From contig QIAU01000201.1 of NCBI GenBank assembly GCA_003225055.1, positions 1 to 49,977 of the forward strand: 49,977 nt of DNA, read 5' to 3'. The notes under the pieces are model-generated. The model was given only the letters and a program-made list of their open reading frames with translations. It was not told the DNA's origin and made no database searches. Position numbers and translations under genes: made by a program. The DNA comes from Acidobacteriota bacterium. Lineage in GTDB: Bacteria; Acidobacteriota; Terriglobia; Terriglobales; Acidobacteriaceae. This document shows positions 1 to 49,977 of the stretch, in pieces (position 1 is the stretch's first letter; each line of letters starts with the position of its first letter).

Positions 1-834
<834 letters not shown>

Positions 835-918
835 TCAAAAATACAACGAGCTAAGGACGTCTTGCGGCTTTTCGATGACTGGGTTGGGGACGGGCTTACC
901 GTCCTCTTCGGACGCTGG

Positions 919-2106
919 TTATTTCCGGCTCGCCTGCGCGACCGGCTCTCGCCTGAGGCCCGCCTCGGCGGCCAGTTTGGCTGCCTTGCCTGTTGCTTCC
1001 CAGGTAAAATCCGGATCATTACGGCCAAAGTGACCGTACGCCGCGGTCTTGCAATAAATAGGCCGGCGCAGGTTGAGGGACTCAATGATCCCTTTGGGCG
1101 TCAGCTGGAAATGGGCGCGTATCAGGTCCGGAATGATTTCCGGATCGACTCTCGCCGTTCCCAAGGTGTCCACCATGATGCTTACCGGCTCTGCCACACC
1201 AATGGCGTAGGCCAACTGTACTTCGCAGCGATCCGCTAACCCGGCGGCAACGATATTTTTGGCGATGTGGCGGCCCATATAGGCGGCAGAACGGTCGACC
1301 TTGGTCGGATCCTTGCCGCTGAAGCAGCCGCCGCCATGGCGCCCCATGCCACCGTAGGTGTCGACGATAATCTTGCGCCCAGTCAGGCCGGTGTCGCCCA
1401 TCGGTCCGCCGATAACAAATCGGCCCGTCGGATTAATGTGGTACTTGGTATCGGCATCGAGCAAGTTGGCGGGGATCGTGGCTTGGATGACGTGCTTCAG
1501 AATGTCAGCTCGCAATTCATCATTGGTCACGGTCTCGGCATGTTGCGTCGAGATGACGACCGCATCCACGCGCACCGGCTTCCGGTTGGCGTCATATTCG
1601 ACAGTCACTTGAGACTTACCGTCGGGCCTCAAATAGGGTAGGCGGCCATGCTTGCGAACCTCGGCCAAGCGCATAGTCAGCTTGTGAGCCAGCGAAATCG
1701 GAGCCGGCATCAGTTCCTTGGTCTCATTGCACGCGTAGCCGAACATCATGCCTTGGTCGCCGGCGCCGCCTGTGTCCACACCGAGAGCAATATCACCGGA
1801 TTGCTTGTTGATACTCGAAATCACCGCGCAGGTGTTGGAATCAAAGCCATAAAGCGCGCTGTCGTAGCCGATGGAGGAAATGATTCCCCGGACCAGGGTC
1901 TGCAAGTCAACGTACGCTTTAGTGGTGATTTCTCCAGCGATCACGACCAGACCGGTGGCGGTCAGGGTCTCGCAAGCCACGCGACTCATGGGGTCGTCGG
2001 TCAAACAGGCGTCGAGGATTCCATCAGAAATCTGATCGGCGATTTTGTCGGGGTGGCCTTCGGTTACGGATTCAGAGGTAAAAAGACAGCGATTCTTCGA
2101 TGACAA
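919..2106 (-). CDS. metK: S-adenosylmethionine synthetase (methionine adenosyltransferase)
   Basis: A 395-residue cytoplasmic enzyme making SAM from methionine and ATP, of the usual family length. The N-terminal signature [18 protein letters not shown], the ATP motif [12 protein letters not shown] and the phosphate-binding loop [19 protein letters not shown] are present; the last normally reads GGGAFSGKD, so an Ala-to-Cys change is the only oddity. The open frame extends to 2229, but those 41 extra residues do not resemble MetK. A TTG at 2106 with AAGGAG 8 nt upstream gives the normal N-terminus ([13 protein letters not shown]), so I choose TTG. Codes with ahcY downstream, consistent with a SAM-recycling operon. 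A short perfect hairpin lies in its leader (2178-2196). Confidence 0.95.
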
Positions 2107-2177
2107 GCTACGATCTCCTTGCCTGACTTGGACGTCACGTCTGGAGGGATGCTCCTTCGGACTGAAACGGCCATCAT

Positions 2178-2196
2178 GATACCTAAAAACGGTATC
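2178..2196 (-). promoter_or_regulatory. Perfect 6-bp hairpin in the metK leader
   Basis: On the minus strand GATACC and GGTATC flank a 7-nt loop, about 70 nt upstream of the metK TTG start. There is no T-run, so it is not an intrinsic terminator, and I could not fit it to a known SAM or SAH riboswitch consensus. It may be part of a leader structure or an operator; function is inferred only from position. Confidence 0.3.
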
Positions 2197-2340
2197 AGAG
2201 AAGGGGGGCTGGTGCAATGGCTTTAACATTTGTTCTGACGCTAACCTGCAGCTAACAGAGGGCTTAGCTCTGCCAATCGCGGGGAGTAAAGGCGAATGGC
2301 AGAAAATCGCAGACCAAACCCAAATGCAGCGAGAGCGATT

Positions 2341-2784
2341 TCACTTGCGCATCAAATTGGTATGGCTGGCGACACACTCCCAGTGATCCTTGCTGTAGAT
2401 CCAGGTGTCGGTGAACCGGCCGCGGTGCTCAAAGGGTTTGCCCTTGTAGGTGCCCTTGGTGTGATAGGTTCCAAAGACCACGGCCGCATTCTGATAAAGG
2501 TGCACCTTGACATCCTCATTGGTGACCAGGGTCGCGCGGTACGACACATCCTTGATGTCGTCGAGGAATTTACGCTTGTCCATCACTGTGCCGTCGTAGT
2601 CTGTGTAGATGAAGGTATCGCCTACCAGAGCCTCCAGGGCCTGAGCATCGTGGTGCAATTGCGCTTGATTCCAGGCGTTCTCCAGAGCCACCAACTTGCT
2701 CTCGTCGGCGGCGGTGACCGCGGGCGGATGCTGGGCACCGGCCAGTGCGACGAGGAAAAAAAGGACTAGCAGAAACGTTTTCAT
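2341..2784 (-). CDS. Exported SnoaL/DUF4440-like (NTF2-fold) protein
   Basis: 147 residues starting at the ATG of MKTFLLVLFFLVALAGAQ, a clear signal peptide. The mature part has the DUF4440 pattern: a helix LVALENAWNQAQLHHDAQAL followed by a strand with FIYTDYDG, a VFGTYHTKGTYKG segment and a terminal FTDTWIYSKDHWECVASH. Members adopt an NTF2-like fold and are mostly of unknown function or small-molecule binding. The frame is open upstream to 2868, but that overlaps rodZ and lacks a signal peptide, so 2784 is the better start. It begins 10 bp after the RodZ-like stop and is probably co-transcribed with it. The exact substrate cannot be told. Confidence 0.85.
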   Translation of the reverse strand: MKTFLLVLFFLVALAGAQHPPAVTAADESKLVALENAWNQAQLHHDAQALEALVGDTFIYTDYDGTVMDKRKFLDDIKDVSYRATLVTNEDVKVHLYQNAAVVFGTYHTKGTYKGKPFEHRGRFTDTWIYSKDHWECVASHTNLMRK

Positions 2785-2794
2785 TCTGATCGCT

Positions 2795-3706
2795 TCAAGG
2801 CTCGGTCGGCGTGGATTGTGCCTCAAGACCGTTGACTCCAAATGTGAGAGTCTTGGCTTTCCCATCATCAGCTATAGGTGGAAGTTTCTTGCCGTTAAAA
2901 AATATGGCCAATCCACCGAGGTTACCGGCTCTCAGTACGACCCGCCGACTCGCCTGAATGGATTTTTCACCGGGGGCGACCAAGCTGTCTGTGTAGGCGG
3001 GCTGACCGTCCACGCTAATTGAAATCCAGGAATCCTCATGCGCGATGAGCAAGACAATAAAGGAACCCGGAGCAGGTGTTGCCGACGGATTGTAGGAGGT
3101 GGTCAACGGTGCAGGTGGAGACGGGGGAGCCGAAGCTGGCGTGACTGCTGGTTCCGAGCTATTGGTCTGAGCGGCACCCGTTTCCTCGGCACCGGCATTT
3201 TCTGGCGACGTCTGCTGACTCGAAGCAGCTGGTACTGACGTCACCACGGGTCCCTCAGCCGGTCGAGCGGAAGTTGAACTGTGGTGCACAAGTGCACCAC
3301 GAACCTGCTCGCGCGAATAAAAACCCCAGATCCCCAGACCGAGTGCCACCAGCAACAGCAGGACGGCCAGCGCTCCCCAGGGGAGGCCGGTTGACCGATT
3401 GACTGTCCCCTCCCGTTCCTTGCGCTCGGCGATAGCCCTCAATTCCACGTCCTCGGGCCGAGACACAGGCTCCCCGCCGACGGCGCTCAGGTAATCGGCA
3501 AGAGTCTTCGCTTCATCCAGGCCGAGGTACCGGGCATAAGCGCGCACAAAGCCCTTGTTGAAGACCCCGCCAGGAAGCTCGTTGAACTTTTCTTCTTCCA
3601 ACGCATGCAGCATGCGAGTGCTGATCTTGGTCGATTTCGCAACCTCTTCCAGCGTGATCTTGCGGTTCTCGCGAGTCTTCTTTAGCCGTTCGCCGAAATT
3701 GCCCAC
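2795..3706 (-). CDS. RodZ-like HTH/transmembrane protein (DUF4115 C-terminus)
   Basis: 303 residues. Residues about 4-70 form a Cro/C1-type HTH with the RodZ signature (LKKTRENRKITLEEVAKSTK and LPGGVFNKGFVRAYARYLGL). A single membrane segment lies at about 108-127, then a Pro/Ser/Ala/Thr-rich periplasmic linker, then a DUF4115 beta-domain from about 210 (SWISISVDGQPAYTDSLVAP). RodZ links MreB to the cell-wall elongation machinery. The start is GTG at 3706 with GAGGAG upstream, which gives the standard MGNFGERLK N-terminus. It is followed after 10 bp by the DUF4440 gene. The domain order is diagnostic; whether it truly serves cell shape or is one of the regulatory RodZ-like proteins is inference. 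Confidence 0.88.
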   Translation of the reverse strand: MGNFGERLKKTRENRKITLEEVAKSTKISTRMLHALEEEKFNELPGGVFNKGFVRAYARYLGLDEAKTLADYLSAVGGEPVSRPEDVELRAIAERKEREGTVNRSTGLPWGALAVLLLLVALGLGIWGFYSREQVRGALVHHSSTSARPAEGPVVTSVPAASSQQTSPENAGAEETGAAQTNSSEPAVTPASAPPSPPAPLTTSYNPSATPAPGSFIVLLIAHEDSWISISVDGQPAYTDSLVAPGEKSIQASRRVVLRAGNLGGLAIFFNGKKLPPIADDGKAKTLTFGVNGLEAQSTPTEP

Positions 3707-3863
3707 AGGAGTCTCCTCGTCCGCGTGCCTTGAGGGTATGACACTATGATAAGTGAAGGAACCGGCCTCGAATGTGAAAATTAGACCTTTGGTAACCTGG
3801 GCGGACCTGTCTGATGGTCCTGGGCGGACATGGCATCAGGGATTCGTCACTTACTAAGGTTTG

Positions 3864-3893
3864 TTGCCCGGGCCCGGAAATGACGCCTATAAT
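3864..3893 (+). promoter_or_regulatory. Probable sigma70 promoter of the GGDEF gene
   Basis: TTGCCC at 3864-3869 and a consensus TATAAT at 3888-3893 with an 18-bp spacer. The predicted RNA start near 3900 leaves about 30 nt of leader before the ATG at 3931 and would exclude the earlier in-frame starts at 3814 and 3880. Confidence 0.55.
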
Positions 3894-3930
3894 CGGGCCA
3901 TCCTCCCGACTAGTCGAGGGTCCCCTGGGC

Positions 3931-4986
3931 ATGACCGAGGCTACTGACGCCGACCGTAAACGGCAAAGCCAAGAGCTCAACATCTTCCACGATGTGGCCA
4001 AGGCCCTCACTTCTTCGCTCGACCTCGATTCCATCCTGCAAACCATCATGGAGAAGATGGCGGAGTATTTCCGACCCGACACCTGGTCGCTGCTGATGGT
4101 AGACGAAGACAAACAGGAGCTTTACTTCGCGATAGCAGTGGGCGACGCGGCCGAGGCTCTGAAGAGTGTCCGGCTGAAAGTGGGAGAAGGCATTGCCGGG
4201 TGGGTAGCCAAACACGGAGAGCGCTTGATCGTGCCGGATGTCTGCACCGACCCGCGCTTTGCCAAGCGCATCGACGAGATGACCAAGTGGGAGACTCGTT
4301 CGATCATCTGTGTGCCTTTGCGCTCCAAGCACCGCGTGCTCGGCGTCATCCAACTCGTCAACGTTGATATGGCCGGCTTCAGGGAAGACGAGGTTTTCTT
4401 TTTGCAGTCGCTGTGCGACTACGCCGCGATCGCCATCGAGAACGCACGCGCGGTAGAAAAGATCCAGGAATTAACCATCACCGATGACGTCACCGGCCTG
4501 TACAACGCCCGGCATTTGTACAAAACGCTGGAGCAGGAGGTCTATCGATCGGCGCGCTTCAGTTACGAGTTCACCGTCCTCTTCATCGATCTTGATCATT
4601 TCAAGCAGGTCAACGATACGCACGGCCACCTGGTCGGCAGCAAGCTGCTGTCCGAAATCGGTTACCTGATCAAAGCCCAACTCCGGCTGATTGACTTCGC
4701 GTTTCGTTATGGCGGAGACGAGTTCGTCATCATGTTGCCGCAGACCGGAAAGGACGCCGCCCTGACGGTTGCCAAGCGCCTCCGCGATAACCTGCGGACC
4801 ACGCCGTTTTGCAGTGAAGAAGGACTCAACCTCATCATCAAAGCCAGCATCGGTCTGGCTTCTTACCCCCACGATGCCAAGACCCCGCACGACATTATCC
4901 GGCAGGCCGACGAGATGATGTATCTGGTCAAGAACACTACTCGCGACAACATCGGGGTAGCCCAACGAGGAGTCATAAAGACCTGA
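3931..4986 (+). CDS. GAF-GGDEF diguanylate cyclase
   Basis: 351 residues counted from the ATG at 3931. Residues about 20-175 are a GAF domain (VGEGIAGWVAKHGERLIVPD, CVPLRSKHRVLGVIQLVN), followed by a short helical linker and a GGDEF domain. The catalytic motif is intact (RYGGDEFVIMLP, about residue 261), and the RxxD product-inhibition site (RLID) sits the canonical five residues before it, so an active, feedback-inhibited c-di-GMP synthase is expected. No signal peptide or membrane segment is seen, so it should sense a small ligand or redox state in the cytoplasm through GAF. The frame is open from 3814, but a TATAAT at 3888 argues for the 3931 start. Divergent from rodZ; no EAL or PilZ partner is adjacent. 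Confidence 0.93.
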   Translation: MTEATDADRKRQSQELNIFHDVAKALTSSLDLDSILQTIMEKMAEYFRPDTWSLLMVDEDKQELYFAIAVGDAAEALKSVRLKVGEGIAGWVAKHGERLIVPDVCTDPRFAKRIDEMTKWETRSIICVPLRSKHRVLGVIQLVNVDMAGFREDEVFFLQSLCDYAAIAIENARAVEKIQELTITDDVTGLYNARHLYKTLEQEVYRSARFSYEFTVLFIDLDHFKQVNDTHGHLVGSKLLSEIGYLIKAQLRLIDFAFRYGGDEFVIMLPQTGKDAALTVAKRLRDNLRTTPFCSEEGLNLIIKASIGLASYPHDAKTPHDIIRQADEMMYLVKNTTRDNIGVAQRGVIKT

Positions 4987-5100
4987 GCAAGTTACCGCAA
5001 AGGCACGGTCCGTGACAAATAAAGCACTACGTGATCTCCCGTAGGAAAATCAGGAACTCTCCGGATAGATTTCACAGGAATCCACACCTACAAACTTAAT

Positions 5101-5376
5101 ATGGATTCGGCCACCGTCCTTCAAGTCGGTCTCGCCATAGTTATGCTCTGCCTCTTGGTCGCAGCACTCTGGCCGAAACTGTCCTGCGAATTGTCCGACA
5201 GCGAGCAAGAGAACCTTTCGAATAGCGGTCGAACATCAAATCTGTCGAGCGAAGGTACCGGATCGGACTTAACCAGACGCTTCAAGCAACGAGCTCGTGC
5301 CTTGCTCCGGCGCTCGCCGCGCTCAGAAAAATCCCGGCCGAACGCCGACCACCCCCCGGACGATAGAGCAGCGTGA
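5101..5376 (+). CDS. Possible small single-span membrane protein
   Basis: 91 residues with one hydrophobic segment (about 5-26, VLQVGLAIVMLCLLVAALW) followed by a Ser-rich and then strongly basic tail (RRFKQRARALLRRSPR). No ribosome-binding site is visible before the ATG, and I recognise no family. An overlapping antisense frame is also open, which weakens the case. It may be a real small inner-membrane protein or chance. Confidence 0.35.
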   Translation: MDSATVLQVGLAIVMLCLLVAALWPKLSCELSDSEQENLSNSGRTSNLSSEGTGSDLTRRFKQRARALLRRSPRSEKSRPNADHPPDDRAA

Positions 5377-5395
5377 CGGAATCCTCGGCAATCCA

Positions 5396-6391
5396 CTACC
5401 TAGGCTTTTGCAGTTCGGTGGCTTGGTGACTCGGGGGCTGGCTTGCTGACGGGTTAGGCTTCCAGGCATCACGATTGGCGGGAGCGGAGGGGTCCACCCC
5501 GAAGTCCCAAACGTAAAGGTTCATACCTTCTTTGCCGAGCATTTCCACGACGGCGTACTCGCCAGGGCTAAGCGCCGACGTCGGGGTGATCTTCACCCAG
5601 TTGCTACCCGACAACACCTCTGACTCAGTCGGAACTAGATTCTGCTGCTGGCTCACCTTGCCGTAAACTGCAATCTTGATAGCGCCCACGATGCGCTTAT
5701 CTTCCTTGGTCTGCATGCGCACAATCTTGAAGCGCTGCGGATCCAACGCTGGTTCGGCAGTCGAGCCTTGCTGGGGCTGGCTAGAGGAGGTGTCGCTGTC
5801 GCTGGCAATGTTCACGAAGAGCATGGGCCGCGTTACGTGCGATTGAATTTTGGCGTGCGTCCCCGGAAGTTCTACGGTCCGCCTGGCGCTGGCGATGGGG
5901 TTGATGGTGGCGCGCAGGATGTTGCTCTTCGTGTTCTTGTTCACTTTCCCGCCGCTCTGCCGGATTTCATTCAACTGAGGCTGGCCTTGGAAGGTATCCA
6001 GGAGCAGCACGCCGCCGTCATCGGGCAGGCGCAATCCCGGAGCCACCTTGGGAGACCTGGCTTCTTCCTCTTTGCGCTCTGCCTCTAACTGCTTGTCCAA
6101 CTCGGCAGCTTCTGGAGATGCGACACCAGCCGCGCGGTCCTTCTCGTACTTTTCCGTAGCGGCCCAATCCACCAGGGATTTCGGCACCTCCTCCCATTCT
6201 CCGCGCTCCGCGCTGTAATAGCGGACTCGCTCGCCCTTGATCTCGTACTTGGTAACGAGTTGGTAGGAGCCATCCTTTAGGATGAGTCGCTTGGCTAATT
6301 GCTGGGCATGGACAGGGGATAAAAACAGTAGCGCGGTTGCCACAATTCCGGCACACCAAGCCAAGATAGGAACGTGAAGGGCAGCTCGCAT
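5396..6391 (-). CDS. Exported hypothetical protein
   Basis: 331 residues with a signal peptide (about 1-30, hydrophobic core ILAWCAGIVATALLFLS, Ala-Gln-Ala-type cleavage after PVHA). The mature part starts with LAKRLILKDGSYQLVTKYEI, a short beta motif about YYSAERGEWEEVPKSLVDW, then a charged helix (AELDKQLEAERKEEEAR), and ends in a Pro/Ser-rich tail. The layout resembles exported proteins of unknown role common in Acidobacteria; I assign no function. It is convergent with the small ORF before it and divergent from pyrG. The start at 6391 is chosen because it gives a complete signal peptide, although no clear SD is seen. Confidence 0.8.
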   Translation of the reverse strand: MRAALHVPILAWCAGIVATALLFLSPVHAQQLAKRLILKDGSYQLVTKYEIKGERVRYYSAERGEWEEVPKSLVDWAATEKYEKDRAAGVASPEAAELDKQLEAERKEEEARSPKVAPGLRLPDDGGVLLLDTFQGQPQLNEIRQSGGKVNKNTKSNILRATINPIASARRTVELPGTHAKIQSHVTRPMLFVNIASDSDTSSSQPQQGSTAEPALDPQRFKIVRMQTKEDKRIVGAIKIAVYGKVSQQQNLVPTESEVLSGSNWVKITPTSALSPGEYAVVEMLGKEGMNLYVWDFGVDPSAPANRDAWKPNPSASQPPSHQATELQKPR

Positions 6392-6459
6392 ACGCTTATC
6401 ATTTTAGATGCATTCAGTGGGTAGAGACGCTCCCTTTCTACCCCCCGTCCAAAGGGTGG

Positions 6460-6481
6460 GGACAGCCGCCCTCGGCTGTCC
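6460..6481. repeat. REP-like perfect inverted repeat
   Basis: GGACAGCCG and CGGCTGTCC (9 bp each) flank a CCCT loop in the pyrG upstream region. There is no T-run, so it is not a standard terminator. Such short GC hairpins are often dispersed in acidobacterial intergenic DNA, but copy number cannot be seen here. Confidence 0.6.
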
Positions 6482-6595
6482 TCGGCGGTAAGAATCCGGG
6501 GCTGGTCTTTGCCACCGTTGGGCAAAATTGCCCTCTGGAAACCAGCGCCGCTTTCAGGCATAATTGATCGTGCACTCCAGCCTGCACGAATCTAA

Positions 6596-8293
<1,698 letters not shown>

Positions 8294-8605
8294 GTGTTCG
8301 ATTAAGTGTTCACCGCCGAGTGTGTTGCCTTTGCCGGGATGCTATTCTCTGTGACCGAGGAAGTTGACGCCTCCGCAGCAGACATGCCAGACCTGATCCG
8401 CCCTACGGATCGCGTAGCCGAAATTCCTAATTTCCTTACGCCTGGCCACTGAGGTGAAACTGACATAAGCTAAGACCGTGTCCAGAAGGCAGACAACGCC
8501 TCTCAGCGAAATCAGCTGGGATTCGGTTCAGAGTACCAGCCCTGATCGATTATTAGGTTACCTCCTTTTTGTTTACTCGAAACCAGAAACTCGAAACTAG
8601 AAACT
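8294..8605. other. Intergenic stretch pyrG-kdsA, no gene seen
   Basis: 312 bp with no credible reading frame, tRNA or terminator. The only structure is a 14-bp tandem repeat at its right end, listed separately. Confidence 0.6.
8576..8603 (+). repeat. Tandem 14-bp repeat abutting the kdsA start
   Basis: CTCGAAACCAGAAA is followed directly by CTCGAAACTAGAAA (13 of 14 identical), ending 2 bp before the kdsA GTG. It replaces any recognisable SD there. Confidence 0.7.
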
Positions 8606-9454
8606 GTGGGTGAAGGCTTCCAAGTCGGCAACGCGGTCATCGGCGGAGGCAATCTCTTCCTCATCGCCGGTCCATGCGTGATCGAGAGTGAAGACCACGC
8701 CATCCGCATGGCCGAGATCATCAAAGGTGTGACGCGTTCGCTCGGCCTCCCTCTCATCTTTAAAGCCTCTTACGACAAGGCGAACCGGACCTCGATCAAG
8801 AGCTACCGCGGTCCGGGATTAACGCAAGGATTGCTGGTGTTGGGTAAGGTTCGTGACCAGATGCAGGTTCCGATCCTGACCGACGTGCACGAAACTATTG
8901 ACGTCCCCAAGGTGGCGGAGGTCGCGGATATCCTGCAGATTCCCGCATTCTTGTGCCGCCAGACCGACCTGGTGGTCGCGGCCGCCAAGAGCGGGCGCGT
9001 GGTCAACATCAAGAAAGGCCAATTTGTTTCGCCGTGGGATATGAAACATGCCGTCGACAAGTGTCGCGACGTCGGGAACTCTCGCGTGTTCGTCACCGAG
9101 CGCGGCTCCAGCTTCGGCTACAACAACCTGGTAGTTGATATGCGATCACTGGCCATCATGCGGAATTTCGCCCCAGTCGTCTTCGACGCGACGCACTCTG
9201 TCCAGTTGCCCTCAGCGTCGCGCGGGGACGACGAGCAACCGGCATCCAGCGGCGGCCAACCTGAATTCATTCCGGTGCTGGCCCGGGCTGCGGTTGCGGC
9301 GGGGGTCGACGGTATTTTCATGGAAGTCCACGACAATCCCAAGCAGGCCAAGTCGGACGGGCCCAACGCGCTGGAATCCACCAAGCTACGCGGCGTGCTC
9401 AAAGAATTGTTGGCCGTACAAAGGGGATTGGCTGAAGCCGCTCGCGCCATCTGA
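8606..9454 (+). CDS. kdsA: 3-deoxy-8-phosphooctulonate synthase (Kdo-8-P synthase)
   Basis: 282 residues, normal length. It condenses phosphoenolpyruvate with arabinose-5-phosphate to Kdo-8-phosphate, the committed step to the inner-core sugar of lipopolysaccharide. Family marks are [16 protein letters not shown] near the N-terminus, [50 protein letters not shown] and [20 protein letters not shown]. The start is the GTG at 8606; no SD is seen because a tandem repeat sits immediately upstream, but the N-terminus matches the family, so the start is probably close. Convergent with a PagL-like gene; kdsD follows 3 kb downstream and a broken kdsC lies at 20135-20765. Confidence 0.96.
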
Positions 9455-9461
9455 TTTCGCG

Positions 9462-10121
9462 TTACTTTCTTCTCAGCAACGAAAATCCCGTGTAAAACAT
9501 GTTGGAATCGAGGCCCGGGTTCAGAGGCGCACCCTCGGCATTGGAGAGGTGATGATACTTGTAGCCCACGGTAAACCAGCGCCCGGAGTGGCTGAAGACT
9601 TCAATTCCGACACCCAGGTTGGCGGTGTAATTGAATTGTGAGGAGCCGACCACAGGCACCTGGCGGGCAAAATATAAGAACCCCACACTCCCGCTAAGAA
9701 AAGGTTCCACTCTTCGGGCCCCGAAATTCACCTGCAAGCCAATTGGATTTGCCCCGGTGCCGTAGATAGTCGCAGCCGGGTTTCGCAGTGTTTTGCCGTT
9801 GACCAGGTAAAACTGCGTAGGTTGATTTTCGAGCGCTAACGGAATCAGGTCGACAGTGTATTTAAGCGCGGCCGTCCGGCTGGCCAGCAGAGTGCGCGCA
9901 TATTGCAGGTTGGCCAGGAACAGCTTACGGTCGCGAGAGGTTCCGTCGAAAACAAATGACTGGGGAGAATAATTAGCCCAAATTCCGAACTCATTGCTCC
10001 CTGCGGTCAGCGGAGTATCCAAATGCGGTGGAAGCTCACCGGCCTGTGCCGGAGCGAACGGCCCAGTCAGGCAGGAAAAAACGAAAACAACAGCAGATAC
10101 AAATCGCCGTCTGTGAAGCAA
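9462..10121 (-). CDS. PagL-like lipid A 3-O-deacylase / acyloxyacyl hydrolase
   Basis: 219 residues starting at a TTG (10121). A signal peptide of about 27 residues (core FVSAVVFVFSCLTG, cleavage near AQAG) precedes alternating beta-strands typical of an outer-membrane barrel. The C-terminal part carries the PagL pattern: YKYHHLSNAEGAPLNPGLDS, with the His-x-Ser pair (His191, Ser193), and an acidic Asp205 at the spacing of the PagL catalytic Glu. In the family this enzyme removes the 3-O acyl chain of lipid A in the outer membrane. It is convergent with kdsA, 7 bp apart, so two lipopolysaccharide genes are neighbours. The Asp for Glu replacement leaves catalytic competence uncertain. Family call is good; exact substrate is inference. 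Confidence 0.8.
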   Translation of the reverse strand: MLHRRRFVSAVVFVFSCLTGPFAPAQAGELPPHLDTPLTAGSNEFGIWANYSPQSFVFDGTSRDRKLFLANLQYARTLLASRTAALKYTVDLIPLALENQPTQFYLVNGKTLRNPAATIYGTGANPIGLQVNFGARRVEPFLSGSVGFLYFARQVPVVGSSQFNYTANLGVGIEVFSHSGRWFTVGYKYHHLSNAEGAPLNPGLDSNMFYTGFSLLRRK

Positions 10122-10237
10122 AACAGATTCCCATTAGTCCGACGGTGAATTAACTTGCTTTCGACAGGTTACAGCAGCGCTGCCCTCCGAGGAAGCTGAA
10201 TCTGCTACTATCCCTGACTCATCGGATGTGAATTGAA

Positions 10238-11377
10238 GTGACCGCGCTCGCCATCCTCGCTGGCTTCGTGATTATTCTCGCCGTCCTGCTGGACGCGTTC
10301 GAGACCGTGGTGCTGCCGCGGCGCGTGCAGCGCTCCTTCCGGCTGACCTCTTGGTTTTATCGCCATACCTGGGTGCCCTGGGTGAAGCTGTCGCAGGCAA
10401 TCGGAAACCCCGGCCGGCGAGAGGCGTTCCTCAGTTATTTCGGACCGCTTTCCCTGATCCTTCTGCTTGTGGTCTGGGCGGTGGGACTTATTTTTGGATT
10501 CGCCCTGGTGCAGTACGGATTGGGGGGTCACCTGCACCTCGGCAACCAGCCGATCAGGTTTGGCGCTCTTCTCTACCACAGCGGCGAGACTTTTTTCACG
10601 CTGGGTTATGGCGACATCGTTCCAGTTTCGTGGCCGGCGCGGCTGCTGGCTGTGTGCGAGGCCGGCATGGGATTTGCTTTCCTGGGCGTGGTCATCGGCT
10701 ATTTGCCAACCGTGTATTCCTCGTTTTCCGACCGCGAACTGGAAATCTCTCTGCTGGATTCGCGGGCCGGGTCACCGCCCAGCGCGTCCGAACTGCTGAA
10801 CCGCCTCGGCTGCTGCCCCGATCAGTCAGTGCTCGACCGGGTCTTCCGCGACTGGGAACGCTGGGCTGCCGAAGTCCTGGAGAGCCATCTCTCCTATCCT
10901 GTGCTGAGCTTCTTCCGATCCCAGCACAGTAACCAGTCTTGGCTCGGCACGCTCACGCTGATGCTGGATGTGACTTCGCTGGTGATCGCTGGAATCGAAA
11001 GTCTTCACCCGGACCAGGCCCGGCTCACTTTCGCAATGGCAAGACACGCGGCTGTAGATTTGGCACAGGTTGTGAATGCTCGGTACGATCCGAATGGACA
11101 TACCCGTCTCAGCTCCGAAGATCTCGAGCAATTGCGGAACGCGCTGGCAGCCAATGGCCTGAAACTCCGTCGCGATGAAACCGCGACCCAGAAACTAAGC
11201 AACCTGCGGTCGTTGTATGAGCCTTATGTGGAAGGAATGGCGCGCAACCTCATCATTACGCTGCCACCCTGGATCCGCACGCAGAGGAAAAAAGATAATT
11301 GGCAGGGTGGGCCGTGGGACAAAGCGATCCAGAGAAAGGGTCTCGAGGACGCCCCGCGAATCGACGACCATTTCTAG
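10238..11377 (+). CDS. Two-TM potassium channel-like protein
   Basis: 379 residues from a GTG at 10238. Hydrophobic segments lie at about 3-20, 68-92 (LSLILLLVVWAVGLIFGFAL) and 134-158. Between the last two is a pore loop with an intact K+ selectivity filter, FFTLGYGDIVP. The remaining ~220 residues are soluble and helical, with no RCK/TrkA-N nucleotide-binding pattern that I can recognise. The protein should be an inner-membrane cation channel of the Ion_trans_2 type with an unusual C-terminal domain. No SD is obvious at the GTG. It stands alone between a divergent pagL-like gene and a degraded hydrolase gene. Confidence 0.85.
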   Translation: MTALAILAGFVIILAVLLDAFETVVLPRRVQRSFRLTSWFYRHTWVPWVKLSQAIGNPGRREAFLSYFGPLSLILLLVVWAVGLIFGFALVQYGLGGHLHLGNQPIRFGALLYHSGETFFTLGYGDIVPVSWPARLLAVCEAGMGFAFLGVVIGYLPTVYSSFSDRELEISLLDSRAGSPPSASELLNRLGCCPDQSVLDRVFRDWERWAAEVLESHLSYPVLSFFRSQHSNQSWLGTLTLMLDVTSLVIAGIESLHPDQARLTFAMARHAAVDLAQVVNARYDPNGHTRLSSEDLEQLRNALAANGLKLRRDETATQKLSNLRSLYEPYVEGMARNLIITLPPWIRTQRKKDNWQGGPWDKAIQRKGLEDAPRIDDHF

Positions 11378-11526
11378 TGAATCTCGGGGGTATCCCAGGT
11401 CCGGCGATTTCACAGAGTTCCGATCGTCGCACGCGGGGTGAAAACTGGATTGAATGGTAAAGGCGCGCGGCACGAGCGAGGGTTATGCAAGAAAAAGCGC
11501 GAGCGACAGACAGCAGTAGAAAGCCG

Positions 11527-12110
11527 GGATGTGGCCAAGGGCCTCTGGATATGGCGTCTCGAACATCCTCGCTGGAAGCCGGGCCAGGGCTGGGATCTAG
11601 TGGTGGCATCAACCTCCACTTGCTCCGCCTGCCGATGCCGGCGGAGTCTGGAAGCGGCTTGATGCGCAGCCCCCAACCGCCGTGGTCGTTCTCAAGCCGG
11701 ATCACGTCCGGGACGTCGCTGTGCTCGTACGACGCTACCGTGCTCGCGCATTCGGCCCACGCCTCTTTTTCCGTGAGGACCTTCCTGAGACGAAGCTGGA
11801 GTCGATCGACCCTGGCAGCCAGCTTCCGGGAGGCCTCGTCGCCCTCTACGACGGACGCGGACGCAACGAGACGCCACGGTGGCTGCCTGAGCAGTGTACC
11901 CTACCGTGGTGTTCGCCGATGCGCTGACCGGCACCGACGGGCGAGCTACGCGTCTGGGCGACGCCGTGGCATCAGGGGCGGGTGTTGCCTGCACTGCGCG
12001 CCCTGCTTGATCTTCCCTTCGAGCACGTGATCGTCTACCCCGGTGAGCCGGTGCACACGCGCGCCGCCTATGAGCGTGCCCTCGGGCTCGCCCCTGGAGC
12101 GGATTGTTCC
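11527..12110 (+). pseudogene. Degraded MBL-fold metallohydrolase-like gene
   Basis: Coding-like pieces in different plus frames line up as one protein. The first has GLWIWRLEHPRWKPGQGWDL (from about 11550), the next runs TAVVVLKPDHVRDVAVLVRR to RNETPRWLPEQ (about 11670-11890), the third TVVFADALTG (about 11905-11940) and the last ELRVWATPWHQGRVLPALRA then FEHVIVYPGEPVHTRAAYER (to about 12100). This order (start, WLPE, VVFADAL, VxxGEPV) is that of MBL-fold hydrolase-like proteins of about 200 residues. At least three frame changes are needed, the last near the extra G at about 11940, so no product is expected. Downstream is the convergent VOC gene. Family naming rests on my memory of the motif order. 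Confidence 0.6.
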
Positions 12111-12117
12111 AGCCTGG

Positions 12118-12483
12118 TCATAAAGGTTGCTGGTACAAGCCGATCACGTTCCCGCCCGGATCGCGGAATCTGGCCGTGATCTCGGGCGCGTCAGCCCCGA
12201 TCGGCTGCACGACGTCGCCTCCATGGGCGACGACCGTGTCAAGGGTCTTCGCCACACTGTCGACCATGACATAGAACAAGAGGCCGGGACTTGCCGCGGG
12301 CGGCCGGCCGAGCACCCAAGCGCCACTTACTTCGCCGGTGGTGTCGTCAAACGCGGTGGCGCCATCACCGCGTTTTCGCAGGTTCCAGCCGAATACCTGT
12401 TTGTAAAAGTTGGAAGAGCGCCCGATGTCTTTAGCGGGCATTTCAATGTAACAGATTTTGCCGTTCACAAGCGTGGGAGGCAT
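12118..12483 (-). CDS. VOC-family (glyoxalase/bleomycin-resistance-like) protein
   Basis: 121 residues from the ATG at 12483, which has GGAG six bases upstream; an earlier TTG (12495) overlaps that SD and is unlikely. The pattern is a single VOC domain: KICYIEMPAKDIGRSSNFYK then FGWNLRKRG in the first half, and LLFYVMVDSVAKTLDTVVAHGG with a final FRDPGGNVIGLYQ in the second. Such proteins bind a metal and act on small molecules or confer resistance; the specific substrate is not evident. Its 3' end abuts the degraded hydrolase gene on the opposite strand. Confidence 0.88.
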   Translation of the reverse strand: MPPTLVNGKICYIEMPAKDIGRSSNFYKQVFGWNLRKRGDGATAFDDTTGEVSGAWVLGRPPAASPGLLFYVMVDSVAKTLDTVVAHGGDVVQPIGADAPEITARFRDPGGNVIGLYQQPL

Positions 12484-12622
12484 TAGATTCTCCAAGAGCT
12501 TGTGATTCTAGCGGGGAATCACGCCGTACGACAAACCCGGGGTCGCAAGCGGGCCTTCTCGGCCTCGTACCCTGAAACCACCGGCCCACAACACTGGCGG
12601 TCTGCTAACATTCTTGCTTCCC

Positions 12623-13606
12623 ATGAGGCAGACTGGCGAAAACGTGGTCCGCATTGAAGCGGAAGCGCTGCGGGAGCTCGCCGACCGCATTGCCGGGCCC
12701 ATGGCCGACGCCTTCAATCGCGCGGTTGAATTGCTGCATTCCTGCCGCGGTCGCGTGGTGGTAGCTGGTATGGGCAAGAGCGGAATTGTTGCTCACAAAA
12801 TTGCTGCCACCTTGAGTTCGACCGGAACTCCTGCGCTCTTTTTGCATCTCGCCGAAGCGGTGCACGGTGATCTGGGCATGGTCGTGGCAGGAGACGTTGT
12901 GGTCGCGCTTTCCTGCAGCGGCGAAACCGAAGAAATTCTCACCCTGCTGGCCACCATCAAGCGGTTGCAGGTTCCGCTCATCAGCATGACTTGCGATCAG
13001 CTTTATAGCGGCAGCAAGCTTTCGACTCTGGCGGCAGCGGCGGAGGTGGCGCTCGATTGCTCGGTTGACAAGGAAGCTTGCTCGCTTGGGCTCGCCCCCA
13101 CTACGTCCACCACGGCCATGCTGGCCTTGGGAGACGCGCTAGCTGTCGCCCTCTCCGAGAAGCGCGGATTTAAAGAAGAGGATTTTGCCAATCTGCATCC
13201 CGGCGGAAAATTAGGGAAACGGTTGGCACGAATCGAAACCCTCATGCACACCGGCGATGCCGTACCGCGGGTGACGCCGCAGACGAAAATGTCAGACGTG
13301 ATCTACGAAATGTCCCGCAAGAAGCTGGGGGTGACGACAGTGGTCGAAGGGGATAAGCTGGTTGGAATCATCAGCGACGGCGACCTTCGGCGTCTGCTCG
13401 AACGGCGTGGCAAAGAGGTGCTCGACCTGAAGGCTGGCGAGTGCATGACACGCGATCCGAAGACCATCGCACCGGGAGAATTCGCGACCACGGCTTTAGC
13501 CCTCATGGAAAAAACGAAGATCACGTCCTTGGTGGTCGTGGACGGCAACATGAAATTACAAGGCTTGGTGCATCTGCATGATCTGTGGGGAACGGAGATG
13601 GTGTGA
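12623..13606 (+). CDS. kdsD: Arabinose-5-phosphate isomerase (KdsD/KpsF type)
   Basis: 327 residues. An N-terminal SIS sugar-isomerase domain (VVVAGMGKSGIVAHKIAATL, FLHLAEAVHGDLGMV, ALSCSGETEE) is followed by two CBS domains (from about 210; VTTVVEGDKLVGIISDGDLR and ITSLVVVDGNMKLQGLVHLH). It converts ribulose-5-phosphate to arabinose-5-phosphate, the substrate of KdsA, so it is functionally tied to kdsA 3 kb upstream. I choose the ATG at 12623 over the TTG three codons earlier; neither has a clear SD. KpsF paralogues for capsule share the architecture, but no capsule genes are nearby, so the Kdo role is preferred. Confidence 0.94.
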   Translation: MRQTGENVVRIEAEALRELADRIAGPMADAFNRAVELLHSCRGRVVVAGMGKSGIVAHKIAATLSSTGTPALFLHLAEAVHGDLGMVVAGDVVVALSCSGETEEILTLLATIKRLQVPLISMTCDQLYSGSKLSTLAAAAEVALDCSVDKEACSLGLAPTTSTTAMLALGDALAVALSEKRGFKEEDFANLHPGGKLGKRLARIETLMHTGDAVPRVTPQTKMSDVIYEMSRKKLGVTTVVEGDKLVGIISDGDLRRLLERRGKEVLDLKAGECMTRDPKTIAPGEFATTALALMEKTKITSLVVVDGNMKLQGLVHLHDLWGTEMV

Positions 13607-13608
13607 TT

Positions 13609-13714
13609 TTGTAATTGGGTAGTCGGGTAGTCGGGTAAGTTTGCGATTTTCGCCCGGTTGCTTCTTTATCCCCTGCGTTCCCGACTGGGTACTCGCTACT
13701 CCCATCAATTACAA
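13609..13714. repeat. Inverted repeat with internal tandem octamers
   Basis: TTGTAATTG (13609-13617) and CAATTACAA (13706-13714) are exact inverted copies. Inside the left arm GGGTAGTC is repeated in tandem (13617-13637, 2.6 copies) and a related GCTACTCCC lies in the right arm. The 106-bp unit fills the kdsD-proS gap and looks like a small non-autonomous repeat element. Confidence 0.6.
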
Positions 13715-13746
13715 TATTCAATTCCCTGTACTACGGACGTCGAACC

Positions 13747-15525
13747 ATGTATCGCTGGTCTGAGCTGTTTATACCTACGCTGCGCGAGGCGCCCGCCGAC
13801 GCCGAGGTCGCCAGCCACAAGTTCCTGGTGCGCGCCGGTTACATCCGCCAACTCGCCGCCGGGATCTATTCCTATCTGTTTCTGGGAAATCGCTCGTTCA
13901 ACAAAATTATCGCGATCGTCCGCCAGGAAATGGACAAGATCGGGCAGGAGTTTTACCTGCCTGCGCTGCATCCGCGCGAACTATGGGAGGCCAGCGGGCG
14001 CTGGGCCGTCATGGGCGATACCATGTTCCGCCTGAAAGACCGCAAAGGCGCCGACTTGTGCCTCGGCATGACCGAAGAGGAGGTCATGACCGAAATCGCG
14101 CGCAAAGAACTGCGCAGCTACAGGCAGTTGCCACAAATCTGGTACCAGATTCAGAGCAAGTTCCGCGACGAGGCCCGGCCAAAATCAGGCTTGCTGAGAG
14201 TGCGGCAATTCATCATGAAGGATTCGTATTCCTTCGACGTCGATGCCGCGGGCTTAGACGTTTCGTATCTCAAGCATCACGACGCTTACTGCCGGATCTT
14301 CGACCGCTGCGGGCTGAAATATATTGTTGTGGAGGCCCACTCCGGGGCCATGGGCGGTTCGCAATCGCACGAGTTCATGGTGCGCACCACCGCCGGTGAG
14401 GACTTGGTGGTGAGCTGCGAGAAATGTGGCTACGCGGCGAACCTGGAAAGAGCCACTTCCCGGCTGCGTCCCGTAGACGATCTGCCGGCAGAAGGAAACG
14501 GCAGGCCTCTCGAAGTCCACACACCAGGACAGAAGACGATCGAGGACGTGGCGCGCTACCTGGGCGTCTCGCCCAAGAACAAGATGAAGACTTTGGCCTA
14601 CATGGCCGATGAGCGCGATCCGGAAACCGGAAAGACCAGGCCTCGTCCTGTCGTTGTGTTCATGCGGGGTGATCATCAACTCAACGAGACCAAGCTTGCA
14701 TCCGCAATGGGAGGAAAAGAATTTCGCACCATGCAGGCCGAAGAGATCAAACAGGTGTTCCATTCGCCTGCCGGTTTTCTTGGACCCATCGGCTTGCAAG
14801 AGGTCGCAACCGCGAAGGATGGGGATTTCAGTGACGGCGTAATCCTGCTCGTCGATGAAGCGTTGAAAGGTCGGCAGAACCTGATCGGCGGGGCCAACAA
14901 GGAGGATTACCACCTCAAGAACATCACACCCGGCAAAGACTTCCAGCCGACCGCCTACGCCGACCTGCGGAGCGTAGCCGCAGGAGAAGACTGCCCCAAT
15001 TGTGGCCAGGCCCTGCGGGTTGATACCGCGGTCGAGATTGGCCACATTTTCAAGCTCGGTTACAAGTATTCCGAGTCGATGGGCGCGCGGGTGCTCGAGC
15101 GCAATGGCAAGGAAGTCACCCCGATCATGGGCAGTTATGGGATTGGCATCGAGCGCATCCTAACCGCGGCCGTCGAGCAGCGTAATGACGAGAACGGCTT
15201 TTGGCTGCCGCCGCAAATTGCGCCTTTCGAAATTCTTGTGAGCCCCACCAACGTGGGCGATGACAAAGTGCGCACCACAGCCGAGGAGATCACGCGACGC
15301 CTGGAGGCGACGGGTTTCGACGTGTTACTAGATGACAGGGACGAACGGCCAGGGGTGAAGTTCAAAGACGCTGACCTGGTGGGCATACCCTTTCGTGTCA
15401 CCGTGGGCAAGAAGGTTACCGAAGGCACGGTCGAGGTGGTTCATCGCTCGACACGGGAAATACAGGGTGTTAGCATCGCCGCAATAACGGACTATTTTGA
15501 AAAACAATTGCGGGCGAGACGCTGA
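13747..15525 (+). CDS. proS: Prolyl-tRNA synthetase (bacterial type with editing domain)
   Basis: 592 residues. Class II aminoacyl-tRNA synthetase charging tRNA-Pro. Seen in order: motif 1 region ([18 protein letters not shown]), motif 2 ([20 protein letters not shown]), the YbaK-like editing insertion at about 240-390 ([20 protein letters not shown]), motif 3 ([10 protein letters not shown]) and the C-terminal anticodon-binding domain ([20 protein letters not shown]). This is the bacterial, not the archaeal-like, form. The ATG at 13747 gives the usual [12 protein letters not shown]-terminus. A small membrane-protein gene follows 35 bp downstream. Confidence 0.97.
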
Positions 15526-15560
15526 GCTGGCACTCCTGTGTGTCGCCCGCGGTACACGCT

Positions 15561-15917
15561 ATGGGTACATTTAAATTAATTTTAGGGATAGGTTTGATCG
15601 TTAGCCTCATCGTAGTCGGAGTACAGGTCATCCCACCTTATTTCACCAACTACCAGTTTGAAGACGAGCTAAATAATGAGGCCCTGGCGGCTACCTACAG
15701 TAACAAGTCGGAAGAGGATATCCGCACCATCGTCTACAAGAAGGCCAAGGACATGGATATTCCGCTTACCCAGGAACAGATTAAGGTGCATCGCACCGGT
15801 ACGCAGGGGACGGGAAGCCTGCTTATCGAAGTGAACTACACCGTGCACGTGGCTTTGCCGGGTTACCCGCTGGACCTGAATTTTCACGCGGCTACCAAGA
15901 ATAAGGGGATTTACTGA
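15561..15917 (+). CDS. Small single-span membrane protein (DUF4845-like)
   Basis: 118 residues from the ATG at 15561 (the frame is open from 15540). One N-terminal membrane segment (residues 4-24, FKLILGIGLIVSLIVVGVQV) is followed by a soluble domain ending LDLNFHAATKNKGIY. Size and layout resemble DUF4845-type proteins, though I am not certain of the family. It lies 35 bp after proS and could be its operon partner. Function unknown. Confidence 0.75.
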   Translation: MGTFKLILGIGLIVSLIVVGVQVIPPYFTNYQFEDELNNEALAATYSNKSEEDIRTIVYKKAKDMDIPLTQEQIKVHRTGTQGTGSLLIEVNYTVHVALPGYPLDLNFHAATKNKGIY

Positions 15918-15971
15918 GTCCCCGCAGTTCATCCGGAAGTGATTTAGAATAGATCAAGGGGTAAGGGTCAG

Positions 15972-16109
15972 TTGGCCGAACTGGCAAAGCGCGCTGTCCC
16001 CAAGAAAGTGCGAGCGAATTACGAAAAAAGCTGGCTCTGGATAACTCTTACGAGCGTCGCATCGTCTGACAAAGTGGCGACTACTCCGACCATTGACCGT
16101 GGCCATTAA
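15972..16109 (+). other. Coding-like 45-codon remnant before the PBP gene
   Basis: A plus frame from TTG 15972 to TAA 16109 reads LAELAKRAVPKKVRANYEKS and then loses similarity. The opening resembles the start of acidobacterial TPR proteins. It overlaps the PBP start in another frame and is more likely a decayed end than a gene. Confidence 0.25.
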
Positions 16110-18687
16110 ACTCAAGATCCCGAAAAGCACCGGCCCGAGCACAGGAGGCAGCCGATTGCTGCCCCGTGACCCCCTGCTGCGTGCTGCTTTCCTGGTCTTC
16201 GTAACCATCTCTCTGGTAATCGTTGGCTCCTTCTCCTACCTGTACGTCAAGTACGACCGCATTATTGAGAAACGCTTTAAAGGACCTGTGTTCAGCAGCG
16301 CCGCCCGAATCTACGCGCTGCCGCAGGCCGTCAAGGTGGGGGAAAAGATCGACGCCAAGGAGATCGCGATGCTGTTGCGCCGTGCCGGATATTCCGAGCG
16401 CGACGGACAATCGCCGCTAGGCAGCTACCGTTTGGTGAAGGGCGGGATCGACATTAGCCCGGGAGCGGAGTCTTATCACAGTCCGGATCCGGCGCAAATC
16501 CGCTTCAGTGGCGGCCAAGTCGAGGGCATTAAGGACCGCTCGGGAGAACTGGCGGCCTACGAACTCGAGCCGCAACTGGTGACTTCCCTGTTCGACGCTG
16601 AACAACGCTCCAAGCGCCAGCTGGTCAAGTACGACGACATTCCGCAGATGATGGTGGATGCAGTTTTGTCCATTGAGGATCGCCGCTTCTTTCAACACAG
16701 TGGCGTAAACTACCTGCGGCTGATGGAAGCCGCGTGGGTTGATTTCACGCGACAGAAGCACGAACAGGGCGGTTCCACCATCACCATGCAGCTCTCCCGG
16801 GCCTTCTTCCTGTCGCCTGAAAAAACTCTGAAGCGGAAACTGGTGGAGATGCTGATTGCCATTGAACTGGAGCAGAAGTTCAGCAAACAGCAGATTTTCG
16901 AGTTCTACGCCAACCGGGTCGATCTCGGACAGCGCGGTTCCTTCACCATCAGCGGATTCGCCGAGGCAGCGCGGGCCTATTTCAACAAGGACCTGAAGGA
17001 CATCACTCTTCCCGAGGCCGCCTTGCTCGCAGGGCTCATTCAGGCGCCCAGCTATCTTTCTCCTTATCGACATCCCGAGCGGGCGCTGGACCGGCGCAAC
17101 CTGGTGCTCGAAAGCATGGTCGAAACGCACGCCATCACCAGAGCAGAAGCGGACAAAGCGAAGGCTACCCCGCTGAAGTTAGCTCCACCCAACGTAGAAG
17201 CCAGTGATGCGCCTTACTTCGTGGACTTGGTTCGCGACAATTTGATCAACAAGTACAACGAGCGTGAGTTGAATGAACAGTCCTATCGCATCTACACCAC
17301 GCTCGATCCCGACTTGCAGAAAGCGGCGGCCCAAGCGGTCGAAACGGGAATCAAGCTGGTTGACGAGCAAGTCAAGAAGATGCGTACGCACAAGATCAAG
17401 GTGGGCAAGGGCAAGTACGAGACGAAAGTCAAATCCGGACCCGACGCCCAGGTTGCTCTCGTTGCGATGGATCCCCACACGGGTCAAATCCTGGCCCTGG
17501 TGGGTGGACGCAATTACGGTTTCAGCCAATTGAATCATGCGGTCGCTAAGCGGCCGACAGGATCAATTTTCAAGCCCTTCGTATATGCGGCGGCTATGAA
17601 TACTGCGCTTAACCCCACGACCGCGCCGGACGGACAAGCCATGGTTCTCACCCCCGCTTCGATGGTGGAGGATTCCCCCAGTACGTTTTCCTACGGCGAC
17701 CAGATCTACGAGCCGCGAAATTACAAAGAGGAGTACCACGGCCAGGTTACGGCGCGATACGCGCTCGCGTTGTCGTTAAATAATGCGACTGTAAAACTTG
17801 CCGAGGAAGTTGGCTACGACAAGGTGGCTGACCTGGCAAAGTCGGCTGGGATTTCGTCGGTGAAGGCCACACCGGCGATGGCCCTGGGCGCCTACGACGC
17901 CACCCCCATCGAGATGGCGGCCGCCTACACTGTCTTTGCCAATGGGGGTACCCGCCTTTCCCCCATCATGATCAATTCTCTGCGCAACAGCCGAGGAGAT
18001 GTTATCGAGGACTACAACGGCGACAAGAAAGAAGTCCTCGATCCCCGTGTTGCCTACGTGATGACCAACATGATGGAAGGCGTGCTGAACTTTGGCACGG
18101 CCTTATCGGTGCGCGCGCGCGGCTTCATGGCTCCGGCAGCGGGCAAAACCGGGAGTTCGCATGACGGCTGGTTTGCCGGCTACACCAGCAACCTGCTCTG
18201 CATTGTCTGGGTCGGGTACGATGACTACAGCGATCTGCGGCTGAGCGGTGCGCAAACGGCAGCGCCTATCTGGGCGGAATTCATGAAAAGGGCAGTCACA
18301 CTGCCCCAGTATTCCGAGGTCAAGCCGTTCACCCAGCCTTCGGGAGTGGTCGACGTCCAACTCGATAATATCACCAATCGTCTGGCAACTCCCTCCTGCC
18401 CGGAGACTTACACCGCCGCCTTCGTTGCCGGCACGGAACCGCGCGACACGTGTGATCAGGGGACCGGAATCAAAGGCTTCTTCTCGCGCATCTTCGGCCC
18501 AGGGGCCGACAAGCCTTTACCCCCCGCTCCTCCCGGAGTCCAGACGGGACAGGCAACCGATGCCCAGGATCCGGCAAAAAAGAAAAAAGGACTGTTTGGC
18601 AAAATTGCAGGTATCTTTAAAGACGACAAATCGTCCGCCGCACCGTCTAACCAGCCAAGCAACAGCACCAATACCAATCCTCATTAG
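16093..18687 (+). CDS. Class A penicillin-binding protein (PBP1-type transglycosylase/transpeptidase)
   Basis: 864 residues, a bifunctional peptidoglycan polymerase and cross-linker. A membrane anchor lies at about 31-53. A region like the PBP1B UB2H domain (SSAARIYALPQAVKVGEKID, LLRRAGYSERDGQ) precedes a GT51 glycosyltransferase (SIEDRRFFQHSGVNYLRL, GGSTITMQLSRAFFLSPEKT). The transpeptidase half has all three motifs: RPTGSIFKPFVY (SxxK), SLNNA (SxN) and AGKTGSSHDGWFAGY (KTGS). The C-terminal ~90 residues are Pro- and Lys-rich and low complexity. The start is TTG at 16093 or GTG at 16099; neither shows an SD. A TPR gene follows 48 bp downstream in the same direction. Confidence 0.94.
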   Translation: MTVAIKLKIPKSTGPSTGGSRLLPRDPLLRAAFLVFVTISLVIVGSFSYLYVKYDRIIEKRFKGPVFSSAARIYALPQAVKVGEKIDAKEIAMLLRRAGYSERDGQSPLGSYRLVKGGIDISPGAESYHSPDPAQIRFSGGQVEGIKDRSGELAAYELEPQLVTSLFDAEQRSKRQLVKYDDIPQMMVDAVLSIEDRRFFQHSGVNYLRLMEAAWVDFTRQKHEQGGSTITMQLSRAFFLSPEKTLKRKLVEMLIAIELEQKFSKQQIFEFYANRVDLGQRGSFTISGFAEAARAYFNKDLKDITLPEAALLAGLIQAPSYLSPYRHPERALDRRNLVLESMVETHAITRAEADKAKATPLKLAPPNVEASDAPYFVDLVRDNLINKYNERELNEQSYRIYTTLDPDLQKAAAQAVETGIKLVDEQVKKMRTHKIKVGKGKYETKVKSGPDAQVALVAMDPHTGQILALVGGRNYGFSQLNHAVAKRPTGSIFKPFVYAAAMNTALNPTTAPDGQAMVLTPASMVEDSPSTFSYGDQIYEPRNYKEEYHGQVTARYALALSLNNATVKLAEEVGYDKVADLAKSAGISSVKATPAMALGAYDATPIEMAAAYTVFANGGTRLSPIMINSLRNSRGDVIEDYNGDKKEVLDPRVAYVMTNMMEGVLNFGTALSVRARGFMAPAAGKTGSSHDGWFAGYTSNLLCIVWVGYDDYSDLRLSGAQTAAPIWAEFMKRAVTLPQYSEVKPFTQPSGVVDVQLDNITNRLATPSCPETYTAAFVAGTEPRDTCDQGTGIKGFFSRIFGPGADKPLPPAPPGVQTGQATDAQDPAKKKKGLFGKIAGIFKDDKSSAAPSNQPSNSTNTNPH

Positions 18688-18735
18688 AGGGACTGGAGCG
18701 GAGGTAGAGTGTCTGCTCGCGCGGGAGGTACTCTC

Positions 18736-19548
18736 ATGCGTCGGCAAGCCGTTTTTCTGGTCGTAGTTCCTTTCCTGATCGCGTTCTCGAATTCTTACGC
18801 CTTACCTCAGGCCCCTTCTCCGGACCGGGTACAGGTCGGGCCTCCGGTTCGCCGTGTCGAACCGCCGTCTCCAACGGCATCCCCAGAAGAACTGGAAATG
18901 CGTGGGGATGAACTGCGCGGGGAGAAGGCTTACGCCGACGCCATGGATTATTTCCGCGCCGCCCTGGTCAAAAATCCGAGCAGCCCTCCGGTTTACAACA
19001 AAATGGGGATCGTTGAACTGCAGACCTTCCATCTGAAGGAGGCAAAGAAGTATTTCGAGCGCGCCATCAAACTAAAGCGGGATTTCGCTGACGCGCACAA
19101 CAACCTTGCAGTCGTCTACTACGAACAGAAGAAATACGGCAAGGCGATCAAGCTTTATACAAAGGCGATCGACATCGACCAGAACTCTGCCTCCTATTTC
19201 AGCAACTTGGGCGCGGCCTACTTTTCGAAAAAGGAGTTCGAAAACGCGACCCTGGCCTACACCCATGCGATTCAGCTCGACCCGGACATTTTCGAGCGAA
19301 CTTCCCGCACCGGAGTGGCCGCTCAGCTTCCCTCGCCCGAAGACCGGGCGCGGTACAACTACACCATGGCTAAGCTATACGCCAAGATTGGCTTAACTGA
19401 GCGTTCGCTCCAGTTCTTGCGGCGGGCCATGGAGGACGGATACAAAGACATTAGGATGGTGTATAAGGACGCTGAATTCTCGAGCCTGCGGAAGGACCCA
19501 CGGTTTGCCGAGCTGATGGCCACCAGGCCACCAGCCATCCCGGAATAA
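18736..19548 (+). CDS. Exported TPR-repeat protein
   Basis: 270 residues from the ATG at 18736, which has GGGAGG at SD distance; an upstream GTG at 18709 would hide the signal peptide. The signal segment (AVFLVVVPFLIAFSNSYA) is followed by a Pro-rich spacer and about four tetratricopeptide units from residue 55 (for example PPVYNKMGIVELQTFHLKEA, ADAHNNLAVVYYEQKKYGKA, ASYFSNLGAAYFSKKEFENA), then a helical end. TPRs make protein-protein scaffolds. It follows the class A PBP in the same direction and may act in the periplasm with it; that link is inferred from position only. Confidence 0.88.
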   Translation: MRRQAVFLVVVPFLIAFSNSYALPQAPSPDRVQVGPPVRRVEPPSPTASPEELEMRGDELRGEKAYADAMDYFRAALVKNPSSPPVYNKMGIVELQTFHLKEAKKYFERAIKLKRDFADAHNNLAVVYYEQKKYGKAIKLYTKAIDIDQNSASYFSNLGAAYFSKKEFENATLAYTHAIQLDPDIFERTSRTGVAAQLPSPEDRARYNYTMAKLYAKIGLTERSLQFLRRAMEDGYKDIRMVYKDAEFSSLRKDPRFAELMATRPPAIPE

Positions 19549-19654
19549 GAGATCCGTAAATTTTTGTAAAAATCCGCAACTTTAAGCCACCTGCTAGGTT
19601 AGAGTGGGACAAAATACTCCTGAAAACAACAGGGTGAGTAAGGAGAAACGGTAC

Positions 19655-19715
19655 CCCACCGATTGCCTACCCGAGCACGCCCCAAGCAAAGGCAATCGGT
19701 GGGCTTGTTTTTTTT
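19655..19715 (+). terminator. Strong intrinsic terminator (14-bp stem, T8 tail)
   Basis: CCCACCGATTGCCT (19655-19668) and AGGCAATCGGTGGG (19690-19703) pair perfectly over 14 bp around a 21-nt loop, then CTTG and eight T residues (19708-19715). It sits 107 bp after the TPR stop and would terminate the PBP-TPR transcript. A TGCTAGGTT extended -10-like sequence about 60 bp upstream leaves open a separate small RNA ending here. Confidence 0.9.
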
Positions 19716-19943
19716 GCCCTTGCCTCCTGAGGAACTCCCCTCACGTTTGTACGGCAGTCTACGTATTTTGACCGATTGAAGGTACTCTGCCTTTTTGGCG
19801 AGAGTGGCCGCCAGCTAATACCTCTGGCGCGAGCAGAGGCCAATGCTTGGCCGCGACCCGGAAGAGCGACCCGATCCCCCGGGGGCAGTCGCGATTCTCC
19901 GGATTCGCTCGCGACCAGGTTCCGCCGAGCCTACGGGCGGGAT

Positions 19944-20117
19944 ATGACGCGGGAAGTGCGAAAATACTTCGCTTTGGTGGAACGCCTCGCCCGCTTCGAA
20001 CCAGATGACAGAACTGAGCCAGGAAAGATTCACGAGCTTATGCGCGAAGGCAACGCTCCCCCGACCCCAGTCGAAAAGGCTGACGGATCAGATTCTGGTG
20101 GTGCGAAAGCAGCGTAG
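19944..20117 (+). CDS. Possible small protein, unrecognised
   Basis: 57 codons from ATG 19944 (MTREVRKYFALVERLARFEP onwards), charged and with a plausible helix. The same frame is open back to 19776 but that part is Arg/Pro-rich and looks non-coding. No family recognised and only a weak G-rich SD. The rest of 19549-20134 holds only the terminator. Confidence 0.35.
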   Translation: MTREVRKYFALVERLARFEPDDRTEPGKIHELMREGNAPPTPVEKADGSDSGGAKAA

Positions 20118-20134
20118 CCGCAAAAGGCCACTTT

Positions 20135-20765
20135 CTATTCAGCGGCACCCTTCTGGGAGGTGGTTGCGGCAGAACTACGCTGTCCGCTGAAGTGCTCGAG
20201 TACGTGTTCCCATTTTCCCTGCGCTTTTAGGATGTACTCCACCGCGTCGCGCAAAGCCCCATCGCCTCCCGCATGCTCGATGATGACGTGAGCTTCGTCC
20301 TTGACCTCCTCGCGCGCGTTAGGAACCGCTATCGCCAGCCCGCAGTGCCGCATCACCGGCAGGTCAATGACATCATCCCAACGTAGGCCGCTTCTTCCGA
20401 GTGCATTCCCTCCCGGCGAAGAATTTCCTGGAACGCGGTTAGCTTCTCGTGAATCCCCTGATGGACGTGCTCCAGCTTCCGACCTCGCGCACGCAGCGCC
20501 ACCGTTTCAGAGATTAGATTCGCTTCGTGATCAGGCCCATTTTGATGCCGGCCAAATGGGCAAGCGAGACCGCCGTGCCGTCGTGGGCATTGAAGCCCTT
20601 GGCCTGAACATAGGTTTGGCTGACGAACCCGAAACCACCTTGCCCGCTGTGCCCGGTGGCAGGCTCCTGGGTCGTTAGTTGGGCCCCGGCGGGCGCAGGA
20701 AAAATCCAGATCTTCCCGTCGGTCAGCACGCCATCCACGTCAAACAGAAGAAGCTTGATCTTCAC
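20135..20765 (-). pseudogene. kdsC: Kdo-8-phosphate phosphatase, frameshifted (kdsC)
   Basis: The first piece (from GTG 20765) carries the HAD motif LLLFDVDGVLTDGKIWIF, then GFNAHDGTAVSLAHLAGIK and GLITKR. The next (SETVALRARGRKLEHVHQGI, then REGMHSEEAAYVG) lies in another frame, and the end (DDVIDLPVMRHCGLAIAVPN to GKWEHVLEHF) in a third. The breaks are a perfect tandem duplication AGATT AGATT at 20511-20520 (plus strand) and a one-base loss at about 20377. Removing one duplicated unit restores the reading. KdsC dephosphorylates Kdo-8-P, and kdsA and kdsD in the window are intact. Divergent from lhr with an 79-bp gap. A sequencing error is possible but the 5-bp duplication is not a typical one. 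Confidence 0.85.
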
Positions 20766-20844
20766 GCTACGCGGGCTAAGGCAGCTAAGGCAGGCGAACA
20801 TTTTGCGAAAGTGTCCACTCCGAGTAGAATGATAATGATTAAGA

Positions 20845-23800
20845 ATGACCTCCCTTCCTCTCAGTCTCGGGTGGGCCCACCCGCTGGTTCAAGAGTGGTT
20901 TGTGGGCCGATTCGCCACGCCCACAGAACCTCAGGAGCAGGGTTGGCCGCACATCCTGGCCGAGCGAACGACTCTCATCTCAGCGCCCACCGGCTCCGGA
21001 AAAACTCTGGCAGCTTTCTTGGCGTGCATCGATCGCCTGGTGCGGAAAGCTGTGGCAGGAAACCTTCAGGACCGAACGGAAGTCCTCTATATTTCGCCGC
21101 TCAAAGCGTTAGGCAACGACATCCAGAAGAACCTCGAAGTTCCTCTCGGTGAAATTCTGGGGATGGCCCTCGAGCGCGGTCTGCTCATGCCGGAGATCCG
21201 CTCTGCTGTCCGCACCGGCGACACGCTCATGCATGAGCGCCGGGCAATGCTGAAGCGGCCGCCGCACATTCTGGTAACCACTCCGGAATCGCTCTACATC
21301 CTGCTTACCGCCGAGAGAAGCCGAGCCATCCTGCGCGATGTCGAAACGGTAATCGTCGATGAGATCCATGCCGTCGCGGACGATAAACGTGGTGCACACC
21401 TGACGCTTTCGCTGGAAAGGCTGGAAGCTCTCACGAACCACCCGCCCGCGCGCATCGGACTTTCTGCAACGCAAAAACCAATAGAGGAAGTGGCCCACTT
21501 TCTCACGGGTAGCGGCCGACGCGATCCGGTCATCGTCAACGTCGGCCACAAGCGCGATCTCGATCTCGCCGTGGATACTCCCGCCAGCCAGCTCGGCCCC
21601 GTGGCCAGCAATGAGATGTGGGACGAGATTTACGACCGCATTGCCGAGCTGGTTCGCCAGCATCGCTCGACCCTGGTTTTCGTCAACACGCGTCGGCTGG
21701 CGGAACGCGTCGCACACCATCTGGCCGAGCGGCTCGGCGAAGAGGCAGTAGCAGCTCACCACGGCAGCCTGTCGCGCAAGCTCCGCTTAGCCGCCGAGAA
21801 GAAGCTCAAGAACGGCGAGATCAGCGTACTGGTTGCTACGGCCTCGCTCGAGCTCGGGATTGATATCGGTACGGTCGATCTGGTCTGCCAGCTCAGCTCG
21901 ACGCGCGCCATTGCTGTGGCTCTGCAGCGGGTTGGCCGTTCCGGTCACTGGCGCGGTGCTGTTCCCAAGGGTCGAATATTTGCCATGACCCGAGACGACC
22001 TGCTGGAATGCGCAGCCCTGGTGCGAGCCATCCGGCAGGGCGATCTCGATCGCCTGATGATTCCGGAGTCTCCGCTGGACGTGCTGGCCCAGCAGATTGT
22101 CGCCTCCTGCGCCGCAGAGGAGTGGCGCGAGGATGATTTGTTCGCCTTAATCCGGCGGGCTTATCCCTACCGCAACCTGCCTCGTGAAGTTTTCGATTCG
22201 ATCGTCGTGATGCTGTCCGATGGGATTGCTGCTCGCCGTGGACGCTACGGCGCCTATTTGTATCGTGATCAGGTGAATGGCCGGCTGCGCGCCCGCCGTG
22301 GCAGCCGTCTGGCTGCCATTACCAGCGGCGGTGCTATTCCAGAGACTGCCTTGTACACGGTGGTTGCCGAACCGGAAGGCGTCACGGTCGGCACGGTTGA
22401 TGAAGACTTCGCAGTAGAGAGTCTGGCTGGCGATGTCATGCTGCTGGGCAATACGTCCTGGCGAATCCGTCGGATTGAAGGAAAGACAGGGCGCGTAATT
22501 GTCGAGGATGCCCATGGCGCGCCCCCGGGAGTTCCTTTCTGGCTGGGCGAGGCGCCTGCGCGCACAGCGGAACTGTCCGCGCATGTCGCCAACCTGCGTC
22601 AGGAGATCAGCGATCGGCTTGCTGGTGTCTCGCCGGTAGGCTTCTCGCCCACTCAGCAGGTCGTCGCCGAGACGATTTCTTGGCTGAAAGCGGAATGCGG
22701 TCTGGATGACCCCGGAGCCGAACAGATCGTCGAGTACATCCTGCAAGGACGGGCGGTCCTTGGTGCTGTGCCCACTCAGGGAACAATCATCGCTGAGCGC
22801 TTTTTCGATGAAGGCGGCGGAATGCAGTTGGTCATCCACGCGCCTTTTGGCGGTCGGATTAACAAAGCCTGGGGACTAGCCCTGCGCAAGCGTTTCTGCC
22901 GCAGCTTCAACTTCGAGTTGCAAGCGGCTGCCACCGATAACGGACTTAACATTGCTTTGGGCGAGCAGCACAGTTTCCCTCTTGCCGATGTCTTCCAATT
23001 TCTTCAGCCGGAAACGGTGCAGCCGATTCTCGAACAGGCGGCACTCGCAGCGCCCATTTTCGGCACCCGTTGGCGCTGGGATGCCACTCGCGCGCTGGCC
23101 CTGTTGCGCTTTCACGGCGGCAAGAAAATTCCACCGCAAATCCAGCGCATGCGTTCCGACGACCTGCTGGCATCGGTTTTCCCCGACGTGGCCGCCTGCC
23201 AGGAAAACATCGTCGGCGACATCAAGATTCCCGATCACCCGCTGGTGAGCGAAGTCATGAAGGATGTGCTCACTGAGGCGATGGACATTGAAGGGCTGCG
23301 CGGCGTGCTGCGCGGCATCTCCGACAGCGCCATTCGTTGCATTGCCGTCGACACGCCCATCCCATCCCAGTTCTCACACGAAATCCTCAATGCGAATCCA
23401 TATGCGTATCTCGATGACGCTCCATTAGAAGAACGCCGCGCTCGCGCTGTGGAGATGCGTCGCATTCTGCCGGAATCTGTGTTACAGGAGGTCGGCAAGC
23501 TCGATCCCGCAGCTATTGCGCAGGTGCGCGAAGAAGCCTGGCCCGACATCCGCGACCGCGATGAGTTGCATGACGTCCTGCAAACCCTGATCGCGGTTCG
23601 CGAAAGCAGCCTCGATCATGGCGACATCCTGAGCGGAGGGGACGGCCAGGAGCCTGCCCTGAGCGATCCCGAGCGGAGCGAAGGGGGGCGACGGGATCTC
23701 GCGCGCAGCGATTCGGACACGTGGTCGACCTATTTCAGCGAACTCGCTCGCGAAGGCCGGGCTACCGTCGCCACGGTCGACGGCGGGACGCCCCCGGAGA

Positions 23801-25233
23801 AGGCGTCAAGACACCGCCGCTACTGGGTTGCTGCCGAGAAGGCGAAAAGCTTTACCGCCCTCTTCCCCTCGGCGAAATTCGAGACGACAATCGCAGAAAT
23901 TGAGACCACGACACCGTCACCGGACAACGCTCTTTTGGCTCTGGTCACCGGCTGGATGGCCCACATCGGTCCCGCAACCGCAGCACAGTTAGGCGACACC
24001 CTCGGTCTCCCTGCGGCGGAAATCGACAAGGCGCTGCTCCGACTCGAAGCCACAGGCGCCATCCTCCGCGGCAAGTTCACCGACCCCTGCATCCGGGACA
24101 CCGAGTGGTGCGATCGCCGTCTGCTGGCCCGCATCCACCGGCTCACCCTGGGTACTCTCCGAAAGCAGGTTGAGCCAGTTACAGCGGCGCAGTTTATGCG
24201 CTGGCTCCTGCGCTGGCAGCACATCGCGTCAGGCACGCAAGTCCTCGGGGAGCGCGGCACGCTGGAGGTTTTGCGTCAGCTACAAGGTTTCGAAGTTCCA
24301 GCGAATGCTTGGGAGCGGCAGATTCTGGCGCGCCGGATTGCTGACTACGACCCCAAGATCATCGACCAGCTCTGCCTCACAGGCGCCGTGGGTTGGGGAC
24401 GCCTCTCTCCGCACCCGGCCACGCTCGAAGATACCGCCGAAGGCAAGCGGCGTGTCATCCCGACCAGTGTTGCACCGATCACATTCTTTGTCAGGGAGGA
24501 AGCCGAGTGGATGACGCCGCGTCACCCCGGCACAGACCTGCCGGAGGAAACGCGAGGTCTGAGCCACGGCGCGCGCCAGGTGCTCGATTTCCTGCGCCAG
24601 CGAGGCGCATCCTTCTTTGCTGACATCGTGCGCGGCACCGCCCGGCTGAAATCAGAGATTGAAACCGCGCTTTGGGAACTGGTGGCAGCCGGCATCGTTA
24701 CCGCCGATGGCTTTGACAACCTGCGCTCTCTAATCGATCCCAAGCGCCGTGCCGGACAAGGACACGGCCGCACCTCTCGCCCCCGCCACAGCTCGGGCCG
24801 CTGGTCGTTGCTCTATACCGATCAGATCGCAGACCGGAACAAGGCGGTCGAAGCGACCTGCTGGATGATGCTCAAGCGTTATGGCGTGGTGTTTCGCGAT
24901 CTGCTCGTGCGCGAAACCATCCTGCCAAAGTGGCGAGAGCTGCAGATAGCTTTCCGCCGTCTCGAAGACCGAGGCGAGATTCGCGGAGGGCGCTTTGTTG
25001 ACGGTTTTCTGGGCGAGCAGTTTGCTTTGCCGGTGGCGGTGGAGTCGTTGCGTGCTGCCCGCAAGATGGAGCCCACAGGAGAGACATTAATCCTTTCCGC
25101 GGCTGATCCGCTGAACCTGGTTGGAATCCTGGTGCCGGGAGAGCGCGTGCCAGCAATTTCCGGCAAAACAGTTAGCTTTCGTGACGGAGTGGCGGTCCGC
25201 AACGAGGACGCTTACCGAGCTGCAGGCGACTAA
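20845..25233 (+). CDS. lhr: Large helicase-related protein Lhr (DEAD/H helicase)
   Basis: 1462 residues, close to the size of full-length bacterial Lhr. Seen: motif I APTGSGKTLAAF, Ia region YISPLKALGNDIQKNL, DEIH box (VIVDEIHAVADDK), motif III GLSATQKPIEEV, motif VI region ATASLELGIDIG and QRVGRSGHW, then the long Lhr-specific winged-helix/core region (for example GVTVGTVDEDFAVESLAGD) and the bacterial C-terminal extension. Lhr is a 3'-to-5' helicase active on DNA-RNA hybrids, linked to DNA repair. The ATG at 20845 lacks an SD. At residues about 933-953 an in-frame insert rich in DPERSEGG arises from a REP-like repeat (23661-23700). The stop overlaps the 3' end of an opposite gene. Confidence 0.95.
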   Translation: MTSLPLSLGWAHPLVQEWFVGRFATPTEPQEQGWPHILAERTTLISAPTGSGKTLAAFLACIDRLVRKAVAGNLQDRTEVLYISPLKALGNDIQKNLEVPLGEILGMALERGLLMPEIRSAVRTGDTLMHERRAMLKRPPHILVTTPESLYILLTAERSRAILRDVETVIVDEIHAVADDKRGAHLTLSLERLEALTNHPPARIGLSATQKPIEEVAHFLTGSGRRDPVIVNVGHKRDLDLAVDTPASQLGPVASNEMWDEIYDRIAELVRQHRSTLVFVNTRRLAERVAHHLAERLGEEAVAAHHGSLSRKLRLAAEKKLKNGEISVLVATASLELGIDIGTVDLVCQLSSTRAIAVALQRVGRSGHWRGAVPKGRIFAMTRDDLLECAALVRAIRQGDLDRLMIPESPLDVLAQQIVASCAAEEWREDDLFALIRRAYPYRNLPREVFDSIVVMLSDGIAARRGRYGAYLYRDQVNGRLRARRGSRLAAITSGGAIPETALYTVVAEPEGVTVGTVDEDFAVESLAGDVMLLGNTSWRIRRIEGKTGRVIVEDAHGAPPGVPFWLGEAPARTAELSAHVANLRQEISDRLAGVSPVGFSPTQQVVAETISWLKAECGLDDPGAEQIVEYILQGRAVLGAVPTQGTIIAERFFDEGGGMQLVIHAPFGGRINKAWGLALRKRFCRSFNFELQAAATDNGLNIALGEQHSFPLADVFQFLQPETVQPILEQAALAAPIFGTRWRWDATRALALLRFHGGKKIPPQIQRMRSDDLLASVFPDVAACQENIVGDIKIPDHPLVSEVMKDVLTEAMDIEGLRGVLRGISDSAIRCIAVDTPIPSQFSHEILNANPYAYLDDAPLEERRARAVEMRRILPESVLQEVGKLDPAAIAQVREEAWPDIRDRDELHDVLQTLIAVRESSLDHGDILSGGDGQEPALSDPERSEGGRRDLARSDSDTWSTYFSELAREGRATVATVDGGTPPEKASRHRRYWVAAEKAKSFTALFPSAKFETTIAEIETTTPSPDNALLALVTGWMAHIGPATAAQLGDTLGLPAAEIDKALLRLEATGAILRGKFTDPCIRDTEWCDRRLLARIHRLTLGTLRKQVEPVTAAQFMRWLLRWQHIASGTQVLGERGTLEVLRQLQGFEVPANAWERQILARRIADYDPKIIDQLCLTGAVGWGRLSPHPATLEDTAEGKRRVIPTSVAPITFFVREEAEWMTPRHPGTDLPEETRGLSHGARQVLDFLRQRGASFFADIVRGTARLKSEIETALWELVAAGIVTADGFDNLRSLIDPKRRAGQGHGRTSRPRHSSGRWSLLYTDQIADRNKAVEATCWMMLKRYGVVFRDLLVRETILPKWRELQIAFRRLEDRGEIRGGRFVDGFLGEQFALPVAVESLRAARKMEPTGETLILSAADPLNLVGILVPGERVPAISGKTVSFRDGVAVRNEDAYRAAGD
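23661..23700 (+). repeat. REP-like element inside lhr
   Basis: GATCCCG (23665-23671) and CGGGATC (23692-23698) flank GAGCGGAGCGAAGGGG. The element is in frame and adds about 20 residues (SDPERSEGGRRDLARSD) to Lhr that break the family alignment. Confidence 0.65.
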
Positions 25234-25636
25234 CCCCTTCATTGGGCTCCGTGAATCTCTGGGCCAGAAAATACAAATTCTGCTGACAGTAAAACAGCAA
25301 CTTCTCGGGAATCGGTCTCTGTGCCTGATCGAGGTTGACGGCTGGAACCAGCACGGGTTGTGAGTCACTGCCAGCCCGCCGCAGCTTCAGCATTCCCAAC
25401 AAGCAGCTAGGCTCGACCTCATAAAGTCCGGCCGGTAGGAGCATCTCTCCCAGGACGAAGTCGAACGGAACATGCGCCAGGGCGGCCAGGGACGTTCCCT
25501 CACCTCGACCGGAGCCGCACCTCGCCAAAACCTTTATGCTCGCAAACGAGCAGGTATCCGGATTCATCGCTTGTACATTGAGGCTCACGGCAACTTCTCC
25601 ACAATAGGTCGAGCGGGAACTCGCTGAGGGATTCAT
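25172..25636 (-). CDS. Small acidobacterial-type hypothetical protein
   Basis: 154 residues from ATG 25636, with GAGGGG six bases upstream. The core reads HVPFDFVLGEMLLPAGLYEV then LVPAVNLDQAQRPIPEKLLF and YFLAQRFTEPNEG. This is the pattern (VPFxF-xxGxxLLPAGxYxV, then FxxYxxQYFLAQ) of small proteins I recall as abundant in Acidobacteria, usually exported; this copy has no clear signal peptide and may be truncated at its N-terminus. Its 3' end overlaps the last 62 bp of lhr on the opposite strand. Function unknown. Confidence 0.6.
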   Translation of the reverse strand: MNPSASSRSTYCGEVAVSLNVQAMNPDTCSFASIKVLARCGSGRGEGTSLAALAHVPFDFVLGEMLLPAGLYEVEPSCLLGMLKLRRAGSDSQPVLVPAVNLDQAQRPIPEKLLFYCQQNLYFLAQRFTEPNEGVSRLQLGKRPRCGPPLRHES

Positions 25637-26112
25637 CGAGTTCCCCTCGACTACTGCCCGACCCGAGACAAATCTCAAAAGCGCTTCCCCTCGCTTTTGG
25701 TCGGGCTAGTCTCGAAAAAACCTGCCCAGTGACTGTTGCTTTCAAAAAGTTCCATCAGGGACCAAAACTCCAGTCCCTGACGGCGACTTCCCGGCGAAAA
25801 AAATGACCGAAAGCGCCTCCCCGAAGTCGCCTTTGCCGGGACAGTCCTTTTCACGAATTGTCTCCATGCAGCTGCCGTGCCAACATGGTTGGGCGAACCC
25901 TGATCGGGGCACGCGGATGCAACTAATTGATATCGTGGAGCTTGCTGTTGCTAACCGATCGCGTTACCGTGGGGTGAGAGCCAGCTCTGCTAGTCCTCTA
26001 CTATCTGATCGGATAGTCTCTAACCATTCGGATAGGCCATTGCTGTTGGCGCACTTGCGTGCAATTGAGCCGGTTACTGTGCTAAGACTATCTCGCGGCC
26101 GAAGGAGGGAGG
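25637..26112. other. Intergenic region upstream of the sigma54 activator
   Basis: 476 bp with only short, unrecognised frames. I looked for a sigma54 -24/-12 site; the nearest, TGGCGCACTTGC at about 26048, has the wrong GG-GC spacing. No terminator or RNA gene is seen. Confidence 0.5.
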
Positions 26113-28032
26113 GTGAACCCGAGACTCATAGCCATAGCCGGGCCCCTGAAAGAGTCCCATTTTGCTCTGCCCACAGAGGAGGTCACGATCGGCCGGGATG
26201 CCTCCAACTTGCTGCCGATTTCTGACCCCTCAGTTTCCCGCCGCCACTGTGTAGTCAGCCACGAGGCCGAGCAGTTCAAGATTCGCGATCTCAAGAGCCG
26301 AAACGGCACCCTCATCAACGGAATCCCCGTACAAGAGCAATACCTGAAGCACGGCGACCAGATTTCCATTGGCGACTCAATCTTTGTCTTTCTTCTTGAG
26401 GACACCGAGGAAGGCTTCGTTGGCCGGCAGGTGGAATTTGAAGACGACTCGATCGCCAAATCCACGGTTAGGCTGCGACCGGCCGACGTGCTCTATCTCC
26501 AGCCCGACAAGATCCTGAGCGAGTTGCCGGCAACTTCCCGTCTGGCGCGCAATCTAAATGTGCTGCTGAAGATCAGCCGCGTAGTGCACTCCATCCGCGA
26601 CTTACAGGCGCTGCAGGACGAGATTCTGAGTCTGACCTTCGAGGTTTCTCCCGCCGAGCGAGGTGCAATCCTGCTCGACGGCACTCATGCCAAGGATTTT
26701 GCTTCCGTGTTTGCCCGCAGCCGCCAGGCCACCGATCCGCGCACCGTACGCGTGAGCCGTACCGTAGCGCGGCAAGTCTTGGAACAAGGCGTCTCGGTGC
26801 TGGGGAGTGACGTTGCAGCCAGCGAGAACCTCAGTGACCTCGAGAGCGTGATTGCCTCCGAGGTGCGTTCCCTCCTGTGCGTGCCGCTTATCGTATTCGA
26901 CAAGGTGATCGGTTGTATCTACCTCGATTCGACCAATCCCGTAATGCGCTTCGACGAAGACCACCTGCAGCTCGTGACGGCAATAGCAGGTATCTCGGCT
27001 GTCGCCCTGGAAAACGCCCGTCAACTGGAGTGGTTGCGCCAGGAAAACGAGCGCCTCAACACCGAGATCAACCTCGAGCACAGCCTTCTAGGCGAAAGCG
27101 CAGTTATGAAGAACGTGTACCAGTTCCTGGCGCGGGTCGCGCCGACCGACAGCACCGTCTTAATAGATGGAGAGAGCGGCACCGGCAAGGAATTGGCGGC
27201 GCGCGCCATTCACCACAACAGTCAGCGCGCGGACAAAGCCTTTGTCGCCATCAATTGTGCCGCGATTACCGAGACGCTGCTCGAAAGCGAACTCTTCGGA
27301 TACGAGAAAGGCGCCTTCACCGGGGCCACCGCTCAGAAGAAAGGCAAGCTGGAGGTTGCCCATGGCGGCGTGGTCTTTCTGGATGAGATCGGAGAACTCG
27401 CGCCCGCCCTGCAATCCAAACTGCTGCGAGTGATTCAGGAGCGCGAGTTCGAACGCGTCGGCGGCACGCGGCCGGTCGAGGTGGATATCCGTCTGATTGC
27501 CGCCACAAATAAGAATCTCGCCGAAGCGGTACGAACAAGCACGTTCCGGCAGGACCTGTTCTACCGCTTGAATGTCGTTTCTGTCACCATGCCGCCGCTA
27601 CGCGAGCGCAAGGAAGACATCCCGCAGCTTGCCAGCTATTTCATCAACAAGTATTCCAAGCGGTGCAAAGCGAAAGCCAAACCGCTGTCGGAAGAAGCGT
27701 GCGCCTGCTTAATGAACTACGACTGGCCAGGCAACGTGCGCGAACTGGAGAACGCCATCGAACGGGCTCTGGTTCTTGGCGCCGGCGATCTGATTCTTCC
27801 AGAAGACCTGCCGGAAGCAGTGCTGGAGCGAGCCGCTCCGGCCGGCATGACCGCGAAATATCATTCCGCTTTAAAAGAGACTAAGAAACAACTGATACTA
27901 GCGGCGATAGACGATGCCAAGGGCAATTACACCGAAGCCGCTCGGGCGCTTGGTCTCCACCCCAACTACTTGCATCGTCTGATTCGCAATCTGGATCTGC
28001 GGCAGGAACTCAAGGCCAGCGGGCGCCGATGA
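26113..28032 (+). CDS. FHA-GAF-AAA+-Fis sigma54-dependent transcription activator
   Basis: 639 residues. N-terminal FHA domain (about 20-95; [31 protein letters not shown]) binds phosphothreonine peptides. A GAF domain (about 150-310; [18 protein letters not shown]) follows. The central AAA+ has Walker [17 protein letters not shown], the GAFTGA loop for sigma54 contact ([16 protein letters not shown]) and Walker [13 protein letters not shown], then [13 protein letters not shown] and a Fis-type HTH ([20 protein letters not shown]). The GTG at 26113 has GGAGGGAG immediately before it. With a FHA in place of a receiver domain, activation is probably by a Ser/Thr kinase rather than a histidine kinase; no such kinase is in the window. 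Confidence 0.95.
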
Positions 28033-28186
28033 AGCCCTTGGCATTCGACTGGAAGTCTGCTGAAAAACGCTAGAGTCGTGCCACTGCGCGTTCTTTGGGT
28101 GTCGCAGCGCCTTAACGATCGATAAGCACTTTTTTCAAAAGGGGCTTTAGCCGCTGAGGTCACCCACTCGACTTGTTTCGCGCCAG

Positions 28187-29101
28187 TTAGGGCACGCGGA
28201 GGTTCAAAAGTTCAGCCGGGTTCAGGTAGACTCCCTGCCACCGCACCGCGAGGTGCACGTGCGGCCCTGTCGCCCGGCCGGTAGCACCGCTGAGCCCGAT
28301 CTCCCGGCCGCGCTCGACACGCTCCCCTTCATGCACCTTGATCTTCCAGAGATGCATATAGAGACTGAGCAGGCCCTGTCCGTGGTCCAGCACGACGCAG
28401 TTGCCTTCGAAAAAGAGATCGCGCGCCAGAATCACCGTTCCGCTATTGATTGCCTTTAACGGTGTGCCAACCGGAGCGTGATAATCCAAGCCCCCGTGCA
28501 CACTCTTCACGGCGCCGTTGAATGTGCGGCGAGTGCCAAATGGGTCTGACACCGATGTTGACACTGCCGGAAGAAATCTTCCCGCCCACTCGCGTTCCGG
28601 GCTGATCACGGCGAAGACCTTGGCCTTGAGTTCCTTCTCCTGATCGATCCGAGTCCGCATCTCAGGGGCGGGCGCGGTGAATTTTTCTGGAACATGAAGC
28701 ACGATGGTCGGGTATTTCGCCGCCCAAACTCTCACCTGGCTGTCCATATCAACGCGTGCGTCCTGCTGGCTGATGCCGTGCAAGACCAGAGGGTAGCGGC
28801 CCGGCTTGGTTTCGAGGCTGACTCCGGCAAAACCGACCCAGGTTTGCTTGCCTGGGTTGTAGTCGAAGAACAACTCGTGGCCCAGCCACGTTCCGGTCAG
28901 GGATTTCAGCCGCACCGACGGACGTACACGAAACAGAAAAGGCGAACCGTTGACCAGTCGAGCCGGCGCCCAGCGCACCACAGCCGGCTTCACAGGCGCC
29001 CAGGGAGGCTTTCCTTCGCTCTGCGTTCCCAGGACAAAGGTGCTGGCCAGCATGAGACATATGCCTAATATTCTTGCTATCCGACGACGCGTGCGATTCA
29101 C
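28187..29101 (-). CDS. M23 (LytM-like) peptidase with signal peptide
   Basis: 304 residues from a GTG at 29101. Signal peptide about 1-25 (RILGICLMLASTFVLG). A beta-rich N-terminal domain leads to a C-terminal M23 metallopeptidase domain with the Zn ligands in HGGLDYHAPVG and HVHLAVRWQ and the GTVILARDLFFEGNCVVLDH strand between them. Such enzymes cleave peptidoglycan cross-bridges or act as regulatory LytM proteins; all His/Asp ligands seen are present, so activity is likely. Convergent with the sigma54 activator, 154 bp apart. The start codon has no clear SD. Confidence 0.9.
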   Translation of the reverse strand: MNRTRRRIARILGICLMLASTFVLGTQSEGKPPWAPVKPAVVRWAPARLVNGSPFLFRVRPSVRLKSLTGTWLGHELFFDYNPGKQTWVGFAGVSLETKPGRYPLVLHGISQQDARVDMDSQVRVWAAKYPTIVLHVPEKFTAPAPEMRTRIDQEKELKAKVFAVISPEREWAGRFLPAVSTSVSDPFGTRRTFNGAVKSVHGGLDYHAPVGTPLKAINSGTVILARDLFFEGNCVVLDHGQGLLSLYMHLWKIKVHEGERVERGREIGLSGATGRATGPHVHLAVRWQGVYLNPAELLNLRVP

Positions 29102-29788
29102 AGTTTCAGCGTATCAGAAGGGTGCAACCTTTGCGCTCTTTCGGGGTGGCCCGCGCTTTTTGCAAAGGATGGGGAGCTGAGCCCGAATCGAGGAGCTCGT
29201 GTTTTCTGGGGGGGGCACGGCTTTACAGGCTGCGGGAGGAGACGCGAACGCTGGGGTACCGGCATTTCAGGATCGTCGGAACCTCCCCGGTTTCTTTGAC
29301 CGGTTCCGTGCCATCAGGTGGTGTTGGTAGGGGTGGGGCTGCTGTTTTTAGCTGGTGCTTGCCCGTTGATACAACTGAAGGAGTCGGAGGTACTGCAGAT
29401 GATCTTAGCGTCTATGCCACACTGGAAATTTTCCTACTGCTTGCGTCACGTAACCGGTCCGCGAATCGCAGCCTGATTGCCTTCACCGCATGGTCGAGCA
29501 TTGCTCAGCCGCCGTCATGGCGGTGGGGGGATTGCGTGATGTGAGCGAACGCGGACACCTGCTGGGCGGCGTACTCCTGTTTGTTGTCGTCAGTGCAGAT
29601 CTGATCGTGCTGGCCCCGGCCAAGCTGCCAGGACAGCGGGGCAGCCGCAGCCGGCGCGTAGCCCACTTCGCTCGGAATGATAAAAAGAAAGAAGCGCGTG
29701 GGACACCCGCGTATTCCATCCACTGTCGTTCTTTCCCCTGAGCACATTGAGGCTTTTCTGCCAAAGAGCTAGTCTTATTGTGACTCGG
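29102..29788. other. 687-bp stretch without a gene
   Basis: Short overlapping frames on both strands but none with a family pattern. The right part (about 29620-29740) encodes on the minus strand a peptide like FFLFIIPSEVGYAPAAAA, which I take as a translated dispersed repeat rather than a gene. Confidence 0.5.
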
Positions 29789-31006
29789 ATGAACTTCAGA
29801 AACGTACTGCGGGAATCCTTGACGGCGATGCAACGCCACTGGATCAGGAGTGTGCTTACGATTCTCGGCATTGGGGTTGGCGTTGGAGCATTCATCTGCG
29901 TGGTCGCGATTGGAAACGCCGGGAGCAGCAGCATCGAAGACAAGCTGCAGAGTCTGGGTGACAATTTCATCTGGGTAGAAGCGGGCAGCCGCGCCCGCAA
30001 CGGCCTGCGAGCGGGGTCGCGCGGCACGCGGTCGCTTGTGCTCGGCGATGCGCAAGCCATCCTGCAGCAGGTTTCCCTGATCAAGAGCCTGTCACCGAAC
30101 GTGGATGGCCACATCCAGGTCATCTACGCAGGGGAAAACTGGGCCACGATGTACCGCGGTGTGACTCCGGAATTTCTCCAAGTGCGGCGCTGGCAAATGC
30201 GGCTGGGAACATTCTTTACCCCTGCCGACGTGGAAGCTAGCGCCCCTGTCTGCGTGCTGGGGGAAACAGTGGTAGAAAACCTGTTCGGAAACGAAGATCC
30301 GGTCGGAAAGACAGTCCGCATCCAGAGTTTGCCTTGCAAAGTGATTGGTGTTCTCGAACGCAAAGGCTTTTCGGCGACCGGACAGGATCAGGACGACTTC
30401 GTCGTGCTGCCCTACACCACGGTGCAGAAGAGGATCACCGGAACGTTTTGGCTGGATGATATTTTCTGCTCCGCGGTTTCACGTGAAGCGATGCCCGAAG
30501 CCACTAAGGAAATCATGGCACTCTTGCGTGAACGTCACCACTTGAATGCCGGAGAAGATGACGACTTCAACATTCGCCGGCCCGAAGATGTGGTACAGGC
30601 GCAACTGGCCGGCAGCCGGATCATGACCATGCTGCTGGCCAGCATTGCCTCTTTATCGCTGGTAGTCGGCGGCATCGGTATCATGAACATCATGCTGGTC
30701 TCGGTCACGCAGCGCACCCGCGAGATTGGAATCCGGATGGCGGTCGGCGCCACCGAGTGGGATGTGCAAGTTCAATTTTTGAGCGAAGCGGTGGCTCTGA
30801 GCGTCTTAGGTGGTTTGTTGGGCCTTTTCGTTGGCATCGTCGCCTCAGTCGGAGTTCAAAATCTGTTCCACTTTCCAACCAAACTTACTCCGCATGTTTT
30901 TGCCATTGGGGGGGGTTTTTCCGCCGGAGTCGGAGTGTTGTTCGGATATTATCCTGCCAGAAAAGCCTCGCAATTAGATCCGATTCAGGGGTTGCGCTAC
31001 GAGTAG
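29789..31006 (+). CDS. MacB-like ABC transporter permease, orphan
   Basis: 405 residues from ATG 29789 (frame open from 29747). Architecture is MacB_PCD plus FtsX: first membrane helix about 20-45 (SVLTILGIGVGVGAFICVVA), a ~220-residue periplasmic domain, then three C-terminal helices starting near 285 (LASIASLSLVVGGIGIMNIM) with the typical QRTREIGIRMAVGA loop and a final YYPARKASQLDPIQGLRYE. The usual partners, a MacA fusion protein and an ATPase, are absent on either side. Acidobacteria carry many such orphan permeases. It may use an ATPase encoded elsewhere; what it moves cannot be told. Confidence 0.9.
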   Translation: MNFRNVLRESLTAMQRHWIRSVLTILGIGVGVGAFICVVAIGNAGSSSIEDKLQSLGDNFIWVEAGSRARNGLRAGSRGTRSLVLGDAQAILQQVSLIKSLSPNVDGHIQVIYAGENWATMYRGVTPEFLQVRRWQMRLGTFFTPADVEASAPVCVLGETVVENLFGNEDPVGKTVRIQSLPCKVIGVLERKGFSATGQDQDDFVVLPYTTVQKRITGTFWLDDIFCSAVSREAMPEATKEIMALLRERHHLNAGEDDDFNIRRPEDVVQAQLAGSRIMTMLLASIASLSLVVGGIGIMNIMLVSVTQRTREIGIRMAVGATEWDVQVQFLSEAVALSVLGGLLGLFVGIVASVGVQNLFHFPTKLTPHVFAIGGGFSAGVGVLFGYYPARKASQLDPIQGLRYE

Positions 31007-31095
31007 AACCGGCCTTCGGCCTTGAATAAGCCGAATCACCAGAACCACCAGCGCGGTTACGAGCACCAGGTGGATATATCCGCTCGAGGTATAAG

Positions 31096-31147
31096 AACTA
31101 ACCTAACCTAATTAACTAGAGCTAATTAACTAGAACTAGAACTAGAC
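31096..31147. repeat. Tandem AT-rich repeats
   Basis: TAACC-type pentamers (ACCTAACCTA) run into CTAATTAACTAGA, present twice (31108-31120 and 31122-31134), then ACTAGA twice (31135-31146). Composition differs sharply from the GC-rich neighbours. It lies at the left edge of the accessory zone. Confidence 0.7.
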
Positions 31148-31381
31148 GAGGGCTTCGGTAGAGTAGGGCACAGGCGGGTTACGCTAGCGCAGGTTTCCTC
31201 GATCAAACTGGACGTGGGGATTGCCCCCATCCAGCTCTCCGACCATCTTCATTCGGCGGCATGCGCTGCAGGACTGGGAAGTGGCTCACCCGCCCTGCCA
31301 TTTGGTACAAGACAGCGCTTGTACAACTGGTAATTCCAGCGCTTCCCAGCGGAACGCCAACTGCGTTGGTGTCTGCGTCGG

Positions 31382-31516
31382 AGCCTCATTGGACTTCACC
31401 CGCCGCCGGGTCTCCTGCAGGATGTCCTGCCGACAGACCTTATCGTAGAGAAGCGTGAACCTCCTTTCCGGCTGCTGCTTGGCCAGTCGGTATAGCGTCC
31501 TCTCCAGTTTGCGGGG
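31382..31516 (-). pseudogene. Group II intron reverse transcriptase, N-terminal remnant
   Basis: On the minus strand the frame reads PRKLERTLYRLAKQQPERRF, then TLLYDKVCRQDILQETRRRV and KSNEAP, which matches the LYxxAKxxPxxRFYxLYDKVxRxDILxxAWxxVKxNxGA opening of group II intron-encoded RT/maturases. After that the similarity is lost at what should be GVDG. No RT YxDD core is present, so this is a dead N-terminal fragment. Confidence 0.55.
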
Positions 31517-31589
31517 CATTGTCGAGTCTAGCGGGCGCTTGGCGCCGGGCTTTGGCGGGACTCTCGAGCAACGACTCCTGGATACCAAC

Positions 31590-31930
31590 CGTACCATCGG
31601 GCAGCCCAACAACCTGACCATCATCGTCGGGCGCAACATCACCCGCCACAACAAAGGCAAGCTGCGAACCGTCATCGAAGACCTCACCCTGCCCAACCCG
31701 GTGATCCGCAGCCACTACCGTAAGGGATTCCTTAAGCATTACGTCCGCGATCGACATCTCCTCCGCACCGAACCGGCGACCCAACAGTATCTTCACCGAC
31801 TGCCCGCATTCGCAAGGACGTAGAAAATCTTCCTCAACTCCGAGAGAGGCTAAGCGGCATCATCGACCGCTATTTGGAGGTACAGCAAGACATTCTGGAA
31901 ACCTTTGTAGACCGGCAACAACTCTGAAAC
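31590..31930 (+). pseudogene. Degraded transposon-associated protein remnant
   Basis: A plus frame (PNNLTIIVGRNITRHNKGKL, IEDLTLPNPVIRSHYRKGFL, KHYVRDRHLLRTEPATQ) continues after a frame change with a piece matching LPQLRERLSGIIDRYLEVQQ and DILETFVDRQQL. Both pieces look strongly conserved, as from a long protein common in environmental genomes that I cannot name. N- and C-termini are missing. Confidence 0.4.
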
Positions 31931-32199
31931 CTGACACAGCCGACCATCCTAATTGAGGCCGCCTGAATTAAAGGCCGCCTGAGAGTTGAGCGCACCGCGA
32001 GAGCTGAGTTCGCGTTCAGGGTTCCATTGGGGCATAACAGAACCAATCCTAGCAGCCATAGAATCAGCAGGATTACGAAAATCGTCCAAGGCATCTTCTC
32101 CCCCAACTCGCCTGAGCAGACTGCGAACCGCTGACACGGGAAAGCTACACAGATTGATCGCGGGAGTCGTTCCGGTGAATACCTGACGGAGGGGCGAAC

Positions 32200-32373
32200 T
32201 TACCTGTAATCGGCGAGGCGGTCGCTCTGCGGCCCTTCACGGGACCTGTCTTCGTGCTCTTTGAGGACTTCGTTCAGTTCGGTTACCAGTTCCATCAACT
32301 TCTTAGGGTCATGCTCTTTACTAGCTGCTTCCGACAGTTCTCTCCAGTCCCTCGCTGCAAGGTTGTACGGCAT
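32200..32373 (-). CDS. Small acidobacterial conserved protein (57 aa)
   Basis: 57 residues from ATG 32373, with AGGAAGG at SD distance and a clean TAA stop. The sequence begins MPYNLAARDWRELSEAASKE and continues HDPKKLMELVTELNEVLKEH, ending RSREGPQSDRLADYR. The DWRELCExASKExDPxKLMELVxxLNxxLxE pattern is one I recall as a short protein found in many copies in Acidobacteria. It is predicted helical, cytoplasmic and of unknown role. It is one of the few intact genes in this decayed zone. Confidence 0.75.
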   Translation of the reverse strand: MPYNLAARDWRELSEAASKEHDPKKLMELVTELNEVLKEHEDRSREGPQSDRLADYR

Positions 32374-32544
32374 AGTCCACCTTCCTTGTCCAGAACTAGG
32401 GTACTTCCCTTAGCCGGAGAGGGTAGCTTGCAGTTGGATTACCAAGGAGACAAGTTCCGGGTTCTCAGCCAGATATGTGAATGTCGCCCAGGGTGCGTCC
32501 GGAAATCTATACGCCCAATCGGTAATTCCTGCCTGCAGTTCTTA

Positions 32545-33120
32545 CCCAGTCCAGACACTCACTTCTTGCGGAACTCGCGTATCAGCCCTTCCACAAAGGC
32601 ACAGCACACCCCAATTGCCAATGAGCAGCATAGTACCGAACAGCACGACCGCACTGCGGCTAGTGCGTCCCTCACGCGCCCAGTAGACGTCCCGCAGGTT
32701 TAGCCAGAGAGCGAATTCGTCCAGCGTCATGGCCGCCCGGCTCCGTACCGGAGCGCCATGAGCCGGCTCATCAACCGCGACGAAGAAGAGGCAGAGCCCG
32801 AAGCGACCTCTGTGAACCGGCCGTAGCCCCAGCAACAGGATGCCCCACACCAGATGATGGATGTGACGCCCGCCTATGTGAATGTCATGAAAAGGACCCG
32901 CGTGGTGATCGATGGACCACGTCAGCCCTCGCAGGGTGGCAAACGTCAGAAGAACTGACGACGCCCGTAGCAGGCGGCGCTCTGGCCGATCGGGGATGTG
33001 CCGGTGAAGGAGGTCCCCGAGAGGGATCCGGTGGAGCAGAAACAGCCAGAGAGCCGTCCCCAGCGCAACAAAGCTAGCTACGATCCACGCCGGTCAGGAC
33101 CATCAAGGCCTGCAGAATAC
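32545..33120 (-). pseudogene. Frameshifted acidobacterial membrane protein
   Basis: Pieces in three minus frames line up as one multi-span protein: SFVALGTALWLFLLHRIPLG (about 33080), LTFATLRGLTWSIDHHAG then PFHDIHIGGRHIHHLVWGIL (about 32920-32840), and MTLDEFALWLNLRDVYWARE (32729 on), then SAVVLFGTMLLIGNW and, after a frame change in a GGGG run near 32620, AFVEGLIREFRKK. The RHIHHLVWGI and LDEFALWLNLRDVYW blocks are the core of a family I know from acidobacterial genomes. At least three frame breaks make a product unlikely. Confidence 0.65.
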
Positions 33121-33281
33121 AGAGTGAACTGCTCCCGCTCGAGATGCATCCAAGCAGGTACAACGCACCTCCCGAAGTCGAGGTTGTTGTATGACCCGAA
33201 AACAGAAGGTGCGAAATTCGTGGAACTCCATTCTGGCCAGCTCCAAACGGCATGCCAGTTTAAGGAATGTTGTTCTAGGGC

Positions 33282-33601
33282 TTGTGTCGTGCACATCGAT
33301 CTCTCTTGCTGAGGCGCTTTTCCCGGCATGTCCATGGGGACGACGCCATACCCTTGCTCTTCCTAGTAGTAAGTAGTGTAGGGCTAGTCGCACACTTCCT
33401 GGGGACAATGGGCGCCACTGTGGGTCTTTTGTCGGCGAGCTACGTGTTCGCCGCTTTCCTGTTTGCGCCTCTGGGCAGTTGGACCGTTCAAGACGAATCG
33501 GCGCGCTGAGACTGATGCTGCTTTTCGGCCTCGCCATTTCCTACTTTTATGGCGGCGACGATAGTACGGAAGACTCCGATCCGCCAGCACAGGAGGATTA
33601 A
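33282..33601 (+). pseudogene. Frameshifted small membrane protein remnant
   Basis: A plus frame with two hydrophobic segments (AIPLLFLVVSSVGLVAHFLG, MGATVGLLSASYVFAAFLFA) stops at 33509; the next frame carries on with LRLMLLFGLAISYFYGGDDS and ends with an acidic tail at 33601. The two fit one protein with a frameshift around 33490. No family named. Confidence 0.4.
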
Positions 33602-33707
33602 TCGCTACAACGTGCGCCGTGAGAAATTCCGTTTACATCCGGATTGGTTGAACGTCTAATGAGCTCAAGCAGGTAGGTATGTGCCTGCCTAACTACGAAC
33701 CTTCTAG

Positions 33708-34361
33708 ATGTTTGCTCAGCTTCATTCGACAAGTCCAAGGCGACGGAACGCTCTGCTATATGGTTCCGTGGGCCTCCATTGCCTGCTTCTCTACCTGGTG
33801 GTTCGCTCTTCCGGTCCGATCTTTGTGGCGCCCTCTTCCGTGGTCCGCGGAGTGCCGCGCGGCTCAGTAGCGCAGCTTTATTGGACGGGGCGCCACTCGC
33901 AACCGCATCTGGCGGGAGGAGGTACTACGGCCAAGTCGCCCCTCACATGGAATAAACGGACCAGAGAACGCAGAGCGAAGTCTTCCGACAACGCACTCAC
34001 CGAGGCTGATGGGACTCGAAATGCGCGCTCCAGCGAGACACCGCCAGCCGGGTCCGCGTACGGTTCCTTATCGGAAGGTCCCGCGATTGGATATGAGATC
34101 CGGCCGGCGCTGCCGGCTTACGCCTTCGACCCTGTACTAGGTCCTGGCGATTTGGCGCGTGAGGGCGATGAGGTTGTCGAGATTAAGATCGACGAGACCG
34201 GAAATGTCATCCACACGATCGTGCTCCAGAGTCTTGGTCCAGCTGTTGACGCGAAGGTATCAGCGGTTCTGCAAAGTTGGCGCTTTCATCCCGCCACGCG
34301 GGATGGCTTGGCCATTGCGTCCAAGCAGGACATACACTACCACTTCAAGCCGCACTCCTGA
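33708..34361 (+). CDS. TonB-like energy-transducer protein
   Basis: 217 residues. One N-terminal membrane segment (about 13-32, NALLYGSVGLHCLLLYLVV), a long Ser/Thr/Pro-rich stretch suited to span the periplasm, and a C-terminal TonB domain (about 150-217) with EVVEIKIDETGNVIHTIVLQ, a central WRFHPATRDGLA and a final HYHF. TonB proteins couple the proton-motive force to outer-membrane receptors through ExbBD, which are not in the window. A TonB-dependent receptor gene lies 5.3 kb downstream. Base use is similar to core genes, so it seems a maintained gene next to decayed ones. Confidence 0.85.
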   Translation: MFAQLHSTSPRRRNALLYGSVGLHCLLLYLVVRSSGPIFVAPSSVVRGVPRGSVAQLYWTGRHSQPHLAGGGTTAKSPLTWNKRTRERRAKSSDNALTEADGTRNARSSETPPAGSAYGSLSEGPAIGYEIRPALPAYAFDPVLGPGDLAREGDEVVEIKIDETGNVIHTIVLQSLGPAVDAKVSAVLQSWRFHPATRDGLAIASKQDIHYHFKPHS

Positions 34362-34384
34362 ATTTCTTTGTGATTCGAAGAAGT

Positions 34385-34434
34385 TGGTTGACCTGGTGGG
34401 GTTCGAACCGACGGCCTCTTCTATGCCATGGAAG
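34385..34434 (-). tRNA. 3' half of a tRNA-Ala(GGC), partial
   Basis: On the minus strand, 50 nt from the anticodon stem to an encoded CCA match the 3' half of tRNA-Ala: CTTCC-ATGGCAT-AGAAG (anticodon GGC, one innermost mismatch), the T arm GTCGG-TTCGAAC-CCCAC (one C-C mismatch) and CAGGTCA plus ACCA. No 5' acceptor or D arm lies upstream. A CCA-ended 3' half with no 5' half is what integrase-mediated insertion at a tRNA gene leaves as an attachment site, but decay of a full gene would look alike. Confidence 0.6.
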
Positions 34435-34622
34435 TCAGGAACCCGCCGGCCGTTGGTTCTAAAGGGAGTTTATGACCGGCTGAGTCGGCCAAAACCGGCA
34501 CAAACGGCGCTATTTGCCACCAAATATTTGTCAACACCGGGCAAGTAAGAATAAGGGTCTCCATCGTGGGGGACCAGCCCCTCATTAATTTGCATTTGCG
34601 CTGATGCAAGACTTTGACTAAG

Positions 34623-34639
34623 CCGAAGTTGAACTTCGG
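34623..34639. repeat. Perfect 17-bp palindrome
   Basis: CCGAAGTT and AACTTCGG flank a central G. No gene starts nearby, so it may be an orphan operator or a recombination site. Function unknown. Confidence 0.5.
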
Positions 34640-35366
34640 ACTAAGGACCCTACCCCCTCGTCACGAAGACCGGTAGCGCGCGGGCCCTTTCAGGGCTGGC
34701 TTATGCTGTAGCTTAAAACGCCTTAAGTGACTTCAGGTGGCCGCCTAAGTACTTGAGCAGCGGTCAGAAAGGTGCGAATCGTGGGTGGAAATCGCGGGTT
34801 CAAATGCTCTGAGGATGGCTTGATCTTCCGCTTTCCTTTCTAGAATATAGCAGCATCTTCGCTGGCGTAACATTTCCCCTTAACCCGCTAGGCAAAACTT
34901 CACGAAGCGTTCTTCGTCGACCTCTTTACACTCGTGAATTGACCGCTCGGCTTGGAAGAGCCCCCAGCCGCAGCGAAGGCGGCAGGCGTGAGAGCGGTGA
35001 GCATCGCGGTGGGATTCCTGTCGATAACAGTCAGCGGAGTGCGAGCTGGAGCCTCGGGGGTCCTACGCCTCCGTCCCAGTGCTTGATTGCATCGAGGCTG
35101 AAACCCACAAGGTGCTGGAAAATCTGGCCTGTGTCCGGGCAAAACGCTGTTGAGTCTGGCATAGCAACCCCTCTGCGCCGTGGCGCCAATCGCTGGATCA
35201 ATGCTCTCAATCACGGAGCGGAACCAGCTACAGTCTGCCATGGACGGGAGCCGCTGCTACCGTCAGACCGGCAAGACCGGGAGCGACACAATTCCTCTCA
35301 AACTTATTGGCGTCGCCGTTTTGAGCCCGGTGTAGATAGCCTTTTACATGCTGATCCCCTTCTCGG
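34640..35366. other. 727 bp without a recognised gene
   Basis: Frames on both strands at 34900-35370 are Arg/Pro/Ser-rich and overlap one another; I recognise none. A GGGCCCTTTCAGGGC partial hairpin is at about 34682. Nothing else seen. Confidence 0.4.
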
Positions 35367-36143
35367 CTAGACCCAGCCGCCGTCAATGACATAGCTCTGG
35401 TTTGTAATTGCAGAACTGTCGTCGGCGGCAAGAAAGAGCACAAGCCGCGCTACTTCTTGGGGGAGGATCATTCTCTTCAACGCTTGGCTGGCGAGTATCT
35501 CCGCTTGATAGGCTTCCGTAAACCAAAGCCGTTTCTGGCGCTCGGTGAGAATCGCCCCAGGCATAACGCAGTTGACGCGAATATTATCTGCGCCAAGCTC
35601 ATGCGCAAGCGTGCGGCTCATGCCTACGATGGCCGCCTTGGCTGTGACATAGACAGGCATATTTGTTGATGGAATTGCCCAGCCGATGGAACTCATATTG
35701 ATGATAGAGCCCCGGCGAGCTTTCTTCATCGCCGGAATCACCGCCTGAGCCATGAAAAACTGATGCTTCAGATTAACGGCGATGCACCGGTCCCAGTATT
35801 CCGAGGTCACTTCTGCAATCGAATGGCGGGTGTCGTTTCCAGCATTGTTCACTAGCACGTCGACGATCTGAAATCTGTCCAGGATCTGCTGTACCGATTT
35901 TTGTAAGGCATCGATATCGGTCAGATCACAGTGGTAATAGACCGGACGAGTCCCGCCGGCCGCATCCAACCGCTCAATCAACTGCTCAGCCGCCGAATCC
36001 TGGATGTCAAGAAAGGCCACGCGAGCCCTCTGCACCGCGCAGGCATCCACGATGGCTTCGCCGATTCCGCTGGCGCCCCCTGTCACAATGATGACGCGAT
36101 CGCGAAGGCTTGGATAAGTGGCAAACATTCCGGGTTGTGCCAT
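35367..36143 (-). CDS. Short-chain dehydrogenase/reductase (SDR)
   Basis: 258 residues from ATG 36143 (a second ATG lies at 36128; the frame is also open far upstream through transposase debris). Classical SDR: nucleotide loop VIIVTGGASGIGEAIVDACA, the NNAG motif (DVLVNNAGNDTRH), catalytic Ser in IINMSSIGW, the YxxxK pair in PVYVTAKAAIVGMSRTLAHE, and the C-terminal NQSYVIDGGWV. The loop LDIQD after the second strand, with an acidic Asp, suggests NAD(H) preference. Substrate unknown. It sits directly downstream of a transposase fragment and may be expressed from a promoter carried there; base composition is lower-GC than core neighbours, suggesting transfer. Confidence 0.9.
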   Translation of the reverse strand: MAQPGMFATYPSLRDRVIIVTGGASGIGEAIVDACAVQRARVAFLDIQDSAAEQLIERLDAAGGTRPVYYHCDLTDIDALQKSVQQILDRFQIVDVLVNNAGNDTRHSIAEVTSEYWDRCIAVNLKHQFFMAQAVIPAMKKARRGSIINMSSIGWAIPSTNMPVYVTAKAAIVGMSRTLAHELGADNIRVNCVMPGAILTERQKRLWFTEAYQAEILASQALKRMILPQEVARLVLFLAADDSSAITNQSYVIDGGWV

Positions 36144-36168
36144 GTCGTTCGTACCGGTGTTGCAGCCC

Positions 36169-36384
36169 GCCGACCTGGGGCAGCGCCACGACGCTCCCCA
36201 TTGGCTCCGGCTGGATCGCTCTCGGCTCGGGCGAGTCCTTCCCCAACGAGAGATGGGTTCTCGATCGGTGATAGTAATCCAAATACGAACGAAGGATACG
36301 ACGGACGAACGTTTCGTGAAACACCAGCACACGGTCCAGGCACTCGCGCCGAATCGAACCAATGACGCGCTCGAAGTAGCCCCG
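36169..36384 (-). pseudogene. rve-type transposase, C-terminal fragment
   Basis: The minus frame reads GYFERVIGSIRRECLDRVLV, then FHETFVRRILRSYLDYYHRS, RTHLSLGKDSPEPRAIQPEP and GSVVALPQVGGLQHRYERHG: the 3' third of an integrase-core transposase. The catalytic Glu region is in the ERVIGSIRREC block. The 5' part is missing; a matching upstream piece lies 2.7 kb away at 39140-39270 on the same strand. Confidence 0.8.
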
Positions 36385-36439
36385 GGGATCGCGGGGTGCA
36401 CAGCACTTCGTGGATACCCAGACCTGGCGCAGTGAGATC

Positions 36440-37001
36440 AGCCCCACAGTGTACTTTCCGCAGAAAGGCAGCAGCGCGACGTTTGAGATCCGCACCGTCT
36501 CAGATCCTGCAACGATCATTCCGGTGATCCGCATCACTGTAAGCCAGCTCGACAACAATCTGCCCCTCTTTAACATCAAGGCTCAATCCGAGCAGATTGA
36601 GCGATCGCTGTTTCAAGAGCGGCTCATTGCACGCCTATCGAGCTTTTTTGGAGGGCTGTCTTGCGTGTGTCGGACTCTACGAACTGCTCTCGTATGAAGT
36701 TATGCGACGAACGCCTGAAATTGGCGTACGTATGGCAGTAGGCGCGCAACGTCATGATATCCTGCGGTTTATCGTGGTACAGGGAGTCGGATTGTCTGTC
36801 CTTGGTACGGTAATTGGAATTATTGCGGCGCTCGGAGCGACACGTTATCTCCTAAGCCTTCTCTATGGCGTTCAGCCAGGAGACCCGCTCACATTTGCCG
36901 TTGTCGCGATTCTGCTTGCACTTGTCGCGTTTGCGGCGTGCTATCTCCCCGCACGGCGGGCGACTCGGGTGGATCCGATGGTCGCGCTGCGGCACGAGTA
37001 G
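36440..37001 (+). pseudogene. FtsX/ADOP-type permease, C-terminal remnant with frameshift
   Basis: A plus frame gives VYFPQKGSSATFEIRTVSDP then SQLDNNLPLFNIKAQSEQIE and RLIARLSSFFGGL; after a frame change at about 36657 the next frame gives ACVGLYELLSYEVMRRTPEI, GVRMAVGAQRHDILRF and ends CYLPARRATRVDPMVALRHE. This is the C-terminal third of the acidobacterial duplicated orphan permease group. The 5' two thirds are gone; the left edge abuts the transposase fragment, which likely cut it. Confidence 0.8.
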
Positions 37002-37379
37002 AACGCGAATAGCACCAAAAGAATGACACAAGGAGGCAGTTTTGACCCGGGCTTAGCATCTACTCGTCTTCATTAGTTTGTACCCGAGTGACCTTGTCCG
37101 AGACGACCAGTTTCCCGCAGGGATCGAAGGGTTACCACACAAATCAAGAAACACCCCGGGAATTGTCCAGTTTTGTGCCACCCTCAGCCGGAGGCACACT
37201 AGAGCCCCGCGCATTTTAGGCCCTAGCTTCCATACTTCTAGTACTGAAACAAACTAGAAGGACTCGGACGCACTGGGTTGAGTTCTTGGAACAGCAGGAA
37301 ACGGATTAGTGTGTCCCCGATGTGTCCCCACGAGAAATGGGGCTTGCCGGCAACTCTAAACAGCACCAAGCTCTCGTAG
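37002..37379. other. 378 bp between the permease remnant and the toxin-antitoxin operon
   Basis: No gene or RNA recognised. Short frames only. The right end carries the promoter region of the toxin-antitoxin pair. Confidence 0.5.
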
Positions 37380-37388
37380 TGGTATAAT
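37380..37388 (+). promoter_or_regulatory. Extended -10 promoter of the toxin-antitoxin operon
   Basis: TGGTATAAT is a full TGnTATAAT extended -10 with no good -35. The TATAAT ends 6 nt before the antitoxin ATG, so transcription should start at or within a base or two of it, giving a leaderless mRNA. A direct repeat TGGTA (37380-37384 and 37388-37392) overlaps the -10 and is a plausible antitoxin operator. Confidence 0.6.
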
Positions 37389-37394
37389 GGTAGT

Positions 37395-37628
37395 ATGAAA
37401 GAGAAGACATCTATCACACTATCTAGTGAAGTCTTGGAGAGGATCGATCGGTTAGCTGGCTCGAGCCGCTCGCGCTCAGCGTTCATTGAAAACGTGCTCC
37501 GCAGATATTTGCTGGAGCGTGAGCGGGCAGCCGTGCAGGCCCGTGACTTGGAACGAATCAACCGTGCTGCTGAGCAGCTGAATTCCGAGGCCGCTGATGT
37601 AATGGAGTACCAAACATTCGTGGAATGA
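37395..37628 (+). CDS. Ribbon-helix-helix antitoxin
   Basis: 77 residues. The first 45 form a ribbon-helix-helix fold ([38 protein letters not shown]), which binds operator DNA; the charged helical tail ([20 protein letters not shown]) should wrap the toxin. It is followed by the PemK/MazF-like toxin with an ATGA stop-start overlap, the usual order for such modules. Antitoxin dimers normally repress their own promoter, here overlapping the repeat at 37380-37392. Both genes look intact in a zone of broken ones, consistent with selection for the module. Confidence 0.88.
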
Positions 37629-37966
37629 ACCTGGAGTCCCCTGTGAAGCGCGGAGAGCTTTATCGTGTGCATAAACCCGGGGGTGATCCTAAGTCGCATC
37701 GCACATTTGTGGTTGTGAGCCGGCAGGTGCTTATCGACTCTAAATTCTCAACGGTGATATGCGCACCAGTCTTCACCAGTGGTGAAGGATTATCAACTCA
37801 GGTTCCGATTGGGCCAGAAGAGGGATTGAAGCACTCAAGCTGGATCATGTGTGACAACCTTGTGAGCCTTCGCAAGGCCGATCTTACGAATTACATCGGC
37901 TCCCTTTCGAGGGCTAAGATTGCCAATCTGAATAACGCTCTGAAGATGGCGCTCGACCTTGTTTAA
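37625..37966 (+). CDS. PemK/MazF-family endoribonuclease toxin
   Basis: 113 residues, standard length. The family core is visible: [20 protein letters not shown] (strand 1 and loop), [20 protein letters not shown], a [20 protein letters not shown] strand and [20 protein letters not shown] near the end. In this family the toxin cleaves mRNA at short sequence motifs. Translation is coupled to the antitoxin by a 4-base ATGA overlap. The IS4 remnant starts about 40 bp downstream. Confidence 0.9.
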
Positions 37967-38152
37967 CCAGCGCTCGGTCGTCGCCTCCTTGAATGCTTTG
38001 GTCCAGTGCTGTCCGGAGAAAAGTTGACGAGATCTAGCCAAGCACGTGATTCGGAAGAGCTTAGGTTCAGTCTATGCCGGGAACGATTTGAATTCAATTG
38101 GCCGAAAATCGAGGGGTTTGGGGGCATCCTTGGAGGCTTGCGACAATGGCCC

Positions 38153-39244
38153 ATGAATCTTGGCCAAACCGTCTTCTCGCAATTGATCGAGCGTCTGCCG
38201 CACAAAGAGTTTCAGAAATGCGTAGCTTGCTACCACGGCAGTTCCTATCTAAAGAACTTTTCTTGTTGGGACCAGTTTCTCGCGATGGCCTTTGCCCAAT
38301 TGACTTATCGCGAGAGCTTGCGCGACATCGAAGCCTGCCTTCGCTCTCTGCAGAGTAAGCTCTATCACATGGGATTCCGTGGCAGGGTGTTTCGCTCCAC
38401 TCTTGCCGATGCCAATGAATCAAGAGACTGGCGAATCTATGCCGACTTTGCTCAGGTTCTCATCAGCATCGCCCGTCCTTTGTATGCTGACGATCCCTTG
38501 GGGGTGGAGTTGAGTGAAAATCTGTATGCCTTGGATTCCACCACCGTCGATCTCTGTCTGTCGCTGTTTCCCTGGGCAAGGTTCCGCCGTTCCAAAGCCG
38601 CAGTCAAGATGCATACCCTGCTCGACCTGCACGGCAGCATTCCCACGTTTATCCGCATTACCGAAGGCAAAACCCACGACGTCAATATCCTGGATCAGTT
38701 CATTCCCGAAACCGGTTCGTTCTATGTCATGGATCGCGGCTGCGTCGATTTTGCACGCCTCTACCGCTTCACGCTCTGTTCCGCATTCTTTGTCGTACGC
38801 ATCAAAGAGAATGTCTTACTCCAGCGGCGCTACTCCCACTCGGTGGACAAGTCCACCGGTGTACGTTCCGATCACACCGTCATCCTTACCGCGATCGAGT
38901 CGGCCAATGTATATCCAGAGACACTCCGACGTGTGCCCTACTTCGACGTCGAGAACCAAAGGCGCTTGAAATTTCTGACCAATAACTTCTTTCTTCCCGC
39001 ACTTACCATTGCAAGAATCTACAAGTCCCGTTGGATGGTGGAAATCCTTTTTCGATTTATCAAGCAGAACCTCCGCACGAGATTCCTATTGTCCTCAGCT
39101 ATCGGTTCTGGCAAGCCGAGTTCTGCCTTACCCTCTTGCTGCCGGGGCGGTTTACTGCTAAGGAGATGCCGTAATGAAGCCCATGTCTGCAGCCGTCCCC
39201 GGAGGGCATCGCCGAAGATGGCATCGCGGTCGCGCAGCAGGTAG
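38153..39244 (+). pseudogene. IS4-family transposase, truncated at the C-terminus
   Basis: The family start at ATG 38153 (MNLGQTVFSQLIERLPHKEF) is used; the frame is open from GTG 38006. Present: YRESLRDIEACLRSLQSKLY, first Asp in YALDSTTVDLCLSLFPWARF, second Asp in FYVMDRGCVDFARLYRF, and the Glu in YKSRWMVEILFRFIKQNL. Similarity stops at about 39076; the normal IKQHLKIKSFYGT... C-terminal part is replaced by unrelated sequence read antisense to transposase debris. All three DDE residues are present, but the ~80 C-terminal residues are missing, so it is probably inactive. It lies 40 bp after the toxin gene. Confidence 0.85.
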
Positions 39245-39270
39245 CGCGGAAGCCGATCAAAGGAGAACGT
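39140..39270 (-). pseudogene. rve-type transposase, internal fragment
   Basis: The minus frame reads FDRLPRYLLRDRDAIFGDAL then RGRLQT, which is the second catalytic-Asp block of an integrase-core transposase; the frame breaks at about 39190. It fits upstream of the C-terminal piece at 36169-36384 on the same strand. Confidence 0.6.
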
Positions 39271-39271
39271 T

Positions 39272-39345
39272 GATACATCTCCCGCGTGGACTCTCCTTCT
39301 CCCACGAGTTGCAAAACCTGGCAAGACCATAGGTGGGTGCAGAGT
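39272..39345 (-). pseudogene. LuxR-type HTH scrap
   Basis: The minus frame reads CQVLQLVGEGESTREMYQ, which resembles the REVLQLVAEGKSTKEIA opening of LuxR-type DNA-binding domains. It is fused in frame with the transposase fragment; both are too short to function. Confidence 0.4.
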
Positions 39346-39670
39346 GCCCCGTCCGCCCGTGATTCAGGAAAAGCGCTGGCATGAGGTCTCATCTTTTTTA
39401 TGTTTTATGTGGTAATGCTGGTCACGAGCTTCCAGGAACAGTACAGACTGGGGACGCAGCTTCGGCGCATCCCGCGCGCACTTGAGCTACCCATGGCTTG
39501 GTGATGAATGGGTCGCACATTTCACAATATGTTTTGCGATAGAAAACGGCGCTAGATCGGCCCGAGAGAAAGCAAAGGAGAGTAAAATTTCGTGTGCCCG
39601 AGGACTGAAAATAGAGATTCCGGCTTAGGGCGTTCATTGCACACAAACTCGCAACGCAGGAGTGAAGTCC
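39346..39670. other. 325 bp upstream of the TonB-dependent receptor
   Basis: Short frames only, no recognised family. A purine-rich CGCAGGAG at 39655-39662 is the SD of the receptor. Confidence 0.5.
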
Positions 39671-42622
39671 ATGACATGTCCCGTAGGCAAGCCTGTGATA
39701 TCCCCGCCCGAAAATCGAGCGCTGATCTTCGGGATTCGTTTTTTCCTCCTCACACTTTTGCTTTTAGTTCTGGGGATGGCTCCGGTTGCGGTGTGGGCCC
39801 AGTCACAGGCTATTAACGCCACGATCCGGGGACGAGTGACTGACCCCACGGGTGCGGGCGTTCCGGACGCGACCGTCACCATCAGCCAGCCGGCCCGCGG
39901 CATCTCGCGTTCCCTCAATACCGGGCCCGAGGGCTACTATATCTTCCCCAACCTGCCTCTGGGGACTTACTGGGTGAGCGTGAAGAAAGAGGGCTTCGCG
40001 GCCTTGCAGCACCCGGATATCGTGCTGGCGGCGGGCACAGAAGCCGTGATCGACGCCCCGTTGAAGCTGGGCGCGGTTACCGAATCCGTCGAGGTGAGGG
40101 GCGGGGCACCGATGGTCGATCCGGCGCGTGTCAACCTGGGACGTACGATTGACGAGCGCGAAATTCTTAACCTGCCGCTGACCTCGCGCAATCCCTATAA
40201 CTTCATCCTCTTCCAGCCGGGAGTGAGCGGCCACCCCAACCCGGAGCTGGGCATTCCGCGCACCATCAACACCAATGGCTTGATGGACCGCATCAACTAC
40301 CAGATGGACGGCATGGTGGACACGCAGACCGACCGCTACGGCCTCCGCCTCTTTCCCATCTCGGATACCTACGTGAAGGAAGTCGAGACCGTAGCCAACA
40401 GCTTCGCCCCGGAGTTCGGCGGCACTTCGGGCAACATTTACAACGTGATCACAAATTCCGGCACCAATATCTTTCACGGCATGTTCACCTGGATCCGGCG
40501 TTCCGTGGACGCCACCGCGCGCCCGATCCTGCTGTCGCCCACCGCCAAGAAGCCGGAGCTGAAGCTACAGGACTTTGCCACGAATGCCGGAGCTCCCATC
40601 ATCAAGGATAAGCTGTTCGTCTTCGGTGCCTATGAGCACCTGACCCGGGGCGTGCCTACGCCCATCACCATCCTGCCGACCAACGCGGCTGGACTGGGCA
40701 TTCCCAGCAGCCTGGCGGGAGGCAGCAGCCCAGGGGTCCTGCACGGGCAGTTTCTCAATGCACGAGTGGACTGGAACGTCACCCCCCGCAACCAGGTCTT
40801 CCTGCGCTACAACTACTTCCGTAACCAGTTCCCGGCAAACACCAGTAGTAGCGGGATCAGCGCCGGCCTCAGCGCCTTGGACGCCTGGAGCGACTTCCGC
40901 GACCGCGCCCACGTGATCGGCACGCAGTGGATCAGCAGCATCTCCCCTAACTTGCTGAACGAGTTTCGCATGTCCTGGCCCTATCGGCAGAACACGCACT
41001 TTCCCGGCGCCTTGACCGGTCCCGGGCCGGTGATCCTGGTTTCCGGTGTCGCCGCCTTCAACGGCACCAACGCCGCCGGTGACCGCTTCGCGGAGAAGAT
41101 TCCCAACGCCAACGAGAACCTCACCTGGATTCGCGGCAGGCACAGCTTCAAAGGCGGTTTCAGCCTCTCCGACATCATTGATCTGCAGCGCTTCGTCAGC
41201 TTCAACCAGTACACCTTCCCCAGCGTCGCCGCTTACCAGTCAGCCAAATCAGGTGCGGACCCCTATGCCTACACCACCTTCAGCACCCAGTCTGACCCCA
41301 GCGGGCTGCACTACCGCTCGCTATTCTGGGGCTTCTATCTGCAGGACAGTTGGCAGGCAACGCCTAACCTGCTGTTGATCTACGGCCTGCGCTATGACCG
41401 CTACCAGCCGCCCGAGGCCAATCCCAACGCACCCTTCATCTTCTCGCGCAAGTTCGATACGCCTAACGGCAACCTGGCGCCGCGAGTCGGATTCTCCTAC
41501 CGCATCAGCGACAAGACTGTGCTGCGGGCCTCTACCGGCATCTTCTTCGATGCGCCCCCCACCAACATCTGGTTCAATACCTTGAACGCAGACGGGTCGA
41601 ACCGCATCGGTAACGCTTCCATCAGCGGGTGCAAAGGCGTGGCGGGCTGCCCTGCTTTTCCCGCAATCGTGAGCCTCACCCCGCCGGCGCAAGACGTGAC
41701 CACGGTCGTCCCGAACTACAAGAACGCCTCCACGGTAAACGCCAGCCTGCAGATTTCCCGCGAGCTGAGCGTCAATGACGTTGTCTCGGTGGGGTACGTA
41801 TTCACCGGAGGACGCCACCTGGTCTTCCTGCGCAACATGAACCTCATCAACCCCACCGGCTTGCTGGCCGATGGGCGGCCCATCTTCTCTTCCACCGTCA
41901 GTGCTGCTACCCGGCTCTATCCGCAGTTCAACAACATCACCTTGCAGGACGCGGGCGCCAACTCCAGCTATAACGGCCTGCTGTTGACCTGGCAGCACCG
42001 CCTCTCGCGCGGCCTCGAGGTCAGCGCCTCCTACACCTTCTCCCATACCATCAGCGACGCGCCGGAAGCCAACAGCTTCGAGCAGAACCTGCCCATCGAG
42101 GACACCACGAACCGGCTGCGCGACCGGGGCAATAGCAGCGTGGACCGGCCGCAGGCGGTGACCCTCAGCGCCGTGCTCGAACCACAGGTGAAGCTAAAGA
42201 ATCGCGTCTTCAACAAGCTGCTCAGCGACAATATGTTCGCCATCCTGGGCAACTTCTCCTCGGGCGACGCCCAGAATATCGTGGCCAATCATCGGCTAAA
42301 CGGCGATTCCACGACCGACCCGGTGACGCGGCCGCTGTTCGTGGGGCGCAATACGGCGCGCACACCCAACATCTATCAAGTGGATTTGCGCTACACCCGC
42401 GCCATCGCCCGGCTGTGGGAGCGAGTGACGCCGCAGTTCAGCGTGGAGGCCAACAACCTCTTTAATCATCCCAACGTCACTTCCATCAACGCCACGGCAA
42501 CGGTGAATACTGACCCAACCAAAGGCCTGGTAGGATCCATCACTAAGCCGGCCACTTTGGTACCCACCAGTACCGTGCTGGAAGGCAGGATCGTGCAGTT
42601 CGGCGTGGGGCTGCGATGGTAA
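39671..42622 (+). CDS. TonB-dependent receptor, Oar-like, with carboxypeptidase-like N-terminal domain
   Basis: 983 residues from ATG 39671 with AGGAG eight bases upstream (GTG at 39662 overlaps the SD). Signal peptide about 20-45 (FFLLTLLLLVLGMAPVAVWA). Residues about 50-135 are a CarboxypepD_reg-like beta-sandwich (ATIRGRVTDPTGAGVPDATV, GYYIFPNLPLGTYWVSVKKE), then a plug (NLPLTSRNPYNFILFQPGVS) and a large outer-membrane barrel (SFAPEFGGTSGNIYNVITNS; YGLRYDRYQPPEANPNAPF). The C-terminus ends in an aromatic-type strand (VQFGVGLRW). This type is greatly expanded in Acidobacteria and imports unknown, often carbohydrate or peptide, substrates. An ArgH-like lyase follows 115 bp downstream; a TonB-like protein lies upstream. 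Confidence 0.93.
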   Translation: MTCPVGKPVISPPENRALIFGIRFFLLTLLLLVLGMAPVAVWAQSQAINATIRGRVTDPTGAGVPDATVTISQPARGISRSLNTGPEGYYIFPNLPLGTYWVSVKKEGFAALQHPDIVLAAGTEAVIDAPLKLGAVTESVEVRGGAPMVDPARVNLGRTIDEREILNLPLTSRNPYNFILFQPGVSGHPNPELGIPRTINTNGLMDRINYQMDGMVDTQTDRYGLRLFPISDTYVKEVETVANSFAPEFGGTSGNIYNVITNSGTNIFHGMFTWIRRSVDATARPILLSPTAKKPELKLQDFATNAGAPIIKDKLFVFGAYEHLTRGVPTPITILPTNAAGLGIPSSLAGGSSPGVLHGQFLNARVDWNVTPRNQVFLRYNYFRNQFPANTSSSGISAGLSALDAWSDFRDRAHVIGTQWISSISPNLLNEFRMSWPYRQNTHFPGALTGPGPVILVSGVAAFNGTNAAGDRFAEKIPNANENLTWIRGRHSFKGGFSLSDIIDLQRFVSFNQYTFPSVAAYQSAKSGADPYAYTTFSTQSDPSGLHYRSLFWGFYLQDSWQATPNLLLIYGLRYDRYQPPEANPNAPFIFSRKFDTPNGNLAPRVGFSYRISDKTVLRASTGIFFDAPPTNIWFNTLNADGSNRIGNASISGCKGVAGCPAFPAIVSLTPPAQDVTTVVPNYKNASTVNASLQISRELSVNDVVSVGYVFTGGRHLVFLRNMNLINPTGLLADGRPIFSSTVSAATRLYPQFNNITLQDAGANSSYNGLLLTWQHRLSRGLEVSASYTFSHTISDAPEANSFEQNLPIEDTTNRLRDRGNSSVDRPQAVTLSAVLEPQVKLKNRVFNKLLSDNMFAILGNFSSGDAQNIVANHRLNGDSTTDPVTRPLFVGRNTARTPNIYQVDLRYTRAIARLWERVTPQFSVEANNLFNHPNVTSINATATVNTDPTKGLVGSITKPATLVPTSTVLEGRIVQFGVGLRW

Positions 42623-42640
42623 GGCTTTCCCTTGAGCCCG

Positions 42641-42678
42641 AAGGTCCGGCGGGAAGCTATCCGGCGGCCTTTCTTTTT
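42641..42678 (+). terminator. Possible intrinsic terminator after the receptor
   Basis: AAGG...CCTT outer and CCGG...CCGG inner pairs form a two-part stem followed by TTCTTTTTG. The stem is imperfect, so termination would be partial; this could set different levels for receptor and lyase. Confidence 0.4.
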
Positions 42679-42737
42679 GTGTAACGGATAATTTGAGGTG
42701 AAGCCGGGCCCGGCGGTACGCTTCCACCGGCATCCCT

Positions 42738-44252
42738 ATGAGCCAGACGAGCAAGCCCAAGAGCGAGACCAAGCCTGTCAGCAAGAGCTTCCCTGCCCCG
42801 GTGTATGCCGAGACCGTGTTGATGGTGAACTTCGAGGACGCCAAGAAATATTTCCTGGAGGCTTTGTTGGAGATCCACTACGCGCACACCCTGATGCTGG
42901 CGCGCCAGAGGATCATCGCCGCCGCCGATGCCAAGAAGTGTCTGCAGGCACTGGACGCGCTGGACCGCAGGGGTATCACTGCGGCCGTCTATGACGGCCG
43001 TTGCGAAGACCTCTTCTTCTATATCGAAGAGCAATTGGCCAAGCAGATCGACGCCGAGACCGCCGGCAGGATGCACACGGCGCGCAGCCGCAATGACATC
43101 GGCCTCACTCTCTACCGCATGGGCCTGCGGCGCGAGGTATTGAAAATGGTCGAAGCCGTGCGCAACCTCCGCGGGCAATTGCTGGCTCTGGCCGAGGCCA
43201 ATCTGGAAACCGTGATGCCCGCCTACACCCACACCCAGCCGGCCCAGCCTACCACCTTGGCGCACTACCTGATGGCGGCAGTGGAAATCTTGCAGCGCGA
43301 CACCCAGCGCCTGCGCGCCGCCTTCGCCACGGTGAATCGCAATCCCCTGGGCGCCTGCGCCATCACCACCACCGGCTTCCCCATTGACCGTGAATGCACT
43401 GCGCGCCTGCTTGGCTTCGAGGGCCTGCAGATCAATTCCTACGGCGCCATCGCCGCCATCGACTACCTGGCGGAAGCAGCTTCCGCGGCGGCCGTGGCCA
43501 TGGTCAACCTGGGCAAGCTCGTGCAAGACCTGCTGCAATGGTGCACCAAGGAGTTCGGATTCCTGCGCCTGGGCGATCCCTTCGTGCAGGTCAGCAGCAT
43601 CATGCCGCAGAAGCGCAACCCAGTTTCCTTGGAGCACACCCGCATTCTGGCCAGTAAGGCGCTGGGCCAGGCGCAGGCCATCCTCACCTGCGCCCACAAC
43701 ACCCCCTTCGGCGACATCGTGGACAGCGAAGACGACTTGCAGCCCCTGGCTTTCTCCATGTTCACCGACGCCGAACGAGCTCTGCGCCTATTCGCCGGAC
43801 TCATGGGGCAGTGTGATGTGAGGGTGGAACGCCTGCGCCAGGCCGCCAATGACAGCTTCCTGACCGTCACCGAGTTGGCCGATACCCTGGTCCGCCAGGA
43901 GGGTCTGAGCTTCCGCACTGCCCACAAACTAGTTTCCGAGGCGGTCAAGGCCGTCGGCCCGACGTACCAGGCGCAGCGAGTGGTGGACGAGGTGCAACGG
44001 CTGGCGCCCAAGGCCATCGGACACTCCCTGCGCACGGCCCCGGGAGAGCTGCTGCGCGCCCTGGACGCGGAGAACTTTGTGCGGGTGCGCAGCGTGGTGG
44101 GCGGGCCCGCGCCGGATACGGTCAAGGCCGAGATCACGCACGCACACCACGAGTTGGCGGAGATACAAGCCTGGCTGAAGGGAAAATGGGAGCTGCTGGA
44201 ACGCTATCCGCAGCTCATTCGCAAAGAGTTGGCCGCCATCCTCAAGGCATGA
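42738..44252 (+). CDS. Argininosuccinate lyase-family lyase (ArgH-like)
   Basis: 504 residues, of the aspartase/fumarase superfamily. Present: HTARSRNDIGLTLYRM (ArgH reads HTGRSRNDQ), YTHTQPAQPTTLAHYLMAAV, GACAITTTGFPIDRECTARL, and the signature SSIMPQKRNPVSLEHTR with its catalytic Ser loop. All members release fumarate from an adduct. It lacks the usual ArgH opening (LWGGRF...), has an extra ~35-residue Lys/Thr-rich N-terminus, and the GxxGxxG region differs, so it may not be the arginine enzyme; ArgH paralogues acting on other aminosuccinate adducts are known. No arg genes are near. It follows a TonB receptor. Start has no clear SD; an internal start is possible. Confidence 0.85.
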   Translation: MSQTSKPKSETKPVSKSFPAPVYAETVLMVNFEDAKKYFLEALLEIHYAHTLMLARQRIIAAADAKKCLQALDALDRRGITAAVYDGRCEDLFFYIEEQLAKQIDAETAGRMHTARSRNDIGLTLYRMGLRREVLKMVEAVRNLRGQLLALAEANLETVMPAYTHTQPAQPTTLAHYLMAAVEILQRDTQRLRAAFATVNRNPLGACAITTTGFPIDRECTARLLGFEGLQINSYGAIAAIDYLAEAASAAAVAMVNLGKLVQDLLQWCTKEFGFLRLGDPFVQVSSIMPQKRNPVSLEHTRILASKALGQAQAILTCAHNTPFGDIVDSEDDLQPLAFSMFTDAERALRLFAGLMGQCDVRVERLRQAANDSFLTVTELADTLVRQEGLSFRTAHKLVSEAVKAVGPTYQAQRVVDEVQRLAPKAIGHSLRTAPGELLRALDAENFVRVRSVVGGPAPDTVKAEITHAHHELAEIQAWLKGKWELLERYPQLIRKELAAILKA

Positions 44253-45125
44253 CCTGTTTCGCTGTTCCCTCCTGCCTAGCGGGTGGTGGGCTTCGGGTTC
44301 GTGGTTTACGGCATGAATCGAATCTTGGGCATGCGAATTCTGCGGCTTTGAAGACGCCTTACCTGGCTGGCGCGTTCGGTGCTCTATCTGAGTTAATCGG
44401 CGTGACGTTTGTGGTGGTCTATCGGTCCAGATTGACCGAAGCGAAACGTGCTCCTGCCCCAAAAGTCGCATCCGCGCTGAATCTTGTTCGATGACCTCGG
44501 TCCGAGGGGCTGGGTTGGTCGGCAGCCCACAAGGGACCGCCAGTTACATTTCGCAGTTGTCGCATCGGGCGAGCTTAATTAACCCAAGGTAAGGTAAGGT
44601 AAGGTAAGAAGCTTAATCGGGTAGGCGCGCTCTGCGGACGGAGCAGGCAAAGCTGGACGAACTACACGATCTGCTGGACCGGGTCAATAACGGCTTAGAC
44701 CTCATCGGCCGACAGTCGATGAGCAGCCCGCATCAGAGAAAAGTGCCCCAGTAGCGCTAATGCTTTCGATCTCCTGATGCCGCCAGGGGCGGCGAATAGG
44801 CATACACTGTACCCTCCCGCGCTCCCAGATAAATTTGTTCGCTATCGCCATCCGCGCCAATGCTGCGGAGACACCCCTTCAGCGAATTCCGGGCCGTTCC
44901 CATCACGAATGCCAAGACGGGGAAATCCGCGATCGAGAAGTTCCGTGAGAAGTACGGCGTGAAGGACTTGAGGAAGTAAAGTATCATTCGAAATTCGATG
45001 TGGCCGTGGTGGCGGACGTCGTCTGGCTCTTGTACTGGACGTCTTACACGGCTGCGCGGCTGTGCTACGGCCACTTGTTGCGATGTTGCGGGGGGCGTGG
45101 AAACGATGAGGTGATGCGGAACAAA
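44253..45125. other. 873-bp gap with repeats and coding remnants
   Basis: No intact gene. A plus fragment at 44638-44756 reads TEQAKLDELHDLLDRVNNGL without a start codon. At about 44895-44980 another reads TNAKTGKSAIEKFREKYGVK then DLRK, stops, and continues in a new frame as KFDVAVVADVVWLLYWTS after what looks like a 5-bp near-duplication (GAAGT AAAGT at 44966-44975). Families are not named. Confidence 0.5.
44586..44608 (+). repeat. AAGGT pentamer microsatellite
   Basis: AAGGT is repeated four times (44586-44605) plus AAG. It is flanked by GCTTAAT on both sides (44573-44579 and 44611-44617). Confidence 0.8.
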
Positions 45126-46919
45126 TTACACATCCAGCCCAATCGACCTCATCAGCGCCAACCCGTTGCTCTTCGTGACCACGCCTTCCCGCAGTTTGTA
45201 ATCGAAGGACATGCGTCCATTGTCAAAATCTTCTTGAAAATGGACGTTGTGTAGTTGACCATTCAGGGGGCCGCCGATGTCAACGAGCGCCAGATCGTGC
45301 GTGCTCACCAATCCGATAGCCCCACGATTCAGCAGAGCGCAAAGCACACCCTCCGCACCGATACGGCGATCATTTGAGTTTGTACCTTGCAACAGTTCAT
45401 CCAGCAGGAATAGCAACGGCGGGTCACCGCCTGCAAGGTCGAAGAGCTTGCGCAACCGGGTGATCTCGGCGTAAAAGCGCGAGCTTCCCTCCCGTAAAGA
45501 ATCATTGATACGGATGCTAGCGCCCACTTGCACCGGCGTCAGTCGGAGACTGCGCGCCCGTACCGGCGCACCAGCCATCGCCAGTACAGCGTTGATTCCT
45601 ACTGTGCGCAGCAGCGTACTTTTTCCCGACATATTCGACCCGCTTACCAGTAGGACACGGGCACCATCGAATAGGCGCACATTGTTACGAATGCAGGCTC
45701 CTGCGGGGATAAGCGGATGTCCGATCTCCGCGGCGTTGAAACATGTTGCACCTTGGACAAACTCGGGAAACGGATCGCCTGGATGCTCATAGCTGTACGT
45801 GCCCAAACATATCAGTGCCTCAATCTCGGCAATAGCGCTCAACCATGAAGCCACCGCATGGCCATGGGCACGTCGCCAGCGTTCTGCCGCAAACGCCACC
45901 TGTATCGAATACATCAGAGGAAGATCAAGCATGCCCACGATCAGGTTTCTGCGCGAATCGCTCAAATCAACGATGGTTTTCAGACGGGCAATAGCAAAGG
46001 AACTCGTATGTCCGTGAGACGAGAGGTCATGTTGGAGCGACTTCAGCCGGGGTGAAGAGAATGCGTGCCGTTCGACTCGCGCCAACACGCCTGAGAGCAA
46101 GCCCAAATCACGGAACGCGTGCTCGGAGCCATGCAAGACGTTTTCCAAAGAGTTCCCTATGCGATATCTAATGATCGCCTCGACCGCAAGAATCACGATC
46201 AGTGGCGCAGCGATCCCGAAATATCCCCAGACGACGGCGCCCGCAATTGCTGAGATGCTGAGGATGACGCCAAACCAGCGAACCCACTCCGGCTTCATTT
46301 GGTTCGGCGCTTCCGCCCAGTGCAACAATGCTTCGGGACTCACCCCAACACCTGCGTCCTCGCCAAGTACTGCGAGGTCTTCCTTCAGATCGAGTTGATC
46401 GCGCAGCTCACGAACCGCAGCATGCCTCTCCACAATCTCATCGACAGCCGAAGGCGAGAGCAGCCATTTCGCGAGGGTATCCTCGCCCATGCGCGTACGC
46501 GCAGTTGAGAGGAGTTCGAACAAACCGCCTCGGCCAAATAAATCCAGATCGGCTGCGTACACATGGTGAGAGTCGCTGAAGCGTTCGCCTGTCTGTCCAG
46601 CACCTGCGCAACGGTCTTCGATCCGAGCCAGGCCGCCACGATACCAGGCGACCGCGCGCTGAGCGAGGTCTCGGGCTCGCAAAGTGCGTGAATGATAAGC
46701 TGCAATACCCACGAAGACGCTCAGGGGAAGCACCATCCACCAAGGCGAAAATGCATGCTCTTTGAGAGATTCCCAAGCTGTCGCTGCTGCCATCAAGGCC
46801 AATACCAGGCGAATGTTTCCAAGGCGGATATGAATTGCCTCGCGCTGAGCGACACGGGATTCGCGATCGTTGAGACGTTGTCTATATTCATCAGCCGCTT
46901 GCACAGGTTGAGAATACAT
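45126..46919 (-). CDS. Membrane-anchored MutS-family ATPase
   Basis: 597 residues. The C-terminal half is a MutS core/ATPase: Walker A VLLVSGSNMSGKSTLLRTVG (about 427), the ordered RINDSLREGSSRFYAEITRL region, Walker B FLLDELLQGTNSNDRR (about 505) and STHDLALVD. The DNA-mismatch-recognition domain I (FxE) and connector are absent, so it is not mismatch-repair MutS. The N-terminal half has two membrane helices at about 35-75 (LVLALMAAATAW, WWMVLPLSVFVGIAAY) and two more at about 214-250 (FGVILSISAIAGAVVWGYFG). MutS paralogues with this membrane layout occur in several phyla but have no established role. The flanking genes give no clue. Start chosen as the first ATG; no clear SD. Confidence 0.9.
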   Translation of the reverse strand: MYSQPVQAADEYRQRLNDRESRVAQREAIHIRLGNIRLVLALMAAATAWESLKEHAFSPWWMVLPLSVFVGIAAYHSRTLRARDLAQRAVAWYRGGLARIEDRCAGAGQTGERFSDSHHVYAADLDLFGRGGLFELLSTARTRMGEDTLAKWLLSPSAVDEIVERHAAVRELRDQLDLKEDLAVLGEDAGVGVSPEALLHWAEAPNQMKPEWVRWFGVILSISAIAGAVVWGYFGIAAPLIVILAVEAIIRYRIGNSLENVLHGSEHAFRDLGLLSGVLARVERHAFSSPRLKSLQHDLSSHGHTSSFAIARLKTIVDLSDSRRNLIVGMLDLPLMYSIQVAFAAERWRRAHGHAVASWLSAIAEIEALICLGTYSYEHPGDPFPEFVQGATCFNAAEIGHPLIPAGACIRNNVRLFDGARVLLVSGSNMSGKSTLLRTVGINAVLAMAGAPVRARSLRLTPVQVGASIRINDSLREGSSRFYAEITRLRKLFDLAGGDPPLLFLLDELLQGTNSNDRRIGAEGVLCALLNRGAIGLVSTHDLALVDIGGPLNGQLHNVHFQEDFDNGRMSFDYKLREGVVTKSNGLALMRSIGLDV

Positions 46920-47376
46920 CAGGTACTTTGAGGGCGAGGTGGGGAGCGTTTTTAGCCAGCCTTGCGCTCCGAAACGATGGACTGCCTCCGGTCAGCCTCT
47001 TTGGGGCGACCCCGGCAGCGCATTCGCCAATCCGCGCGCTTCCGTCGACGCCAGCGCACGCTGACGGACGCGTTCGTGATTGGGTTTGTGACGTAGTAAC
47101 AGTTCAGGCATCCCTGCCTCCTAACCGCTGACAAATTGAGACGAATACGTCAACTTAGACTGGATGATTGCGAGAACCGCTCGCAAAATTGCCGGCGAAC
47201 TATGTTTCACCGCACACCTCCTCCTCCTGACGGACTGATTCATATGTGGCCGCAATCGATGGCCTTATAATCGCCAATTGCCTACACTGCATTCCAGCAG
47301 GGGTGACTACCTGGTCTGTACGACTCCAAGGTTGCTCAGCCGTAGCGCACACGGAAGAGGTTCGCACATAACGCGG
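46920..47376. other. 457-bp gap between the MutS-like gene and the peptidase
   Basis: Divergent intergenic region; no RNA gene or family recognised. It should contain both promoters; I cannot place either with confidence. Confidence 0.5.
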
Positions 47377-48702
47377 ATGGATACCAGGGTTTATACGGCC
47401 GCCTTTGCGATTGTCGTGTTCGCCTCTACAGGATCAGGCACGGCACAGAGTGCGGCGAGAGGTATGGCACCGGAGGCCGTCCGGGCCTGGCAAGATGACC
47501 TCCGCTTCATGGCCAGAGAGATGGAACGCATACACAAAAACCTGTACCACAGCATCTCGCGCAATGAGTTCGCAGCATCGGTGGCGGCGCTCAACTCCAA
47601 GATTCCCGTGCTCGAGCGTCATGGGGTGATCGTTGAGATGGCGAAGATTGTCGCTTCTGTCGGAGACGGACACACGAATATCTATCCCACGCGCGATGAC
47701 AAAATCGGCTTCCACACGCTGCCAGTTGCTTTTACTTTCTTCGGTGAAGACCTTTACGTCCGTGCCGCTCACCAGTTGCAACGGCCACTCGTTGGTGCAC
47801 GGGTACTGAAATTTGGCGATTTCGACGTCCACGATGCATACGCGGCGGTGAGGACCATGGTAGGACACGACAACGAGCAGGGAGTACGTTACTGGGCACA
47901 GTACCTTCTAGCGATGCCTGAGGTGCTGCACGCCCTGCACATCACGAAAAGCATTGACGAGGTACTGCTGACGGTGGCGACCAGTCGCGGCGAACAGAGG
48001 GTAGTACTGCATCCATTCGCGCCAGTTGAAGTCATGAGCGGCGACACAGTAACGCTGTTCAACCGCAGAGACGGGTGGATCGACGTCCGCGATCTCTCGG
48101 GTCATCCGGACCCAATATGGCTCCGCCACACGGGTGAGGTATTCCACTTCGAGCACCTCGGCAATCTCCTCTATGTGCAGATCAACCAAGTAGGTGATTC
48201 AGCAGACGAAACGCTCGCTCATTTCGCTCAACGTCTGCATGATGAGATCGCTGCTTCGAAGCCGGAGAAGGTTGCGATCGATCTTCGCCTGAATCGTGGG
48301 GGCGATGGAACACTGATTGTTCCGCTTGTACGCGCTCTCATTCAGTCGGAGAACATTGATCGCACAGGTCACCTGTTCGCCATCATCGGCCCCGCGACGT
48401 TTTCCGCAGCCCAGATGCTTGCTGACGCTCTTGAGAAGTACACCAATGCGACATTCGTCGGCGGACCAAGCGGATCGAAGGGGAACACTTATGGCGATTC
48501 ACGGAAAATCATTCTTCCCAACAGCCGCATTACAGTTCGCGCCGCGATCTATTACTGGCAGGATTGGTATCCTGCGTCCAAACGAGACACCATAGCGCCG
48601 CAGATTCCAGCATCGTTGACGTTTGATGCCTATCGGAACAACACCGATCCCGCGCTCACTGTGATTGAAAATGCATGGGGGGCTGAATCTATGCCTTATT
48701 GA
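47377..48702 (+). CDS. S41-family (tail-specific protease-like) exported peptidase
   Basis: 441 residues from ATG 47377 (frame open from 47278). A signal segment (AAFAIVVFASTGSGTAQ) is followed by an N-terminal helical domain (WQDDLRFMAREMERIHKNLY, VGDGHTNIYPTRDD) and a C-terminal S41 core with PEKVAIDLRLNRGGDGTLIV, LFAIIGPATFSAAQMLADAL (nucleophile Ser in TFSAA) and TFVGGPSGSKGNTYGDSRKI. No PDZ domain is obvious. The family is periplasmic and degrades proteins or peptides. A complete IS630 element begins 4 bases after the stop codon, its TA target starting 2 bp after the stop, so the coding sequence was spared but the native terminator was not. Confidence 0.88.
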   Translation: MDTRVYTAAFAIVVFASTGSGTAQSAARGMAPEAVRAWQDDLRFMAREMERIHKNLYHSISRNEFAASVAALNSKIPVLERHGVIVEMAKIVASVGDGHTNIYPTRDDKIGFHTLPVAFTFFGEDLYVRAAHQLQRPLVGARVLKFGDFDVHDAYAAVRTMVGHDNEQGVRYWAQYLLAMPEVLHALHITKSIDEVLLTVATSRGEQRVVLHPFAPVEVMSGDTVTLFNRRDGWIDVRDLSGHPDPIWLRHTGEVFHFEHLGNLLYVQINQVGDSADETLAHFAQRLHDEIAASKPEKVAIDLRLNRGGDGTLIVPLVRALIQSENIDRTGHLFAIIGPATFSAAQMLADALEKYTNATFVGGPSGSKGNTYGDSRKIILPNSRITVRAAIYYWQDWYPASKRDTIAPQIPASLTFDAYRNNTDPALTVIENAWGAESMPY

Positions 48703-48782
48703 GCTACGTATAAAGAATGTAATAGCTTTCCTCTAAGAAGAATCCAATAATGTAGGTGCTCTGCTTCTCCGCCTGAACACCT

Positions 48783-49277
48783 ATGCCCAGACCAAGAGGA
48801 AGTGCCGATCTGCTGGAAGACCGGCGGCGGCGAGCTTTGGCCTTAGTGGATTCCGGTTGTTCACTCAATGAAGCGGCGCGGCGCATTGGCTGCGGGGCCA
48901 GTTCAGTTATGCGCTGGTACCATGCCCGGCGGCGGGGCGGAGAGAAGGCATTGCGGGTTCGCTTCTCCCCGGGGCGACCGCTCAAGTTGCGGCCGAAACA
49001 GCTCAAGCGCCTGATCCAGCTGCTGCTCAAAGGCCCGATGACTCGCGGCTACCGCACGAACCTGTGGACGACGGCGCGCATCGCCCGGCTCATCGCGGAG
49101 GAGTTCGGCGTCGACTACCACCCCAATCACATGGGTCGGTTGATGCATCGCCTGCAATGGAGTCATCAGAAACCGGAACGGCGTGCCATCGAGAGAAACG
49201 AGAAACAGATCGAGCAATGGAAACGCCAACAATGGCCGCGGATAAAAAAAAAGCCGCTCGGTTGGGCGCCCATCTAG
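48783..49277 (+). CDS. IS630 transposase, frame A (N-terminal)
   Basis: 164 residues to the stop at 49277; the useful part ends at the slippage site at 49253. It has the helix-turn-helix/homeodomain-like half of IS630 transposases (ALALVDSGCSLNEAARRIGC, SSVMRWYHARRRGG; and a PLKLRPKQLKRLIQ helix, then YRTNLWTTARIARLIAEEFG). On its own it could bind the ends and act as a regulator. The A-run at 49244-49252 followed by G gives A AAA AAG in frame, a canonical -1 slip site, joining it to frame B. Confidence 0.88.
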   Translation: MPRPRGSADLLEDRRRRALALVDSGCSLNEAARRIGCGASSVMRWYHARRRGGEKALRVRFSPGRPLKLRPKQLKRLIQLLLKGPMTRGYRTNLWTTARIARLIAEEFGVDYHPNHMGRLMHRLQWSHQKPERRAIERNEKQIEQWKRQQWPRIKKKPLGWAPI

Positions 49278-49807
49278 TGTTTGCCGATGAGTCCGGGTTC
49301 CTGCTGATTCCCAACGTGGCCAAAACCTGGGCGCCGGTAGGTCAAACTCCTATTCATCGCCATGTCTATCGACGGGACAAAATTTCGGTGATCTCCGGCA
49401 TTTCGGTAAGTCCGAAACGGCAGCGGCTGAACCTCTACTACTACCTCTTCTATGACAATATCGGGCAGGAAGAAGTATGCCTGTTCCTACGCCACTTATT
49501 GCGGCATCTCCGGGGTCAGGTGATGGTCGTACTGGATAACTCCAGTACACACAAGGGCGAGCCTTTCCAAGAGCTACGCCACCAGCATCCTCGTCTGCAT
49601 ATGGAGAACTTCCCCTCCTATGCGCCGGAACTCAACCCGGACGAAGCCGTCTGGTCGCAAGCGAAACGGAAACTGGCGAATAGCTGCCCCAAGGACATCG
49701 ATGAGCTCATGGACGACATCATCGGATCGATCAACGGAATCAGAAGATCGCCGAGGAAGTTGCGGGCATGCATCGAGCAGTCCGAGTTACCTTCTTTTTT
49801 GCGCTAA
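49217..49807 (+). CDS. IS630 transposase, frame B (DDE domain)
   Basis: Frame open from 49064; the ATG at 49217 is the first plausible internal start, but the family normally makes this part by -1 frameshift from frame A at A AAA AAG (49247-49253). It holds all catalytic acids: HLVFADESGFLL (first Asp), VMVVLDNSSTHKGEPF (second Asp) and ELNPDEAVWSQAKRKLANS (Glu). Stop TAA 49807 lies 20 bp before the right inverted repeat. The transposase cuts and pastes at TA dinucleotides. Confidence 0.88.
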   Translation: METPTMAADKKKAARLGAHLVFADESGFLLIPNVAKTWAPVGQTPIHRHVYRRDKISVISGISVSPKRQRLNLYYYLFYDNIGQEEVCLFLRHLLRHLRGQVMVVLDNSSTHKGEPFQELRHQHPRLHMENFPSYAPELNPDEAVWSQAKRKLANSCPKDIDELMDDIIGSINGIRRSPRKLRACIEQSELPSFLR

Positions 49808-49875
49808 ATCATTGCATTATTTATACGTAGATCAATAACTTATCTGGCGGCGAGGCGGGTCAATGCTGCTGACTG

Positions 49876-49923
49876 CTATAGTTTCTCGCAGAGGCGGTTG
49901 AGTGTGAGATAGGCATCGGGCAT
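49876..49923 (-). other. 15-codon ORF with strong SD after a gene end
   Basis: On the minus strand, TAGGAGGAATTTATG joins the stop of the upstream partial gene to AGGAGG and an ATG at 49923, which opens a 15-codon frame (MPDAYLTLNRLCEKL, TAG). It could be a leader peptide or the start of a second operon gene that has been lost. Confidence 0.35.
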
Positions 49924-49935
49924 AAATTCCTCCTA

Positions 49936-49977
49936 GCGCAGCGCCAGGCGCATCAACACCGCGCTCACAAACGGCAG
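49936..49977 (-). CDS. C-terminal end of an unidentified gene
   Basis: The minus strand from the right edge reads LPFVSAVLMRLALR to a TAG at 49933-49935 (stop overlaps the next SD). Only 14 residues are inside the window, hydrophobic. Too short to name. Confidence 0.4.

Follow-up and report, generated by a model that had tools for sequence, protein, structure and literature searches.

MutS2, a described member of the MutS superfamily, acts on ribosomes and splits collided ones, and several MutS subfamilies that lack domains I and II are uncharacterised, according to the available text of PMC12292046. A proposal cited in the accessible part of PMC9164220 casts MutS variants as assembly factors of metalloprotein complexes, and giant viruses carry MutS7 and MutS8 proteins (PMC3749498, as far as its text is available). 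In the literature searched, which was mostly without subscription papers, we found no description of a membrane MutS. Ogata et al. are said to have treated the MutS8 subfamily in 2011 and Krishnan et al. the classes of ABC ATPases in 2020, and each of these accounts may already contain the membrane group.

The gene presented here comes from an Acidobacteriota bacterium and lies in what we call the window, i.e., the whole stretch of DNA that was analysed, with a length of 49,977 nucleotides. The initial annotation had placed it at 45126-46919. These coordinates are correct, yet they have to be read on the minus strand (46919-45126), where one open frame of 597 codons starts with an ATG at 46919 and encodes a protein of 597 amino acids (P0001), whereas the plus-strand frame over the same interval is full of stops. 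The start codon fits the family, since conserved N-terminal positions (P8, E11, Y12 and R15) begin just downstream of it. In the window's own protein, the family-conserved P8 is replaced by A. The gene stands alone: a plus-strand argininosuccinate-lyase-like gene ends at 44252 and a plus-strand gene for an S41 peptidase starts at 47278, and the earlier remark that nothing nearby suggests repair holds for both of these flanking genes. The features of the gene are as follows:

45126..46919, minus strand: gene for the membrane MutS-like ATPase, 597 amino acids (open frame, Pfam, genome surveys)
46830..46907, minus strand: N-terminal helix, predicted to be cytoplasmic, residues 5-30, with Y12 invariant and R15 nearly so (alignment, AF2)
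46761..46829, minus strand: TM1, about residues 31-53, predicted to run from inside to outside (hydropathy, AF2)
46680..46745, minus strand: TM2, about residues 59-80, predicted to run from outside to inside, with W61, P65, F69 and H76 conserved (AF2, alignment)
46365..46634, minus strand: conserved block ...LARxEDRWxGxGxxGERF...YAxDLDLFG...SLFELL... and start of MutS domain III, residues 96-185 (Pfam, alignment)
46218..46286, minus strand: TM3, about residues 212-234, within the stretch of domains III and IV (AF2, hydropathy, structure alignment)
46140..46208, minus strand: TM4, about residues 238-260, with the polar E247 in mid-helix (AF2, alignment)
45786..45944, minus strand: lever helix region, residues 326-378, with a nearly uncharged tip (333-345) and invariant W348 and R349 (AF2, alignment)
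45138..45650, minus strand: MutS domain V (ABC-type ATPase), residues 424-594 (Pfam)
45615..45641, minus strand: Walker A, residues 427-435, GSNMSGKST (alignment)
45474..45503, minus strand: signature loop DSLxxGxSRF, residues 473-482 (alignment)
45366..45413, minus strand: Walker B and GTNSxDR, residues 503-518 (alignment)

Two further MutS_V proteins are encoded in the same genome, a MutS1 and a MutS2. The MutS1 open frame comprises 985 amino acids, and a 749-residue fragment of it without the first part shows domains II, III, IV and V when scanned with the same Pfam library that we applied to the family, while the MutS2 has 823 amino acids and carries an Smr domain. Because both are present, the membrane protein is an addition to the usual MutS set of its genome and not a substitute for a member of it.

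The family was aligned as 73 loci plus the window (alignment A2), these being the 80 best loci minus four excluded for their length and three (L061, L095 and L101) excluded by hand; alignment A1 omits L007 and L017, which contain an internal stop, and L016, L020 and L021. That the protein is a MutS-type ATPase with complete motifs, as initially proposed, was borne out by the alignment: S426, G427, N429, M430, G432-T435, D473, S480, D507, E508, G512, T513, S515, D517, R518, T540, H541 and D542 are invariant in 74/74 aligned members, and Pfam recognises MutS_V at residues 424-594 of the window's protein (4.9e-21). In MutS, the serine of the signature loop (S480 here) acts in trans. The intactness of the composite-site motifs in every aligned member argues for selection on the ATP cycle.

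The remaining domain content is sparse. MutS_III is partial in the window's protein (5.7e-8, residues 130-182) and reaches 33.8 bits against a cut-off of 34.1. Over the 74 members at E <= 0.01, Pfam finds MutS_V and MutS_III in all, and MutS_I, MutS_II, MutS_IV and Smr in none; furthermore, it reports no KOW-type domain in the family and recognises no DNA-binding domain in any of the 74. The undetected DNA domains argue against mismatch binding. For the clamp, the missing MutS_IV is no proof of loss, because the genome's own MutS2, which belongs to a clamp-bearing family, likewise gives no MutS_IV match (and no MutS_III match). All NCBIfam scores of the window's protein stay below their cut-offs (MutS, 98.7 of 480 bits; MutS2, 77.6 of 400; KamC, 69.1 of 300), and with this last value an identity as KamC was rejected. 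A SLATT membrane effector was rejected as well (14.3 versus a cut-off of 26.3 bits in Pfam and 15.1 versus 45 in NCBIfam, with 0/74 members at E <= 0.01).

Membrane segments were judged by hydropathy, by charge and by an AlphaFold2 (AF2) model, with Kyte-Doolittle (KD) windows of 19 residues. The family-mean KD values peak at 33-51 (1.68), 56-74 (1.87), 215-233 (2.03) and 236-254 (1.59), and the next peak after these four is the lever segment 327-345 (1.46). Windows with KD >= 1.6 occur at TM1 in 59, at TM2 in 63, at TM3 in 72 and at TM4 in 45 of the 74 members; taken by pair, the front pair is marked in 71/74, the internal pair in 73/74 and both in 70/74, and the lever (320-380) reaches this value in 23/74. 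In the window's own protein, TM1 peaks at only 1.46, and two lever segments (326-344 and 355-373) also exceed 1.6, though a MutS-type core should bury them. For this reason, the four membrane helices that the initial annotation had claimed are upheld on the basis of the family, with its two conserved hydrophobic pairs, and of the model. AF2 places helices at 5-54, 59-100, 212-234 and 238-262, with a mean pLDDT of 89.9 and a pTM of 0.89 for the full protein, and of 92.4 and 0.89 for the N-terminal 384 residues alone.

As controls, we used 14 MutS1 and MutS2 proteins, the genome's own two included. The own MutS2 (L002) has no window at KD 1.5, and the own MutS1 fragment (L001) has one at 1.55. 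A window with KD >= 1.6 is found in 6/14 of the controls, five of them having one and L025 two that are about 255 residues apart, and adjacent hydrophobic pairs are found in 0/14.

The distribution of charged residues adds to this picture. Uncharged stretches of at least 10 residues (<= 10% D, E, K or R per position) are found at 38-49, 56-74 and 215-232. The same criterion also flags 333-345 and 368-377 in the lever as well as 422-432 and 439-453 in domain V and hence is not specific when taken alone. The lever tip (333-345) is both hydrophobic and almost devoid of charge. Lysine and arginine amount to 5.24, 6.38, 2.16 and 3.53 per sequence on the proposed inner flanks versus 0.72 and 0.45 at the tips of the two hairpins, the tips being shorter segments too; this distribution favours a topology with both protein ends inside. 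We conclude that the protein is, by consistent prediction, membrane-integral. The membrane-linked layout suggested earlier is supported, and a topology without membrane segments was not obtained.

The membrane stretches retain hydrophobicity more than identity (1.76-2.23 bits versus 3.17 in domain V), TM3 (1.84 bits) and TM4 (1.76 bits) being the least conserved of the regions compared. At position 247 in TM4, 65/85 rows carry a polar residue (E 43, N 15, Q 4, R 1, D 1, H 1) versus V in 5, G in 4, F in 4, A in 3, L in 3 and T in 1. N is found in two Staphylococcus members and in three IMG/VR sequences grouping with these; of the four named Bacteroidota members, one has T and three have F.

With respect to the core, the AF2 model from residues 113-118 to residue 597 superposes on MutS domains III-V in VIA-align. 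The match to MutSbeta has a Z of 31.8 and an rmsd of 3.9 over 400 residues (model 118-594), that to E. coli MutS a Z of 31.4 and an rmsd of 4.2 over 408 residues, and that to Thermus thermophilus MutS2 a Z of 28.9 and an rmsd of 5.6 over 367 residues (model 118-597 on chain 1-484). When the N-terminal half (model 116-384) is compared with E. coli MutS 268-570, a Z of 11.3 and an rmsd of 4.3 over 201 residues are obtained, which is modest for a helical model. Fold searches gave no other fold for residues 1-112, an absence that is not informative. In a viral fold library, MutS subfamily 7 and 8 proteins of Tetraselmis virus 1 (E 4e-17 and 8.5e-15) were set aside with rmsd values of 21 and 14.

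In E. coli MutS, the available text of PMC12292046 assigns residues 1-115 to domain I, 116-266 to domain II, 267-443 and 504-567 to domain III, and 444-503 to domain IV. By these limits, residues 1-115 of the window's protein occupy the place of domains I and II, and TM3-TM4 lie within the III-IV stretch. The claim that the mismatch-recognition domains have been replaced by two pairs of membrane helices thus stands for the front pair, whereas the second pair sits in the lever and clamp stretch, which is not a mismatch-recognition domain. From the start of the core to the HPL motif, the protein has 282 residues (118-400) versus 289 in T. thermophilus MutS2 (1-290), and about 51 of these 282 are taken up by TM3-TM4, leaving less room for a clamp. 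A forced profile alignment of low confidence pairs a family motif near 282-291 with the post-clamp motif of MutS1 and leaves about 36 MutS1 residues unmatched, with TM3-TM4 upstream of them. At residue level, TM3-TM4 can be assigned to lever or clamp only loosely: by linear offset, the hairpin spans the border from the core into the lever. We infer that the internal hairpin may stand in for lever or clamp, and we word this cautiously because of the loose alignment and because Pfam misses domain IV in the own MutS2 too.

The family also separates from ordinary MutS proteins in phylogenetic trees. We used every fourth A2 row (19 rows), L019, 11 distant members, and the 14 MutS1 and MutS2 proteins. 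In the tree of the ATPase segment, the 31 membrane-type rows are split from the 7 MutS1 and 7 MutS2 rows by one branch with a support of 96/98.6, though with long branches and flagged odd composition, and with MutS1 and MutS2 as the only other subfamilies; the full-length tree gives the same split at 100/99. With this branch and the domain content, the candidate identity as an ordinary MutS1 or MutS2 was rejected, and a placement among them, which had been named as a possible outcome, was not obtained. A bolder interpretation is that of a deep, cross-phylum branch of the MutS superfamily that left DNA altogether and became a membrane machine, i.e., an ABC-type ATPase dimer with levers in the bilayer, whose cycle would move membrane helices for transport or for the remodelling of lipids or membrane proteins. 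We regard this as a rather doubtful proposition.

The family is widely but unevenly distributed. A first survey found a family-type match (E <= 1e-40) in 18/61 genomes, a number that includes the own genome, two fragments cut off at contig ends and two genes interrupted by an internal stop; the one same-genus genome had no match at this threshold. In the window's phylum, Acidobacteriota, 99/297 genomes match at E <= 1e-60, of which 94 have a single match, four have one gene that apparently is in two pieces, and one (G054) has two copies. In Planctomycetota, the phylum of an Isosphaeraceae carrier (G351), 27/148 genomes match, the carrier included. In the class of a Steroidobacter carrier, this carrier is the only one among 184 genomes, which suggests that its copy is a transfer. 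At least 506 stretches in the contig search encode a relative at E <= 1e-3, some of which may be other MutS proteins. The best 80 of these at least 506 stretches show 44-76% identity and are mostly from Acidobacteriota, with some from Pseudomonadota, Planctomycetota, Myxococcota and Binatia.

More distant homologues are found in Bacteroidota and Staphylococcus (19-28.5% identity to the window's protein), and those that are annotated among the ones examined carry MutS mismatch-repair names. SAOUHSC_02274 is presumably the S. aureus homologue. In plasmid records, tblastn gave matches in 27, four of them with at least 80% query cover and all four from Bacteroidota (26.8-28.5%); the staphylococcal homologues on plasmid records are more distant than these. 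Three of the "plasmid" records carry ribosomal or housekeeping operons and for this reason look like pieces of chromosomes, and a membrane-type homologue is also carried by small staphylococcal plasmids. Viral records yielded five IMG/VR contigs (the same set with a second query) and five phage records, one of which seems to include host DNA, because rex, tsaD and ilv genes are on it.

The arrangement of helices was compared among 11 distant members (four Bacteroidota, two Staphylococcus and five IMG/VR sequences) at KD >= 1.5. All 11 show an internal window and eight an internal pair, and in front there are two windows in six, one in three and none in two. The four Bacteroidota members all have the internal pair, three of them with two front windows, and five staphylococcal sequences combine a single front helix with the internal pair. 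Among the IMG/VR sequences, L123 and L124 have an internal pair and no front window; L120, L121 and L122 have only one internal window. The constant feature of the family is therefore the internal hydrophobic segment, with a front that ranges from none to two helices. A segment that is constant in mid-protein, next to a front pair that varies, is more suggestive of a component of the moving part than of a mere anchor.

The survey of neighbours that had been proposed was carried out across genomes and revealed no conserved partner. The closest ORF shares the strand of the gene in 43/76 loci upstream and in 40/77 downstream, which is about chance by a longest-ORF heuristic. Among the flanking ORFs scanned (57/76 upstream and 58/77 downstream, those left out being mostly short), no Pfam family recurs in more than 3/57 upstream or 2/58 downstream. 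An all-against-all BLAST of the ORFs from 80 loci and the window likewise gave no partner, its clusters consisting of the gene, of frames within it, or of families, TonB-type proteins among them, whose distance and strand vary from locus to locus. L041, L043 and L046 have several neighbours in common, and L063 and L105 have one adjacent gene in common. The window's argininosuccinate-lyase-like gene and S41 peptidase have no match at E <= 1e-10 in L005-L124; arginine genes near a Parabacteroides homologue, which were considered as a link, therefore look like a coincidence. Long upstream open frames had raised the suspicion of a gene fusion, and the one in L081 has no Pfam domain at E <= 1e-4.

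Some of these surroundings bear on the possibility that the protein is a membrane-tethered MutS2 relative acting on ribosomes or nucleoprotein at the membrane, its helices serving only to localise the core. The core aligns with MutS2 from the first residue of the latter, MutS2 itself splits collided ribosomes (available text of PMC12292046), a clamp may lie below the reach of Pfam, and in two chromosomal-looking staphylococcal records the homologue is flanked by an ABC-F gene on one side and by the tsaD operon on the other. However, translation genes were seen as neighbours in these two records only; in the Bacteroides record, the homologue is near a ribosomal-protein operon, but with two unnamed genes in between and on the other strand. 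Furthermore, Pfam shows neither an Smr nor a KOW-type domain, and of seven carrier genomes that were checked, six have a MutS2-like protein as well, as judged by score and length. We consider this explanation unlikely, although the core may still bind nucleic acid or ribosomes.

The initial annotation had inferred a membrane-linked task on DNA or nucleic acid, be it uptake, segregation or defence, and this claim fared poorly. It would be in line with the MutS ancestry, with the patchy presence (99/297 in the phylum, and missing from a same-genus genome) and with the small staphylococcal plasmids that carry a homologue. However, PADLOC gave no match for the window's protein at E <= 1, and its matches among neighbours (E <= 1e-10) are scattered over four families upstream and 37 downstream with one member each. 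No neighbour recurs, viral records with the gene are rare, and MutS_I, MutS_II and MutS_IV are undetected along with any other Pfam DNA-binding domain (domain IV being missed in the own MutS2 too). Neither PADLOC nor flanking ORFs nor viral records revealed a link to defence or phages, and we regard such a task as very unlikely.

Our favoured reading, which we hold tentatively and at somewhat less than an even chance, is that of a MutS superfamily protein integrated in the membrane, a probably dimeric ABC-type ATPase with levers that end in the membrane, in which ATP moves membrane helices. The ATP motifs, the undetected DNA domains, the constant internal segment and the uncharged lever tip together favour such a dimer. 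The cytoplasmic core would be MutS2-like and consist of domain III, the levers and the domain V ATPase, with one membrane hairpin within the stretch of domains III and IV and, for the majority of the lineages seen, another one before the core. Both protein ends would be cytoplasmic, and the loops outside would have few residues. Two copies probably pair via composite ABC-type ATP sites, as other MutS proteins do, and the levers would open and close as ATP is bound and hydrolysed. The levers would end in the bilayer rather than in a DNA clamp, which presumably has been lost, such that the cycle may make the four-helix bundles in the membrane move relative to one another or about a membrane-bound client. 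The client would be one of the membrane rather than DNA.

A rival reading is an ABC-transporter-like or flippase-like pump on a MutS core, in which the eight helices of the dimer form a path. The composite-site motifs of an ABC-class ATPase, the AF2 model with its four helices in each chain and their long extensions into the cytoplasm, and the polar residue in TM4 would suit a pump. However, the Foldseek rows that connect the N-terminal half to CydDC and other exporters are at chance level (E 0.064 and above), and TM3 and TM4 are the regions with the lowest conservation among those compared. To our knowledge, eight helices would also be few for an ABC exporter. A pump is thus very improbable in our view. 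A passive anchor, i.e., a soluble-type MutS-like ATPase tethered to the membrane without coupling, fits most of the same facts, including helices that keep their hydrophobicity and a front-helix number that differs among lineages, yet is highly improbable given a constant hydrophobic segment that is mid-core and not terminal in the Acidobacteriota, Bacteroidota and Staphylococcus members examined.

Irrespective of the mechanism, the family is real, widespread and misleadingly annotated: databases label the annotated relatives in Bacteroidota and Staphylococcus as mismatch repair proteins, whereas what is conserved is the layout of an ATPase integral to the membrane, with no recognised DNA-binding domains. 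Should the levers of the favoured dimer indeed work in the membrane, MutS would be added to the ABC-class ATPases that power membrane processes, and re-annotation would be due in many genomes. Since the gene stands alone and no needed partner was seen, the family is ready for a direct test.

How does this family relate to described MutS proteins? The entries IPR007696 and IPR000432 we take to be the MutS core and the MutS C-terminal part, respectively. The likely literature label of the family is the uncharacterised subfamily MutS8, and the definition of MutS8 by domains III and V only (available text of PMC5698495) is matched by the family in Pfam. That text describes two Cardinium MutS8 proteins with IPR007696, a C-terminal IPR000432 and a P-loop fold, both with predicted signal peptides, which could be a TM1, and the part of it that is available mentions no internal membrane helices. 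With MutS1 and MutSbeta, the family shares domains III and V and every ATPase motif, but Pfam detects no mismatch-recognition, connector or clamp domain in it, and it has membrane helices. Like MutS2, it starts at domain III without domains I and II, core residue 118 falling on MutS2 residue 1. Unlike MutS2, it has membrane hairpins, no Smr domain, a separate branch in the tree, and GTNSxDR where the MutS2 rows have the consensus SATDPEEG. The Bacteroidota and Staphylococcus proteins listed at NCBI as "MutS family DNA mismatch repair protein" have hydrophobic segments at matching alignment positions but only 19-28.5% identity, and five staphylococcal members have one front helix. Finally, KamC, a MutS-like reactivase ATPase, resembles the family in the ATPase domain (69.1 bits) but lies far from it by its 300-bit family cut-off, and it provides, through a proposal cited in the accessible part of PMC9164220, a precedent for MutS-like proteins that act on proteins.

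Position 247 lies in the middle of TM4, the second predicted helix of the internal pair, and its codon has these coordinates:

46179-46181 of the window, minus strand (the gene strand): codon for residue 247, mid-TM4

The residue at this position is polar in 59 of the 74 aligned family members. Two relatives from Staphylococcus and three from IMG/VR have N there, and the four named Bacteroidota relatives lack that polar residue, carrying T, F, F and F. Outside the helices, one family member, encoded at 1483-3510 (minus strand) of record L018, has an insertion in the linker that precedes TM3, made up of GIAP-type repeats in tandem, each roughly 10 residues long.

In staphylococci, the membrane-type MutS-like gene stands alone on small plasmids (17-64 kb) of S. 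epidermidis and S. capitis, where its product has 536 aa (records L116, L134 and L135). Separate from this plasmid gene there is a chromosomal-type staphylococcal copy, flanked by abc-f and tsaD (records L117 and L133). The second of these records (L133, MT880872.1) is filed as a phage genome; since its rex, tsaD, tsaB and ilvD genes are ordered as in the S. aureus record, host DNA seems to form part of it.

The window (1-49977) is one entire contig of a draft genome of 301 contigs, and it also carries the following genes:

20845-25233: large Lhr-type helicase of 1462 aa; the membrane MutS-like gene lies about 20 kb away
38006-39244: IS4-like DDE transposase (DUF4372, DDE_Tnp_1)
48783-49807: IS630-like transposase with HTH and DDE_3 in overlapping frames

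Two tandem genes with the Pfam MutS ATPase domain (MutS_V) are found in Acidicapsa dinghuensis (record L129), and they overlap each other:

5354-7045, minus strand: first tandem MutS_V gene, 563 aa
7042-8679, minus strand: second tandem MutS_V gene, 545 aa

Neither protein has paired membrane segments; there is a single window, close to the start called for the second protein. Their Walker motifs are changed to GANQGGKS and GPNHGGKT, and NE replaces DE. A pair of side-by-side MutS-like ATPases is likewise mentioned in a paper on Ferroplasma (PMC5473848).

For the Cardinium MutS8 proteins CAHE_0017 and CAHE_0267, 'signal peptides' have been reported and taken as a sign of secretion (PMC5698495). 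These 'signal peptides' could instead be the first membrane helix of the membrane MutS-like family.
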